A DNA stretch of 51,269 bases from assembly GCA_013153275.1 (NCBI GenBank), contig JAADER010000015.1, forward strand, positions 1-51,269, written 5' to 3'. The number at the start of each line of letters is the position of its first letter. Position 1 is the stretch's first letter. The notes under the pieces are model-generated. The model saw nothing but the letters and a program-made list of their open reading frames with translations. It did not search any database and had not been told where the DNA came from. Source of the stretch: Thermoproteota archaeon (GTDB taxonomy: Archaea > Thermoproteota > Thermoprotei > Thermoproteales > Thermocladiaceae). Both the position numbers and the translations under genes were made by a program. Shown piece after piece: positions 1 through 51,269 of this stretch.

Positions 1-2
1 GT

Positions 3-398
3 TCGTTTAGTGTGTTGCTTGAGCGTTCTGGTGATGTGTATAGGATCTGTACTATTGTGAAGACTGTGTCTATGTCTAGTCCTGTTGCTTCGTTGAGTAT
101 TGTTAATGCGAGTGGTAGTCCTCTGCAGGTCCTGTTTGATAAGGCTGGTCTGTCAGGTATATATAATGCTATAACTGTGGCCCTATATGAGGGGCATAGG
201 ATTGGTAGGTGTATGTTTAATGCGACTTATGGTGGTTATAATGTTACTGTTGTGCTACTATGTAGGGGTGGTCTGTATCTTCCTAAGCTTGTGAAGATTG
301 TTGGTAAGAATGGTACTACTGTGATGAAGCTTGTAAGGTTCTCTGAGATGTATAATCCGCTTGATTTTGATAGGGCGTTTAAACTCTGTGGTAGATAA
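3..398 (+). CDS. C-terminal part of an unrecognised protein (5' end outside window)
   Basis: The reading frame is open to the left edge of the window, so this is the tail of a longer gene; the GTG at 12 need not be the start. About 130 residues are visible, with beta-strand-like alternation (ASLSIVNASG, YNVTVVLLCRGGLYL) and no transmembrane segment or motif I recognise. Codons favour T and G in third position (GTT, GGT, AAT, CTT), unlike plus-strand genes a few kb further on. It converges on the ABC ATPase gene and overlaps its 3' end by 20 nt. Function unknown. Confidence 0.6.
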   Translation, partial: SFSVLLERSGDVYRICTIVKTVSMSSPVASLSIVNASGSPLQVLFDKAGLSGIYNAITVALYEGHRIGRCMFNATYGGYNVTVVLLCRGGLYLPKLVKIVGKNGTTVMKLVRFSEMYNPLDFDRAFKLCGR

Positions 399-1125
399 CC
401 TCTGTAAGTTCTCTCACAAGTCCCTCTATCTCATGTTTCTCATATGTTCTGAGGATTTTGCCGCCTTTCAGTCTTGTTACTCTGTCACAGTATGGTAGTA
501 GCTCTATGTTGTGTGTTGCTAGTATTATCGTTATTCCTAGCTCCTTGTTGAGGTATGTGAAGATGTCCATAACCTTCTTTGCTGACTCTACGTCCAGGTT
601 TCCTGTAGGTTCGTCTGCTAGGAGAAGTCTAGGTCTGCCAACTATTGCACGTGCTATGGCGACTCTCTGTTGTTCTCCTCCGCTTACCTGGCTAGGTCTC
701 ATATATGCCTTCTCTTCTAGTCCTACTGCTCTGAGTGCCTCTAGTGCAAGTCTTCTTCTCTCCTTTTTGGGTACTCCCTTAGCTATTAGAGGAAGCTCGA
801 CGTTCTCTACTAGAGTGAGTCTAGGTATGAGGTAGAACTGCTGGAAGACGAATCCTATCATGTCTCTACGTAGCTTAGCTAGGTCGTCTTCTTTCAACCT
901 ATTTAGCTCTATACCACACACCCTAACTATGCCTCTCGAGGGTCTCTCCATTCCACCAATTATGCTTAGAAGTGTCGACTTTCCACTACCTGACGGCCCT
1001 ATTATACAGTGGAACTCTCCCTCCTGTATACATAGGTTTATGTCTTGTAGAGCCACCTGCTTCACCTGTCCCAGCTTATATATCTTCCACACGTTCCTAA
1101 GCTCTACAATGACCTCGCTACTCAT
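379..1125 (-). CDS. ABC transporter ATP-binding protein, LolD/MacB type
   Basis: Nucleotide-binding subunit of an export-type ABC transporter acting on the cytoplasmic face of the membrane. The 248 residues carry Walker A GPSGSGKS (43-50), Q-loop Q95 in GFVFQQF, the signature SGGEQQR (148-154), Walker B LLLADEP (167-173) followed by TGNLD, and the switch His205. The TGNLD and FVFQQF forms are usual for the LolD/MacB/FtsE-like group that pairs with FtsX-fold permeases, which matches the permease encoded at 2842. The ATG overlaps the stop of the upstream secreted-protein gene (ATGA, 4 nt), so the two are surely cotranscribed. The substrate cannot be told from sequence. Confidence 0.93.
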   Translation of the reverse strand: MSSEVIVELRNVWKIYKLGQVKQVALQDINLCIQEGEFHCIIGPSGSGKSTLLSIIGGMERPSRGIVRVCGIELNRLKEDDLAKLRRDMIGFVFQQFYLIPRLTLVENVELPLIAKGVPKKERRRLALEALRAVGLEEKAYMRPSQVSGGEQQRVAIARAIVGRPRLLLADEPTGNLDVESAKKVMDIFTYLNKELGITIILATHNIELLPYCDRVTRLKGGKILRTYEKHEIEGLVRELTEVIYHRV

Positions 1126-2735
1126 GACGACCTCCTTCTCCTCCTACATGCAACAGCTATCGAGACTACGACTATTACCGCAACCACCGCCACCACAACG
1201 TATGGTAGATAGCTCAGCGAGGCTTCACCTCCCATGTTTAATCTATATCCAGACGGTGATGGTGATGAGAGGAGTCCAGCACCTGTGAGAGATAATGCTC
1301 TTATTATTACTGTTCTCTCAACCTTATGATGGACTCCATATGGGTCTACGTAGGTTACCACTATTCTGCATCTCAGTTCACCACTCTTCGTGACATTTAA
1401 CGTGAACGATGCAGGTATCTGAGAGTATGCGTTAAGTCTAGGATAGAAGCTATACGTTGAGGACACTGGCTTCAAGCCTGGACCTGGCACTACAGTAATG
1501 TTGAGATCATATGCCGGCGCCTCTCCAAGGTTCTCAGCTATCACAGATATTATCACTGCCTCACCAACAGTTGGGTGTTTTGGAGCTGTCGTGATCTGGG
1601 TGATCGTTAGAACTGGCTCAGCAACTATGCTCCAGGTTACTGATCCGTACTTTGTGACGAGTATGTTTGGAGGTATCTTGTAGGAGAGGTCGTAGCTTAA
1701 TGTGACTCCTCTCATCGTTTCAGGTGTCTTAGGTACAATTATTGACAATCTCAGCGGCTTACAGGTGTGCGCATCCACGTTGCCGACATCTATGCTTGTC
1801 GTGTTCAGGAGGAGCGCTCCCACGACTGATCTCACTGTCAGCTTAACGTCTCTTATAGCTGAACCATATCTATTACATATGTCTATTATCGCACTGTTTC
1901 GCTCTCCTGCCTGTAGGTAGAGCTTCTCAGGTATGACCTGCACGCTTCCGCTATATGTGACCTCTATTGGATAGGTCTTCACGAGTCGCCCTATGTTTCC
2001 TATAGCGTCAACGTAGGTTGCGTCTAGTCTGAGCTCTACGAGGCCTAGGGTTGATCCTGACGTAACTTTCAATCTATCTAGAATACATCTTCCTGGCTCA
2101 AGCTTGTTGATGCTTAGTGTCAGGTTCCTGGTGTTCTCAACAACTATATATGTCGATGATGGTACTAGGTCCATGCTTACCCTAACGTTATACATGGTGC
2201 CTGACCCTACATTACATATGTTAACATCCATGATATATGTCGAGCTTGGAGAGAGAACCGTAGGCTTGACCTGTACATTGAGCTCTGGCTCTCCAGGAAA
2301 GTACACTGTAGCATTGAGATACTGCGTTGACGGTGTCAGAGAGAAGGCTCCTTCAGGAACGAACCCATAGATCGTCTTCTTGGAGACAAGCTCCTCCTCC
2401 CACCAGACCTCTATATTTATCAGATGCCACCTGTTGACGCTAGCGTTAACGAGAACGTTAAATCTGAGCTGCTGGTAAGGTAGTACGAGAGTGTATGTTA
2501 TTGGTAGTGGCGTTATCGTTGAGTCACCGAAAACGTATACATATATCTTCACGTTCTTCAAGAATAGATCCGTCACGTGTCTGAGACATATTGAGAGCAG
2601 TACTGGACCATGCTTGCTCGTCGTTGTCTTGACGACAGTGACTCCACATAGCCGGAACTGGTATGACGCGTATGACACTGTAGTTAGTGCTAGAACTAGC
2701 ATGACGATCATGACTATTATCTTCCTAATACTCAT
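1122..2735 (-). CDS. Secreted or membrane-anchored repeat protein with C-terminal anchor, ABC-associated
   Basis: A 537-residue exported protein. Residues 1-24 form a signal peptide (basic MSIRK, then a hydrophobic run ending near SYAS). The body is made of beta-rich modules of about 110 residues, with phrases such as NICNVGSGTMYNVRVS and VIAENLGEAPAYDLNIT that resemble CARDB/NEW3-type domains of archaeal surface proteins. Near the C terminus (about 512-530) is a transmembrane helix followed by RRRRRSS, so the bulk lies outside the cell. It is the first gene of an operon with the ABC ATPase and faces the divergent permease. Such triads are common in archaea and may move or assemble surface material; that role is inferred. 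Confidence 0.8.
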   Translation of the reverse strand: MSIRKIIVMIVMLVLALTTVSYASYQFRLCGVTVVKTTTSKHGPVLLSICLRHVTDLFLKNVKIYVYVFGDSTITPLPITYTLVLPYQQLRFNVLVNASVNRWHLINIEVWWEEELVSKKTIYGFVPEGAFSLTPSTQYLNATVYFPGEPELNVQVKPTVLSPSSTYIMDVNICNVGSGTMYNVRVSMDLVPSSTYIVVENTRNLTLSINKLEPGRCILDRLKVTSGSTLGLVELRLDATYVDAIGNIGRLVKTYPIEVTYSGSVQVIPEKLYLQAGERNSAIIDICNRYGSAIRDVKLTVRSVVGALLLNTTSIDVGNVDAHTCKPLRLSIIVPKTPETMRGVTLSYDLSYKIPPNILVTKYGSVTWSIVAEPVLTITQITTAPKHPTVGEAVIISVIAENLGEAPAYDLNITVVPGPGLKPVSSTYSFYPRLNAYSQIPASFTLNVTKSGELRCRIVVTYVDPYGVHHKVERTVIIRALSLTGAGLLSSPSPSGYRLNMGGEASLSYLPYVVVAVVAVIVVVSIAVACRRRRRSS

Positions 2736-2841
2736 GCATACATGTATGCTCTAAATGATATATTAAGCTTTATACTCCAACGATCCTCCGTGAGAAGTAA
2801 CTGTTTAAATACATGTATTACAGTAACAGTACCGTATACAC
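2736..2841. promoter_or_regulatory. Divergent promoters between secreted protein and ABC permease genes
   Basis: A TATA-like element for the plus strand, GTTTAAATAC at about 2802-2811, lies about 30 nt before the GTG of the permease. On the minus strand TTAATATAT at about 2757-2766 lies about 27 nt before the ATG of the secreted protein. Both spacings fit leaderless transcripts. No operator repeat was recognised. Confidence 0.6.
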
Positions 2842-4014
2842 GTGAAGCTCAGTGACTACTTTGTACTTGCCTGGAGATCTATATGGGAGCGAAAGGGCAG
2901 AACAATAGGATCCATAATTGGGATAATAATAGCAGTGCTGGCCCTGGGAGCAGCAATGGGTATCGGAGTAGGACTGAAATATAGGATATCAAACGTGATG
3001 AAGTCATCCTTCGGAGTCAACGTGATATATGTATTCACCAGTGGGACACAGCTACTCACTGACGCTCAGATAGTCCAGCTGGAGTCGCTACCATACGTGT
3101 CCCGAGTTATACCCATAACAGATGCGTCAGCAACAATATACATAAATGGTAGAGCCATCGGAGTCGTAGTTCTACCTACAACATTAGACAATCTACCACA
3201 CATGGTTGGAGCATCCTCACTACAGTCAGCAATACTTGAGGGAAAACCAATACTCGCACCTGGGACAGCAATAGTAGGATACGAGCTGGCGTTCACTAAG
3301 AGCGGGATACAGGTCATATATCCAGGACAGAAGATAGTTATAAGAACATTATCGGGAAGGTACATAACGCTCACGGTCACAGCGATTCTAGCACCAACTC
3401 ACCCGACGATGTATGGAAATCCTAACAAGGCAATATTTGTGAATTATGAGACTTTCTTCGACTATATATCACCTATAAGAATGTACTTTGCTGCAGCAGT
3501 CTTCGTCTCTAGTGTAAGTAAGATACCGTACGTTGCTAACCTCATAAAGAAGCTCTTTCCAACATATGAGATATTTAATCCACAGATAATACTTAAACAG
3601 TACATGATGATTATCACAGGGATAGAGATATTTCTCACTGTGGTAGCAGCCGTGGGCACTCTGATAATTGGACTATGGATGTTCGACACAATGACCATGA
3701 GCGTACTACAGAGAACAAGAGAGATAGGAGTCATGAAGGCTGTAGGATTCACAAGCAGACAGATATTCTTCCTAGTTCTGTTCGAGGCTATAGCGATATC
3801 TCTCGTAGGCGTCGTTATTGGAGACGCGATGCTTCTAGTAATCTCTAAAACAGTCACTGTGAGGCTAGGACCGCTGTCGGTCCCCATAGTGCCAACACCG
3901 CCGATCCTGCTACTTGTGACTATAGTACCTGTGCTCGTTAACGTGATAGCAGCGCTAGGTCCAGCACGCAGAGCAACGATGATAACGCCACTACAGGCAC
4001 TGAGGTCAGAGTAG
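2842..4014 (+). CDS. ABC transporter permease, MacB/FtsX-fold
   Basis: A 390-residue membrane subunit with the MacB layout. A short cytoplasmic start (MKLSDYFVLAWRSIWERKGRT) leads into TM1 (about 20-45), then an extracytoplasmic domain (about 50-255), then three C-terminal helices (about 256-285, 315-340 and 355-378). The motif TREIGVMKAVGFTSRQI after TM2 is typical of FtsX-fold permeases, as is the ending GPARRATMITPLQALRSE. It is read divergently from the matching ATPase and secreted protein, so the transporter is probably built from both transcripts. The GTG start follows a TATA element at leaderless distance. Confidence 0.9.
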   Translation: MKLSDYFVLAWRSIWERKGRTIGSIIGIIIAVLALGAAMGIGVGLKYRISNVMKSSFGVNVIYVFTSGTQLLTDAQIVQLESLPYVSRVIPITDASATIYINGRAIGVVVLPTTLDNLPHMVGASSLQSAILEGKPILAPGTAIVGYELAFTKSGIQVIYPGQKIVIRTLSGRYITLTVTAILAPTHPTMYGNPNKAIFVNYETFFDYISPIRMYFAAAVFVSSVSKIPYVANLIKKLFPTYEIFNPQIILKQYMMIITGIEIFLTVVAAVGTLIIGLWMFDTMTMSVLQRTREIGVMKAVGFTSRQIFFLVLFEAIAISLVGVVIGDAMLLVISKTVTVRLGPLSVPIVPTPPILLLVTIVPVLVNVIAALGPARRATMITPLQALRSE

Positions 4015-4016
4015 GG

Positions 4017-4916
4017 TTAGTATTCTTCAAAAATTTTGAATGATCTACCGATAAGGACTTCTCTAACATTCGCACCCCTACATGATCTAAGTAACGTGCC
4101 ATCGTCCTGTACTCTCTGATAAGCTGATGCGTAGTATAGCGATCTCATGAATGCTCTCAGCCTGATCTGGATACTATCCTTGGTATGTGATGAGCATAGG
4201 TGTATACTTAAGTCAGGAAATCTCCTGTGAAGATCCTCGAGGATCTTCACACAGAGCTCATAGCTGCCCTTCACGTGGCCTCTCTCTACTGGGAGTCCCA
4301 TCGAGATGAGTCTCCTGTAGTTAGATTCTGACACGTCTAGCTCGTTCAAATTAACGAACTCTATAACGTCTCTACGATATAGCTCCTCAACAATCAGATA
4401 GAGATCACCATAAAATTTAGGAACAACAGGAACCTCAAGTCCAACAACAGCACTGCTATCTCTAACAGACCTCAGATACCTAAGGAATACTCTTAACCCT
4501 TTCTCACTAACTATGTGAAGTCTCACCTCGTCTAGGGGAGCATCATGGAGCAGTCTTGAGGCTCTGTACCTGTTCCATGATAGAGGATTAGTGTACACAT
4601 GTATGTGAAAGCTATCTCCATACTCCCTCTTGAGAGCTCTAGCTATCTCACATACTCTATCTATCACTAATGTTGGCTCTCCTCCTGTGATAGCTATTCC
4701 CATGCTCATACATGCTTCTACTTCTTCAAATATGGTTATCATGCTTGCTGGAACATCGTTCACATACATCACGTCTCTCCCTCTTCTCTCGCTACTTACA
4801 GGACAGTAGAAGCAGCTAACGTTGCATAGGCCTGTTATGAAGAGTATTGATTTGAGACCTCTTAGACAGAGCTCGCATCCTCTAGGTAGCTTGTTGTAGT
4901 GCAGGTTACGTGCCAT
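4017..4916 (-). CDS. Radical SAM protein, uncharacterised COG2108-like
   Basis: A 299-residue radical SAM enzyme. The CxxxCxxC cluster motif is C31-NVS-C35-FY-C38, and the SAM-binding GGEP occurs in AITGGEPTLV. A second Cys pair (C14, C17 in CELC) lies before the barrel and recalls the archaeal group related to pyruvate formate-lyase activating enzymes (COG2108), whose reaction is unknown. The ATG lies 11 nt inside the upstream GalT-like gene, implying translational coupling. I infer a shared pathway with the GalT-like enzyme but cannot name the substrate. Confidence 0.8.
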   Translation of the reverse strand: MARNLHYNKLPRGCELCLRGLKSILFITGLCNVSCFYCPVSSERRGRDVMYVNDVPASMITIFEEVEACMSMGIAITGGEPTLVIDRVCEIARALKREYGDSFHIHVYTNPLSWNRYRASRLLHDAPLDEVRLHIVSEKGLRVFLRYLRSVRDSSAVVGLEVPVVPKFYGDLYLIVEELYRRDVIEFVNLNELDVSESNYRRLISMGLPVERGHVKGSYELCVKILEDLHRRFPDLSIHLCSSHTKDSIQIRLRAFMRSLYYASAYQRVQDDGTLLRSCRGANVREVLIGRSFKIFEEY

Positions 4917-5961
4917 GTCTGAGCTTCTTAGCAGTGTCTTCAGGGTATGTCACTATGACAGGCTCCTCATGTAGAAGCTCTATGAATCCTATATCGTTCG
5001 TGTAGTATGGTACAGGTTCCTTTCTTGTGCAGAGTCTGACAAGTATTCTGAAGTGCTTGGAGTGTTTTCTACGGGATGTTGAGAATATTGCGAAGTTGAA
5101 TGTTCTCTGGAGAAGTATGTTCCTGTAGCCTCTGAGCACTCTACATATGGGCTCTACTAGAGAGTCTACTCCTCTCTTATCTAGGCTGAGTATATCATGC
5201 TCATACATGTGTACAATATGTACTTCATTATATGATCTTGGACAATATGCTGCAAATGTTGCAGCATCCTCAGACGCCATTATGAGCCTACTACTATGCT
5301 GAATCTCACTGAGAAGATAGTCAACAATCATGTTCCTACAGTACTTATCGTAATAGCGTACACTTCTCCTCAATATATCCTCATGATACATGCTAGGCTG
5401 CTCCGTTGCGAAGATCTGTATGTGAGCATGTGGTATGGAGGAACCTGCAGGGAATAGAAAGTTCATGTTTACATAGTGGTACCTGTATCTGAACCCTAGT
5501 CTTCTGAAGTATGTTATGCTTCCCTCTATGATATCTGCAACGTAGTCACATATGTCAGAGACGTCTACTACATGTCTCTCAGGATCTATGACTCCTATAG
5601 CGTGAGTCTCAGCGAACGGGTACAGGTTAGGCATGATCACGACCTTCCCATGATATATCCTGTCACCCTCCTCGAACCTGGGCGTCTGATTTTCAATTTT
5701 ACTGGAGCAGAATGGACATGTTGACTCATACTCCTGAAAGACCTTTCTGACAGTCTCCTCTATCTCCTCCTCGTTCACCTTCCTCTCTCTCAGTGCTCTC
5801 TCTACATTTATCCTGCACCACTTTCCTGTTAGTGGGTCTCTCCTACGCTCTATAACGTACTCCTTTATGCTGAATCCAGCCCTTGGATCTTGTAGTCTAC
5901 ATTTTTCAACCATCTTCACATATCTTATACCTCCAACTCCTCGAGAGATCTCGATCTTCAC
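4906..5961 (-). CDS. GalT-like nucleotidylyltransferase (HIT superfamily)
   Basis: A 351-residue relative of galactose-1-phosphate uridylyltransferase. The start RRRDPLTGKWCRINVERA resembles the DPLTG/W entry of GalT. A zinc-type pair CPFC is followed by TP, and the catalytic segment is SSIPHAHIQIFA, where the second His of HAH-x-Q is the expected nucleophile (GalT consensus HPHxQ). It may act on hexose-1-phosphate with a nucleotide sugar, or as an ADP-sugar phosphorylase; sequence alone does not decide. The GTG at 5961 sits about 28 nt after a minus-strand TATA (about 5985-5993). An internal ATG (MVEKCRLQ) is the alternative start. Confidence 0.78.
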   Translation of the reverse strand: MKIEISRGVGGIRYVKMVEKCRLQDPRAGFSIKEYVIERRRDPLTGKWCRINVERALRERKVNEEEIEETVRKVFQEYESTCPFCSSKIENQTPRFEEGDRIYHGKVVIMPNLYPFAETHAIGVIDPERHVVDVSDICDYVADIIEGSITYFRRLGFRYRYHYVNMNFLFPAGSSIPHAHIQIFATEQPSMYHEDILRRSVRYYDKYCRNMIVDYLLSEIQHSSRLIMASEDAATFAAYCPRSYNEVHIVHMYEHDILSLDKRGVDSLVEPICRVLRGYRNILLQRTFNFAIFSTSRRKHSKHFRILVRLCTRKEPVPYYTNDIGFIELLHEEPVIVTYPEDTAKKLRHGT

Positions 5962-5998
5962 GTATATATACTATCTATGCAGGTAATATATATGCAAG
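5962..5998. promoter_or_regulatory. Overlapping divergent promoters, GalT-like operon and TtuA
   Basis: Only 37 nt separate two divergent starts. ATATATATTA near 5985-5993 serves the minus-strand GTG at 5961, and TATATATAC near 5963-5971 serves the plus-strand ATG at 5999. Each TATA lies inside the other gene's transcribed or initiation zone, so the two genes should compete for transcription factor access. Confidence 0.55.
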
Positions 5999-6991
5999 AT
6001 GGTTAGTTCAGTATGTACACGATGCCATAGGAGAGAAGCATTCTACCTTAGAGAATCGTCTGGAGAGGCATTATGTAGACAGTGCTTTATAAAGTCTATA
6101 GAGGAGAAGTTCATAAGAAACATAAGAGAGAACGATATGATAAAATATGGAGACTCAATAGGAGTCGCAGTCAGTGGCGGAAAAGATAGTCTAGTAATGC
6201 TTAAACTTCTCGTAAGAAACCTCAGAAAGCCTCCACTATCATACGTTCGCAGGATCCTAGTGTTCACAGTTGATGAGGAGCTTGAGTACACTAGACATAA
6301 ACTTGAGAGAGTGTCATATATAAGGGAGGTATGTGATAGATATGGACTAGAGTATAAGGTGTACACGGTAAGTAGCATAATTGGTGTATCAGCGCAGGAG
6401 GTATACGAGAAATTGAAAGAGAGTGGAAAGAACGTGAACATGTGCACCATCTGCGGAGTCTTCAGAAGAAGAGTAATGAACGAGATCGCTAGAAGAGAAG
6501 GTCTCTCAAAGATAATGACCGCACACAATCTCGACGACGACGCACAGACAGTTCTCCTCAACGTCTTCTCGAACGACATTAAGAGATTCAAATGGTTCGG
6601 CCCCGTTACTGGTGAAGATGTCGAGAACTTTGTTCCTCGAATAAAACCTCTAAGGAACATTAGAGAGGAAGAGATAGCAGTATACGCATACGTGATGGAT
6701 ATACCCATGCTTGAACGTGAATGCCCATATGTGAAGAATAATCCTAGGTACACGCTTAAGTTCCTTCTAGCAGAGCTAGAACGAAGGAACCCTAATATAA
6801 AGTACATGATAGTGTCCTTTGGAGACTCTCTATCGTCAATACTTAAGGAGTCCAGATACTTTGAGAGAAAGGTCAGGACAGGCAGATGCTCCATCTGTGG
6901 AATGCCTACCACAGGAGACATATGTAGAACATGTGAGCTTATTAGAGATGCTGGGTTACTAGATAGGTACCTCCTCGCTAAGAGGAGCTGA
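5999..6991 (+). CDS. ttuA: tRNA 2-thiolation enzyme, TtuA/NcsA family
   Basis: A PP-loop ATPase that adenylates the tRNA uridine C2 and replaces oxygen with sulfur (s2U or m5s2U). Features in order: N-terminal zinc finger C6-x2-C9 with C26-x2-C29, the PP-loop SGGKDS (59-64), C149 and C152 (CTIC) plus C242 (ERECPY) matching the three ligands of the TtuA [4Fe-4S] cluster, and a C-terminal zinc finger (CSICG, CRTC). The 330-residue length is normal. The short-Cys arrangement with both zinc fingers separates it from bacterial TtcA. It would need a ubiquitin-like sulfur donor encoded elsewhere. Confidence 0.92.
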   Translation: MVSSVCTRCHRREAFYLRESSGEALCRQCFIKSIEEKFIRNIRENDMIKYGDSIGVAVSGGKDSLVMLKLLVRNLRKPPLSYVRRILVFTVDEELEYTRHKLERVSYIREVCDRYGLEYKVYTVSSIIGVSAQEVYEKLKESGKNVNMCTICGVFRRRVMNEIARREGLSKIMTAHNLDDDAQTVLLNVFSNDIKRFKWFGPVTGEDVENFVPRIKPLRNIREEEIAVYAYVMDIPMLERECPYVKNNPRYTLKFLLAELERRNPNIKYMIVSFGDSLSSILKESRYFERKVRTGRCSICGMPTTGDICRTCELIRDAGLLDRYLLAKRS

Positions 6992-7721
6992 ACATTATCT
7001 CTATATGTAGAGTATGCTCATCTATACATCTTGCCTCCATGTTATACCTGTATTTCCTACCATATAGCTCGTCTACTATGCCTCTAAGATACTCAGTAAC
7101 TATGTTAGGATCTATACAGTCTGTTAACTTAGTAACTATCCTGCTACAGTCTTCCATTTTTATGCTATCTATCTTACAGAGTCCTCTAAGCTGCAACGTC
7201 TTCGAGATCTCTAGGAGATCCTCGATTATTGGATCGTTTATGGAGAAGTAGTTCTTAACAAACCTGGCATCTGACCTACCCATGTAGTATGCTACCTTCA
7301 CTAGCGATGATAGCTCATCTTTCGCAAGTTCCTGTAGGAGATCCTTATCGAGGACCACAACGCTCTTTCCTCTGAATGTTGGTCTTATGAACCTTGGGAG
7401 AACTACTGGACTTGCCCTCATGTACCTGTAGAAGACGTCTTTAACGAATGAGAAGCTACGTAGCTTGTCTATCACGTCCTCTATGCTTGTCATGCATCTG
7501 GTGAGGTCGACCACGAAGTAGAACGAGTGCTCGAGCGCGTTTACGCTAACGTTGAGTATGTTTATTCCATTATCTGCAAATACGTTCGATATTGCTGCGA
7601 GAAGCCCTGGCCTGTCCTCACTCGTTATGATACATACCTCACACAGTGTGAAGGGAGTTACTGAAGAATAGGCTAAGAATAACTCATTGTTAACTATCTC
7701 ATAATCACGTTGAGAAACCAC
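6978..7721 (-). CDS. ACT-domain protein, possible amino-acid-responsive regulator
   Basis: A 247-residue protein. Residues about 25-100 form an ACT domain (CEVCIITSEDRPGLLAAIS, then FADNGINILNVSVNAL), the fold that binds amino acids in regulatory proteins. The rest (about 105-247) contains a segment of alternating charge (KSVVVLDKDLLQELAKDELS) and no enzyme motif I know. The GTG at 7721 lies about 25 nt from a symmetric TATA element shared with the divergent radical SAM gene. The 3' end overlaps ttuA by 14 nt. The effector is unknown. Confidence 0.7.
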   Translation of the reverse strand: MVSQRDYEIVNNELFLAYSSVTPFTLCEVCIITSEDRPGLLAAISNVFADNGINILNVSVNALEHSFYFVVDLTRCMTSIEDVIDKLRSFSFVKDVFYRYMRASPVVLPRFIRPTFRGKSVVVLDKDLLQELAKDELSSLVKVAYYMGRSDARFVKNYFSINDPIIEDLLEISKTLQLRGLCKIDSIKMEDCSRIVTKLTDCIDPNIVTEYLRGIVDELYGRKYRYNMEARCIDEHTLHIEIMFSSS

Positions 7722-7741
7722 GTCACATGTTGTATAGCAGG

Positions 7742-7749
7742 TTTTAAAA
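7742..7749. promoter_or_regulatory. Palindromic TATA element between divergent genes
   Basis: TTTTAAAA is a perfect palindrome centred at 7745.5. It lies about 24 nt from the GTG of the ACT protein (7721) and about 22 nt from the ATG of the SplB-like gene (7768). No other TATA-like block exists in the 46-nt gap, so one element probably serves both leaderless genes, with direction set by flanking BRE sequence. Confidence 0.5.
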
Positions 7750-7767
7750 GGTTTCTAGACTACAGAT

Positions 7768-8676
7768 ATGTTACAGAAAGACAACGTGACCGAGCAGATA
7801 ATAAGGAAGTTCGACCCCTGGAAGGGAAGACTGTGCACATGTCCGCCAAAGTACACTCTTAACCCATATACTGGATGCAGTCACATGTGCTTGTACTGTT
7901 ATGCGACTTCGTACATAGGTAGGAGAAGAAGTACACCGAAGAGAGATGCTGTGAGGAAAGTGCTTCACGATCTCAAGATCATAGATAGGAGGCTAGTAAT
8001 AAACATGTCGACGTCGAGCGATCCCTATCCACCTGAGGAGTCTGATCAGAATCTTACTAGGAGGATACTTGATGTTCTCGTGAGATCTGGATGTAGGGTG
8101 CTCATAACGACGAAGGGGTCAATCTTTGAGAGAGATCTCGATATTATGAGAAATGGAAATGTAGCGATCATGGTGACCATAACGACCCTAGATAGAGATC
8201 TCTCAAGAAGACTAGAACCTGGAGCACCATCACCAGAAGAGAGGATAAGAGCTCTAGAAAAAGCATCAGGAGAGGGCATACCTGTAGGAGTCAGAATTGA
8301 CCCAGTGATACCATATATAAACGATGACCCCAAAGAACTGAGAGAAATCGTCAAGACTGTCGTAGCAGCAGGTGCTAGACATATAACGACGTCAACATAT
8401 AAGGCGAGGCCAGACAACTTTAGAAGGATAGTAGAGGCATTTCCAGAGCTTGAGAGCAAGCTCAGAAAGCTATACTATGAGAACTCAGAGATAGTTGGAG
8501 GATACAGGTATCTGAGGATTGAGCTTAGAAAAAGGGTTCTCAAGCCCATTATAGAGGAGGCACGGATACAGGAAGTATCGTATGCAACATGTAGAGAGGG
8601 AATACATGAGTATAGACGAGCTAGAACCTGCGATGGTTCTCATCTTATAGACCTTCGACACATAAAGGATACATGA
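7768..8676 (+). CDS. Radical SAM protein, SplB/Rv2578c-like (COG1533)
   Basis: A 302-residue radical SAM protein. It opens with LNPYTGCSHMCLYCYA, giving the cluster ligands C37, C41 and C44 in the NPYxGCxHxCxYCYA form shared by spore photoproduct lyase relatives of COG1533. Downstream barrel features include STSSDPYPPEE and the substrate-side strand VGVRIDPVIPYIND. Archaeal members are widespread and uncharacterised; a DNA photoproduct lyase role should not be assumed, because the residues that define true SPL were not identified. Divergent from the ACT protein. Confidence 0.85.
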   Translation: MLQKDNVTEQIIRKFDPWKGRLCTCPPKYTLNPYTGCSHMCLYCYATSYIGRRRSTPKRDAVRKVLHDLKIIDRRLVINMSTSSDPYPPEESDQNLTRRILDVLVRSGCRVLITTKGSIFERDLDIMRNGNVAIMVTITTLDRDLSRRLEPGAPSPEERIRALEKASGEGIPVGVRIDPVIPYINDDPKELREIVKTVVAAGARHITTSTYKARPDNFRRIVEAFPELESKLRKLYYENSEIVGGYRYLRIELRKRVLKPIIEEARIQEVSYATCREGIHEYRRARTCDGSHLIDLRHIKDT

Positions 8677-8702
8677 GCAGATGCTGTAAGCGTCCGCATG
8701 CA

Positions 8703-9815
8703 TCATGCTTGCTGTAGTGTTCTCGGTATGTTCTTTATATATGGTGGATGAATATTACCGTACTCCGTTATTATTGCTGTCACATATTTTGGAGGGGTTA
8801 TATCGAAGACCGGGTTATATACTGGCGCGTCTGGCAGAGTTATGAGTACTCCCCTTATCTTCCTGACCTCGTCGGGATCCCTCTCCTCTATCTTCACCTC
8901 CTCTATCTTTCTCTCCATGTCAAAGGTCGTCTTTGGTGCCGCAACATAGAATGGTATTCCTAGCTCATGTGCTATCACCGCCTCCTTGAAGGTACCTATC
9001 TTATTTATCACATGCCCATCCCTCAGTATCCTGTCTGCACCTACTATCACGGCCTCCACCATTCCCCTATACATCACGTATCCTACTGCTGTATCTGCAA
9101 TGAGGACGTATGGTATGCCTTCCACATGCAGCTCATATACTGTGAGCCTCGCACCCTGTAACCATGGCCTAGTCTCTGGCACATATACCTTGATGTCCAT
9201 TCCAAGATACTTAGCGACCTTCATAGGTGCGAGCGCCGTCCCTATTCCTGCTCCCGCTAGACCACCTGCATTGCACTGAGTCATGACTGATGAACACTCT
9301 CTCAGCTTTTCAAGACCATTCAACCCTATCTTCAACTCTATCTCGAACTCCTCTTCCTGCACGTTGATTGCCTCTCTCTCTAAGCTCTCGGCAAGCTCTC
9401 TCGTGTTTCTGACCTTGCCCTCTGATACGAGGGTCTCAGCGACATTTAACATGTGTTTTACAGCCCACTCCAGGTTAACTGCTGTTGGTCTTGCTGAGGC
9501 TATGTACTGGCCACATCTTCTCAAGTGTTCTAGAGTCTTCTCTATGTCTAGTCCTCTCTTGAGGGCGTCATATGCTGCTATTGCCATGCCGTATGAGGCG
9601 CAGATCCCTATTGCAGGTGCTCCACGTACATACATCTCTCTTATACATTTATAGATGTCCTCTACTGTTGCTGCATTGTAGTACTCCTCCTCGAAGGGCA
9701 GCTTTCTCTGGTCTAGGACCTTGAGTATCTTGTTCTCGCTGCACCATATGAGTGGTCTGACCTTAGGTCTCGCTATCTCTTTCAATTTGTCTATGCTTGG
9801 AAGAGGCTCTCTCAC
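8703..9815 (-). CDS. mtnA: S-methyl-5-thioribose-1-phosphate isomerase
   Basis: Isomerase of the methionine salvage route, converting methylthioribose-1-phosphate to methylthioribulose-1-phosphate; related to eIF2B subunits. Family motifs are RGAPAIGICASYG, the catalytic Cys in SVMTQCNAGG, VPETRPWLQGARL, the acidic GADRI, and KIGTFKEAVIAHELGIPFYV. At 370 residues the length is usual. The GTG start lies about 26 nt after a TATA-like ACATATATTG (about 9838-9847), fitting a leaderless mRNA. In archaea relatives can act on ribose-1,5-bisphosphate, but the TQCNAGG and GADRI contexts favour MtnA. Confidence 0.9.
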   Translation of the reverse strand: MREPLPSIDKLKEIARPKVRPLIWCSENKILKVLDQRKLPFEEEYYNAATVEDIYKCIREMYVRGAPAIGICASYGMAIAAYDALKRGLDIEKTLEHLRRCGQYIASARPTAVNLEWAVKHMLNVAETLVSEGKVRNTRELAESLEREAINVQEEEFEIELKIGLNGLEKLRECSSVMTQCNAGGLAGAGIGTALAPMKVAKYLGMDIKVYVPETRPWLQGARLTVYELHVEGIPYVLIADTAVGYVMYRGMVEAVIVGADRILRDGHVINKIGTFKEAVIAHELGIPFYVAAPKTTFDMERKIEEVKIEERDPDEVRKIRGVLITLPDAPVYNPVFDITPPKYVTAIITEYGNIHPPYIKNIPRTLQQA

Positions 9816-9854
9816 ACGCTATCTCAGCCCCGTCCTCAATATATGTGTTTCACC

Positions 9855-10229
9855 TCACTTCTCGACCACTATCCTTCTAGTGGTCTCCCAGAGACCGTGA
9901 CTGGTACAGTATGCCACTACGTGAAGCGTCCCAGATCTTCTGGGTCTTATGCTTATCTCTATGCTGGTGTCTGTGAGCTCTGGATAGAGCTCCACATGTG
10001 CTAGCTTTATAGGATTGAAAGGTCTGTCGTCCTCGCTGAAATATATATCGATACAGGATATGTAGTGATCAGGCTTGCTAGGATGCCCCTCTATTCTGAT
10101 CCTTACCCTGACACTCTCACCCTCCTTAACCTTCTCTGGACACTCTACAATAGGCATGTGAGTCCTAGCCTTCTCTCTAACACTCTCAGGAAGATTTCCC
10201 TCACCATATATGAGGTTTCTTATGCTCAT
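9855..10229 (-). CDS. sor: Superoxide reductase (neelaredoxin type), lacking the usual Glu-Lys pair
   Basis: Non-haem iron enzyme reducing superoxide to hydrogen peroxide in the cytoplasm of anaerobes. The 124-residue length fits 1Fe-SOR without the desulforedoxin domain. Iron ligands are visible as H24 (THMPIVEC), H49 (GHP), H55 (DHY), C108 and H111 (YCTSHGLW). In most family members the residues just before the first His are Glu-Lys; here they are Arg22-Thr23. Loss of this lysine is, as I recall, reported for the Ignicoccus hospitalis enzyme. The electron donor (usually rubredoxin) is not in the window. Confidence 0.92.
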   Translation of the reverse strand: MSIRNLIYGEGNLPESVREKARTHMPIVECPEKVKEGESVRVRIRIEGHPSKPDHYISCIDIYFSEDDRPFNPIKLAHVELYPELTDTSIEISIRPRRSGTLHVVAYCTSHGLWETTRRIVVEK

Positions 10230-10360
10230 CCTCTCGATTCTAGAAATAAGATAAGTAATATTAAAACTTTAACAGCACCATCTAGGACACCGAACTATAG
10301 TCAGGAGATAGAGAGAGGAGAAGGAATTAAAACTTAAGTATAGATCACTAATGAAAGAAC

Positions 10361-11086
10361 GTGATTAACATAGAGAGGCTGGATCTCGAGACCAGGATAT
10401 GTTCATACATAATGAACGTTGAACAGACATTGGAGAAGATAAAGGCCAGCCTCGACAGTGACCCCAAGGTCAGAGAGATAGTAGAGATCGCCGAGGCCTA
10501 TCTTAAGGACTCAAAGCACTACCTATCTCGAGGAGACTATTTCACAGCACTCTCAACAATAACATACGCAGAGGGACTATTAGATGCTCTAAGGTTCCTA
10601 AATATACTATCATTCGAGTGGAAGAGACCTAGCGAGCTTGTTCAGAGAGCAAGGACAAAGGTCCTGACAGCGGGGACCTTCGAGATAATACATCCAGGCC
10701 ATCTTCACTATCTGAGAAGTGCCTGGAGACTAGGAAGAGTTATCACTGTTGTATCAAGAGACTCCACAGTGAGGAGAATAAAGAGGAGGGACCCTATAGT
10801 AGACGAGAACAGCCGGCTCGAGGTTGTGAGCAGCATATATTACGTACATAAGGCCAGGCTGGGGTATGAGGATGATATGTTGAGGGTCGTAGAGGAGGAG
10901 AGACCTGACATAATACTTCTAGGTCCTGATCAGCCTATCGACGAGGAGTGGCTGAGGAGGGAGCTCAAGAGAAGAGGAATTGAAAATGTAGAGATACTCA
11001 GACTACGTGAGGATCTCCAGAAGAACGTGTACAGTACAAGCAACATAATAAGGAGAATAATCGATAAGTACTCTATACAGAGATAG
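10361..11086 (+). CDS. DUF357 domain fused to RibL-like nucleotidyltransferase
   Basis: A two-domain protein of 241 residues. Residues about 10-90 are a helical DUF357 domain (VREIVEIAEAYLKDSKHYLSRGD). Residues about 100-240 form a cytidylyltransferase-fold domain with the nucleotide-binding TAGTFEIIHPGHLHYL (HxGH) and a C-terminal YSTSNIIRRI segment, the counterpart of the usual STT/ISSTxIR signature. Archaeal RibL makes FAD from FMN, so FMN adenylyltransferase is a reasonable guess; a glycerol-phosphate or pantetheine-phosphate substrate is not excluded. The GTG start follows AACTTAAGTAT (about 10331-10341) at leaderless distance. Confidence 0.82.
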   Translation: MINIERLDLETRICSYIMNVEQTLEKIKASLDSDPKVREIVEIAEAYLKDSKHYLSRGDYFTALSTITYAEGLLDALRFLNILSFEWKRPSELVQRARTKVLTAGTFEIIHPGHLHYLRSAWRLGRVITVVSRDSTVRRIKRRDPIVDENSRLEVVSSIYYVHKARLGYEDDMLRVVEEERPDIILLGPDQPIDEEWLRRELKRRGIENVEILRLREDLQKNVYSTSNIIRRIIDKYSIQR

Positions 11087-11654
11087 AGAACTCCCGCACA
11101 AAATCGGCGAAAAGCACCAGCTTCCTACGTGCAAGCATTCCTCTCTCACTGGCCTCTCTAAGCAGGTCAAGAGACTTGAGGAAGTTCTTTACAGATGCAC
11201 CTATGAGAAGTCTCTCTACTTCTCCTCTGATAAACCTTGCATCAAGATAGGGGTCTCTACAGGGAGCGGACACGTAGAGGGTCTCCGAGAACGCTATGCT
11301 TGCTCTCTCGCCTATTATCCTTATCCCTACAGGTCTAGATGAAAGTTCACTAATCCTATAGGTATCGTAGGATCCTACTATTCTTAAACTTATTAGTCTA
11401 CCGCCAATAGACCTCACCTCAACTACCTTGTCTAGAACGTCCATAGGCTCCTCAGCGCTCATGTTCTCTACACGATGAGGAAACTCCTCTACATTAATCC
11501 AGAAGTCATAAGTTTTCAGAAGCTTCAAGTTTCCAAGAGTAAGAATATCAAGATACGTCATATCGTGAAAGCTCTTGTAAGGAATAGCAAACATCTTCAA
11601 GATACGGCCTCTCCTACAGACCTCGTCCTCCACATGAATTATCACGAGCCTCAT
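11073..11654 (-). CDS. Hypothetical protein, cotranscribed with methyltransferase
   Basis: A 193-residue soluble protein that I do not recognise. It starts MRLVIIHVEDEVCRRGR, has a beta-rich middle (RLISLRIVGSYDTYRIS, GIRIIGERASIAFSE) and a helical C-terminal third. Its ATG overlaps the end of the methyltransferase gene by 4 nt, so the two are coupled, and its 3' end overlaps the convergent DUF357 gene by 14 nt. A role with the methyltransferase is inferred only from this arrangement. Confidence 0.7.
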   Translation of the reverse strand: MRLVIIHVEDEVCRRGRILKMFAIPYKSFHDMTYLDILTLGNLKLLKTYDFWINVEEFPHRVENMSAEEPMDVLDKVVEVRSIGGRLISLRIVGSYDTYRISELSSRPVGIRIIGERASIAFSETLYVSAPCRDPYLDARFIRGEVERLLIGASVKNFLKSLDLLREASERGMLARRKLVLFADFVREFSISV

Positions 11655-12520
11655 TGACCTCTATTGAACCACCATACATGTGCTATAGGTCTGTTTAGGA
11701 GGACCACTACACCATCCTCATGCCTCTCTATTATACATCTCTCCAGTCTCTCGATTATAATCTTCCTGACCTCCTCTACATGTGTGGGCAAGAACTTGCT
11801 GAGCCTTCTCTCAATTATCTCCTCAATATCTCTAACCTTTACTCTATACCTTCTCATGTACGTCTCAACGTTAGGGAGCACCCCCAGACTTGTAAGCGTG
11901 AGAAATATTACAGGGACAGTCGATGGATAGAGGTCTACGAGGTCCCTAAATATGGATCTCATTATGTCCTCGTACTCTATGGTCATTGTTCGTCTATAGT
12001 CGTCGAATATGTGGGCGTTTCTCTCTGTAACATCAATTATGAGCCTTAACGCATGAACTAGGTCGTCAACCTCGAGGCTGTGTGAGGCTACCGTAGTCTT
12101 GACTTTCCTAGGTATGTCTTTTCCAGGTTCTAGCTTCTCCCACTTGCCTTCTATTACGATTATCCTATCTTTCAATTTTCTTTTCTCTGCCTCGTCCTCG
12201 AGATACTTCAGAAGCTTTCTACACTGATCAACTGCATAGACTATGCATCCTCTCTCTGCTAGAGGGATGCTCAGTCTCCCGAAGCCGCATCCGAGGTCGA
12301 GAACAGTGTCGCCTTTTCTAGTGAATATTCTTGATAGTTGCCACTCTGTGAACTTCCAGAGATCTCTATCTCTCAGGACTCTTCTAACGAACTCGTCTGC
12401 AAAGCTGTTCCAGAACTCCTCGCTGGTCACGTACCTGCCTGTCATACAGGTCTCACATGTCCTATATAGTGCTCCTGTCAGTCTCCAGAGGTAGTTACAT
12501 AGAGCCTCCACTCTGATCAT
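11651..12520 (-). CDS. Class I SAM-dependent methyltransferase
   Basis: A 289-residue Rossmann-fold methyltransferase. SAM-binding motif I is VLDLGCGFGRLSIPLAERG, followed by the acidic ribose-binding position in VYAVDQC, and a motif IV-like stretch KTTVASHSLEVDDL. An N-terminal helical part (about 1-65) carries two Cys-containing segments (YRTCETCMTG). The C-terminal third is helical and basic and may hold the substrate. The substrate is unknown. It is the first gene of a two-gene unit with the 193-residue protein. Confidence 0.83.
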   Translation of the reverse strand: MIRVEALCNYLWRLTGALYRTCETCMTGRYVTSEEFWNSFADEFVRRVLRDRDLWKFTEWQLSRIFTRKGDTVLDLGCGFGRLSIPLAERGCIVYAVDQCRKLLKYLEDEAEKRKLKDRIIVIEGKWEKLEPGKDIPRKVKTTVASHSLEVDDLVHALRLIIDVTERNAHIFDDYRRTMTIEYEDIMRSIFRDLVDLYPSTVPVIFLTLTSLGVLPNVETYMRRYRVKVRDIEEIIERRLSKFLPTHVEEVRKIIIERLERCIIERHEDGVVVLLNRPIAHVWWFNRGQ

Positions 12521-12613
12521 AGCTACGTGTCCGCTATTTAAGGAGTTTTTCGAAAGTATAGTAACGCTTATAAGGAGATCGGCTCAACATGTTTTGAGTC
12601 TTGAGGTGATGAC

Positions 12614-13126
12614 ATGAAAATACCGTTTTGCACGTTCTGCGTGAAGACGAGAGTGTTCTGTGCAAGATGCCAGCAGCTACTGGATAGCCAGCAGTACGAT
12701 ATGACAGACGTTGATGTTATAAACGCTCTACTAAACATAAAGCAGCGATTTGAGGAACAGCTGAAGAACGTTGAGTATGTGAAAGCATATGATGCTGGAG
12801 ACACGATAGTCGTCGTTTTGAGAGGTATACGATCGCTGCCTAGAGCGACAATTAAGGATATGGAGATCGCGCTCGAGCAACAGCTTGGCAAGCGTGTCAG
12901 ACTTATAGAGAAGTCAAGCAACATCAGCGAGCTAGCATCACAGCTAGCACATCCAGCAAGGATACTCACGGTAGCAATATCCTGGCTCCCTGATGGAACA
13001 AGCGAGGCCGTGGTTAAGATACCGAAGTGGGAGGCTAAGAGGCTTCCTCTGAAGCCTGGCGAGTTCGCTAAGATTCTAAGCATGATAACAGGAACAAACG
13101 TGCGTGTAGAGGTTGCGAGATATTGA
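12614..13126 (+). CDS. NusA-like KH-domain protein with N-terminal Cys motifs
   Basis: A 170-residue protein beginning with four Cys (C6, C9, C16, C19: CTFC and CARC) that could bind zinc, then a helix and an alpha/beta region (IVVVLRGIRSLPRATIKDMEIAL, RILTVAISWLPDGTSEAVVKI) that resembles the KH-type fold of archaeal NusA-like proteins. It probably binds RNA in transcription or ribosome-related work. A TATA (CGCTTATAAGG, about 12566-12576) and a short leader with a GAGGTGAT ribosome-binding site precede the ATG, so unlike its neighbours it is not leaderless. It lies just upstream of aspS. Confidence 0.65.
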   Translation: MKIPFCTFCVKTRVFCARCQQLLDSQQYDMTDVDVINALLNIKQRFEEQLKNVEYVKAYDAGDTIVVVLRGIRSLPRATIKDMEIALEQQLGKRVRLIEKSSNISELASQLAHPARILTVAISWLPDGTSEAVVKIPKWEAKRLPLKPGEFAKILSMITGTNVRVEVARY

Positions 13127-13150
13127 GCATGGTGAGCGAGAGAAGTCATG

Positions 13151-13158
13151 TCTTATAA
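13151..13158 (+). promoter_or_regulatory. TATA box setting the aspS start
   Basis: TCTTATAAAC, with its core at 13151-13158, lies about 27 nt before the GTG at 13182. This supports a leaderless aspS mRNA and argues against the longer frame beginning inside the previous gene. Confidence 0.55.
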
Positions 13159-13181
13159 ACCCCTTCTCTGTCTTCATTCTC

Positions 13182-14483
13182 GTGAAATTTCCTAAGAAGA
13201 CTCATTGGACATGTGACATCAAGCCCGAGCTAGATGGACAAGAGGTAACTCTCTGCGGATGGGTGTGGGAGATACGTGATATAGGAAAGATAAAGTTCAT
13301 AGTCCTACGTGACAGGGAGGGATTCGTACAGGTAACGGTGAAGAAGGGAGTTGCAGACGAGAGATCTCTCGACCTTGTTAAGAAGTTGAAGAAAGAGGAC
13401 GTCATTGCTGTCAGAGGAGTCGTTAGAGCTAGCAAAATTGCAAAAGCAGGTGTAGAAGTGCTTGCCAAAGAGATAACACTGCTCAACGAGGTCAAGATGA
13501 TGCCACTAGACATATGGGGAAGCGTAGAGTCAGAGCTAGGCACAAGACTGAGATATAGAGCAGCAGACTTGAAACGGCCCGAGAACCTGGCAATATTTAA
13601 GATATCTAGCACGGTCGTGAGAGCCATAAGAGAGACCTTCTACAGACACAGGTTCGTCGAGGTCTTCACACCAAAGATAATAGCAACCTGTACGGAAGGA
13701 GGAGCAGATTTGTTCGAAGTTCAGTACTTTGAGAGGAAGGCCTATCTTGCACAGAGTCCTCAGCTATATAAGGAGCAGCTTACAGCATCTCTGGAGAGAG
13801 TATTCGAGATAGGTCCAGCCTTCAGAGCTGAGAAGCATAACACTAACTATCACTTGAACGAGTTCATATCTGTTGATGCTGAGGCAGCATTTATGGACTA
13901 TAACGACATAATGGAGATAATCGACGAGATAATATGTAATGTCTACGAGACTGTGAGCAAGGTCAATGAGGAAGAGTTGAAGATTCTGAAGATAGAGCTT
14001 CCAAAGCTGAGAAGACCCTTCAAGAGGATAACCTATGACGAGGCCATAGAGATACTTAATAAGAGAGGACTCAACGTCAGATATGGTGAAGATATACCAC
14101 ACTCTGGGCTAGAGGTGCTTTACGAGGAGATATGCGAGCCGTTCTACATAATTGACTGGCCAACGGAGATAAGACCGTTCTACACTATGCCTAGAGAGGA
14201 CGATCCTAGAAAGAGCGAGTCCTTTGACCTAGTGATGAAGGGTCTGGAGATAGCGTCAGGAAGCACTAGAATACATACTCGAGAGATGCTTGAGAAAGCA
14301 ATAAGAGAGCGTGGTCTCGACCCTGAAGCATTTAAGTACCATGTCGAGGTATATGACTGGGGGATGCCGCCTCATGCAGGTTTCGGTCTGGGCCTCTACA
14401 GGCTCCTGATGGTTATGCTTAACAGAGAGAACATAAGAGAAGTAGTACTCTATCCTAGAGACAGGTTCAGGCTAGTACCATGA
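13182..14483 (+). CDS. aspS: Aspartyl-tRNA synthetase, archaeal type
   Basis: Class IIb synthetase charging tRNA(Asp). The 433-residue product from GTG 13182 starts MKFPKKTHWTCD, matching the archaeal family; the frame stays open 23 codons further upstream. The N-terminal OB fold binds the anticodon (GWVWEIRDIGKIKFIVLRD). Motif 2 lies in ERVFEIGPAFRAEKHNT and motif 3 in GFGLGLYRLLMVML with its conserved Arg. Trp29 and a Lys-containing AKAGVEV segment resemble the tRNA(Asp)-specific enzymes rather than the relaxed Asp/Asn form, which is a weak inference. It overlaps the tRNA endonuclease gene by 4 nt. Confidence 0.95.
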   Translation: MKFPKKTHWTCDIKPELDGQEVTLCGWVWEIRDIGKIKFIVLRDREGFVQVTVKKGVADERSLDLVKKLKKEDVIAVRGVVRASKIAKAGVEVLAKEITLLNEVKMMPLDIWGSVESELGTRLRYRAADLKRPENLAIFKISSTVVRAIRETFYRHRFVEVFTPKIIATCTEGGADLFEVQYFERKAYLAQSPQLYKEQLTASLERVFEIGPAFRAEKHNTNYHLNEFISVDAEAAFMDYNDIMEIIDEIICNVYETVSKVNEEELKILKIELPKLRRPFKRITYDEAIEILNKRGLNVRYGEDIPHSGLEVLYEEICEPFYIIDWPTEIRPFYTMPREDDPRKSESFDLVMKGLEIASGSTRIHTREMLEKAIRERGLDPEAFKYHVEVYDWGMPPHAGFGLGLYRLLMVMLNRENIREVVLYPRDRFRLVP

Positions 14484-15016
14484 CGAGACCCAGAAGAGAG
14501 CTCAAGATCACGAAAGTAGGAGACAAAGAATACATAGCTGAGGGCGATAGAGAGAGCATAGCTACACTACATGAGCAAGGTATAGGAGAGAAGGTCAGCG
14601 ACAGCAGACTTAAGGTGAGTCCAATAGAGCTGGCATACCTCACAACAAGGTTCAGAGTAGTGGACAGAGAGGGCAGAGAGATCAGGATAGAGGACGTTCT
14701 CCAGAATGTGGGTGACATCCTCAGATTTATCGTATACCTCGACCTACGAAAGAGAGGGTACAATGTCAAGATAACACCAGACGACTCACCCATAGACATA
14801 CTAGTTTGGGAAAAAGGAAAGAAGCCTAGCAAAGCACGTCCCCGATATGCTGTGAAGATAGTTACAGAAGGTCTTGGCATAAGAGCACTAGATCTATCGT
14901 CACTGTTAAGATACTGCGAAGCTATGGGTCTACAGCTCGTCCTAGCACTACTAAGCAATGACGGAGTCGTGACCTACTACAAGGCCTTCAGTCTGAGAGA
15001 CTTTAGAGCCACCTGA
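14480..15016 (+). CDS. tRNA-splicing endonuclease, probable structural (non-catalytic) subunit
   Basis: A 178-residue protein whose C-terminal half matches the EndA nuclease fold (ILRFIVYLDLRKRGYNVKI, then DDSPIDILVWEKG, then RPRYAVKIVTEG). In catalytic subunits a His precedes the (Y)xV strand and completes a Tyr-His-Lys triad; here the position is occupied by RPRYAV with no His, so this is likely the structural partner of the heteromeric enzyme typical of crenarchaea. The catalytic subunit must be elsewhere. It is translationally coupled to aspS (ATGA overlap), linking tRNA maturation and charging. Confidence 0.72.
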   Translation: MTRPRRELKITKVGDKEYIAEGDRESIATLHEQGIGEKVSDSRLKVSPIELAYLTTRFRVVDREGREIRIEDVLQNVGDILRFIVYLDLRKRGYNVKITPDDSPIDILVWEKGKKPSKARPRYAVKIVTEGLGIRALDLSSLLRYCEAMGLQLVLALLSNDGVVTYYKAFSLRDFRAT

Positions 15017-15065
15017 CAACTCTGTAGACAATACTTTTAATAGCTTCTCCAAGCTATCAAGCTCA

Positions 15066-15815
15066 ATGTCCAGATGCTGTATAGTAATGCTTAGTGGAGG
15101 CCTAGATTCTAGCACGCTTCTGTGGAAGGCTAAGAAGGAGCTTGAAGCAGATATCTATGCAATAACGTTCATATACGGTCAGAAACATTCAAGAGAGGTA
15201 GAATGCGCAAGAAAGCTTGCAGAGCTTGCCGGAGTCATAGAGCATAGAGTAGTAGACATACGCTACATATCCTGGCTATTTCACGCTTCCAGACTAGTAG
15301 AGGGAGGTGTAACTATACAGGACCTGAGCAAGGTAAGTCTCGATTACGTACCTCAGAGAAATCTAGTGTTCCTGAGCCTCACAGCAGCATGGCTAGAGAC
15401 TCTCCTCCTAGAGAGGAAGTATAGAGAAGGAGTGATAGCCATAGCAGTACATAGATACGATCCAGAGACCGGGTACCCAGATACTCGTCCAGAGTTCCTT
15501 AAAGCAGTTGAAGAGGCAATAAACCTAGGAAGCGCAGCAGTTACAGAGGGAAGAGCCAGAGTAAGAATATGGGCACCATTTGCAGATAAGACAAAGATAG
15601 ACATAGTTAGAGAAGGTGTAAAGTTAGGAGTACCATATGAACATACATGGAGCTGCTACAGAGGACAGGAGAGACCCTGCGGAGAATGTCTATCCTGTAC
15701 TCTCAGGCTCAGAGCGTTCATGGAGGCTGGAAAACCTGACCCTCTGACAGACAAGTATGAGAAGCTACCTGAATGGTACAGAGAGTGGCTCAAGACTGTG
15801 ATCAGAGCTACCTGA
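15066..15815 (+). CDS. queC: 7-cyano-7-deazaguanine synthase QueC
   Basis: Converts 7-carboxy-7-deazaguanine to preQ0 with ATP and ammonia; in archaea preQ0 goes into archaeosine at tRNA position 15. The PP-loop is SGGLDSS (10-16). The C-terminal zinc site has C197, C205, C208 and C211 (SCYRGQERPCGECLSC). At 249 residues the length is normal. ACTTTTAATAG (about 15032-15042) lies about 28 nt before the ATG, fitting a leaderless mRNA. It converges on queE, with an 8-nt overlap of 3' ends. Confidence 0.95.
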   Translation: MSRCCIVMLSGGLDSSTLLWKAKKELEADIYAITFIYGQKHSREVECARKLAELAGVIEHRVVDIRYISWLFHASRLVEGGVTIQDLSKVSLDYVPQRNLVFLSLTAAWLETLLLERKYREGVIAIAVHRYDPETGYPDTRPEFLKAVEEAINLGSAAVTEGRARVRIWAPFADKTKIDIVREGVKLGVPYEHTWSCYRGQERPCGECLSCTLRLRAFMEAGKPDPLTDKYEKLPEWYREWLKTVIRAT

Positions 15816-16482
15816 TATCTAGAACATACTGAAGTCTGACGCTTATAGAGTAATTATACATTAACGCAAGCTTATACACTAGCCTCAGCTTCTCAACATG
15901 CTCTTCCATAGATCGACATTGAGGCATTAGAAACACCTTCCCCCTACTTATGTTAAGCTCTCTCACAATACTCTCAACTTCATATATATCATCTAAACGA
16001 TCTATAACAAATTTAAAAAATATCCTATCACTATAGTGCTCGAGAACCTTCCTATAAGTTGGAGATATTTTTCTCAACTCTGGAGGATTACCACTACTTG
16101 CAAGCTTCGGCGAGACAACGACGTAATCGAATAATTCTATAATATCTGATACATCTATGGTACCATTAGTCTCTAACTGAGTAACGAACATCTCTTTAAT
16201 GCTCTCTAGGAGAGAACGGAGGCCTCTCTTCTGGATCAGCGGCTCCCCACCTGTAACTACCAGCAGAGGCCTCTCCTGCATCATGCTCTCTCTATATTTG
16301 AGTATTATCTTCCTAACCTGATCTATAGTTAGCACATACCTCGGCTCATATGCGTACTTGGTGTCACACCATGTGCACCTCAGATTGCACCTTGCAAGCC
16401 TCAGAAATATGGCCCTTCTCCCAGCTAGTGGACCCTCTCCCTGGAAAGACGTAAATATTTCTGATACCTCTAACCTGCTCAT
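15808..16482 (-). CDS. queE: 7-carboxy-7-deazaguanine synthase QueE
   Basis: Radical SAM enzyme that contracts 6-carboxy-tetrahydropterin to 7-carboxy-7-deazaguanine, the step before QueC. Seen: the substrate-binding start EIFTSFQGEGPLAGRRA, the cluster motif C32-NLR-C36-TW-C39, and the SAM-binding VVTGGEPL. At 224 residues it is a normal archaeal length. It is last in a minus-strand pair with the HisA-like gene (4-nt overlap, ATGA) and convergent with queC. Confidence 0.94.
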   Translation of the reverse strand: MSRLEVSEIFTSFQGEGPLAGRRAIFLRLARCNLRCTWCDTKYAYEPRYVLTIDQVRKIILKYRESMMQERPLLVVTGGEPLIQKRGLRSLLESIKEMFVTQLETNGTIDVSDIIELFDYVVVSPKLASSGNPPELRKISPTYRKVLEHYSDRIFFKFVIDRLDDIYEVESIVRELNISRGKVFLMPQCRSMEEHVEKLRLVYKLALMYNYSISVRLQYVLDIR

Positions 16483-17168
16483 CTTACAGCTCCTCTATGT
16501 AGTGCAGATCCAACAATGACGGAATCTACCATCTCCGAGAGACTCTCTATATCCGACATGTCTCTTATGCCGCCTCCATAGAGCACCTCTCGTATCCCCA
16601 TCTCTCTCAGTCTCCGCGAGATCGTATGAACCTTCTTCAGATCTATTCCTGAGAATGTTCCGACCCTCTCTAAATCTATTATGAGAACTCTCTCTGGAGC
16701 TATGGAAAATCTATACATAATATATAGGAAGTCCTCATAATCTATCTCTCTATCTCTCAGCTTTACAAGTCTACCATACATATCCAAGCTGATAGTCTTT
16801 CCGGAGAGAACTTCGATCTCGTCACTTCTCACGTACTCTGTCCCTATTACAGGAATGATGTTTCTCTCTGTTGCAGTACTGTAATACTCTATTCCTCTTC
16901 TACCAACATCAATATACACTCTATCGAAGATTGATAGCATATTATTAAGAATCTTCAGTAGATCGTAGCTGGCTCTCTCCTCTATGAGGTCTATATCTGC
17001 TATATAGATCTCCCTATACCCTAGACTGTATATGGAGTAGAGGGCGCGCTCAATTACTGGACATGGTATTACTCTGCTATCCACAAGTGGTTCGTACTCC
17101 TCTCTTCTCCCGCTCACCGCACGTACTACGAGAAGATTCTTCAGATCTAGCACTGGCACTATCTTCAT
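16479..17168 (-). CDS. HisA-like TIM-barrel protein of C1-cofactor gene sets (COG1411-like)
   Basis: A 229-residue barrel related to ProFAR isomerase. It begins MKIVPVLDLKNLLVVRAVSG, where true HisA has a similar first strand, and has a phosphate-binding GGGIRDMSDIESL with SVIVGSALH near the C terminus. This diverged group is found beside methanofuran and tetrahydromethanopterin genes in methanogens and methylotrophs, and here it sits next to mfnF and mfnB homologues. No other his gene is nearby, so histidine synthesis is less likely. A GTG three codons in (17159) is an alternative leaderless start. Confidence 0.72.
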   Translation of the reverse strand: MKIVPVLDLKNLLVVRAVSGRREEYEPLVDSRVIPCPVIERALYSIYSLGYREIYIADIDLIEERASYDLLKILNNMLSIFDRVYIDVGRRGIEYYSTATERNIIPVIGTEYVRSDEIEVLSGKTISLDMYGRLVKLRDREIDYEDFLYIMYRFSIAPERVLIIDLERVGTFSGIDLKKVHTISRRLREMGIREVLYGGGIRDMSDIESLSEMVDSVIVGSALHRGAVR

Positions 17169-17182
17169 CGGTCATGTAATCC

Positions 17183-17190
17183 ATTTAAAC
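17183..17190. promoter_or_regulatory. TATA element between divergent HisA-like and mfnF genes
   Basis: ATTTAAAC contains the symmetric core TTTAAA (17184-17189). It lies about 32 nt before the GTG chosen for mfnF at 17218, and about 18 nt before the ATG or 27 nt before the internal GTG of the HisA-like gene. It may drive both directions. Confidence 0.45.
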
Positions 17191-17217
17191 ATGATTAAAG
17201 AATGTTATCTGTCTACC

Positions 17218-18270
17218 GTGCGCGTGCTCGGCATAGATGTGGGAGGAGCAAATTTGAAATATGTTGTCATAAGATATGATAACGGTAAACACGTCCTTGA
17301 GGAGGTTCATAGAGAGTATTTCCCTCTCTGGAGGAGAGGTAGAGAGGCTCTAGAGAGGAGGCTCAGAGAGCTCTCACGTGAGCTCAGTCCTGACTATGCG
17401 AGCATATGTATGACAGCTGAGCTCTGTGACATATATGAGTCTAAGACAGAGGGAGTGATCGATGTAGTTGAGAAATGTTGTGAAGCGTTTGGAAAAGATC
17501 GAACGCTCTTCGTGAGCTGTGACCTCGAGCTCCTCGAACCTGACGAAGCCTTGAAACATCCTCTCAAGATCGCTGCAGCGAACTGGGCGGCAAGTGCATG
17601 GCTAGTATCAAAACTGTGTAGAGACTGCGTGTTCGCAGATATAGGTAGCACAACTACGACAATAATACTCGTTCTAGATGGAAGACCTCAAATATGTGGA
17701 AAGACGGATCCTGAGAAGCTCATATGCGGGGAGCTTGTGTATCTAGGAACGTTAAGAACGTCAGTATCGGAGATTGTTGACAGGTTACCATATAAGGGAA
17801 ATATTTCTCGTATCTGTAGAGAATACTTCTCAATAATGGCAGACGTGAACCTCCTCCTAGGGAAGATAAGCTCAGAAGAATACTATATCGATACTCCAGA
17901 CGGAAGAGGAAAATCTCTGAAGGATGCCGCTCTCAGACTTGCGAGAGTAGCATGTTCGAGCCTGGAATATCTAAACATGAGCGAGATCGTAGAGATAGCA
18001 AGATACGTATACGATATCGCGATAGGAAAGATAACAGAATCATTCATTCAGGTAAGAACTAGAGCAGCAACATCTGGAAAGGACACAGCAAGACTAACTC
18101 TTGTAACTGCAGGTATTGGAGAGTTCATGCTAAGAGACGCTGGAATCAGAGCCGGATTTAGCAATATAGTGAGTATAGATGACATAGTTAGAGAGCCTCT
18201 CAAGATAGCGACAGCAGTACCCTCATATGGTGCCGCAATGATGCTGATAGACCACGTTAGGACGAGATAG
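17218..18270 (+). CDS. mfnF: MfnF-like ASKHA protein (methanofuran pathway, COG1548)
   Basis: A 350-residue protein of the hydantoinase/oxoprolinase-like ATPase group. MfnF in methanogens joins the aminomethylfuran phosphate unit to glutamyl-tyramine. Visible motifs are the N-terminal nucleotide-binding strand VLGIDVGGANLKYVVI, CMTAELCD, FADIGSTTTTIILV, and the C-terminal SIDDIVREPLKIATAVPSYG. The GTG at 17218 makes MRVLGIDVGG, the family's usual start, and stands at promoter distance; the ATG at 17191 is only a few bases from the TATA. Its 3' end overlaps convergent mfnB by 48 nt, an unusually long overlap. Confidence 0.82.
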   Translation: MRVLGIDVGGANLKYVVIRYDNGKHVLEEVHREYFPLWRRGREALERRLRELSRELSPDYASICMTAELCDIYESKTEGVIDVVEKCCEAFGKDRTLFVSCDLELLEPDEALKHPLKIAAANWAASAWLVSKLCRDCVFADIGSTTTTIILVLDGRPQICGKTDPEKLICGELVYLGTLRTSVSEIVDRLPYKGNISRICREYFSIMADVNLLLGKISSEEYYIDTPDGRGKSLKDAALRLARVACSSLEYLNMSEIVEIARYVYDIAIGKITESFIQVRTRAATSGKDTARLTLVTAGIGEFMLRDAGIRAGFSNIVSIDDIVREPLKIATAVPSYGAAMMLIDHVRTR

Positions 18271-18963
18271 GTCTTTAAATATCCTTATGACCTCTAGTAG
18301 GCGGGCCTCGCTCATTATATGCGATCTTTTGTCACAAAGAGCTGATCTTAGCCCAACTATGTCTGGCCTTACCTCTCTTATAATATCCGATAGCTCACTT
18401 ATCTTCAATCCACCAGCCAGCGAGAACATGATTCCCTGTTGCTTACATGCATCTCTTATCTTCATTATATTGTCTATACCATATTTCTCAACTATCGATC
18501 TTCCATCTTTTATCTTTGTATCAATCATAAATATCTTAATATCAAGCATTCTACATATGTCAAGCAGCTTAAGCGGGTCAATATATCCAAGATTATTATA
18601 ATCTCCAAACCCAGTCACCACTAAGCATGAGCTTGTTATCCTGTGCTTGAGCTCTCTTAGAAACCATATTATCTGTTCTCTATCGTTCATACATATTCCG
18701 ACCTTTATGAAGTCGATATCTAGCTTGTCGATGAGCTCGGCAAGTGTGAGTATTGAGGTATATGGTTTCTCTACGTCTCCGAGAGGGATGCTCAAGCTTG
18801 TGAACTTGTTATGTAGAGCCTCTTCAATGAGGTTGTACTCTGGACATCCTAGAGATTCTGTTGATTTCACGTTTTTTAGATCTAGTATGTCTATGTGCTG
18901 CCTATACTTGTATACTATTGGAAGCTCCTCTACGTAGCCTACTGATACTAATAGTCGAGTCAC
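18223..18963 (-). CDS. mfnB: MfnB-like (5-formylfuran-3-yl)methyl phosphate synthase
   Basis: Makes the furan ring precursor of methanofuran from two glyceraldehyde-3-phosphates. The 246-residue barrel (COG1891) shows DILDLKNVKSTESLG near the N terminus, aligned with the DVKNP-EGSLGA of MfnB including the active-site Lys, then DFIKVGI, VVTGFGDYNNLGYIDP, and FMIDTKIKDGRS with the second catalytic Lys in DTxIKDG. The end VRPDIVGLRSALC matches the phosphate site. The start lies about 25 nt after ACTTAAATAG (about 18983-18992). Presence in a non-methanogen-looking genome is the point of interest. Confidence 0.85.
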   Translation of the reverse strand: MTRLLVSVGYVEELPIVYKYRQHIDILDLKNVKSTESLGCPEYNLIEEALHNKFTSLSIPLGDVEKPYTSILTLAELIDKLDIDFIKVGICMNDREQIIWFLRELKHRITSSCLVVTGFGDYNNLGYIDPLKLLDICRMLDIKIFMIDTKIKDGRSIVEKYGIDNIMKIRDACKQQGIMFSLAGGLKISELSDIIREVRPDIVGLRSALCDKRSHIMSEARLLEVIRIFKDLSRPNVVYQHHCGTI

Positions 18964-18998
18964 AGCTTTATCATCTGTCGAACCTATTTAAGTAACAA

Positions 18999-19008
18999 TA
19001 TATTTAAC
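18999..19008 (+). promoter_or_regulatory. TATA box for C/D box RNA at 19031
   Basis: ATATATTTAAC occupies this position on the plus strand, with its centre about 27 nt before the C box at 19031. The region has no protein start downstream on this strand, so it most likely drives the small RNA. Confidence 0.45.
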
Positions 19009-19030
19009 CTCTGAGGGGCCTCTTATACTG

Positions 19031-19082
19031 GTGATGATGCTCCCACCTGTCCGAAGTATGTGTGGAGGTTTCATTATGCTGA
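19031..19082 (+). ncRNA. C/D box guide RNA candidate
   Basis: Box C GTGATGA (19031-19037), a weak D' CCGA (19051-19054), a degenerate C', and box D CTGA (19079-19082) span 52 nt in a gene-poor gap between mfnB and the polyprenol kinase-like gene. The promoter lies at the right distance. The guide before D' would be TGCTCCCACCTGT. Because C' is poor, this is weaker than the other candidates in the window. Confidence 0.5.
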
Positions 19083-19763
19083 CTACAGGTGAAGTAGCAT
19101 GTAGAGTATGTAGAGTACTACTGTAGCTGAGATACATATAAGCACGTTATCGTCTATCGGGTTGAACTCGAATCTCTCGATGAGAGACGCAACAGCGGCA
19201 GCTATAAGCCCAGGTATGCCAGCATAGTAGAGACCGAGAGGAGCACATGTCGCGAACATCGCTATGTTACCTACCCAGTGTTTCGTCCTCCTCTTGAACA
19301 GGGTGTTCCTAACGACACCCGTAGCAGCATCACCAAATGCCATGAACGCTACAGGCACTATTGCAAGCCAGGGATTGCCAAAGAGTAACCAGAGCACAAA
19401 TATGGTTATTCCCCACATTATGCAGAAGTTTACCTCATACATGTTATCCTCAACCTGGAACCAGTAGAGTAACTTTCCTCTCCTGTGAGGAATATAGCAG
19501 AATACTGCTAATATGAACGCTAAGATGAGAGGTATTAACGGAGATGTGAAAAGTATGGGAGTGAGAAGAGCTACAACGCCTCCGGCAAAGACATGTATGA
19601 ACTTCCTGTTATAGTAGACAGCAACATTATGAGGAAGCCCTCGCCTTATCATGATGTTATATAGTATCTTTGTCACGTAGAGTATGCCTACAATATATGC
19701 GAAGAGGATAGCGGCTTCTATGCTTTCTAGAGCAATGTTTTTAGGAATGATGGAGAGTAGCAT
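19083..19763 (-). CDS. Polyprenol/dolichol kinase-like CTP-dependent membrane enzyme (COG0170)
   Basis: A 226-residue integral membrane protein with about six helices. Motifs shared with dolichol, phytol and geranylgeraniol kinases are NRKFIHVFAGG after TM2, FGDAATGVVRN, and a KHWVGNIAMF segment like the conserved KSxxGSxxxF, with IDDNVLI near the end. These enzymes phosphorylate isoprenoid alcohols from CTP at the cytoplasmic membrane face; in archaea they feed dolichol-phosphate or archaeal lipid pathways. The precise alcohol is not decidable here. Confidence 0.8.
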   Translation of the reverse strand: MLLSIIPKNIALESIEAAILFAYIVGILYVTKILYNIMIRRGLPHNVAVYYNRKFIHVFAGGVVALLTPILFTSPLIPLILAFILAVFCYIPHRRGKLLYWFQVEDNMYEVNFCIMWGITIFVLWLLFGNPWLAIVPVAFMAFGDAATGVVRNTLFKRRTKHWVGNIAMFATCAPLGLYYAGIPGLIAAAVASLIERFEFNPIDDNVLICISATVVLYILYMLLHL

Positions 19764-19821
19764 AGTGGTAACAGAGAGCTAGCTAGAAATAAAGTATTAA
19801 CATTATATATAGAGGTTCTCA

Positions 19822-19870
19822 ATGATGAATGCCGAGTTCGCTGAGAAGTGAAGAAAAGGCACCTCTCTGA
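19822..19870 (+). ncRNA. C/D box guide RNA (well-formed)
   Basis: Box C ATGATGA (19822-19828), 12-nt guide ATGCCGAGTTCG, box D' CTGA (19841-19844), 3-nt linker, box C' GTGAAGA (19848-19854), 12-nt guide AAAGGCACCTCT, box D CTGA (19867-19870). This is the standard archaeal dual-guide geometry bound by L7Ae, Nop5 and fibrillarin to direct 2'-O-methylation. GTATTAAC (19793-19800) lies about 25 nt upstream. It ends 25 nt before the convergent CBS gene. Targets were not identified. Confidence 0.82.
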
Positions 19871-19895
19871 GACTTAACTATGTTTTTAAGGCTTC

Positions 19896-20351
19896 CTAGG
19901 TCGTTACCTTGATGGGTGATGTATAGATCTGCTCTTCCTCTTCCTCAGTTAGCTCAGATACCTTAGAGAGGTTCTCTAGCGCTATCTCTAGATCGACTAT
20001 GTCTCTTACTGATACTACACCTATTGGCTTTCCTTCGTCGTCCACTACTACTAGGTGTCTTATTCTGTGTTTTCTCATCAGGTATGCTGCCTTAGATACG
20101 GGGTCTCTGTAGTGTATCTTCACTATGTCTTTTCTGGCTACGTCACCTACCTTTGTCTTGTCAGGATCTACTCCCTCTGCGAGGAGACGTGCTATGTCAC
20201 GTTCTGATATTACTCCACATATCTGTCCTCTCTCGTCCACTACCACTAGGAATCCAACGTCCTCCTTCTCCATCTTCCTAGCTGCCTCCCTTATGCTTAC
20301 ATCTTTTTCGACTGTCACTAGAGGTCTTTTCAGCAATCCGCGAATTTCCAT
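19896..20351 (-). CDS. CBS-domain pair protein
   Basis: A 151-residue protein made of two CBS domains (about 5-62 and 70-130) that bind adenine nucleotides, typically as a sensor. Recognisable CBS phrases are VSIREAARKMEKEDVGFLVV, GVISERDIARLLAEG, and the second copy DPVSKAAYLMRKHRIRHLVV with GVVSVRDIVDLE. A short acidic tail follows (TEEEEEQ). The ATG at 20351 (MEIRGLL) is chosen because the TATA box at 20376-20383 sits about 28 nt away; an ATG at 20375 abuts the TATA itself. Its target protein is not apparent. Confidence 0.88.
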   Translation of the reverse strand: MEIRGLLKRPLVTVEKDVSIREAARKMEKEDVGFLVVVDERGQICGVISERDIARLLAEGVDPDKTKVGDVARKDIVKIHYRDPVSKAAYLMRKHRIRHLVVVDDEGKPIGVVSVRDIVDLEIALENLSKVSELTEEEEEQIYTSPIKVTT

Positions 20352-20375
20352 GATAACAAAGACAGCAGAACCCAT

Positions 20376-20383
20376 TTATAAAA
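20376..20383 (-). promoter_or_regulatory. TATA box of the CBS-protein gene
   Basis: TTTTATAA read on the minus strand, centred about 28 nt from the ATG at 20351. It fixes the start of that gene and predicts a leaderless mRNA. Confidence 0.6.
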
Positions 20384-20446
20384 GTTCCCTTCAGATAATA
20401 GAGTATAGACAGAGAAAACACTTATCACTCAGACAATAACAGACCC

Positions 20447-21511
20447 ATGCTCCGCGGACAGGAAGGAAGCAACAAGTTCCTAGATAGAGACCTCTTCGAA
20501 ACAGATGAAGGCTACATATTCTGCGTAGTTGCAGAGCATCACCCACCAGATAGAGTGACATCGTACCTAAAATACATGCCGACAAGAAGACAGACATTAT
20601 GGAGAAAACACAGTACTGGACTGGAGAGAATAATGAAGACGTATGGAGCATCACAGTACGAGAAGTCTAGAGAGATCGTGAGAGAAATATGTAAGAAATA
20701 TGTAGTATATGATAGATATCTCAACATTGAGCTCATACAGGTCCCTATAGAAGATGTGAGGATTCATTATAGACCTGAAGAGAGAGTAAGAGAGATAATG
20801 AGAGAACCTGGAGACAGCCTAGAAGAGCTCGCTAAAGAGCTAATAGAGACTTTATCTGACTACTCGGAGATACCGATAGACTACCTTGGAATAACAGGAT
20901 CATTGCTGGCAAAAATACATAACATAGAGAGATCAGATATAGATCTCCTAGTATACTCTAAGAGAAACACATTACGAGCTCTAGATACCCTGAGAGAGCT
21001 AGCGGAGAAAAACATAACAATATTTGATAAGAAAATGATAGAAATATGCGTGAACGATGTTTCGAAATATATTAAGGGTCTTGATCGAGAAAAACTTGCA
21101 AAAATAGTTAAGAGAAGAATGCCTCGAATGATGTTTAGAGGGAGAATATTTTCAATAAATTTTGTGAGAACTTTTCAAGAGAGGTATGAGAGATATGGAG
21201 AGCATTACTACAGGAAGATCTGTCCCGTCAGGATAAGGGCCAGAGTTGTAGACTCATCAGAATCTTACTATAACCCTGCCATATATACCATAGATGATGT
21301 TAGACCTATAGAGCCGCTGGATGTACCGAGGATATGTGAGGTAGCTTCATATGAAAACATATTTTCAGGAATAGCTAGAGATAACGAAGAGATAGTAGTT
21401 TACGGAATGTTAGAGAAGAAAGTTCATATAAGCTCTGGAAGAGAGAGCTACAGAGTAGTTATAGGATCGGTAGAGTTGAAAGGATACGACTACATTCTTC
21501 CTCTAGAATAA
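20447..21511 (+). CDS. Predicted nucleotidyltransferase-like protein (COG1665-like)
   Basis: A 354-residue protein of an uncharacterised archaeal family. The middle has a polymerase-beta-type nucleotidyltransferase signature: GITGSLLAKIHNIERSDIDL, with the G-S pair followed by the two Asp of SDIDL, and a third strand around ICVNDVSKYI. The N-terminal 130 residues are basic (PTRRQTLWRKHSTGLERIM) and could bind nucleic acid. The C-terminal part is beta-rich (EEIVVYGMLEKKVHISS). The substrate is unknown. TTATCAC near 20421-20427 may be its TATA. Confidence 0.65.
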   Translation: MLRGQEGSNKFLDRDLFETDEGYIFCVVAEHHPPDRVTSYLKYMPTRRQTLWRKHSTGLERIMKTYGASQYEKSREIVREICKKYVVYDRYLNIELIQVPIEDVRIHYRPEERVREIMREPGDSLEELAKELIETLSDYSEIPIDYLGITGSLLAKIHNIERSDIDLLVYSKRNTLRALDTLRELAEKNITIFDKKMIEICVNDVSKYIKGLDREKLAKIVKRRMPRMMFRGRIFSINFVRTFQERYERYGEHYYRKICPVRIRARVVDSSESYYNPAIYTIDDVRPIEPLDVPRICEVASYENIFSGIARDNEEIVVYGMLEKKVHISSGRESYRVVIGSVELKGYDYILPLE

Positions 21512-21529
21512 TTTTGATATTCCTGTTAA

Positions 21530-21549
21530 GGAACTGGAAAACCCAGTCC
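21530..21549. terminator. Hairpin between convergent genes
   Basis: GGAACTGG and CCAGTCC can pair around an AAAAC loop with one bulged A. It lies in the 61-nt gap between the convergent nucleotidyltransferase-like and rfcS genes, so it may mark both transcript ends. Archaeal termination depends mainly on T-runs, so the functional claim is weak. Confidence 0.3.
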
Positions 21550-21572
21550 TCAGAGGCACACCATGTTGAAGG

Positions 21573-22646
21573 CTATTTGGAGGAGGTCTTTCTCCTCTTT
21601 GTAGTCTTCTTTGTCTCCGTAGTCTCCTTTACCTCTTTGATCTCCTTAGTTCCTTCCTCTGTTTTAATCTTTAGACCATGTTTCTTAGCTGTTACCTGTA
21701 TCTTTGATAGGAAGGCTAGCATCTGCACCTCCTCATCGCATCCTTCTGTCAGTCTGTAATCTATGTCTGATGCTAGCTCCATCAGCTCTATCTTTCCTTC
21801 GTCTGTGGTCTCTATTGTTCCTTTCATTAGCTCTCTCTGAAATATCTTGAGTATATCTTTTCCACTTACGCCATATTCATACATTATCTGTCTCAGCTTG
21901 TCTCTTGCCTTCATGAAACCTGAGTGTACTAGCGTACTTATTAGTTCTAGTATCTCTCTCGGTTCTACGTAACCAACAGTCCTATAGACTACCTCTGCCG
22001 TTATCTTCTTTGATACTGCGGCTGCTGCTTGTAGTGTGTTTATTGCTTTTCTCATGTCTCCCTGCGAGATCTCCCAGATAGCCTCAAGACCATCATCTGT
22101 CACCTCTACCCCCTCTTTCTGCGCTATCTCTCTCAGCTTTGCAAGTGCTGCATCCTTTGGAAGAGGTGAGAATCTGAACATTGCGCATCTTGACTGTATA
22201 GGATCTATTATCCTCGAGACGTAGTTTGCTATAAGTATGAAACGTGTGTTGCTAGCATACATCTCCATGAGCCTCCTGAGTGCCTGTTGTGCGTCGCTTG
22301 TCATGTTGTCAGCCTCATCAAGAATGACCAGCTTGAACGGGGCTTTGCCCATTGGTGCCGTTCTTGCGAACTCTTTTACACGTTCTCTAATTACCGATAT
22401 TCCTCTTTCGTCGCTTGCGTTTAGTTCGAGTACGTTTTCTCTCCATGCATCACCATAGAGCTCGTAAGCAATTGCAAGAGCCATCGTAGTCTTACCAACA
22501 CCAGGAGGACCATAGAAGAGCATGTGTGGGAGGTTTCCTGTTTTCAGGAACTCCTTTATACGTCTCTTGACCTCGTCCTGATCTATTATGTCGTCAATCC
22601 TCCTAGGACGATACTTCTCAACCCATAGCAAGTGCTCGAGAGACAT
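21573..22646 (-). CDS. rfcS: Replication factor C small subunit
   Basis: AAA+ clamp-loader subunit that opens PCNA at primer-template junctions. Seen are [16 protein letters not shown] (RFC box II), Walker A GPPGVGKT, Walker [11 protein letters not shown], and the arginine-finger motif SRCAMFRF, then the helical collar. The last about 35 residues form an unusually basic-acidic tail rich in Lys, Glu and Thr ([15 protein letters not shown]). At 357 residues it is longer than the roughly 325-330 usual, owing to that tail. A minus-strand ATTATAATAG (about 22663-22672) sits at leaderless distance from the ATG. The large subunit is not in the window. Confidence 0.95.
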
Positions 22647-22747
22647 TCGAGACTAACTAGAGTCTGTGGCTATTATAATCTTTTGTATATCTGCCTCTTC
22701 CATTACTATCGTGGTGATACAGTTTTTAAGTATCCTCTCTCTAGTAC

Positions 22748-23413
22748 ATGTATGTGAGAATACTAGTAATATCGGACATACACGACAAGTTTGAGAACGT
22801 GAGGAAATTAAAAAACATTGCGAGAGACCTCACCATAGTTCTAGGAGACTTCGTGGAGTTCGGGAAACCTGACATAGCCACTGTGAGGAGGATACTTGAG
22901 GAGCTTGGAAGTCAGGGAGAGACTCTCTATGTCCCAGGCAACTGTGATCCTAGAGAAGCAACGCAGGATCTAGGTATAGCTAACACCTGCAACATACATA
23001 TGAGGTACAGAGTTGTTGGAGACTACGTTATAGTAGGTTATGGTGGCTCTAATCCAACGCCGTTTAACACTCCTCTAGAGTTTCCTGAGGACGTTATAGA
23101 GAGGGAGCTTGAGAGCGCTGTGAAGGAGGCTCTTGGTACAGGTAAGAAGCTCATATTTGCATGTCATGCTCCTCCAAAGGATACTGCTATCGATAAGATT
23201 GTGAGTGGTGCTCATGTTGGGTCGAAAGCTGTGAGAGACCTTGTAGAGAAGTATAAGCCAGTGCTAGGTTTACATGGTCACATTCATGAGGCAATAGGAA
23301 TGGAGAGACTTGGAGATGCTCTCGTGCTCAATCCAGGACCTCTAGCATGGGGAAGATACGTGATAGTTGACTTTGAGGGAGATAGGTTTTCTATAACCTT
23401 CACATCACTATGA
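22748..23413 (+). CDS. Calcineurin-like metallophosphoesterase (COG2129-like)
   Basis: A 221-residue two-metal phosphoesterase. Motifs in order are ISDIHDKFEN (DxH), LGDFVEFGKP (GDxxx), VPGNCDPRE (GNCD, the GNH-box variant), ACHAPPKDT and GLHGHIHEA (GHxH). Substrate unknown; relatives hydrolyse phosphodiesters. TTTTTAAGTA (about 22721-22730) lies about 25 nt upstream. The GTG at 22754 (MRILVISDIHD) is an equally possible start. The last 25 nt carry the TATA box of the next RNA gene. Confidence 0.87.
   Translation: MYVRILVISDIHDKFENVRKLKNIARDLTIVLGDFVEFGKPDIATVRRILEELGSQGETLYVPGNCDPREATQDLGIANTCNIHMRYRVVGDYVIVGYGGSNPTPFNTPLEFPEDVIERELESAVKEALGTGKKLIFACHAPPKDTAIDKIVSGAHVGSKAVRDLVEKYKPVLGLHGHIHEAIGMERLGDALVLNPGPLAWGRYVIVDFEGDRFSITFTSL
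23390..23397 (+). promoter_or_regulatory. TATA box for C/D RNA and pncB leader
   Basis: TCTATAAC inside the end of the phosphoesterase gene, centred about 30 nt before box C at 23424. It predicts a transcript start near 23420. Confidence 0.5.
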
Positions 23414-23423
23414 GAGCAGTAAA

Positions 23424-23471
23424 ATGATGACACTACGGGAGCTGAGGTGTGAGGACAGCGGCCTCTGCTGA
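23424..23471 (+). ncRNA. C/D box guide RNA in the 5' leader of pncB
   Basis: Box C ATGATGA (23424-23430), guide CACTACGGGAG, box D' CTGA (23442-23445), 3-nt linker, box C' GTGAGGA (23449-23455, one mismatch to RTGATGA), 12-nt guide CAGCGGCCTCTG, box D CTGA (23468-23471). The geometry equals that of the RNA at 19822. It begins after the phosphoesterase stop and ends 13 nt before the likely ATG of pncB, so RNA and mRNA may share one transcript. Targets not identified. Confidence 0.7.
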
Positions 23472-23484
23472 CCTGGTGAGACGT

Positions 23485-24696
23485 ATGGAGGACAGGATAT
23501 TTCACATCGCTAGAGAGGAGGAGATAGTTAAGGGAGAGGTCACAGACGTGTACTTTATCAGGACTGTAGAGGTTCTGAAAGCTGCAGGACTCGACAACGT
23601 GAGGGTCAGAGCAGAGTTTCATGTAGCATCGTTGCCGAGAGGATACAGGTGGGCCGTATATGCTGGCCTGAGAGAGGTCCTCAACCTGGTTCTCAGGGCT
23701 GGCCTGAGAGTGAGTGTATACTCTCTTCCTGAAGGCACGATCTTCTTCGAGGACGAGCCCCTTCTAGTGATAGAGGGCAGATATGTTGACTTCGCAGTAT
23801 ATGAGACACCTATCCTCGGCATACTTAGACACTACACATCGGTTGCCACTAAAGCAGCGAGAATAAGAAAAGCAGCTGGAGACAGGACAGTACTGTTCTT
23901 TGGTGCACGTGCTGTTCATCCAGCGATCCAGCCCATGGTTGACAGAGCAGCATACATAGGAGGCTGTGATGCTGTTGCTAATGTTCTCGGTGCGAGGCTT
24001 CTTGGAAAGGAGCCTGTTGGAACTATGCCTCACGCTCTCATGATAATATTTAGGCAGGCTGTTGGTGATCATACTCTCGCATGGGCATGGTTCGATAGGG
24101 CGCTGCCAGACGCTGTTCCGAGAATAGTGCTGGTCGACACGTTCTATGATGAGCGTGAGGAGACCTACCTGGCGGTGAGGCTTCTCAAGGAGAAATTGAG
24201 GGGAGTCAGACTCGATACACCAGGAAGCCGCAGAGGAAACATGAGGAAGATAGTCAAGGAGGTAAAATGGTTGCTAAAACTCATAAACAGGGAAGACGTG
24301 AAAATAGTAGTAAGCGGAGGCCTAGACGAGGAATCTATTAGAGAACTAAGAGAACTAGTAGACGTATTTGGAGTAGGAACAACAATAGCATTCCCTCCAA
24401 GCGTTGACATAAGCATGGATATAGTGGAGATATATGACGACGCGTCAGGGACATGGGTACCAATAACGAAGAGAGGCAAGCTTCCAGGTTTCAAACAAGT
24501 ATATAGATGCATTGAAGAAATGAAAGATGAGGTTGTGCCATACCATGATAAGCCAACGATGAGATGCAGAGATGGTAGAGAACCTGTTCCTCTTCTGGAG
24601 AAGTATGTTGAGGATGGAAAGCTTGTACGAGACCTCCCATCTGACGATGATGTGAGAAGGTACGTGTTAGAGCAGTTAAAAAATGTTGATCTCTAG
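23485..24696 (+). CDS. pncB: Nicotinate phosphoribosyltransferase
   Basis: First step of the Preiss-Handler route: nicotinate plus PRPP gives nicotinate mononucleotide, which leads to NAD with NadE (encoded at 37345). Seen are FHIAREEEIVKGEVTDVYFI at the N terminus, ILGILRHYTSVATKAARIRKA, FGARAVHPAIQP, and the phosphoribosyl-binding VSGGLDEESIREL with FGVGTTIAF. The ATG at 23485 is preferred over the GTG at 23449 because the protein then starts MEDRIFHIA like its family, and because the earlier codons coincide with a C/D box RNA. Product length is 403 residues. It overlaps the convergent cupin gene by 4 nt. Confidence 0.92.
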   Translation: MEDRIFHIAREEEIVKGEVTDVYFIRTVEVLKAAGLDNVRVRAEFHVASLPRGYRWAVYAGLREVLNLVLRAGLRVSVYSLPEGTIFFEDEPLLVIEGRYVDFAVYETPILGILRHYTSVATKAARIRKAAGDRTVLFFGARAVHPAIQPMVDRAAYIGGCDAVANVLGARLLGKEPVGTMPHALMIIFRQAVGDHTLAWAWFDRALPDAVPRIVLVDTFYDEREETYLAVRLLKEKLRGVRLDTPGSRRGNMRKIVKEVKWLLKLINREDVKIVVSGGLDEESIRELRELVDVFGVGTTIAFPPSVDISMDIVEIYDDASGTWVPITKRGKLPGFKQVYRCIEEMKDEVVPYHDKPTMRCRDGREPVPLLEKYVEDGKLVRDLPSDDDVRRYVLEQLKNVDL

Positions 24697-25043
24697 CTTC
24701 TTTTAGGCTTTGGTATGGTACATATGAATAGTGCAGTCTCATCTCCAATGTTCACATACTCGTGAGGTACGTTAGGGGGTATATATATGGCGTATCCATC
24801 AGTAACTATGTACTCCTCCTCTCCTATCTTCACTCTCACCCTGCCCTTAAGCACGTATATCTCATGCTCCCACGGGTGCTCATGCCTAGGAATAACTCCT
24901 CCAGGATCCACCTCAAACAGTCTCATAAGATATGTGGGCGCATCATTCTCACCTATGAGCACTCTCATCCTGACTCTCTTCTCCCCCTCGAAGGGATACT
25001 GCACAGGTACCTGACTATAGTGTATGACCTTAGGCTTGTTCAT
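24693..25043 (-). CDS. Cupin-domain protein
   Basis: A single 116-residue cupin barrel. The first cupin motif supplies RHEHPWEHEIYVLKG (two His and a Glu as metal ligands) and the second PPNVPHEYVN (final His). Small cupins may be sugar-binding, isomerase or dioxygenase proteins; nothing here decides. It lies downstream of the MetRS-beta gene on the same strand with one base between them, so they form one operon. Confidence 0.85.
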   Translation of the reverse strand: MNKPKVIHYSQVPVQYPFEGEKRVRMRVLIGENDAPTYLMRLFEVDPGGVIPRHEHPWEHEIYVLKGRVRVKIGEEEYIVTDGYAIYIPPNVPHEYVNIGDETALFICTIPKPKRS

Positions 25044-25044
25044 G

Positions 25045-25380
25045 CTATCTCACCCTTGCACCTACAGGTACCTGATCCTCCTTATCTACTTTAAGGAGAT
25101 AAGCTTTACCCTCGACATCTGCTGCCAGCAACATGCCCTGAGACTCGTATCCAAATATCTTTCTAGGCTCTATGTTTGCGAGAACTATGACTTTACGTCC
25201 AACAAGTTCTTCAGGGCTATACGTCTCGGCTATTCCAGCAACTATCTGCCTCACCTCTCCGCCTCCAATATCTACCTTGAGGAGCAGTAGCTTCCTGGCT
25301 CTCTCTATTCTTGAGGCCTCGATAACCTTGCCAACTCTAATATCTAGTCTCGAAAAATAGTCATAGCTTATCTTCTCCAT
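25045..25380 (-). CDS. Methionyl-tRNA synthetase beta subunit / tRNA-binding OB protein
   Basis: A 111-residue EMAP-II-like OB fold that binds tRNA structure. Seen are DYFSRLDIRVGKVIEASRIERA, the strand KVDIGGGEVRQIVAGIAETY, KVIVLANIEPRKIFGYESQGMLLAA, and the short end. In archaea this domain is commonly a separate partner of MetRS, raising tRNA affinity; the catalytic chain is not in the window. The bacterial CsaA group is similar but shorter in this region. Confidence 0.88.
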   Translation of the reverse strand: MEKISYDYFSRLDIRVGKVIEASRIERARKLLLLKVDIGGGEVRQIVAGIAETYSPEELVGRKVIVLANIEPRKIFGYESQGMLLAADVEGKAYLLKVDKEDQVPVGARVR

Positions 25381-25440
25381 GCCCTACATATATGTGGAGA
25401 GAGCTAATAAGGTTAACCGCCCTATATCACATGCATATAG

Positions 25441-26898
25441 ATGAGGAAGGTGCTTCTCGTCAGGTACGGAGAGATAGCGGTAAAAACCTGGAGGTTTAGG
25501 AAACAACTAGAGAAGTTATTACTCAGAAACATACTTAAAGGATTAGAAAAAGAGGGAATGCATCACATAAAGGGAAGGATAGAGGATGGAAGGATAATAA
25601 TCGATGAGCTCAAAGACGAGCAAGAGAGCAAGATCATCGACGTTGTTAGGAGAGTGTTCGGCGTAAAATCACTATCGCCCTCAATAGAGATAACGTTCAG
25701 AAACATCCAGGAGATAGTACAGGTAGCTGAGGACCTGTGGAGAGAGCACGTTAAGGGAAAGAGCTTTGCCATACGTTGCAGAAGAGTTGGAAAACACGAC
25801 TTTACGAGCAAGGATGTTGAGAAGAGTATAGGAATAGCCTTAGCTAAGTATGCTAGAGAGATCGATCTTAAGAACCCAGAGATAGAGCTCTACGTTGAGA
25901 TAAGAGGAGACAGAGCATACCTGTATAGGGAAATCATACCTGGACCTGGAGGTCTACCACTTGGATCTGAGGGCAGAGCCCTAGCACTCGTGTCAGGAGG
26001 ATTCGACTCTCCAGTAGCAGCCTGGCTAGTAATGAAGCGAGGTGTGAAGATAGATTTTCTCACAGTATCGTTAGCTGGAGAGCTTGATCTTGCACCATCT
26101 CTCAAAGTTATAACTTACTTAGCAGAGAGATGGGAGATAGGTTATAATCCGAGAATATTCATAGTACATGCTGAGAGCCTCGTCAAGGCTATAAGAGAGA
26201 GAGTTAGAAAGGAGGTATGGAACATAGTCTACAAGAAAGCATTATACTACATCGCAGACCAAGTATGTAGAAGGTTCAGAGGGTACAGAGCTATGGTAAC
26301 AGGAGACGTTATTGGACAGGTATCATCACAGACGTTAGACAACTTGTTCTCGACCTCTCAAGGACTGGTGACTCCGATAATCAGGCCACTGGCAGGCTTC
26401 GACAAGGACGAGATTGTTGATCTAGCTAGAAAAATAGGCACATATGACCTAAGTATGGAGGTATCTGAGTACTGTGCAGTGTTTGCAGAACGTCCAAAGA
26501 CATGGTCTACTCCTGAGGAAGTTATGATCGAGTTCTATAAGATTAAGAAGGTTGTTGACGAGATGATTAATAAGAATATCAGTATAGTATCGCTCGATGA
26601 AGCTAAGATCCTGATAGAAGCCCTCAAGCATAGGACCGTTATGACAGACCTGAGAGCTGAGGATGTTCCTGACGGAGCAGTTATACTGGACGTGAGACCT
26701 AGAAGAGACTTCAAGCTACGGTTAGATTCTAAGGACGTCAAAATCGTGGAGTGCTCTATAGATGATGTCTTCAGGATCGTGGAGTCCCTAGGGAGAGACA
26801 AGACATACATAGTGTACTGCTCGTCTCCACTCGTCTCCAGGTACATAGCGTCAAAGCTCAGAGAAGGGGGATATACAGCATATAGTCTGGTCCTCTAG
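25441..26898 (+). CDS. thiI: ThiI: tRNA 4-thiouridine synthase with C-terminal rhodanese domain
   Basis: Sulfurtransferase for s4U8 in tRNA, sometimes also for thiamine thiazole. Domain order over 485 residues: ferredoxin-like N-terminal region (LVRYGEIAVKTWRFR), THUMP domain (about 60-165), PP-loop ATPase with SGGFDSP (185-191), a conserved Cys345 (SEYCAVF), then a rhodanese-like domain (about 395-485) with DVRPRRDF and a catalytic-position Cys460 in YIVYCSSPLVSR. Many archaeal ThiI proteins stop before the rhodanese domain, so the full E. coli-like form is notable. It converges on purM with a 4-nt overlap. Confidence 0.92.
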   Translation: MRKVLLVRYGEIAVKTWRFRKQLEKLLLRNILKGLEKEGMHHIKGRIEDGRIIIDELKDEQESKIIDVVRRVFGVKSLSPSIEITFRNIQEIVQVAEDLWREHVKGKSFAIRCRRVGKHDFTSKDVEKSIGIALAKYAREIDLKNPEIELYVEIRGDRAYLYREIIPGPGGLPLGSEGRALALVSGGFDSPVAAWLVMKRGVKIDFLTVSLAGELDLAPSLKVITYLAERWEIGYNPRIFIVHAESLVKAIRERVRKEVWNIVYKKALYYIADQVCRRFRGYRAMVTGDVIGQVSSQTLDNLFSTSQGLVTPIIRPLAGFDKDEIVDLARKIGTYDLSMEVSEYCAVFAERPKTWSTPEEVMIEFYKIKKVVDEMINKNISIVSLDEAKILIEALKHRTVMTDLRAEDVPDGAVILDVRPRRDFKLRLDSKDVKIVECSIDDVFRIVESLGRDKTYIVYCSSPLVSRYIASKLREGGYTAYSLVL

Positions 26899-27917
26899 TA
26901 CTCTATCTCTGAGCCAGTATACGCTCTTATCACTACCTTACCGTTCCCCTCAGTTACTTTACCAATTATCTGAGCATTATATCCACTGTCCCTGCATACT
27001 CTGATTATCTCGTTAGAGCTCTCTCTTGGACATATGACTACCGTCCCTATTCCCATGTTGAACACTCTGTACATCTCTTCCATAGGTACGTTCCCTTCTC
27101 TCTGAATTAGCTTGAATATCTGTGGCGGGTCTGGCAAGTTGTCAAGTATCAGGTTCATGTTCTTGCCTATCACTCTCTTAAGCTTTGTGAATGCTCCTCC
27201 TGTCACATGCGCTGCACATCTTATGAGTCTCCTTTCGTATAGTGAGAGGATTAGTTCGCTATATATGTAGGTTTCTCTAGATAATTCCTCTCCTATTGTT
27301 CTACCAAGTTCCTCAATATATGTATCGGCACTGTACTTAGATAGGAGAACCTTTCTCGCCAGTGAGAGACCGTTAGCATGTATGCCATTGCTCTCTAATC
27401 CTATGACCACGTCTCCAGGCTGTGGAGCCTCAGGTACGTGTCTTCTTAGTCCTATAACGAAGCAGCAGATATCGGGGTATGATACTACGTCTGGCATTAT
27501 TGCAGTCTCTCCGCCGATTATCAGACATCTACCATGTAGAGCTGCCTTGTACGCTCCCTCCATTATGTCTCTGAACTTCTCATCGTCAGATGATGGTAAG
27601 GCTATATACATTGATGCTGCAACAGGTTGGAAACCGTCTACTGCTACATCGTTGAGGTTCATTGCAAGCGCATCCCATCCTGCAACCCATAGTTTACCTG
27701 TCATCTGGAGGACTATGACTTTGGTGCCTACTCCGTCAGCGTGAAGACAGATCTCGTGGTCTCCAAGCTTTATGCTTGATGCATATCTTTCTATTCCTGA
27801 TACCTCGATCCCAAGTCTCTGAGATAGCTGCCTTATGATCTCATGAGCGATCTCATGCATCTGCCTGTGCTTAGCAAGGTCGACACCTGCCTTAGCATAG
27901 GTCCAGGGCTCTGCCAT
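26895..27917 (-). CDS. purM: Phosphoribosylformylglycinamidine cyclo-ligase
   Basis: Fifth step of purine synthesis, closing the imidazole ring to AIR with ATP. The 340 residues begin MAEPWTYAKAGVDLAKH, the family's usual YxxAGVD start. ATP-site motifs are LHADGVGTKVIVLQMTGK and AMNLNDVAVDGFQP; later come IIGGETAIMPD, VIGLESNGIHANGLSLAR and HVTGGAFTKLKRVI. The frame is open 53 codons further upstream, but those residues (Cys- and Arg-rich) match nothing. The ATG at 27917 lies about 31 nt after the TTTAAATAT promoter. No other pur gene is adjacent. Confidence 0.94.
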   Translation of the reverse strand: MAEPWTYAKAGVDLAKHRQMHEIAHEIIRQLSQRLGIEVSGIERYASSIKLGDHEICLHADGVGTKVIVLQMTGKLWVAGWDALAMNLNDVAVDGFQPVAASMYIALPSSDDEKFRDIMEGAYKAALHGRCLIIGGETAIMPDVVSYPDICCFVIGLRRHVPEAPQPGDVVIGLESNGIHANGLSLARKVLLSKYSADTYIEELGRTIGEELSRETYIYSELILSLYERRLIRCAAHVTGGAFTKLKRVIGKNMNLILDNLPDPPQIFKLIQREGNVPMEEMYRVFNMGIGTVVICPRESSNEIIRVCRDSGYNAQIIGKVTEGNGKVVIRAYTGSEIEY

Positions 27918-27942
27918 TGCGATATTACTTATTTTGTAGGAT

Positions 27943-27954
27943 ATATTTAAATAT
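27943..27954 (-). promoter_or_regulatory. Symmetric TATA element of purM
   Basis: ATATTTAAATAT is a perfect 12-nt palindrome about 31 nt before the purM ATG. It overlaps the first possible ATG of the divergent DUF6884 gene, so for that gene it lies too close to act as a normal TATA from the start at 27962. Confidence 0.5.
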
Positions 27955-27961
27955 GGTAAGG

Positions 27962-28429
27962 ATGGAGCTCTGCGTAGTCTCCTGTGGCAAGAGGAAGATA
28001 TGGGACACATATAGGAACGTTCCAGCACGTGTACCAGCATGCAAGGCGTATACAGGAACGCTGACACGCTTAGCAATTAAGTACGCCGAGACCTTCTATC
28101 CTGGCTCCTGGCTAATACTCTCGGGAAAGTATGGCCTCCTGTTTCCCTGGGAGGAAATAGAGAACTACAATAAGAAGCTTGTTAAAGTGGATGACAGGTT
28201 CATAAGCTTACTGAGAAGCCAGATAGAGGAGAAGGATCTAATGAAGTATAGTAGAGTACTTATTCTCGGAGGAGAAAACTATGTTAAGGCATGTGAGCTA
28301 GCTTTCAAGAGCTTCAACATAGAGGTGATGGCCCCATTAAGAGGACTAAGCATGTTTGCTAGAATGAGAGTCCTGTCAGAGGCCCTCAAGAGGGGTCTAA
28401 AGATAGAGTATATGTTATGTAGAACGTAG
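27962..28429 (+). CDS. DUF6884 family protein
   Basis: A 155-residue protein of a widespread but uncharacterised family. Family features are the opening LCVVSCGKRKIWD, ACKAYTG, and WLILSGKYGLLFPWEEI, then VLILGGENYVKACELAF. Members are often described near base-modification or DNA-related genes, but no function is established to my knowledge. The ATG at 27962 puts the VVSCGK strand at the expected place; an ATG at 27953 is possible. Divergent from purM. Confidence 0.75.
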   Translation: MELCVVSCGKRKIWDTYRNVPARVPACKAYTGTLTRLAIKYAETFYPGSWLILSGKYGLLFPWEEIENYNKKLVKVDDRFISLLRSQIEEKDLMKYSRVLILGGENYVKACELAFKSFNIEVMAPLRGLSMFARMRVLSEALKRGLKIEYMLCRT

Positions 28430-28437
28430 CTATGTTC

Positions 28438-29295
28438 TTACTCTTCCTCCTCTTCCTCGACAATTACTCTCTTCTTTGTCTCTGGAGCCTCTTGGACAGC
28501 CTTCTTCATTGCTCTAATCTCCTCTTCAGGTAGCTTCTCTATAACTACTCCTCCACGCGTGAACTTTATGTACTTGTCCCAGTGTACTTTCAATCCTTCG
28601 TCAGTTATCTCGAGAGGGTGTCTACGCATGCTATGTTTTGTAGCTCTCATCTTCCACACTATTATCGACCTATAGAGCTCACCATCGTACTCGTCCAGAT
28701 CTAGCCTTATTATGCCATCAACAGCGTGCTCCACACCTGGACCTCCAAAACCTCTCTCACCAGCAGATACCTGACTCACAAATATTGCAGTACATCCTAG
28801 CCCGGCTATGACTCTCTTCAGCAACATGACTACTGATCTTGCTACTGCCGGCTTTGTCAGGTAGAGTGTGGATACTGAGTCTATCACTACTCTCACAGCA
28901 TCTACATCCTTTATCGCCTGTCTCAGTACGTCAATCATCTCTCTAACATCGTCTGGGTTCCTGACAACGTACTTCTCACGTTCTGCATATCTCCCTATCC
29001 CTCCTGTAAAGGCGTCTACGAGTGCGAACTTTCCTTCCTCCTCATATTTAGATATATCCCATCCAAAATGTTTAAAGCTTCTCCTAACTGATGCTGGATG
29101 TTCTTCTAGTGCTACAAAGACCCCTGGCTCACCCTCTACCAGACCATTATATAGGAACTGCATCCCAAGAATAGACTTTCCCGTTCCAGGTCCTCCACTT
29201 ACTAGTACTATGTTTCTCTCAGGTATTCCACCATAGAGTATCTCGTCTAGGCCTGGTATTCTCGTTCTTACTCTCCTAACGACCTCCGAGCTCAT
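28438..29295 (-). CDS. KaiC-like RecA-superfamily ATPase
   Basis: A single-domain 285-residue KaiC-family ATPase. Seen are [19 protein letters not shown], Walker A GGPGTGKS, the catalytic Glu pair in [12 protein letters not shown], Walker B strand [13 protein letters not shown], and [20 protein letters not shown]. The C-terminal tail is acidic (VEEEEEE). Archaeal stand-alone KaiC-like proteins act as phospho-signalling or assembly ATPases; partners are unknown. It is third in an operon with the glutamate synthase-like and 119-residue genes, overlapping the latter by 4 nt. Confidence 0.87.
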
Positions 29296-29651
29296 ATTCT
29301 AAATGTTCCAGGGGAGGTTATAAGTCCTTGGAGTATATCTATAGTGATCGTTGTTTCTATTCTAATTGCGTTAGCATGTGGTGCATATATGTACCAGTCA
29401 GTCACCTGTATGTTACGTCTGAGTCTCCTGACGAGCTCGTTTATTGTGTCGAGCTTGAGAGGTCTAGAGTGGTATATCTTTATGCTAAGCTTGTAGAGGG
29501 AACCTACCTGTATAGGAGATATGCCTACTCTAACGAATCTGAGAGACTGGGGCTCCTCTCTCTTCAGGAAGTCGGCTACGGCCTTCCTGATAGATCCCTG
29601 TAATCTAGATATATATCTCTGAACTAGCTTCTGTCTTTCTACGCTCACCAA
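29292..29651 (-). CDS. Hypothetical protein between glutamate synthase-like and KaiC-like genes
   Basis: A 119-residue basic protein I do not recognise. An amphipathic N-terminal helix ([19 protein letters not shown]) is followed by alternating strands ([35 protein letters not shown]). It overlaps the gene before it by 7 nt and the KaiC-like gene after it by 4 nt, so it is tightly coupled to both and may be an adaptor for the ATPase; that is inferred from position only. Confidence 0.65.
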
Positions 29652-31942
29652 GACCCAGCAAGCTTTACATCTATTAATTTCCTAACTCTTGGATCAATAT
29701 CGAGAACTCTTAACAGCTCTCTATTACCTACTAAACTACTCTGAACGTTATATACACCAGCTGCACCACATAGCAGAGCTATCTCACGTTTGAGACCTAT
29801 GAAGAGCTTACACAGCTTCTCCAGCAGCTCCTCCTCGCTTGCTACTTTAGGAATCGCGTACCTAGTTATTGTGTACACTTCAACTAGGTCAGCTCCTAAC
29901 GCTATGAGCTTAGTTATGTCTCCACTGTCTCTTATCTTGTGGTAGTTCACTATGATAGTCTTGTAATAGCGCGCACCTAACATTCTCAGTTTCTTATCTA
30001 GTTGCACAAGCGCTATCTCGAGATCAGCCTTCCTGTTAAGGTCAGAGTTCAGGAGGAAGCCGTCAACCACTCTGACCGTCTCTCTATCTATCTTGTTGAC
30101 GGCCTCTATAGCTGGTTCGAGATGCAGTATCGGTACTCTACCACTCTTCTTTACCTCTCTACACTGTTCCAAGTTTTCGCAGAGTACTAGTATGCCGCTA
30201 GGATACTTAACTATGCACTCTCCCGATGCTGGTTCCTCAAGGTCTATATTTGTGAGGTCTGTAATTATGTTTAACATTCTTGCAAGCTTCATGTAGATCC
30301 TCACATAGTCTACATGTTCCTCAGGGACCCTAGCTACAAGAGGCATGCTGAGAGTCCTCAAGCCTCCAAACACGATGAACTCGAGATCGACATACTCTCT
30401 GTAGGGGTCTATTGAGGGTCTCGTGACCTGTGCTCCATCTATTCTCAGCCAGTCAAGTATCTTTCTAGGTTTCTCTACCTCTGGAGGTGCATCGCTTCCT
30501 GCCCCTATGACAACTATGTCCCCAGTCTCCACCAGTTTAGAATAGTATTGAACATATTTGCTTCTTCTGAACTCTTTCTCCCCCTCATCATACCTGTATG
30601 GTAGAGGATCACTGCTCTTAACCTCTCCAAGCATGAGGATCCTGTTAAGCTCATCGTCAATGTTCTGACCTGATAAGAGGTCTCTCCGACCTACGAGATC
30701 TCTCAGCCTCTTCAGTCCAAGCATCTTCAGTATTAGACGTAGCTCAGCGAGGAACCCCTTCATAAAGTTGTAGAGCCTCTCTATAGCAAAGTCCAGGTCC
30801 ACCACTCTTGAGCCGTCTGTGAGGCTGCTGGCTAGTCCGGCCGGGCATCTCCCTAGATTACAGGTGTGGCACATTATGCATCCCATGGCTATGAGCCCAG
30901 CGGTCCCTATGCTCACCATGTCTGCCCCTAGTGCAATCAGCTTTGCAGCATCGTCAGCAGATGATATTCTCCCAGATGCTACTATAGTGAACCCGTCTCT
31001 AAGCCCCTCTCTTCTCAGCACTGCATCTGCTGCAGCTACTGCAAGCTCTATAGGTATGCCTACATGATCTCTGACGACTATTGGCGTTGCTCCTGTTCCT
31101 GCACCGTGGCTATCTATTATCGCTCCATCTGCACCCATTCTAGCTATTCCCGACACCACGTAAGGGACGTAGTTTGTTGCAGCAACCTTCACAAACACTG
31201 GCTTGCCAGTCGCCTCCTTCAGGGCCCATATCCTCTGCCCAAGATCCTCTATACTATAGATATCGTGATGAGGTGCGGGAGATAGAGCATCAACGCCTGG
31301 AGGAATCCTCCTGACTCTCGATATGATGTTCGTGACCTTGCTACCTGGAAGATGACCCCCTATTCCAGGTTTGGCTCCCTGTCCAATCTTTATTGTCACT
31401 CCCATGCCCTTATTAAGCACCTCTATGTCAATTCCAAACCTGGCAGATGCCCACTGGACGAAGAACCTCCTATATCTCTCAGCTATTACAGGATGTAGAC
31501 CTCCTTCTCCAAGTCCGCTTATTGCTCCTATCTTCTCAGCGACATCTACAAAAGCTATGTTAGGATTACCACATAATGCTCCAAACGACATATCTGCAAA
31601 ATATACTGGAGCCTCAAGAACAATAGCATCCCTGACCTTCTGCTCAATGTCCTCAAAGTCTGGGACCTCTCTCATCTTTATAACATGACTCAGATCTATG
31701 TTACCGTACTCGCTCTCAGGAATGTTCTCAACGATGATCTCATCTTCGAATCCTCTGAACCTTATCCTGTCAAGTATCCGGTATCGATGTATAGGTCTCT
31801 TAAATATCTTCCAAGGCCTACCTGTCACTGCCAGTCTCCTAATATGTTCTATCCTCTCACTGCACCAGAACTCCTCCTCCGGCCCTTTAGGCACATACTT
31901 GAGATACTCCTTAATATACTGAACATTAGGAGTCACTAACAT
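29645..31942 (-). CDS. Glutamate synthase-like FMN/Fe-S protein with degenerate C-terminal repeat
   Basis: A 765-residue protein. Residues about 20-430 match the FMN-binding synthase domain of GltB: ADMSFGALCGNPNIAF, GEGGLHP, GIGGHLPGSKVT, SPAPHHDIYSIEDLGQRI, and the iron-sulfur Cys C355, C358, C361 and C366. The glutaminase domain is absent, as in archaeal-type GltB. Residues about 440-765 look like a second, decayed barrel end: TKLIALGADLVEVYT mirrors AKLIALGADMVSIGT, but the Cys are missing. It could make glutamate with separate glutaminase and reductase parts, or use another substrate. First gene of the KaiC-like operon. Confidence 0.82.
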   Translation of the reverse strand: MLVTPNVQYIKEYLKYVPKGPEEEFWCSERIEHIRRLAVTGRPWKIFKRPIHRYRILDRIRFRGFEDEIIVENIPESEYGNIDLSHVIKMREVPDFEDIEQKVRDAIVLEAPVYFADMSFGALCGNPNIAFVDVAEKIGAISGLGEGGLHPVIAERYRRFFVQWASARFGIDIEVLNKGMGVTIKIGQGAKPGIGGHLPGSKVTNIISRVRRIPPGVDALSPAPHHDIYSIEDLGQRIWALKEATGKPVFVKVAATNYVPYVVSGIARMGADGAIIDSHGAGTGATPIVVRDHVGIPIELAVAAADAVLRREGLRDGFTIVASGRISSADDAAKLIALGADMVSIGTAGLIAMGCIMCHTCNLGRCPAGLASSLTDGSRVVDLDFAIERLYNFMKGFLAELRLILKMLGLKRLRDLVGRRDLLSGQNIDDELNRILMLGEVKSSDPLPYRYDEGEKEFRRSKYVQYYSKLVETGDIVVIGAGSDAPPEVEKPRKILDWLRIDGAQVTRPSIDPYREYVDLEFIVFGGLRTLSMPLVARVPEEHVDYVRIYMKLARMLNIITDLTNIDLEEPASGECIVKYPSGILVLCENLEQCREVKKSGRVPILHLEPAIEAVNKIDRETVRVVDGFLLNSDLNRKADLEIALVQLDKKLRMLGARYYKTIIVNYHKIRDSGDITKLIALGADLVEVYTITRYAIPKVASEEELLEKLCKLFIGLKREIALLCGAAGVYNVQSSLVGNRELLRVLDIDPRVRKLIDVKLAGSW

Positions 31943-32107
31943 ATTGGTAAAGCATGAAAACGCGTAAAAGATATTTAACTATTAACCCAGGGAAGCACAA
32001 AGCTAAACAGAGAAAAGGAGAATACATAAATCTCAGATACAACACAGAGAGCACAGAGAGAAACAGCCTGAAATGTCGCCCCGCAGAGCACAGTCATGAG
32101 AGGAATC

Positions 32108-32115
32108 TATAAAAC
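32108..32115 (+). promoter_or_regulatory. TATA box setting the start at 32138
   Basis: CTATAAAA lies about 27 nt before the ATG at 32138, favouring that leaderless start over the ATG at 32096, which is upstream of the TATA. The rest of the 31943-32107 gap shows a minus-strand GTTAAATATC (about 31970-31979) for the glutamate synthase-like gene and nothing else I recognise. Confidence 0.5.
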
Positions 32116-32137
32116 TAGGCACTACACGACTAGCCAT

Positions 32138-33016
32138 ATGGCAGTATCTTACCAGATTCCTGAAGATATAAAGAGGATGCTTGACGCCATTAAGGCGAGA
32201 CTCAGAGAGTTCCTCGAGATGGAGTATGTGAGGACTGGCCGAGTTAGGGAGATAGAGAAGCTCTGGCTTGCTCTCGAGTTTCCTGAATATATAAGGTATA
32301 GGGACACTGAGTGGAATCCTCACAGCATGGAGCTCACACAGTATGAGGACGATATAATAAGGTTCATGTCTACGCACCTTAGAGGCATAATACCTGAGGA
32401 GGCGATAGCTAACGCAGATCTAGCATACATAATCAAGTTCAGCACAACATCGATGAGGATTCGCGACATACTTTATCAGGCCCTTGTAGAGACCATTCAG
32501 GAGCTTGAGGAGGTGAAGAGGGTCCTCATGGAGGAGGTGAAGAGCAATCTTAAGCTTCTGGATAGAGAAAGCAAGGAGCTCGCGCTGGCTCTATATCTGG
32601 ACGGCGACATCGTTAGGGATGGAAGGCTGATTCTTGTCAACACGTATCTCGAGACCGTGTTCATGCCTACTCTGAGGATAATATTCAGGAGAAGAGACCT
32701 CAATGAGGAGAAGTTGAAGGAGGCGGTCACCGAGCTAATCAAGTACGGACTCCTAGCACACGCATCCTGGAAGTTCATGAACATGATATTTAACATGTAC
32801 ATAGTACCCCCATTCCTGACGGATCTATGGAGCCAGCTTCCGCTACATATAGACATTGCCATACCTAAGTTCAGAGCCATAGAGATAGAACAGAGAAAAC
32901 ATCTGCAGAGCCTTCTCGAAGAGCTTAAGAGACTGATAGATGAGAACAAGAGGGAGGATGCACTCAAGAAGATTAATGAGCTAAGACAGCTAATAGACAA
33001 GATACTGCTAACATGA
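32138..33016 (+). CDS. Hypothetical helical protein
   Basis: A 292-residue, mostly alpha-helical soluble protein without a recognised domain. Charged helical stretches dominate (AIKARLREFLEMEYVRTG, EELEEVKRVLMEEVKSN), and the C terminus is a probable coiled coil (LQSLLEELKRLIDENKREDA). A more hydrophobic part around MNMIFNMYIVPPFLTDLW may be buried or membrane-associated. The stop codon TGA lies inside the box C of a C/D RNA (33013-33019). Confidence 0.7.
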   Translation: MAVSYQIPEDIKRMLDAIKARLREFLEMEYVRTGRVREIEKLWLALEFPEYIRYRDTEWNPHSMELTQYEDDIIRFMSTHLRGIIPEEAIANADLAYIIKFSTTSMRIRDILYQALVETIQELEEVKRVLMEEVKSNLKLLDRESKELALALYLDGDIVRDGRLILVNTYLETVFMPTLRIIFRRRDLNEEKLKEAVTELIKYGLLAHASWKFMNMIFNMYIVPPFLTDLWSQLPLHIDIAIPKFRAIEIEQRKHLQSLLEELKRLIDENKREDALKKINELRQLIDKILLT

Positions 33017-33064
33017 TGATAGAGCCCCTTTCTGAGAAATGATGTATAGAACCACCGGCACTGA
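33013..33064 (+). ncRNA. C/D box guide RNA spanning the 3' end of the preceding gene
   Basis: Box C ATGATGA (33013-33019), 12-nt guide TAGAGCCCCTTT, box D' CTGA (33032-33035), 3-nt linker, box C' ATGATGT (33039-33045), 15-nt guide ATAGAACCACCGGCA, box D CTGA (33061-33064). It exactly fills the gap between the stop of the 292-residue protein and the end of tsr3. I see no convincing separate TATA, so it may be cut from the upstream mRNA. Confidence 0.68.
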
Positions 33065-33616
33065 CTACTCCACATCATGAAACTCTCTAAGCATCCTCAT
33101 GACATTATCATCGCTATACTCGAAGTACCTGCTCTCAACGTCGATAAGCCCCCTACTATATGCCTCCAGCCTCTCACGATTTATTCTCAGGAACTCGGGA
33201 CCCCACTTGAACACTGAGAGCATGGTCTCTGCAAGATCCTTAAAACCAACTATGTACAGTGCTGCGGCAATAGCCTCAACGGTAGTCAACATGTATGGCT
33301 TACCATAGTGAGATGGGTTAGCAGATACGAGAAACGGTAACCTTCTTCGAACACCTCTCAGAAACCTGTTCACACTCTCAAACGTTCTCACTGACCTAGC
33401 CCAAGAGCAATCTACGGCTAATATGCCCCTCCTCTCAACTATCTCCCTATCATCTGGAGTAATCACGTGTCGAGAGAATGGGTCAAGAATGAGAACACCT
33501 CTAGGAGAGAGTCTGGGACTTCTAATGATGTCTGCAAGTCCGAACTTAGCAAGCCTGAGAGCCGTATTCTTTTTAGGATCGTCCTGCCTCAAATATAGTA
33601 TGAACACTCTTACCAT
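33065..33616 (-). CDS. tsr3: Tsr3-type rRNA aminocarboxypropyltransferase (DUF367)
   Basis: Transfers the aminocarboxypropyl group of SAM to a small-subunit rRNA uridine (acp3U, or m1acp3Psi in eukaryotes). Seen are the N-terminal QDDPKKNTALRLAKFGLA, LDPFSRHVITPDD, AVDCSWAR, and the core LPFLVSANPSHYGKPYMLTTVEAIAAALYIVG (quoted in two parts across residues about 94-125), plus FKWGPEFLRIN. At 183 residues the length fits archaeal members. Together with the flanking C/D RNA it makes an rRNA-modification neighbourhood. Confidence 0.92.
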   Translation of the reverse strand: MVRVFILYLRQDDPKKNTALRLAKFGLADIIRSPRLSPRGVLILDPFSRHVITPDDREIVERRGILAVDCSWARSVRTFESVNRFLRGVRRRLPFLVSANPSHYGKPYMLTTVEAIAAALYIVGFKDLAETMLSVFKWGPEFLRINRERLEAYSRGLIDVESRYFEYSDDNVMRMLREFHDVE

Positions 33617-33670
33617 TATCTACGATACAGCTTATGAGCATGTTTATATATCATTCCACAGTGGTACAGA

Positions 33671-34051
33671 GTGGGAAAAAGCTTTCAATTAGACGTACTT
33701 TACTCAGCTCCTGGAAGAGTATACGTGAGAGAGGAGGATCTAGTAAGCATAGTTGAGAACTGTCGATTCAGAGAGTCCACAGGAAGATTTTTCGGAATCC
33801 TAGAGTTCGATATAAGAACTCTCATAAGAAAACTTTCGAAGTTCTCAGTTCCTGGATTCGTGATAAGAGGAAAGATAGAGAACGTGAACGCTCTGATGTA
33901 CGCGTCAATACAGGACGTTGAGATAGACATACTTCCGGTAATATATTTAGAGAAGAACATTAGAATAAATACTCGAACAATAATCCTCGAAATAATGTCG
34001 ATAATAGTCAGTAACGATCTGCTAGTTCTGTTAGAGTTCATCGCCAAGTAA
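33671..34051 (+). CDS. Hypothetical protein
   Basis: A 126-residue protein I do not recognise. It is beta-rich at first (FQLDVLYSAPGRVYVREEDL) with strand-like FGILEFDIRTLI and VPGFVIRGKIENVNAL, then a hydrophobic C-terminal helix (IILEIMSIIVSNDLLVLLEF). The GTG at 33671 lies about 27 nt after TTTATATATC (about 33641-33650), as expected for a leaderless gene. The 3' end overlaps hypF by 21 nt. Confidence 0.6.
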   Translation: MGKSFQLDVLYSAPGRVYVREEDLVSIVENCRFRESTGRFFGILEFDIRTLIRKLSKFSVPGFVIRGKIENVNALMYASIQDVEIDILPVIYLEKNIRINTRTIILEIMSIIVSNDLLVLLEFIAK

Positions 34052-36371
34052 TCTACATGCAGCCACGACAGACTGACCGGCAGATATCCCACCATCATTT
34101 ACAGGTACTCTCAATGGAGTTCTTACACGCATAGACTCACCTAGAGCATCCTCTATACCTTTGAGAATTATCTCGTTTACGGCAGCACCTCCAGACACAA
34201 TAATGCTATCTATCCCTCTCTTACGTACCTTTCTTGCGAGCTCTCCAAGTGCTCTCCCGATGTTGTACTGTACTGAGTATGCAATGCGTGAGACCTCTAC
34301 GCCCTTAATATAGTAGTCGACTACCTTCCCGAAGGCTTCTACAGAATCTATAACATATGTACCATCTTCGGAGCGAATCTTAAAATCGATATCAAGCACG
34401 TCCACGTTACCTGCCTTCAAGCCTGCTGCCTCAAGTTTCATAGCTGGCTCACCCTCATAAGTACGCTGTCCGCATACTCCCAGGAGCGTGGAGACAGCGT
34501 CCAGGAACCTTCCTAGGCTCGATGTGAGTATTCTCTCTCTAGTATAGACTGTCTTGAGTATATTAAGCTCATCTTCACCATATCTGAGGAACCTGTATAA
34601 TCTGAGTCTCTGAAACATCTTGACAGCCTCCTCAACACCATAGAGCTCTGAGAGGTAGGAGAAGACCATTCTTGCAGGATACTGCGTTGCTAGATCCCCT
34701 CCAAGCATTTTTACATATCTGAGATGTCCTACCCTCACATAGTTACTATATCTAGCATATATGACCTCACATCCCCATATATTACCATCCTCTCCATATC
34801 CTACACCGTCAATAGCTATACCTACGACCTCCTCATCTAGCTTAATCCCAAGGTCAGCCATTGCAGAGGCCACGTGAGCCCAGTGATGTTGTACCTTCAC
34901 GAGCGGCGCGTTATATTTTTCTGAGAACTCTTCTGCAATTCTAGTAGTCTCGTAGCTAGGATGAAGATCGCAAGCAACGATGAGCCTTGAAGATGAGATA
35001 TCTATCTTCAGCATTCTCAGGATCCTGTTAAGATAGATCTGCAGATCCTGAAGCACGTCAAGATCATCACAGTCACCTATGTACTGAGTCATCACTATCT
35101 TATCCTCGAACATTATTGCTGCAGTGTTCTGAAGAAGAGCGCCAAAGGCTATAACTACATGCTCGTCTCTGAGCTTGATCCTTGTTCTGACCCAGTAGGG
35201 AGCATATCCTCTACCTCTCCGTAACATCACTACCCTATGATCACACGCCCTCAGCACGCTATCATCAACTCTGTTAACTATCTCTCTATCATGAAGAAGA
35301 AAGTAGTCGACTATATCTCTCAACTTTATGAGAGCATCCTCATTTCTTATACACATCGGCTTACCATGAACATTCCCACTAGTCATTATAGCAAACCTAT
35401 CCTCCACATCATCTAGGAGAAGATAGTGAAGCGGAGTGTAAGGCAGGAACACACCTACATGTTCGAGACCTGGAGCAACATATCTGGATAGGGGGGCATC
35501 CTCACGTTTTCTAAGTAGGACTATGGGTCTCTGAGGAGACTCTAACAGTCTCAGAATATTTTCATTAACATAGGCTAGCCTCCTAACAATATCAGTATTA
35601 AGACACATAACTGCAAATGGCTTCTCAGGTCTCCTCTTTCTTCTCCTTAGCTCCAGCACGACATCATCGTCAGACGCAAGGCATGCTATGTGAAATCCTC
35701 CTACACCCTTTATAGCGATTATATGTCCTTCATTTATCAGCTTTGCCGCTTCACGGATAGGATCCTTAGTCTCTATTCTTCTTCCGTCCCTGTCTACAAG
35801 CCATACATGAGGACCGCATTTGCTACACGAGATCCCTTGAGCGTGAAACCTCCGGCAGTTGCTTGGATCACTGTACTCTTTAAGGCAGTCAGGACAGAGC
35901 GGGAATGCTCTCATTGCTGTGTTCTCTCTGTCCCATGGCGTGTCATACATCATCGAGAAGCGTGGTCCACATATCACGCAGGAGTTGAAGGGATATCTGA
36001 ACCTTCTCTGGTCACTCGGGTCCAGAACCTCTCTCAGACAGTCATCACACATTGAGAAGTCTGGGGGAATAGCTGATCTAGTTATGAACTCTCTGCTACT
36101 TTTGAGTATTCTGAACTCTCTATGTCCTTCAGGCTCTACTCTTCTCACGATCACTCTATCTATTATGAAGGTCTCCGGCTTCTCCTTCCAGAAGAGTCTG
36201 AAGAACCTCTCTATGCTTCTCCTATCTCCCTCTACGTGTATCACTACTTCTGCTCCTCCTCTGTTCTGTACGTATCCTTTAACGCCGCTTCTCTCAGCTA
36301 TCCTGTATATGAACGGTCTGAAACCCAACTCCCTGAACTAGTCCTGACATTACTATCCTGTACGCCTCCAC
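34031..36371 (-). CDS. hypF: HypF carbamoyltransferase, interrupted by an apparent single-base frameshift near the N terminus
   Basis: Makes the thiocyanate precursor of the CN ligands of NiFe hydrogenase from carbamoyl phosphate. Domains: acylphosphatase (first about 90 residues), two zinc fingers (CDDC, CVICG, CPDC, CSKCG), YrdC-like domain (LINEGHIIAIKGVGGFHIAC), and Kae1-like domain with VQHHWAHVASAMA. The long frame begins only at TTG 36328 (GFRPFIYR). The missing start MEAYRIVMSGLVQGVGF is present just upstream from GTG 36371 but one base out of frame, the shift lying in GTTGGGTTTC (minus strand, about 36329-36320). Corrected length about 779 residues. A minus-strand TTTAAATA (about 36396-36403) supports GTG 36371. 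Confidence 0.88.
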
Positions 36372-36496
36372 GAGACATATATTACTGTGCTGGATATTTA
36401 AACATGCTCTGCATGTTCATCATCTCTCTTGGACTTGTACTTTAATGTACATAATACAATGCTTATTAGATAGTTAAGTTAGTATAGAAATGATAC

Positions 36497-36787
36497 ATGT
36501 GTGACCCCACTTCTCAACTTATAGAAAGGATAATCAATCTATTAGAGAAGCTTTCTGGAGATGACATATATGTTAGAATCATAATGTCAATAGCAAGATC
36601 AGAGAACGGATACCTATCATTGAGAGGCCTCTCGAGGGCAGTATCCATGTCGCCAAAGAACGTGAAGAAGTACGTCACACGTCTCGAGAAGCTTGGTCTC
36701 ATAAGAGTTGAACAACCTCATGAAAAGCTAATGTTGATCTATCTTGACACTTCCCTAGACTGGCTTAGAGATCTCTTATCAAAATAG
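36497..36787 (+). CDS. Small winged-helix transcription regulator-like protein
   Basis: A 96-residue protein with a predicted winged helix: helices around VRIIMSIARSENGYLSL, recognition region GLSRAVSMSPKNVKKYVTRL, and wing LGLIRVEQPHEKLMLIYL. No ligand domain is present. GCTTATTAGA (about 36459-36468) lies at leaderless distance from the ATG. It converges on the next membrane-protein gene with a 9-nt overlap. Target unknown. Confidence 0.72.
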   Translation: MCDPTSQLIERIINLLEKLSGDDIYVRIIMSIARSENGYLSLRGLSRAVSMSPKNVKKYVTRLEKLGLIRVEQPHEKLMLIYLDTSLDWLRDLLSK

Positions 36788-37300
36788 TACCTCAATGCTT
36801 GGAATAGGCCTATTGAGAGCTCTAATCTTATCAAACGCTCTCAGAAAGAGCTCCTTCTCATCTTCGAACAGTTGGAAACTTATCTGCTCTCTAGATTTCA
36901 GAACTATGGAGACTATGTATGTTGTTGCTCTTATCCTGGGGAGCTTTATATGTTTGTCAGATGCAGAGGGAAGAGGAAACGCCTTCAAGCTCACTGTGAA
37001 CATCCTAGGGTAGATCAGGATCTTCGAGACGTTATCATAGAGTATGACTCTACAGGATCTTCCTCGCTCGACAAGCATCCTATCAACATATATGACAACT
37101 CTGAGCTTAAGATCCTGCATCACTATGAGGCCCAGAACTATGGTGAGAATGTAGAACGAGAACACTACAAGAGAGTATAGTATAGGTATGAGTATGAAGA
37201 GCGGGACCGCTATTATTATGCTGATCACAATTATCGCTATTATGGTCTTCCTAACTATGTCCTCGCTACACTTGATCTCAGCTACAGGTATATTACTCAT
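36779..37300 (-). CDS. Hypothetical two-helix membrane protein
   Basis: A 173-residue protein. Two adjacent transmembrane helices (about 17-40 and 42-62: TIIAIIVISIIIAVPLFILI and YSLVVFSFYILTIVLGLIVM) are followed by a cytoplasmic beta-rich domain (about 66-173) reminiscent of PH-like bacterial membrane domains, for example RVVIYVDRMLVERGRSCRVI. The PH-like comparison is tentative. Confidence 0.65.
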   Translation of the reverse strand: MSNIPVAEIKCSEDIVRKTIIAIIVISIIIAVPLFILIPILYSLVVFSFYILTIVLGLIVMQDLKLRVVIYVDRMLVERGRSCRVILYDNVSKILIYPRMFTVSLKAFPLPSASDKHIKLPRIRATTYIVSIVLKSREQISFQLFEDEKELFLRAFDKIRALNRPIPSIEVLF

Positions 37301-37344
37301 CTAGTCACTGTAGAGATACATGAGTTAATAGTATGACCTCAAGC

Positions 37345-38166
37345 TCATGTTCTATACATTCTCGAGGGGTCGAGAAGCGGTGCTGGAGGCATCTTTCTCT
37401 TATGTCTACTACGTTCATACATCTCTATGACCTTCACAACCTTGTCTCGAGATAGGCCGGTCGCTCTCACAGTCTCGTCGATGTCGAGTCCGAGGTCGAA
37501 GAGTGCGTGAAGTATCAGGTCGATATCCTCATATTTCAATCCTAGCTCCTCCTCTGCAAGATGGCCAGGCCAGAGTCTTGGGCTCGATGGCTTGGTCACT
37601 ATGTTCTCGGGGACTCCAAGATACTTTCCAAGCATTCTCACCTGTGTCTTATATAGTGACCCGATTGGGAGTATGTCTACTCCACCATCACCATACTTGG
37701 TGAAGTATCCTATAAGTATCTCACTTCTGTCTCCTGTACCGACCACAATATATCTGTACCTGTTAGCATAGTAGTAGAGCAGCATCATCCTTATCCTAGG
37801 AAGAAGGTTCCCTGCCGCAACCCTGTCGTTCTCGTCGAAGTCAGGTATAGATCTGGCATATGAGTCCCTTATGTCCGATATATCTATCATCACATACCTT
37901 ATCCCAAGGACCTCAGCAACCTTTCTAGCATCCTCAACATCCTCCTTAGGCGTCGTCCTGTAAGGCATTATCAGTCCAAGAACGTTCTCAGGCCCGAGAG
38001 CTCTCACAGTCAGGAAGGCAGTCGTCGACGAGTCTATACCCCCGCTCAGACCCACGACCGCCCCTCTCAATCCCCCCTCCTGTACCTGCCTCTTTATGAA
38101 TGCACAGATCTCAGAGGTCACGTATCCATAATCTATGTTTAACAGTCTCTCCAGAGTGATCCTCAT
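37345..38166 (-). CDS. nadE: NH3-dependent NAD synthetase
   Basis: Last step of NAD synthesis: deamido-NAD plus ammonia and ATP. The 273 residues show the ATP-pyrophosphatase loop GLSGGIDSST (about 40-49), YRTTPKEDVEDARKVAE, GTGDRSEILIGYFTKYGDGG and PSPRLWPGH with EEELGLKYEDID. No glutaminase domain is present, so free ammonia is used. AGTTTAAAAT (about 38189-38198) stands about 28 nt before the ATG. It works in the same pathway as pncB at 23485. Confidence 0.95.
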   Translation of the reverse strand: MRITLERLLNIDYGYVTSEICAFIKRQVQEGGLRGAVVGLSGGIDSSTTAFLTVRALGPENVLGLIMPYRTTPKEDVEDARKVAEVLGIRYVMIDISDIRDSYARSIPDFDENDRVAAGNLLPRIRMMLLYYYANRYRYIVVGTGDRSEILIGYFTKYGDGGVDILPIGSLYKTQVRMLGKYLGVPENIVTKPSSPRLWPGHLAEEELGLKYEDIDLILHALFDLGLDIDETVRATGLSRDKVVKVIEMYERSRHKRKMPPAPLLDPSRMYRT

Positions 38167-38217
38167 CGGTAACTACATATCCTCTAAAACAATTTTAAAC
38201 TATGATGTGGAGAACTG

Positions 38218-39405
38218 TCAGAGAAGCTCTAGAGCAACCGACGTAGCTCCACCAGTACCATGGCAGAGAGCTGCAACACCACGTCTGCCTCCAACATGTT
38301 TCAAAGCTGCTATCAGAGTAGTGACTATTCTAGCTCCAGTCGCACCTAGTGGATGACCTAGAGCTATCGCTCCACCGAGAACGTTCATCTTGGAGAATGG
38401 AATATCGAGATACTTGTTCACGAGATACGGCACGACAGCAAAGGCCTCATTTACCTCAAAGACATCTACATCGCTAGTAGACCACCCAGTCCTCTCAAGC
38501 AACCTCTCTATCGCGCTTATCGGAGCCTCAACAAACCTCCACGGCTCCACGGCCGACCAGGCATATGCTACGATCCTTGCAACAGGTCTCAGACCCAGCT
38601 CCTCAGCCTTCTCCATGGTTGTCAGGAGAAGCATTGCAGCACCATCACTTATCTGAGAGCTATTGCCTGCTGTGTGAGGTCCCTCTGGCGTGAATACTGG
38701 TCTAAGTCTTGCAAGTTTCTCTAACGATGTGTCAGGTCTTATTCCCTCATCATGGTCGAGAGAGACTCTCTCACCGTTCAGGTTCTCGTCCACAGGCTCC
38801 ATATCTACGAACAGCTTCTGCTCTGTCGCGCGTGCAGCTCTGATATGGCTCTCATAGGCTATCTTGTCAAGGTCCTCTCGGCTCACATTATGCATCTGGG
38901 CGACCTTATCTGCTTCCTGGCCCATCAGCATCATCGTGAAGGGGTCCGTCAGTCCGTCATGTACCATCAGGTCTATTATCTCCACCTTCCTGATGACACA
39001 GTGCTTGACCCCCCACCTGGCCTCATGTGGTATCGCGAGGGGGCACGTGCTCATGGATTCGACTCCTCCAGCAATTATTAGTGACGAGTCGCCGAGCTTG
39101 AGCTGTCTATATGCCTCGAATATGGCCTGCATCCCTGATGAGCATACTCTGTTCACGACGTAGGCCCCGACCGTGGGTGAGAGACCGGCCATGAGTGCTG
39201 CCTGTCTAGCAATGTTCTGTCCAAACCCTCCCTGCAGGGCGCATCCCACTATTACCTCGTCCACGAGCTTTCCATCTACTCCCGTTCTCTCGAGGAGCTT
39301 TCTTATACATATTGCTGCTAGCTGTTGTGGTTTAACGTTTCTGAATGCTCCACCAAACCTGCCTATGGGGGTCCTCACGAATCCTACGATAACTACCTCA
39401 GACAC
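38218..39405 (-). CDS. Thiolase (acetyl-CoA acetyltransferase)
   Basis: A 395-residue thiolase. The acylated nucleophile is C88 in NRVCSSGMQA; other catalytic groups are the NEAFA motif, H351 in GGAIALGHPLGATGAR, and C381 in LCHGTGGAT, the equivalent of the CxGGG motif. With both Cys present it should be able to condense or cleave acyl-CoA, unlike SCPx-type archaeal thiolases that work with HMG-CoA synthase and DUF35 (absent here). It may serve mevalonate synthesis or fatty-acid breakdown. CTTATATACC (about 39428-39437) lies about 28 nt before the GTG start. Confidence 0.92.
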   Translation of the reverse strand: MSEVVIVGFVRTPIGRFGGAFRNVKPQQLAAICIRKLLERTGVDGKLVDEVIVGCALQGGFGQNIARQAALMAGLSPTVGAYVVNRVCSSGMQAIFEAYRQLKLGDSSLIIAGGVESMSTCPLAIPHEARWGVKHCVIRKVEIIDLMVHDGLTDPFTMMLMGQEADKVAQMHNVSREDLDKIAYESHIRAARATEQKLFVDMEPVDENLNGERVSLDHDEGIRPDTSLEKLARLRPVFTPEGPHTAGNSSQISDGAAMLLLTTMEKAEELGLRPVARIVAYAWSAVEPWRFVEAPISAIERLLERTGWSTSDVDVFEVNEAFAVVPYLVNKYLDIPFSKMNVLGGAIALGHPLGATGARIVTTLIAALKHVGGRRGVAALCHGTGGATSVALELL

Positions 39406-39443
39406 TTTTCGACAGATGCATAAGTGGTATATAAGCTATACGT

Positions 39444-40082
39444 TCACTGGCCCCCGAGCTTATATACAGCTACTGCTGAACATGTGCAGGATGCTACAAG
39501 CAGAGCAAGAACAATAATGTTCATTATCTCTCTTATATGTGTACTAATAGATAGAAAACCGAGACCGGTGCAGACGTAGTCTGCCACGACGCAGGACAGA
39601 AGGAGCACATGAAGGTACCCTGCAGCCCTCAGAGAGGGAAGATAAGCTACCCTACTAACACTGAAGTGAGATACTATGTGAGTGATCACGAACATCACAA
39701 GTATGACGATCATGAACAAGAATATTAGAGACAGGACATCCTTCCCAAGCCTCTTGTACATTATCTCGAGAGCGTTTCTCGCGTGCGAGAGCTTGACGAT
39801 CACGTAGAATAGAAAGAGAGCTGAGAAGCTTATCAAGCCGGTCTCACCACATATACAGGCCTCTGTGACCCCGAACCTCCTGCCTATGGACAGCCATCCC
39901 GAGGATATGAGAAGAAGACCTATTATAGACATTATTATGCAGGTCCTTCCTAAGATCGTAGAAAACCCACCAACAACACTTAATAGGGCGGGAACCTTAA
40001 CAATCTTGAGAAGAATGTACATAGAGAGAAATACTGCAATACACGCGTAACCTGCAACTGTAACATATCTGTCTCCACTCAT
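39444..40082 (-). CDS. Hypothetical multi-spanning membrane protein
   Basis: A 212-residue protein with about six hydrophobic segments, for example TVAGYACIAVFLSMYILLKI, TCIIMSIIGLLLISSGWLSI, LISFSALFLFYVIVKLS, LSLIFLFMIVILVMFVITHI, LHVLLLSCVVADYVCTGLG and IMNIIVLALLVASCTCSAVA. No motif was recognised. Read toward the thiolase gene, 38 nt apart. Confidence 0.6.
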   Translation of the reverse strand: MSGDRYVTVAGYACIAVFLSMYILLKIVKVPALLSVVGGFSTILGRTCIIMSIIGLLLISSGWLSIGRRFGVTEACICGETGLISFSALFLFYVIVKLSHARNALEIMYKRLGKDVLSLIFLFMIVILVMFVITHIVSHFSVSRVAYLPSLRAAGYLHVLLLSCVVADYVCTGLGFLSISTHIREIMNIIVLALLVASCTCSAVAVYKLGGQ

Positions 40083-40135
40083 GAATAGCCACGTTACATC
40101 TAGGAGACCTATACTTCACTTATAAGCTTGCTTCT

Positions 40136-41185
40136 CTACTCATATATTGAGTATCTGAGTAGAGCCGCAACGCCGCCAAGACCTTTCAATTTTTCTCCAG
40201 CACTCGTCGCAGCGGGCACAATCGTGAGACAACCCCCAGTCCTCATAAGTTGCGATATCATGTTCTTCACCTTGTCTCCCCTCTCCTTGAAATGCTCATC
40301 AAGTATGAGTAAGCGATCAACTGCACCTCTCTCGAGCGCTCTCGCAACCTCCTCCAGACCTATAGCAACATCTGTCCTACCATGTACAAGCCTCTCAAAG
40401 ACCTCCTCAACATACTTCAGCTCATGTAATCGTAAAACGTCGGACAGCGCCTCTGGAGCAACATTCTGAAGCTCGTATATTCCTGCAAGACCTCCCTCAG
40501 ATAAGTACACTACTCTCACAGGTCTGTTGAAGATCCTTAGCTCATCTATCAGCGTCTCCTTCACATAGTCTAGGACTCTCTGAGGACCTGCAACTATTAT
40601 CTGATCTATCTCTTCAGGCTTGATCATGTTTCTTACCTGCTTAGCAACGTCCAGCACATACTTCTCTAGCTGAGCTCTCCTGTCAGTATCTACTGCCTTG
40701 CTCGTCATGTACCTGTTCTGTACTGATGTAATTATCTCTATACCGAACATCTTCGCAATAGCTATTGTTGTCTCTTCATCACCTACAGATATTATTAACG
40801 CTCTTGCATGTCCTCTAGAGAACATGTTCAATATCTGCCTCACATACTCTACATCGACGCTCTCCTTAACGAGCCTGTACCTCACTCCTCTAATTATCTC
40901 TATGGTGTGGTGACTACCTATGATCCCGTCAAACCATTCTGGAGCCTCAAGTATCACTCCTCTGATTCTCAGACTTCCTCTGAATGCATGATACTCAAGA
41001 TTCTCTACTCTAAGACAGATATATATCTTCTTTCTCTCGCCTTTCTCATGTTTACGAGTCTTGAACTCTCTCACTGTCCATCCATATATCAGGTCTCCTC
41101 TATCTATTATGAGGTAGAGAATGTAGAGGTCCTCCTCTCTCTCGATCTCGAACTCTATGACGTTTCTAGATATCTCGTACCTCAT
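40136..41185 (-). CDS. pelA: Pelota (Dom34-like) ribosome rescue factor
   Basis: eRF1-like protein that enters stalled ribosomes with aEF1A and ABCE1. The 349 residues cover the Sm-like N domain (DLYILYLIIDRGDLIYGWTV, then RGSLRIRGVILEAPEWFDG and GSHHTIEI), the central domain (ARALIISVGDEETTIAIAKM without a GGQ motif) and the C domain (VAIGLEEVARALERGAVDRLLI). Absence of GGQ distinguishes it from aRF1. The ATG overlaps the end of the upstream membrane-protein gene by 4 nt. Confidence 0.95.
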   Translation of the reverse strand: MRYEISRNVIEFEIEREEDLYILYLIIDRGDLIYGWTVREFKTRKHEKGERKKIYICLRVENLEYHAFRGSLRIRGVILEAPEWFDGIIGSHHTIEIIRGVRYRLVKESVDVEYVRQILNMFSRGHARALIISVGDEETTIAIAKMFGIEIITSVQNRYMTSKAVDTDRRAQLEKYVLDVAKQVRNMIKPEEIDQIIVAGPQRVLDYVKETLIDELRIFNRPVRVVYLSEGGLAGIYELQNVAPEALSDVLRLHELKYVEEVFERLVHGRTDVAIGLEEVARALERGAVDRLLILDEHFKERGDKVKNMISQLMRTGGCLTIVPAATSAGEKLKGLGGVAALLRYSIYE

Positions 41186-41865
41186 TGTTTTCCACTTCTG
41201 CTTTTAGCCTCCTCCTCCTTACTCTTTACAAGTCTTTCCACATATTCTCCGAAGAGGAACCATATTGCGAATGCCCCTATCGCTATTCCTATGCCTATCG
41301 ATATTCCGCTAACTATGGCTGCCTTCACAGTGTTCGATAGCGCTGTGAGGTCTACCAGGAACGCAAATATCAGTAAGAACACTATGAGAACTATGAAGCT
41401 TCTTATCTTCTCCTCTATCTTTATTAGACTAATTATGGCGTTAAGACCTATAACTGAGACGAGACTAAGCAGGATTACGCTGACAAGTCTAGAGAAGTAC
41501 TCTAGTCCCTGTCTATAGACCGGGACGAGCTCGGGAGCTACGATATTCAGTATTCCAGCTATAGCAACAAGCACTATGCCTATATCTGCTATAAGGATAA
41601 ACAGTTTTGTTAGAGGAATGTTCGCGCTCAAGTGCTTTCTCACGTACTCCTCGAACCTGGTCTTCTCTACGACAAACGTTATGAGCTTGTTTATGTATTT
41701 TATCACTACGAGACTGATAACTATTATAAGTATGGATAGCAGTATCTTAGGTACTGCACGTGCGATGCCTAGAAATACGTCTCTCAGAACGCTCTCGAAC
41801 GTCTCCAGGAACGTGCTCACAGTTGCTGAGGACTGTGCTGTCGATGCTGCCAGTGCTAGTAGCAT
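41182..41865 (-). CDS. Membrane protein, MscS-N-terminal-like helices
   Basis: A 227-residue protein with about five transmembrane segments (for example PKILLSILIIVISLVVIKYI, LFILIADIGIVLVAIAGIL, LVSVILLSLVSVIGLNAII, SFIVLIVFLLIFAFLVDL and SGISIGIGIAIGAFAIWFLF) and a charged tail (KSKEEEAKSRSGKQ). Segment order recalls the conserved transmembrane-helix repeats linked to small-conductance channels, but the MscS beta domain is missing. Upstream partner of pelA in a coupled pair. Function unassigned. Confidence 0.6.
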   Translation of the reverse strand: MLLALAASTAQSSATVSTFLETFESVLRDVFLGIARAVPKILLSILIIVISLVVIKYINKLITFVVEKTRFEEYVRKHLSANIPLTKLFILIADIGIVLVAIAGILNIVAPELVPVYRQGLEYFSRLVSVILLSLVSVIGLNAIISLIKIEEKIRSFIVLIVFLLIFAFLVDLTALSNTVKAAIVSGISIGIGIAIGAFAIWFLFGEYVERLVKSKEEEAKSRSGKQ

Positions 41866-41977
41866 AATTGCCTACACTTACAGTAGTCTCACTGTGTGGA
41901 GAGTATATAAGTGTGTTGGTCAGATTACGTGAAAGAAAACTTATAATAGACCCCTGCACTCATAGCTTGAGCATATC

Positions 41978-43030
41978 ATGGTATCACTACTTAAGAGACG
42001 ATATGTGAGGACTAAGCCGTACCCTGAGAAGAAGGTTAGGATAGTTGAGGAAGCTTCAGATTTGTTGAGAAAGTATAAGTACATATTTGTAATAGACATA
42101 CATGGCGTATCTAACAGAGTCCTGAAAGAGTACAGACTGAAGCTCAGAAGAACAGGATCAACAATGAAACACATAAAGAACACGCTATTCAGACTAGCTC
42201 TCGCAAAGACCTTCGGAAAGGTTCCAGAAGACGTGGAGAGGGTACTAACGGGAGAGAACATATTCATATTCACGAACATGAACCCCATAGAGATGATAAA
42301 GTGGATAGAGGAGAATGCCGTGAGAAGAGAGGCAAGACCAGGAGACAAGGCACCATACGAGATAGTTATACCTGCCGGAGACACTGGACTCTCTCCAGGA
42401 CCAGTACTCAGCAAGTTCGGTAAACTGAGAGTACCAACGAGAGTACAGGGAGGAAAGATCTGGGTAGTGAAGGACACCGTAGTCGCGAAGCCGGGAGACA
42501 CCATAAGTCCAGAACTTGCAGAGATCCTCCAGAAGCTGAAGATAAGGCCAATATTCGAGAGCCTGAAAGTGAAGTCCATCATACTAGAAGGCAGAAGAGC
42601 AATACCAAGCGAGGAGCTCCTGAGAACATACGAGGAGATGAAGACCTCGATACCAGAAGCAGTGAGGCAGGCAATGAACCTAGCAGTAAACGCAGAGCTA
42701 CCAATACCAGAGGTAGTGCCACTACTCATACAGAAGGCGCACATCTATGCAATGAACCTAGCCGCAAACGCTGGAATAGTGACACCAGAGACCGCAAGAG
42801 CCGTGATAGGAAAGGCAATAGCACAAGCATACGCCCTAGCATCAGTACTTGCACAGAAAGCACCAGAACTAGGAATACAGGCCCCAACAGTCACAGCTCC
42901 CACAGCTGCTCCTGCTGCGGAGGCGAAGCCTGTAGAGGAGAAGAAGGAAGAGGAAAAGAAGGAGGAAGAGAAGAAAGAAGGACCAAGCGAGGAAGATATA
43001 GCAGCTGGACTTGCAGGCCTGTTCGGATAA
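41978..43030 (+). CDS. rpl10: Large ribosomal subunit protein L10 (P0, stalk base)
   Basis: Anchors the L12 stalk to 23S rRNA. The 350 residues show the N-terminal rRNA-binding part (KKVRIVEEASDLLRKYKYIF, MKHIKNTLFRLA), the archaeal insertion with IPAGDTGLSPGPVLSKF and KIWVVKDTVV, the helical spine that binds L12 dimers, and the charged Ala/Glu/Lys hinge ending SEEDIAAGLAGLFG. AACTTATAATA (about 41936-41946) is the likely TATA. The usual neighbours L1, L11 and L12 are not here: the next gene is convergent, so this copy stands outside the L11-L1-L10-L12 cluster. Confidence 0.96.
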   Translation: MVSLLKRRYVRTKPYPEKKVRIVEEASDLLRKYKYIFVIDIHGVSNRVLKEYRLKLRRTGSTMKHIKNTLFRLALAKTFGKVPEDVERVLTGENIFIFTNMNPIEMIKWIEENAVRREARPGDKAPYEIVIPAGDTGLSPGPVLSKFGKLRVPTRVQGGKIWVVKDTVVAKPGDTISPELAEILQKLKIRPIFESLKVKSIILEGRRAIPSEELLRTYEEMKTSIPEAVRQAMNLAVNAELPIPEVVPLLIQKAHIYAMNLAANAGIVTPETARAVIGKAIAQAYALASVLAQKAPELGIQAPTVTAPTAAPAAEAKPVEEKKEEEKKEEEKKEGPSEEDIAAGLAGLFG

Positions 43031-43045
43031 CAATCTATTTTTAAC
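43031..43045. terminator. T-run between convergent genes
   Basis: TATTTTTAAC (about 43036-43045) gives a run of five T in the 15-nt gap after rpl10. Archaeal transcription usually ends at such runs. Confidence 0.4.
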
Positions 43046-43927
43046 TTAGCGATTCTTAGAAGACTCCTCAGTCTTATCCTCCTTACCTTCCTCTCTGCTC
43101 TGAGCAGTGGGAGCAGAGATATGCTGTGTCTCTCCAGTAACCTGAACAATCTTTGATAGACACTCGTTCCAGAGCTCTTTCGGAGCTTTAACGTAGAGTC
43201 TCACTCTTCTTACACCGACCTTCTTAGCGTACTCCTCATCTAGTTCTATCTCTATGAATCTTCTCTTCTCGTTAATTATGACCTTCTTCGCTTTTATCGG
43301 TGCTTTCAGGAGGTATATGTCGTCGAGAATTATAGCATCCTTATATACTACGAGGCTTCTCATTGGAGCGTATGGTATATCTAGCATCATCTGACCTGGA
43401 GATGAGGGAGTGAGCTTGAGTACTCTCATCATTGCTATGTATATGACTATGAGTATTGAGAAGTATATGAAGGTCTCGAGGAAAGCTCTCCAGAACTTGC
43501 TGCTCACAGTTGCAAGTATCATTGATATGAATCTCCCGAGGACAGTCATGTAGAGGAGTACAAGTATCATAAGTATTCCAAAAACAATAAGAATATTCTT
43601 GAACTGTTTCTTCTGAATCTTAGTTATCTCCGATATGTATTCACTATCCTTCTCTATCAACTTCATAAGATCCTGTGATGCAAGTCTCTCAACTGCGCCA
43701 TGCTTCACATTCTTTACATATTCCCTAACCTCCTTCATTTTTCTTCGAAAAGTTAGACCGGCCTGCGCCATGAACGCTATGAACAGCGCAGCTATGTATC
43801 CAATTATTATGTAATTATATATGGGACTATTATATGCTGCAGCGAGCGCCGATAGAAACGATATCACAACTATGGATATTGCTGGTATGACATACGTCAG
43901 CAGTATGGTTGATAAGCGGTTGAACAT
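43046..43927 (-). CDS. Four-helix membrane protein with coiled coil, possibly Oxa1/EMC3-like
   Basis: A 293-residue protein. Two N-terminal membrane helices (about 8-30 and 37-56), a long charged coiled coil (about 58-105: KMKEVREYVKNVKHGAVERL), two more helices (about 109-130 and 145-165), then a cytoplasmic beta domain (about 175-255) and a disordered tail (SREEGKEDKTEESSKNR). The helix-coiled-coil-helix-helix order recalls archaeal DUF106/EMC3 insertases, which is tentative. The ATG at 43927 (MFNRLST) is preferred because longer versions run through the divergent gene. Confidence 0.6.
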   Translation of the reverse strand: MFNRLSTILLTYVIPAISIVVISFLSALAAAYNSPIYNYIIIGYIAALFIAFMAQAGLTFRRKMKEVREYVKNVKHGAVERLASQDLMKLIEKDSEYISEITKIQKKQFKNILIVFGILMILVLLYMTVLGRFISMILATVSSKFWRAFLETFIYFSILIVIYIAMMRVLKLTPSSPGQMMLDIPYAPMRSLVVYKDAIILDDIYLLKAPIKAKKVIINEKRRFIEIELDEEYAKKVGVRRVRLYVKAPKELWNECLSKIVQVTGETQHISAPTAQSREEGKEDKTEESSKNR

Positions 43928-43955
43928 TTTTACCCTTAGCTCGGATAGCTGTATC

Positions 43956-44675
43956 GTGACTATAAGCCTTACTGTCTTGATGGAAGAGGAAGCAACTAGA
44001 GTTGACTTATGTACAGGTAATATATGTACTCTACTTCTCGAGAACGATGAGAATCTAACAATAATAAATCCAGGAGGCTCACCGACAGCCCTCTCACATA
44101 ATATAAATCTCCTCACCAATATAGAAGATAAGAGAATAAACATAGTGCTAACATCGTTCATTCCTAGATACTGGTCATCGCTCCTAGAGATATATAAGAG
44201 ATTTAGCATAAATATGGTAGTAATACCTGAAGATAACATATATATATCATATAAACTATCAAGATATCTAGACAAGATATCAGCTAGAAAAGTCATAAAA
44301 GTTAAAAATCGATGGACGATAGACAACCTGACAATACTGAGAGCAAGATCTCCCACATATAGTGAACTCATTATCATAGTAGATAATAGAGCGCTGATCT
44401 CCACACCATCGCTCTGGATGCTACTTCCATACGATCATATCTCACATCTGATAGATATAGTAAGTAGTTACAGGTTAAGCACATATGTTGGAGGCTCCCC
44501 CCTACTTCCAGACGTTGTGAGAGATCACGACATATTTATTAGGAGGTTCTTCACTAGGTTCAGCCGAATCTTCCTTGGAAATATCAGGACAAGGAGCTCA
44601 GTAAGGGTCCTCGACAGGTATCCTCTAGAGCTTAAGATGCTTCGAGCCGGCTCGAGGTTCACGGTCTGTGACTGA
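43956..44675 (+). CDS. Possible degenerate metallo-beta-lactamase-fold protein
   Basis: A 239-residue protein. The order of elements (CTLLLENDENLTIINPGG, then RINIVLTSFIPRYWSSLLEI, then strand-helix repeats, ending LRAGSRFTVCD) resembles an MBL fold in which the DPG strand and the THxHxDH loop have been replaced by NPGG and TSFIPRY, so no metal site would remain. This is a pattern-level suggestion. The GTG at 43956 follows ATTTTTAC (about 43925-43932) at leaderless distance; an ATG at 43980 is the alternative. Confidence 0.5.
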   Translation: MTISLTVLMEEEATRVDLCTGNICTLLLENDENLTIINPGGSPTALSHNINLLTNIEDKRINIVLTSFIPRYWSSLLEIYKRFSINMVVIPEDNIYISYKLSRYLDKISARKVIKVKNRWTIDNLTILRARSPTYSELIIIVDNRALISTPSLWMLLPYDHISHLIDIVSSYRLSTYVGGSPLLPDVVRDHDIFIRRFFTRFSRIFLGNIRTRSSVRVLDRYPLELKMLRAGSRFTVCD

Positions 44676-44728
44676 GCCTCTACGTGACGGCTAAATAGTT
44701 ATTATCAGGGCTCTCTCTAGACATACCC

Positions 44729-46003
44729 GTGAACTATCTTGACGTGGTGCCGCTGGTGGTAGCATGGTTCATATTTGTATCTCTCATGTACATCGCGTCT
44801 CGAGGAAAATTGAAAGATAGCGTCAAGATATACTACGGGCTCGCAATAATAGTACGAGGAAAAGAGAACGTAGAGAAGATACTGAGAGCACTCAAGAGAC
44901 CGCTCGAGAAGATGCCAAGCAAGTTCATAAGTGCGATAACAAGCATCATCTTCATGATAACAATGCTCTTCCTTATACCAGTACCATTACTATTATTCCC
45001 AACACTTCAGAATAGTAAGCTAGTACTCTTTAAATATTTTCTCTACTCACCAACAGTAATAATAGTTAGAAACACGTTCCTCGTCTTCGAATCAGTACTT
45101 CACCACATATCGCCAGCACAGGTCGTGAACATGGGATTCATGACTCTTCAACCAGTAATACCTGGCGTCACAGTTACACTCTACACATTCCTCCTCATAA
45201 TAGTGACAGCTGGAATAAGCATACTAGTGCACGAGATAGCTCATGGAACTGTAGCACTGAGATATAATATACCTATAGTGTCTGGAGGGTTCTTCACAAG
45301 CTTCTTCATTCTCATGGGAGGATTCGTAGAGCCTGACGAAGAGAAGCTGAACAGCTCTCCTCTCCAGACTAGACTAGCAGTCTACTCAGCGGGAGTAGTC
45401 TCAAACATTCTTCTCGCGCTTCTCACAGTTGTCATATATGAGATAGCAAAAGTAGTGACGATAGGAACAGGATATCCTCTAGGTCTAGTAGTTGTTAAAT
45501 CAAAAGTAGCCCAGATACCTCCAGGATCAATAGTGCTCTCTGTGGGAGGACTACACGTATATAACATATATGACATGTTTCCAGTTCTCTCAGCACTTTT
45601 CAACAAGTGTCAGTATACTCATACTCTACTCCTCAAAGTGTTGACACCGAATCATAGAATAATGCTAGTGCCGCTTCAAGTTAAGTCATGTGCAATATAT
45701 GACATAATTAGATCAGTATCTCTAAACAGCATGAACATAGGAGGAATATTAACTGTAGAGAACACACTATTCTACCAGTTCCTGTTCTGGCTCTTCAACC
45801 TGAACATAACTCTAGCACTGCTGAATGCTCTGCCAGCATATCCTGTCGATGGTGGACAGTTCCTCTATGCGCTGCTTACTGAGGTGATCGAGAGCGAGAA
45901 GGCTAGAAAACTGATACTATATACCTTATCTGTACTCTTCTGGAGCGGTCTGTTGCTTACCATAATGTACACATTTAAGGCAGGTCTCTACGTTGTAGGC
46001 TAG
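44729..46003 (+). CDS. Site-2 protease family membrane metalloprotease (M50)
   Basis: An intramembrane zinc protease of 424 residues. The active-site helix holds HEIAH (168-172) in AGISILVHEIAHGTVALRYN, and the third ligand is D374 in LNALPAYPVDGG. Between them a PDZ-like segment (VAQIPPGSIVLSVGGLHVYN) lies after the second core helix. About seven membrane helices are visible. Such enzymes cut membrane-bound regulators or signal peptides. The GTG start lies about 28 nt after AATAGTTATTAT (about 44693-44704). Confidence 0.9.
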   Translation: MNYLDVVPLVVAWFIFVSLMYIASRGKLKDSVKIYYGLAIIVRGKENVEKILRALKRPLEKMPSKFISAITSIIFMITMLFLIPVPLLLFPTLQNSKLVLFKYFLYSPTVIIVRNTFLVFESVLHHISPAQVVNMGFMTLQPVIPGVTVTLYTFLLIIVTAGISILVHEIAHGTVALRYNIPIVSGGFFTSFFILMGGFVEPDEEKLNSSPLQTRLAVYSAGVVSNILLALLTVVIYEIAKVVTIGTGYPLGLVVVKSKVAQIPPGSIVLSVGGLHVYNIYDMFPVLSALFNKCQYTHTLLLKVLTPNHRIMLVPLQVKSCAIYDIIRSVSLNSMNIGGILTVENTLFYQFLFWLFNLNITLALLNALPAYPVDGGQFLYALLTEVIESEKARKLILYTLSVLFWSGLLLTIMYTFKAGLYVVG

Positions 46004-46045
46004 GTAATAGATTAATCAGGAACTACAAGAGCTACATATCCAAAC

Positions 46046-46501
46046 ATGAGAAGCTATATAACAGGACTAATATATGGCGCAATAACCTGCGCCATAACGC
46101 TACTAATATGTGCCGTACCTCTAGAAGCCATACTGCTCCCAAGACCACCATCACCCCCATACTACACACCAGAGCTCTATCAGTACACGTGGAGAGCATC
46201 AACGTTTCTTCTCATACTTATAATACTCACATTCACATTGCTCTACATACATGGCTCAAGAAGATTCTACATAGGCATGCTTGACGTACAGGTTCCAACA
46301 TACATAGTGATACACTACATATATCTCATCACAATGGAGAAACTATACTATGCAAAGGAGGGAGCACTAACGATACTACCCTTCACATACATGTACGGCG
46401 GGCTTCCTCACCTTGACCTAGGACAGATCATGGCCATATACATAATATATAGAGTAGCTAGAGAGATCAGGAAAAAGTTCTTCTCCAGACCTCATAGCTA
46501 G
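46046..46501 (+). CDS. Hypothetical four-helix membrane protein
   Basis: A 151-residue protein with helices around GLIYGAITCAITLLICAVPL, STFLLILIILTFTLLYI, TYIVIHYIYLITM and LGQIMAIYIIYRVAREI, and a basic C terminus (REIRKKFFSRPHS) that should be cytoplasmic by the positive-inside rule. No motif recognised. AGATTAATC (about 46010-46018) lies at leaderless distance. Probably cotranscribed with or just downstream of the protease gene; the 3' end overlaps a convergent gene by 35 nt. Confidence 0.6.
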   Translation: MRSYITGLIYGAITCAITLLICAVPLEAILLPRPPSPPYYTPELYQYTWRASTFLLILIILTFTLLYIHGSRRFYIGMLDVQVPTYIVIHYIYLITMEKLYYAKEGALTILPFTYMYGGLPHLDLGQIMAIYIIYRVAREIRKKFFSRPHS

Positions 46502-46802
46502 CTAAAAGACAGATCTTCTCAACAATATCATAGAAACTTAACCCACGTTCAAGAATCCTAGAATATATCCTCAACTCAACAACATCTCTAACACGTAGAC
46601 TAACCATATCTCTAATACCCTTCAACACATTCTGAGACAAAAAGCTTAAAACTTTATCGATTACATCAACTAACGCATCACAGGAAATAGAACCTGAGGA
46701 GAACTCACATCTTATATGATTTCCCTCCTCATCAACAAATTTAGAGTAATCAAAGTCACATATAGCACATAGATCGCCAAATCTGAGACACACAACACTC
46801 AT
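46467..46802 (-). CDS. Small hypothetical protein with Cys motifs, paralogous to the 93-residue protein at 47471
   Basis: A 111-residue protein starting MSVVCLRFGDLCAICDFDYS. The pattern CEFSSGSISCDALVDVIDKV followed by VSLRVRDVVEL matches VEFRGSFCFTCGVVDWIEDL and VSVRDVGEL in the neighbour at 47471. The ATG at 46802 is chosen because TTTTTAAG (minus strand, about 46825-46832) lies about 27 nt upstream; the frame is open much further but the extra residues are low-complexity and hydrophobic. Codons favour T and G. Function unknown. Confidence 0.55.
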   Translation of the reverse strand: MSVVCLRFGDLCAICDFDYSKFVDEEGNHIRCEFSSGSISCDALVDVIDKVLSFLSQNVLKGIRDMVSLRVRDVVELRIYSRILERGLSFYDIVEKICLLASYEVWRRTFS

Positions 46803-46962
46803 ATCTATATAGGTATCATCCAGTCTTAAAAAATAAGACCTTATTAAGAACGTACACGGTCTTAAAGACATAGAGAGCAGACAGAATAAGAGGAAACTAG
46901 GAGAGAGAACACAGGGCAAGGAACGTGAGAAGATCATAATCATAAGGAATGTTAGAAGATCT

Positions 46963-47502
46963 GTGAAAAAAGTTAGAATAATATATGAAATATATAAGAA
47001 AGATAAGACCATAGATATAGTAGCAGTAGGAAAGAAGAAGATAATACTAAAGAAGAGGGGAACAACAGTGATAGTAGAGGCAGATAGAGACAGAATCAGG
47101 ATAACATGTAGAGGAGAGGAATTGAAAGATCGCGTGAGACAGATAGTAAGCATAATAGAGGAGATAAAAGACCAAAACGATATAATACTAATAACCTACA
47201 GAAGACGCCAACACAGATTAAAAATATGTATAGAAAGATACCCACGAGAGATAACAGAGAGAGTAAAAATGATAATCAACAAAGGAGGAAGATGCAGAGA
47301 ATATAAAAACGATACAGTACTCCTACAGGACCTAATAAACCTAGTGTTCACAAGCAGGCTCAGGAACGTAGCAACAATCATAGAAGGAAGAGTAATAAGG
47401 AAGATAAGAGACATAGAAAACATAATACAAGAACATACAGAAAAAGTTGAAAATAAACAAAAAAGAACAATCATCGACTACCTTCAAGACCCTCAACACT
47501 AA
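46963..47502 (+). CDS. Hypothetical basic protein
   Basis: A 179-residue, strongly basic protein lying between two paralogous small genes of the opposite strand. Repeated strand-turn-helix elements (TIDIVAVGKKKIILKKRGTT, RIRITCRGEELKDRVRQIV, HRLKICIERYPREITERV) suggest two or more copies of a small alpha/beta unit. The frame is open 42 codons upstream of the GTG but without a standard start codon. The A-rich composition drives the many Lys, Arg, Ile codons. The 3' end overlaps the convergent gene by 32 nt. Function unknown. Confidence 0.5.
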   Translation: MKKVRIIYEIYKKDKTIDIVAVGKKKIILKKRGTTVIVEADRDRIRITCRGEELKDRVRQIVSIIEEIKDQNDIILITYRRRQHRLKICIERYPREITERVKMIINKGGRCREYKNDTVLLQDLINLVFTSRLRNVATIIEGRVIRKIRDIENIIQEHTEKVENKQKRTIIDYLQDPQH

Positions 47503-47752
47503 ACACAGCAAGCTTACATAACTCACCAACATCCCTAACACTAACCAACCTCAACTTCAGACCAAGATCCTCAGCCTCATATACAAGATCCTCAATCCAG
47601 TCAACAACACCACACGTAAAACAGAAAGACCCCCTAAACTCAACCTCAACAGTACCATCCCTCACAGCAACAACCCTAGCAGTAGCCTCAGGACTCCTAT
47701 ACCTATTATATCGCTCTACAACCCTCTCCAAAATATCCACCAAACCACCCAC
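47471..47752 (-). CDS. Small hypothetical CxxC protein
   Basis: A 93-residue alpha/beta protein: MGGLVDILERVVERYNRYRS, a strand pair ATARVVAVRDGTVEVEF, then GSFCFTCGVVDWIEDLVYEA with a CxxC that could bind metal or act in redox, then LKLRLVSVRDVGELCK. Related to the 111-residue protein at 46467. GTG 47752 is selected because the TATA at 47775-47782 lies about 27 nt away; the ATG at 47773 nearly abuts the TATA. Codons are rich in G and T on the coding strand. Confidence 0.58.
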   Translation of the reverse strand: MGGLVDILERVVERYNRYRSPEATARVVAVRDGTVEVEFRGSFCFTCGVVDWIEDLVYEAEDLGLKLRLVSVRDVGELCKLAVFSVEGLEGSR

Positions 47753-47774
47753 AAAAGAAAACCTAACAAACATA

Positions 47775-47782
47775 CTTAAAAA
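47775..47782. promoter_or_regulatory. TATA element shared by a small gene and a C/D box RNA
   Basis: CTTAAAAA on the plus strand (TTTTTAAG on the minus strand) is centred near 47779. It lies about 27 nt from the GTG at 47752 (minus) and about 27 nt from box C at 47806 (plus), so one element may fire in both directions. Confidence 0.5.
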
Positions 47783-47805
47783 CCCATCGACAGAAAAACC
47801 ACAAG

Positions 47806-47855
47806 ATGATGAACTCTTCGCTGCCCAGAAAGATGACGACTTCCGGTGGAACTGA
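47806..47855 (+). ncRNA. C/D box guide RNA candidate
   Basis: Box C ATGATGA (47806-47812), 12-nt first spacer ACTCTTCGCTGC, a degenerate D' CCAG (47825-47828), 4-nt linker, box C' ATGACGA (47833-47839), 12-nt guide CTTCCGGTGGAA, box D CTGA (47852-47855). C, C', D and both spacer lengths fit; D' does not. The promoter distance is right. Targets not identified. Confidence 0.62.
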
Positions 47856-47967
47856 AACAAAACAAAACACTATCCAAAAACCACGAAAACCAACACAGAC
47901 ATGCACCAATTCTCACAGTATATAATGACCCTTAAGAGTTGCTGAAGAGAAGGTTATGTTGATAGGG

Positions 47968-48011
47968 TCGTACACATGTACGATACGTTTACCTAAGTGG
48001 AGTAGTATCGT
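47968..48011. repeat. Two adjoining inverted repeats
   Basis: TCGTACA and TGTACGA form a near-perfect palindrome with a CA centre (47968-47983). Starting inside its right arm, ACGATAC (47980-47986) pairs with GTATCGT (48005-48011) across an 18-nt loop. The arms share bases, so only one hairpin can form at a time; the site could also bind a dimeric protein. Confidence 0.55.
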
Positions 48012-48030
48012 TTTTCTCTGACTGTTATAG
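48012..48030 (+). repeat. Direct repeat copy 1 (19 nt)
   Basis: TTTTCTCTGACTGTTATAG; it matches 48227-48245 at 17 of 19 positions. Confidence 0.55.
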
Positions 48031-48174
48031 AGGGTATTGGTGTTGAGTAGTTGAAAGTTTTGATATTACTCTAGGTAGTTTTATGGTACATGGCTGTGAT
48101 GTAGGGTATGTTAGTGTATTGTTTCTACGAATGTTTTTCGGTTAGTAGGACTATTATCTACGTAATATATAGAG

Positions 48175-48185
48175 TGTCTAGGTTT
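48175..48185 (+). repeat. Direct repeat TGTCTAGGTTT, copy 1
   Basis: An 11-nt exact repeat with a second copy at 48268-48278. TGTCCTGT also occurs twice nearby (48191 and 48257). Confidence 0.45.
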
Positions 48186-48226
48186 CTCATTGTCCTGTCA
48201 GGTATGTAGCAGACCTTTGTCTGTTA

Positions 48227-48245
48227 TTTTCTCTGACAGGTATAG
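48227..48245 (+). repeat. Direct repeat copy 2 (19 nt)
   Basis: TTTTCTCTGACAGGTATAG. Its TGACAGG also pairs with CCTGTCA at 48194-48200, a 7-bp inverted repeat. Confidence 0.55.
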
Positions 48246-48267
48246 TTTGCTGCTTTGTCCTGTGTGT

Positions 48268-48278
48268 TGTCTAGGTTT
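48268..48278 (+). repeat. Direct repeat TGTCTAGGTTT, copy 2
   Basis: Exact match to 48175-48185, 93 nt downstream. Confidence 0.45.
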
Positions 48279-48330
48279 TAGTGCTACTATTAGCATCACC
48301 TAGAACGATTTAGGGTTTATGAGAGGTTTC

Positions 48331-48409
48331 TGGTGCGGCCGCCGGGATTTGAACCCGGGTTCAGCGGCTCGGGAGGCCGCCATCCTAGACCAGGCTAGAC
48401 TACGGCCGC
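48331..48409 (-). tRNA. tRNA-Gly (anticodon CCC), CCA encoded
   Basis: The minus strand folds as a full cloverleaf: acceptor GCGGCCG with CGGCCGC, D arm, anticodon stem GCGGC/GCCGC with loop CTCCCGA (anticodon CCC, reading GGG), 5-nt variable loop, T arm CCGGG/CCCGG with loop TTCAAAT, discriminator A and an encoded CCA (48331-48333). No intron. GCTAAATACT (minus strand, about 48437-48446) is a TATA about 28-30 nt before the 5' end. Confidence 0.95.
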
Positions 48410-48529
48410 TCTGTGTTCTCTTTCTTGGTTGGGAGTATTTAGCCTTTCTCCTTGTTCTGGATGTTCTTTTTTCTTTCTTTTGCTCTCTTGCACTCTGTCT
48501 TTTTTAACTGTTCTGTTCTTCGTTGTCTC

Positions 48530-49339
48530 ATGCTTAGGCCTCGTGTGGTGAGTGTGATGTTTGTGTCAGGTTCGAAGGGTGGTGTTGGTAAGTCTACTCT
48601 AGTTGCTAATCTGGCGTTGCTGTTTGATGTTGATGTTGCTGTTGTTGATCTTGGAGTTGATGGTAATATGAGCGTGTCCATGCTTCATGGCGTGTCTGCT
48701 GACTGTCCTGGATTTCTGGATTCTGTTCTTCTTGGTTCTGAGCCTAGGATTGAGCGGTCTAAGTATGCTGGCAATGTGTATGTTGTTCCTCCTGGCAGGG
48801 TCAGAGGTTTCAGAGCTACTGTCCTCTCTATGGCTAACAGGGATGTACTTAAGTCTCGTGTTGATAGGTTCGTCTCCTGGCTGAGGGATCAGGGTTTTCA
48901 GGTTGTTCTTTTTGATGCTCCTGCTAATGCTGAGCTTATGAGCTTATTATATGTTTCTCTCCTATATTCCTGTGATATAATTAATATTGTTGTAGAGCCT
49001 TCACCACTATGTTTAGAGGCTGTTCAATCATGGTGGGACAACTTCTCGAGAGCTATATCAAGATCGTCACAGATAGTGAATCTCATAGTTAACAAGTATA
49101 TGAGGTCCATGAATGGTTCCCTATCGTACCTCTGTAAGTATACTATAAACGGTACTGTACATAAGATACCGTTTGACTCATATACTCTATTACTATCTAA
49201 CAGATGTGAGCTTGCAGTGAGGTACAGGGAGGCTGAGAAGTTCAACAAGGCGTTACAGTCACTATATAAGGCTCTCTGTCATCAGATAAGTAGCTATCTT
49301 GGAATATCTAAGTCAAGTATCAGGAAAGGAAGGAGATAG
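48530..49339 (+). CDS. ParA/MinD-like P-loop ATPase
   Basis: A 269-residue deviant-Walker ATPase: SGSKGGVGKSTL with the signature Lys of KGGxGKS, the A' strand VAVVDLGVDGN, and VVLFDAPANAEL as Walker B, where MinD/ParA normally have DxxP. The last 40 residues are basic and helical. Such proteins position DNA or membrane complexes. The ATG at 48530 follows TTTTTAAC (48501-48508) at about 25 nt. It leads an operon with two small genes and the CedB-like ATPase, suggesting a role in organising that machine or in partitioning the nearby putative origin. Confidence 0.85.
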   Translation: MLRPRVVSVMFVSGSKGGVGKSTLVANLALLFDVDVAVVDLGVDGNMSVSMLHGVSADCPGFLDSVLLGSEPRIERSKYAGNVYVVPPGRVRGFRATVLSMANRDVLKSRVDRFVSWLRDQGFQVVLFDAPANAELMSLLYVSLLYSCDIINIVVEPSPLCLEAVQSWWDNFSRAISRSSQIVNLIVNKYMRSMNGSLSYLCKYTINGTVHKIPFDSYTLLLSNRCELAVRYREAEKFNKALQSLYKALCHQISSYLGISKSSIRKGRR

Positions 49340-49341
49340 AC

Positions 49342-49644
49342 ATGTCTAGGGAGAGATCTCTAGAAGATATTCTGAGAGATCTGAACCTCGATAACGTTCC
49401 GAGAGACGCTGAGGAGAGCGAGGAGCATGAGAGTTCTGAGACGTATGAAAATAGTGGAGATATGTCATATATTAAGCGTGTAGCAACAGCATTGAGACTT
49501 CTTGAGGGTATTGTGGATACGTCGAGACTCGTTGATCTTGTGCTTCGTTATATCAAGGTTGAGGATCTTATAAGGGAAGTTGAAAAGGTTGACAGTGACC
49601 TAGCATACATACTGAGGCTTGTCCTGGAGAGAGAAAATGTTTAA
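49342..49644 (+). CDS. Small acidic hypothetical protein
   Basis: A 100-residue protein with an acidic, probably disordered first half (AEESEEHESSETYENSGD) and a helical second half (RVATALRLLEGIVDTSRLVD, IKVEDLIREVEKVD). A strong ribosome-binding site, GGAAGGAG, precedes the ATG, which starts 2 nt after the ParA-like stop. Not recognised. Confidence 0.65.
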   Translation: MSRERSLEDILRDLNLDNVPRDAEESEEHESSETYENSGDMSYIKRVATALRLLEGIVDTSRLVDLVLRYIKVEDLIREVEKVDSDLAYILRLVLERENV

Positions 49645-50041
49645 GAGAAACTATCTCAGAGATGCTGACAAGATAGATAAGGAGATAGAGAGAGCCCTAA
49701 GCAAGGTTGAGAAGGGCAGATTAAAGAGTAGAGACGTTAAGAGACTGAGAGGCTTGTCTAAGATTGAGAGAGAACTTGCATTAAAGGTCGCTAAGGTCTT
49801 AGCATCATACTGTAAGGATGAGAGTGAGGATTGCGAGCTTTATCTTAGAGCTGTACTGCTCAAGTATAGGCCTGAGGATGTTGTTAGGCTTATAGAGGAT
49901 ATTCTCACTGAGAATAAGTCCATACTTGTTGAGCTTAAGAAGCTTGTGTCGGAGAGTGATCTTGAGAGAGCTAGGAGTTTTGGAGGGTTTCGGGTCTTCT
50001 CGAGGTTGTTCAAGAAGGCCTCCAGAGAGAATCTGAGATGA
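49637..50041 (+). CDS. Small charged helical hypothetical protein
   Basis: A 134-residue basic, all-helical protein (MFKRNYLRDADKIDKEIERA at the start, KILVEL-like and VRLIEDIL helices later, basic end RLFKKASRENLR). The ATG at 49637 overlaps the end of the previous gene and follows GGAGAGAG (49626-49633), a usable ribosome-binding site. It overlaps the next gene by 4 nt. Not recognised; the operon suggests an accessory of the membrane ATPase. Confidence 0.63.
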   Translation: MFKRNYLRDADKIDKEIERALSKVEKGRLKSRDVKRLRGLSKIERELALKVAKVLASYCKDESEDCELYLRAVLLKYRPEDVVRLIEDILTENKSILVELKKLVSESDLERARSFGGFRVFSRLFKKASRENLR

Positions 50042-51269
50042 TTGTTAGATTGAGAATATTTTTGCTAGTTCTCTCTATAATATTTCTAGTATCTTTCTTC
50101 TCTCCTTACAGGTTCCTGATAGTGTTTTCTGTTGTTCCTGTTATAGTTTTTAGGGATGTTTTTCCAATGATTGTGAGCTATGTTTTTAAGGTTCCTGTAT
50201 GTTTTTCATGTGAGGTAAAGTCAAACTATGTATATTTTCCCCAGAGATCCAGGATCGTGGTTGTGTATCGTGTTGAGCCTCTGTTAAATCTTGAGAGGTT
50301 GAGAGGTGAGACTTATCTTAGTCTGGTTAGGGATTTTGTGAAGAGGGTTCTAGTGAATGATGATGTTGCTGTTGGTTTCTTTGTGAAGAGTGATGTTAAG
50401 TATTTTATTGTTAACATTGAGTTCAGTGATGTTGAGAGAAGTAAAAACATATTATCTAGTATAGAGAATGTGTTAGGTGAGTACTTCATGTTTAGAAGAG
50501 TTGAAGGTAGGGAGCTGGAGCTCCTCTTCACATATAGGCCCTTCTCATATGGTAGGCTCGGTATTGCTCTTCTTATCCCATCTCTGGCTTCTCTTGTCCT
50601 GTTTGGCATATATGGTCTAGCTGCTGCTCTAGCCTGTGATCTAGTATTCTACTTTTATTGTAGGAGATTGTTCATATATGATAGTCTTGTATCTCTCTTA
50701 TATTCCTGTACTCGAAATAGGCTACTCTTCATGATTAGGGATCCAGACACTGTGAAGTCAGATGCTCTCCATGTGTCGAGGTGCAGATGTAGTTATCTGC
50801 TGATGTTCAGAAGATGTAGAGAGCTTGAGACTGTTGCGAGAGAGAAGCTGCATAGAGAACAGGAGTCTCTTGTGGTTAAGGAGAGAGGGAGAAGCTACTC
50901 TGAGGTTCTTGCATGGAGAAACGTGATAGACAGACTAAACTATGGGGAAGAGCCCCTAATAATGTCTATGAATGTGTCAAGTAGGGAACTAGAACCATAC
51001 TTCAACCTGTCTCCGGGAGACGTCACATACATTCTAGATCACTCGAGACTGAGCACTCATGCTCTTACTGGGGATGTAGCTATCCTGATACCGATGCACA
51101 GCTCGACCGGGACAGTATATGAGAGCAGTAGAAAGATATTCGTAGGGTACGATAGGTCAGGAAAGGAGGTAAACATAGACATCGACTCTCTACCTAGCAA
51201 TCATGTGATCATAGTTGGACCAACAGGAATGGGAAAGTCCTGGACATGTAAGACCATTCTCACAGAGCT
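50038..51269 (+). CDS. Membrane-anchored HerA/VirB4-type ATPase, CedB-like (3' end outside window)
   Basis: The frame is open from ATG 50038 to the window end (410 residues seen). Two hydrophobic segments open the protein (about 4-23 and 25-38), a soluble region follows (about 60-170), a second hydrophobic hairpin lies at about 174-207, then a cytoplasmic region, and Walker A GPTGMGKS at 394-401 in HVIIVGPTGMGKSWTCKTIL. This late P-loop after N-terminal membrane helices is the layout of HerA/VirB4-like pumps, including CedB of the crenarchaeal DNA-import system. Walker B and the C terminus are not visible. Coupled to the three genes before it. Confidence 0.72.
   Translation, partial: MIVRLRIFLLVLSIIFLVSFFSPYRFLIVFSVVPVIVFRDVFPMIVSYVFKVPVCFSCEVKSNYVYFPQRSRIVVVYRVEPLLNLERLRGETYLSLVRDFVKRVLVNDDVAVGFFVKSDVKYFIVNIEFSDVERSKNILSSIENVLGEYFMFRRVEGRELELLFTYRPFSYGRLGIALLIPSLASLVLFGIYGLAAALACDLVFYFYCRRLFIYDSLVSLLYSCTRNRLLFMIRDPDTVKSDALHVSRCRCSYLLMFRRCRELETVAREKLHREQESLVVKERGRSYSEVLAWRNVIDRLNYGEEPLIMSMNVSSRELEPYFNLSPGDVTYILDHSRLSTHALTGDVAILIPMHSSTGTVYESSRKIFVGYDRSGKEVNIDIDSLPSNHVIIVGPTGMGKSWTCKTILTE

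What the first reader, a model, noticed from the sequence alone, without database searches (positions are those of the whole stretch)
16479..18963. Methanofuran-type cofactor genes (HisA-like, mfnF, mfnB) in a crenarchaeal-looking chromosome
Three adjacent genes match the sets found in methanogens and methylotrophs: a HisA-like barrel, an MfnF-like ASKHA protein, and MfnB with both active-site Lys segments (DLKNVK..ESLG and DTKIKDG). None of the methanogenesis genes is in the window. The organism may make methanofuran or a new furan cofactor for formyl transfer, or the genes may have been kept for another use. The arrangement (divergent, then a 48-nt convergent overlap) ties the three together.
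Basis: partly seen in the sequence, partly recalled or inferred. Interest (0 to 1): 0.72.

Follow-up and report, generated by a model that had tools for sequence, protein, structure and literature searches.

The report
Methanofuran genes in a non-methanogenic Thermoproteales
A heat-loving archaeon that lacks the methane-making enzyme carries genes for methanofuran, a carrier of one-carbon groups best known from methanogens, and the rest of its genome holds the matching enzymes for turning CO2 or CO into acetyl-CoA, so the genes are working parts of a known pathway, although one expected enzyme (MfnE) seems to have been lost.

Summary
Window 16479-18963 encodes a HisA-like barrel, an MfnF-family protein (TIGR03123, 301 bits, cut-off 244) and MfnB (PF04476, 115 bits, cut-off 22) with its active-site lysines aligned, overlapping by 48 nt as stated. 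The same genome (1.39 Mb, 88.6% complete, order Thermoproteales) carries FwdA, a fused FwdD-B, FwdC, Ftr, Mch, Mtd, Mer, CdhC/D/E and CooS, and no McrA. Across 61 relatives, MfnF, MfnB and Ftr occur in exactly the same eight genomes. The HisA-like gene is related to Orf17, which is essential for methylofuran synthesis in Methylorubrum (PMC8141765) but of unknown step; it sits near mfnF in 56 of 80 related archaeal loci. Best explanation: a methanofuran-type cofactor serving the methyl branch of an Mcr-free archaeal Wood-Ljungdahl pathway. The twist is MfnE. It lies between mfnF and mfnB in relatives but is missing there in all five genomes of this genus, and no MfnE was found elsewhere in them. 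Another kinase, perhaps isopentenyl phosphate kinase, may do its step (inference). Known families and a known pathway in a little-described lineage.

The parts
16479..17168 (-). HisA-like TIM barrel, homologue of Methylorubrum Orf17 / M. jannaschii MJ0703 (TIGR00734-like); putative early step of methanofuran synthesis
   Evidence: PF00977 E 3e-16, TIGR00734 94.6 bits (below its cut-off of 179.85); adjacent to mfnF in the genus and near it in 56 of 80 MfnF loci; Orf17 is essential for methylofuran (PMC8141765)
17191..18270 (+). MfnF-family protein (Hydantoinase_A / ASKHA fold); start at 17191 (ATG) or 17218 (GTG)
   Evidence: TIGR03123 301 bits over cut-off 244; 3c0b E 5e-55; tree places it in a Thermoprotei MfnF clade, 100/100
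18223..18963 (-). MfnB, 4-HFC-P ((5-formylfuran-3-yl)methyl phosphate) synthase
   Evidence: PF04476 114.8 bits over cut-off 22.4; 4rc1 (MJ1099) E 3e-14; active-site Asp/Lys segments conserved
18223..18270 (.). 48-nt tail-to-tail overlap of mfnF and mfnB; the place where mfnE lies in relatives, missing throughout this genus
   Evidence: Overlaps of 24, 24, 32 and 36 nt in four congeners; gene order HisA-F-E-B in relatives; no MfnE by NF040622 in five of five congeners
20447..21511 (+). Nucleotidyltransferase-like protein (PF01909-like) whose close homologues sit beside mfn or ftr/fwd genes in G048, G026 and G020; possible associated gene of unknown role
   Evidence: matches over 200 bits only in genomes that carry mfn genes; weaker paralogues elsewhere

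Best explanation
The three genes are part of a working pathway that makes a methanofuran-type cofactor. MfnB condenses two glyceraldehyde-3-phosphates to the furan 4-HFC-P; an aminotransferase makes the aminomethylfuran phosphate F1-P; a kinase makes F1-PP; MfnF joins it to a glutamyl-tyramine (or tyrosine) unit; the HisA-like protein does an early step that is still unknown, as Orf17 does in methylotrophs. The finished cofactor accepts the formyl group from formylmethanofuran dehydrogenase (FwdA, fused FwdD-B, FwdC) and hands it through Ftr to tetrahydromethanopterin; Mch, Mtd, Mer, CdhCDE and CooS then link it to acetyl-CoA. The organism is a Thermoproteales archaeon with no Mcr found, so the use is a Wood-Ljungdahl (reductive acetyl-CoA or reverse) pathway, not methanogenesis. 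Shown here: the presence, clustering and co-occurrence of the genes. Inferred: the activities, the direction of flux, the exact furan structure, and which kinase replaces the MfnE that was not found.
For: Family identities. MfnF, MfnB and Ftr occur in the identical 8 of 61 genomes, in four genera, including all five congeners. FwdC over cut-off in G000, G002, G020, G026 and G048. In G000: FwdA 700 bits, FwdB 441 bits with [4Fe-4S] motif CPFCGLLC and VCHGP kept, Mtd 362 bits, Mer 365 bits, Ftr 375 bits, CdhC 567 bits, CdhD/E, CooS 642 bits; Mch and an MptN-like ligase next to ftr and fwdC; RFAP synthase. No McrA in any of 61 relatives. CdhC in all five congeners and G026 only. HisA-like, MfnD, MfnF, MfnE and MfnB recur together in 80 loci from Thermoprotei, Bathyarchaeia and Asgard archaea. 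Orf17 deletion abolishes methylofuran but not H4MPT in M. extorquens (PMC8141765). dN/dS about 0.17 (MfnB) and 0.08 (MfnF) between G001 and G002. The same gene order in congener contigs excludes a binning error.
Against: MfnE was not found in the whole genus, and MfnD was not found in G000, G001 and G002; no decarboxylase (MfnA) motif was found (weak test); MfnC is only a guess. MfnB is fast-evolving (56% identity where neighbours have about 90%). No cofactor has been measured.
Confidence: 0.87

Rival explanations
1. Decaying remnant: the genes are left over from an ancestral H4MPT/methanofuran branch and no full cofactor is made now.
For: MfnE not found in five of five congeners, MfnD not found in three; MfnB evolves fast; remnants of methanofuran genes are described in other archaea (PMC9635834).
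Against: All steps that use methanofuran (Fwd, Ftr) and the whole pathway down to CdhCDE are present; FwdB metal-binding motifs are intact; active-site residues kept and purifying selection; no internal stops in the three congeners checked.
Confidence: 0.07
2. Altered cofactor: the genus makes a furan carrier whose ring is activated or linked differently, without MfnE, so the product differs from known methanofurans.
For: MfnE missing precisely from the mfnF-mfnB junction while MfnF is kept; MfnB and HisA-like diverge more than neighbours.
Against: MfnB active-site residues are unchanged and MfnF is well conserved; a promiscuous kinase is a simpler answer. Archaeal IPKs phosphorylate a thiophene-bearing alkyl monophosphate (PMC8500459) and G000 has an IPK.
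Confidence: 0.12
3. The HisA-like gene belongs to H4MPT, not methanofuran, synthesis and is a neighbour only by clustering of both pathways.
For: MJ0703 was once proposed for H4MPT synthesis (cited in PMC8141765); a HisA-type isomerase would suit a ribosyl intermediate (own reasoning).
Against: The M. extorquens orf17 mutant still makes methenyl-dH4MPT but no methylofuran; the gene lies with mfnF and mfnD in most loci.
Confidence: 0.1

Closest known systems
Methanofuran biosynthesis of methanogens (MfnA-F, Methanocaldococcus jannaschii)
   Same: MfnB and MfnF families with conserved active-site segments; methanofuran-using Fwd and Ftr present
   Different: MfnE not found in the genus; MfnD not found in this genome; sequences below the equivalog cut-offs; no Mcr
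Methylofuran cluster of methylotrophic bacteria (Orf22 = MfnB, Orf9 = MfnF, Orf21 = MfnE, Orf17 = HisA-like)
   Same: The HisA-like gene next to mfnF and mfnB; MptN/MyfB-like ligase next to ftr
   Different: Here a true dehydrogenase with metal-binding motifs rather than the Fhc hydrolase; no mfnE; archaeal Mtd and Mer
Mcr-free archaeal Wood-Ljungdahl pathway of Bathyarchaeia and deep Korarchaeia
   Same: fwd, ftr, mch, mtd, mer and cdh genes without Mcr
   Different: Found in order Thermoproteales; monofunctional CooS beside mtd-fwdDB with separate cdhCDE; fwd genes scattered over contigs
Thermoprotei mfn cluster (Guaymas MAGs B15_G16 and B12_G16, Ignisphaera, Desulfurococcaceae, Vulcanisaeta sp. 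JCM 14467)
   Same: MfnF clade 100/100; order HisA-like, mfnF, mfnB, with the same orientations where hisA is adjacent
   Different: Most of them carry mfnE between mfnF and mfnB; the window's genus does not

Membership tests
MfnB (4-HFC-P synthase) | Match to PF04476 over the curated cut-off | tested here: met
   114.8 bits, cut-off 22.4
MfnB (4-HFC-P synthase) | Active-site Asp/Lys segments, including Lys155 | tested here: met
   DLKNVK and DTKIKDG align with MJ1099 (Lys155 role from PMC11365854)
MfnB (4-HFC-P synthase) | NCBIfam equivalog cut-off | tested here: not met
   NF002575 100.9 bits of 304; congener G003 148.7
MfnB (4-HFC-P synthase) | Makes 4-HFC-P from glyceraldehyde-3-phosphate | not testable with these tools
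   Needs an enzyme assay
MfnF | TIGR03123 over cut-off | tested here: met
   301 bits of 244.1
MfnF | NF040623 equivalog cut-off | tested here: not met
   249.5 bits of 520; the six Thermoprotei sequences aligned share over 100 invariant positions
Orf17 / TIGR00734 HisA-like | Family match | tested here: inconclusive
   94.6 bits, cut-off 179.85; best match among HisA/HisF models, and synteny with mfnF agrees
Canonical methanofuran pathway | MfnE kinase | tested here: not met
   No match in five congeners; the amino-acid-kinase proteins found in G000 are PyrH, AspK, LysZ and IPK
Canonical methanofuran pathway | MfnD ligase | tested here: inconclusive
   Divergent MfnD in G003, fragment in G004, none found in G000-G002
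Canonical methanofuran pathway | MfnA and MfnC | tested here: inconclusive
   Motif scan for MfnA empty (weak); one aminotransferase next to fwdC is a candidate MfnC
Archaeal Wood-Ljungdahl pathway | Fwd, Ftr, Mch, Mtd, Mer, CdhC/D/E, CODH | tested here: met
Methanogenesis | McrA | tested here: not met
   PF02249 absent in 61 of 61 genomes; controls ring

The most novel reading that the evidence does not exclude
The genus lost mfnE yet still makes a methanofuran-type cofactor, so either another kinase (most simply the isopentenyl phosphate kinase) makes F1-PP, or its MfnF and HisA-like proteins run a modified route to a different furan carrier.
Probability: 0.45. Interest if true: 0.62.

Novelty: new member of a known kind. 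Interest (0 to 1): 0.48.

Why it matters
It adds a Thermoproteales genus to the Mcr-free archaea that carry the methanofuran/H4MPT Wood-Ljungdahl pathway, and the Thermoprotei-wide mfn cluster suggests retention from an ancestor rather than recent transfer. The recurrent coupling of the HisA-like gene with mfnF supports a furan-side role for the still unassigned Orf17/MJ0703 family and offers thermostable homologues for testing it. The missing MfnE makes a concrete biochemical question: which enzyme makes F1-PP here?

Tried and rejected
Methanogenesis was rejected: no McrA in 61 genomes. Contamination or mis-binning was rejected: congener contigs carry the same genes in the same order. A hidden MfnE was sought with NF040622 in five genomes and with a Thermoprotei MfnE profile in G000: only PyrH, AspK, LysZ and a PUA protein, plus a weak match that proved to be an IPK next to a prenyl diphosphate synthase. 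A motif search for MfnA gave nothing and is weak. The 20447-21511 protein was modelled (pLDDT 88) but gave no PDB match at E <= 0.001, only partial OB-fold and nucleotidyltransferase similarities, so no function is claimed. TIGR00734 as a distribution test was of little use because it cross-matches HisA, HisF and other barrels. Literature searches for this pathway in Thermoproteales, Vulcanisaeta or Ignisphaera found no report in the open library; subscription papers, such as Adam et al. 2019, could not be read.

Full report
Observation. The three ORFs are real and at the stated coordinates, with a 48-nt tail-to-tail overlap of mfnF and mfnB. The MfnF-like protein passes TIGR03123 (301 bits, cut-off 244) and matches the solved MfnF-family protein 3c0b at E 5e-55. 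MfnB passes PF04476 and matches MJ1099 (4rc1) at E 3e-14, with the active-site Asp/Lys segments aligned. The HisA-like protein passes PF00977, and its best NCBIfam model is TIGR00734, below that model's cut-off. All three miss the strictest NCBIfam cut-offs, so they are divergent members.

Organism. The window is a whole contig (C38) of a 1.386 Mb assembly, 88.6% complete with 0.27% contamination. The closest named relatives are Thermoproteales or Thermoproteota MAGs (JAADDN, JAADCU, JALWFJ, JAMOMD), and Vulcanisaeta sp. JCM 14467 falls in the same family: its contig of 85,575 bases matches that of G020. Congener G001 carries the same gene order with neighbours about 90% identical, so the genes belong to this chromosome.

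Pathway context. MfnF, MfnB and Ftr occur in exactly the same 8 of 61 relatives: all five genomes of the genus and one genome each of three other genera. In the window's own genome, C53 carries an MptN/MyfB-like ligase directly upstream of ftr, then a dihydropteroate-synthase-like gene, mch, fwdC and an aminotransferase. C56 carries mtd and a fused fwdD-fwdB with an inserted two-cluster ferredoxin segment, beside a CooS-type CODH. C35 carries fwdA. C55 carries mer, over the family cut-off. C69 carries cdhC, cdhD and cdhE. C47 carries an RFAP synthase, and a second CooS with a ferredoxin and a hydrogenase-like subunit. FwdB keeps the CxxCxxxC cluster motif and the VCHGP segment (their role in tungsten and cluster binding is from general knowledge). 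McrA is absent in all 61 genomes while the methanogen controls ring. This is a complete Mcr-free archaeal Wood-Ljungdahl gene set. Such sets are known in Bathyarchaeia, Korarchaeia and Asgard archaea (PMC10667645); the open library held no report for Thermoproteales.

The HisA-like gene. In Methylorubrum extorquens the HisA/HisF-family protein Orf17, homologous to MJ0703, is essential for methylofuran synthesis, and its deletion leaves dH4MPT intact; its reaction is unknown (PMC8141765). In 80 archaeal MfnF loci the HisA-like gene lies within the fetched flank in 56, MfnD in 63, MfnE in 68 and MfnB in 58; many of these contigs are short, so these are lower bounds. That the three window genes belong together is therefore well supported, independently of their overlap.

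The missing MfnE. Typical Thermoprotei loci read HisA-like (left), mfnF and mfnE (right), mfnB (left). In all five genomes of this genus mfnF meets mfnB directly, overlapping by 48, 24, 24, 32 and 36 nt. The NF040622 profile finds no MfnE in any of the five. If incompleteness alone were to blame and were independent between genomes, the chance of missing it five times would be about 1 in 10,000 (from the completeness values). In G000 the amino-acid-kinase proteins that a Thermoprotei MfnE profile retrieved are PyrH, AspK, LysZ and an IPK. The MfnF tree shows the genus as one clade (100/100) inside a Thermoprotei clade (100/100), consistent with one loss in the genus ancestor. IPK does the same chemistry on other substrates, and archaeal IPKs accept a thiophene-bearing alkyl monophosphate (PMC8500459), so I infer that it is the simplest substitute; this is untested. 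MfnD is divergent in G003, a fragment in G004 and not found in G000-G002; many tyrosine-type methylofuran producers also lack MfnD (PMC8141765).

Selection. Between G001 and G002, dN/dS is about 0.17 for MfnB, 0.08 for MfnF and 0.12 for the 20447-21511 gene. These genes evolve faster than their neighbours but under purifying selection, which argues against decay.

Verdict. The use is identified: formyl carrier of a Wood-Ljungdahl methyl branch. What stays open is the furan structure, the MfnE substitute, the tyrosine-side genes and the direction of the pathway. The families and the pathway are known, so I file it as a new member of a known kind, with the MfnE-less cluster as the part worth following.

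Noticed in passing
window 20447-21511; L013:12184-13335, L056:17166-18290, L014:4996-6084: Nucleotidyltransferase-like protein family whose close homologues (over 200 bits) occur only in the relatives that carry mfn genes and sit beside mfn or ftr/fwd genes; function unknown, model shows partial OB-fold and nucleotidyltransferase similarity.
   Followed up: partly
L051:9458-10456 (G000:C11); second Ftr in all five congeners: A second, divergent Ftr paralogue (about 32% identical to a canonical Ftr), genus-wide, away from the fwd genes; possibly another formyl acceptor.
   Followed up: no
L161:4677-6593 (G000:C56): FwdD and FwdB fused in one 638-residue protein with an inserted two-[4Fe-4S] ferredoxin segment, next to mtd and facing a cooS gene.
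   Followed up: partly
L112:4819-8773 (G000:C47): Second CooS with a CooF-like ferredoxin and a NuoD/hydrogenase-like large subunit: looks like a CO-oxidising, energy-converting hydrogenase operon.
   Followed up: partly
L014 and L058 (Vulcanisaeta sp. JCM 14467, G020): Many genes of its fwd/mfn region, and neighbours such as SHMT, are split by stops or frameshifts, which suggests sequencing errors in that draft rather than pseudogenes.
   Followed up: no
L256:621-1322 (G019:C122): A Vulcanisaeta-like MAG without detected mfnF, mfnB or ftr still has the HisA-like gene: a remnant, or missing contigs.
   Followed up: no
L015:16475-17254 (G004:C62): An FmdE-domain protein (PF02663) lies next to mfnB in one congener.
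   Followed up: no
window 15808-17168: The HisA-like gene overlaps queE by 4 nt on the same strand; queE is as divergent between congeners (64%) as the HisA-like gene, while queC is 90% identical.
   Followed up: no
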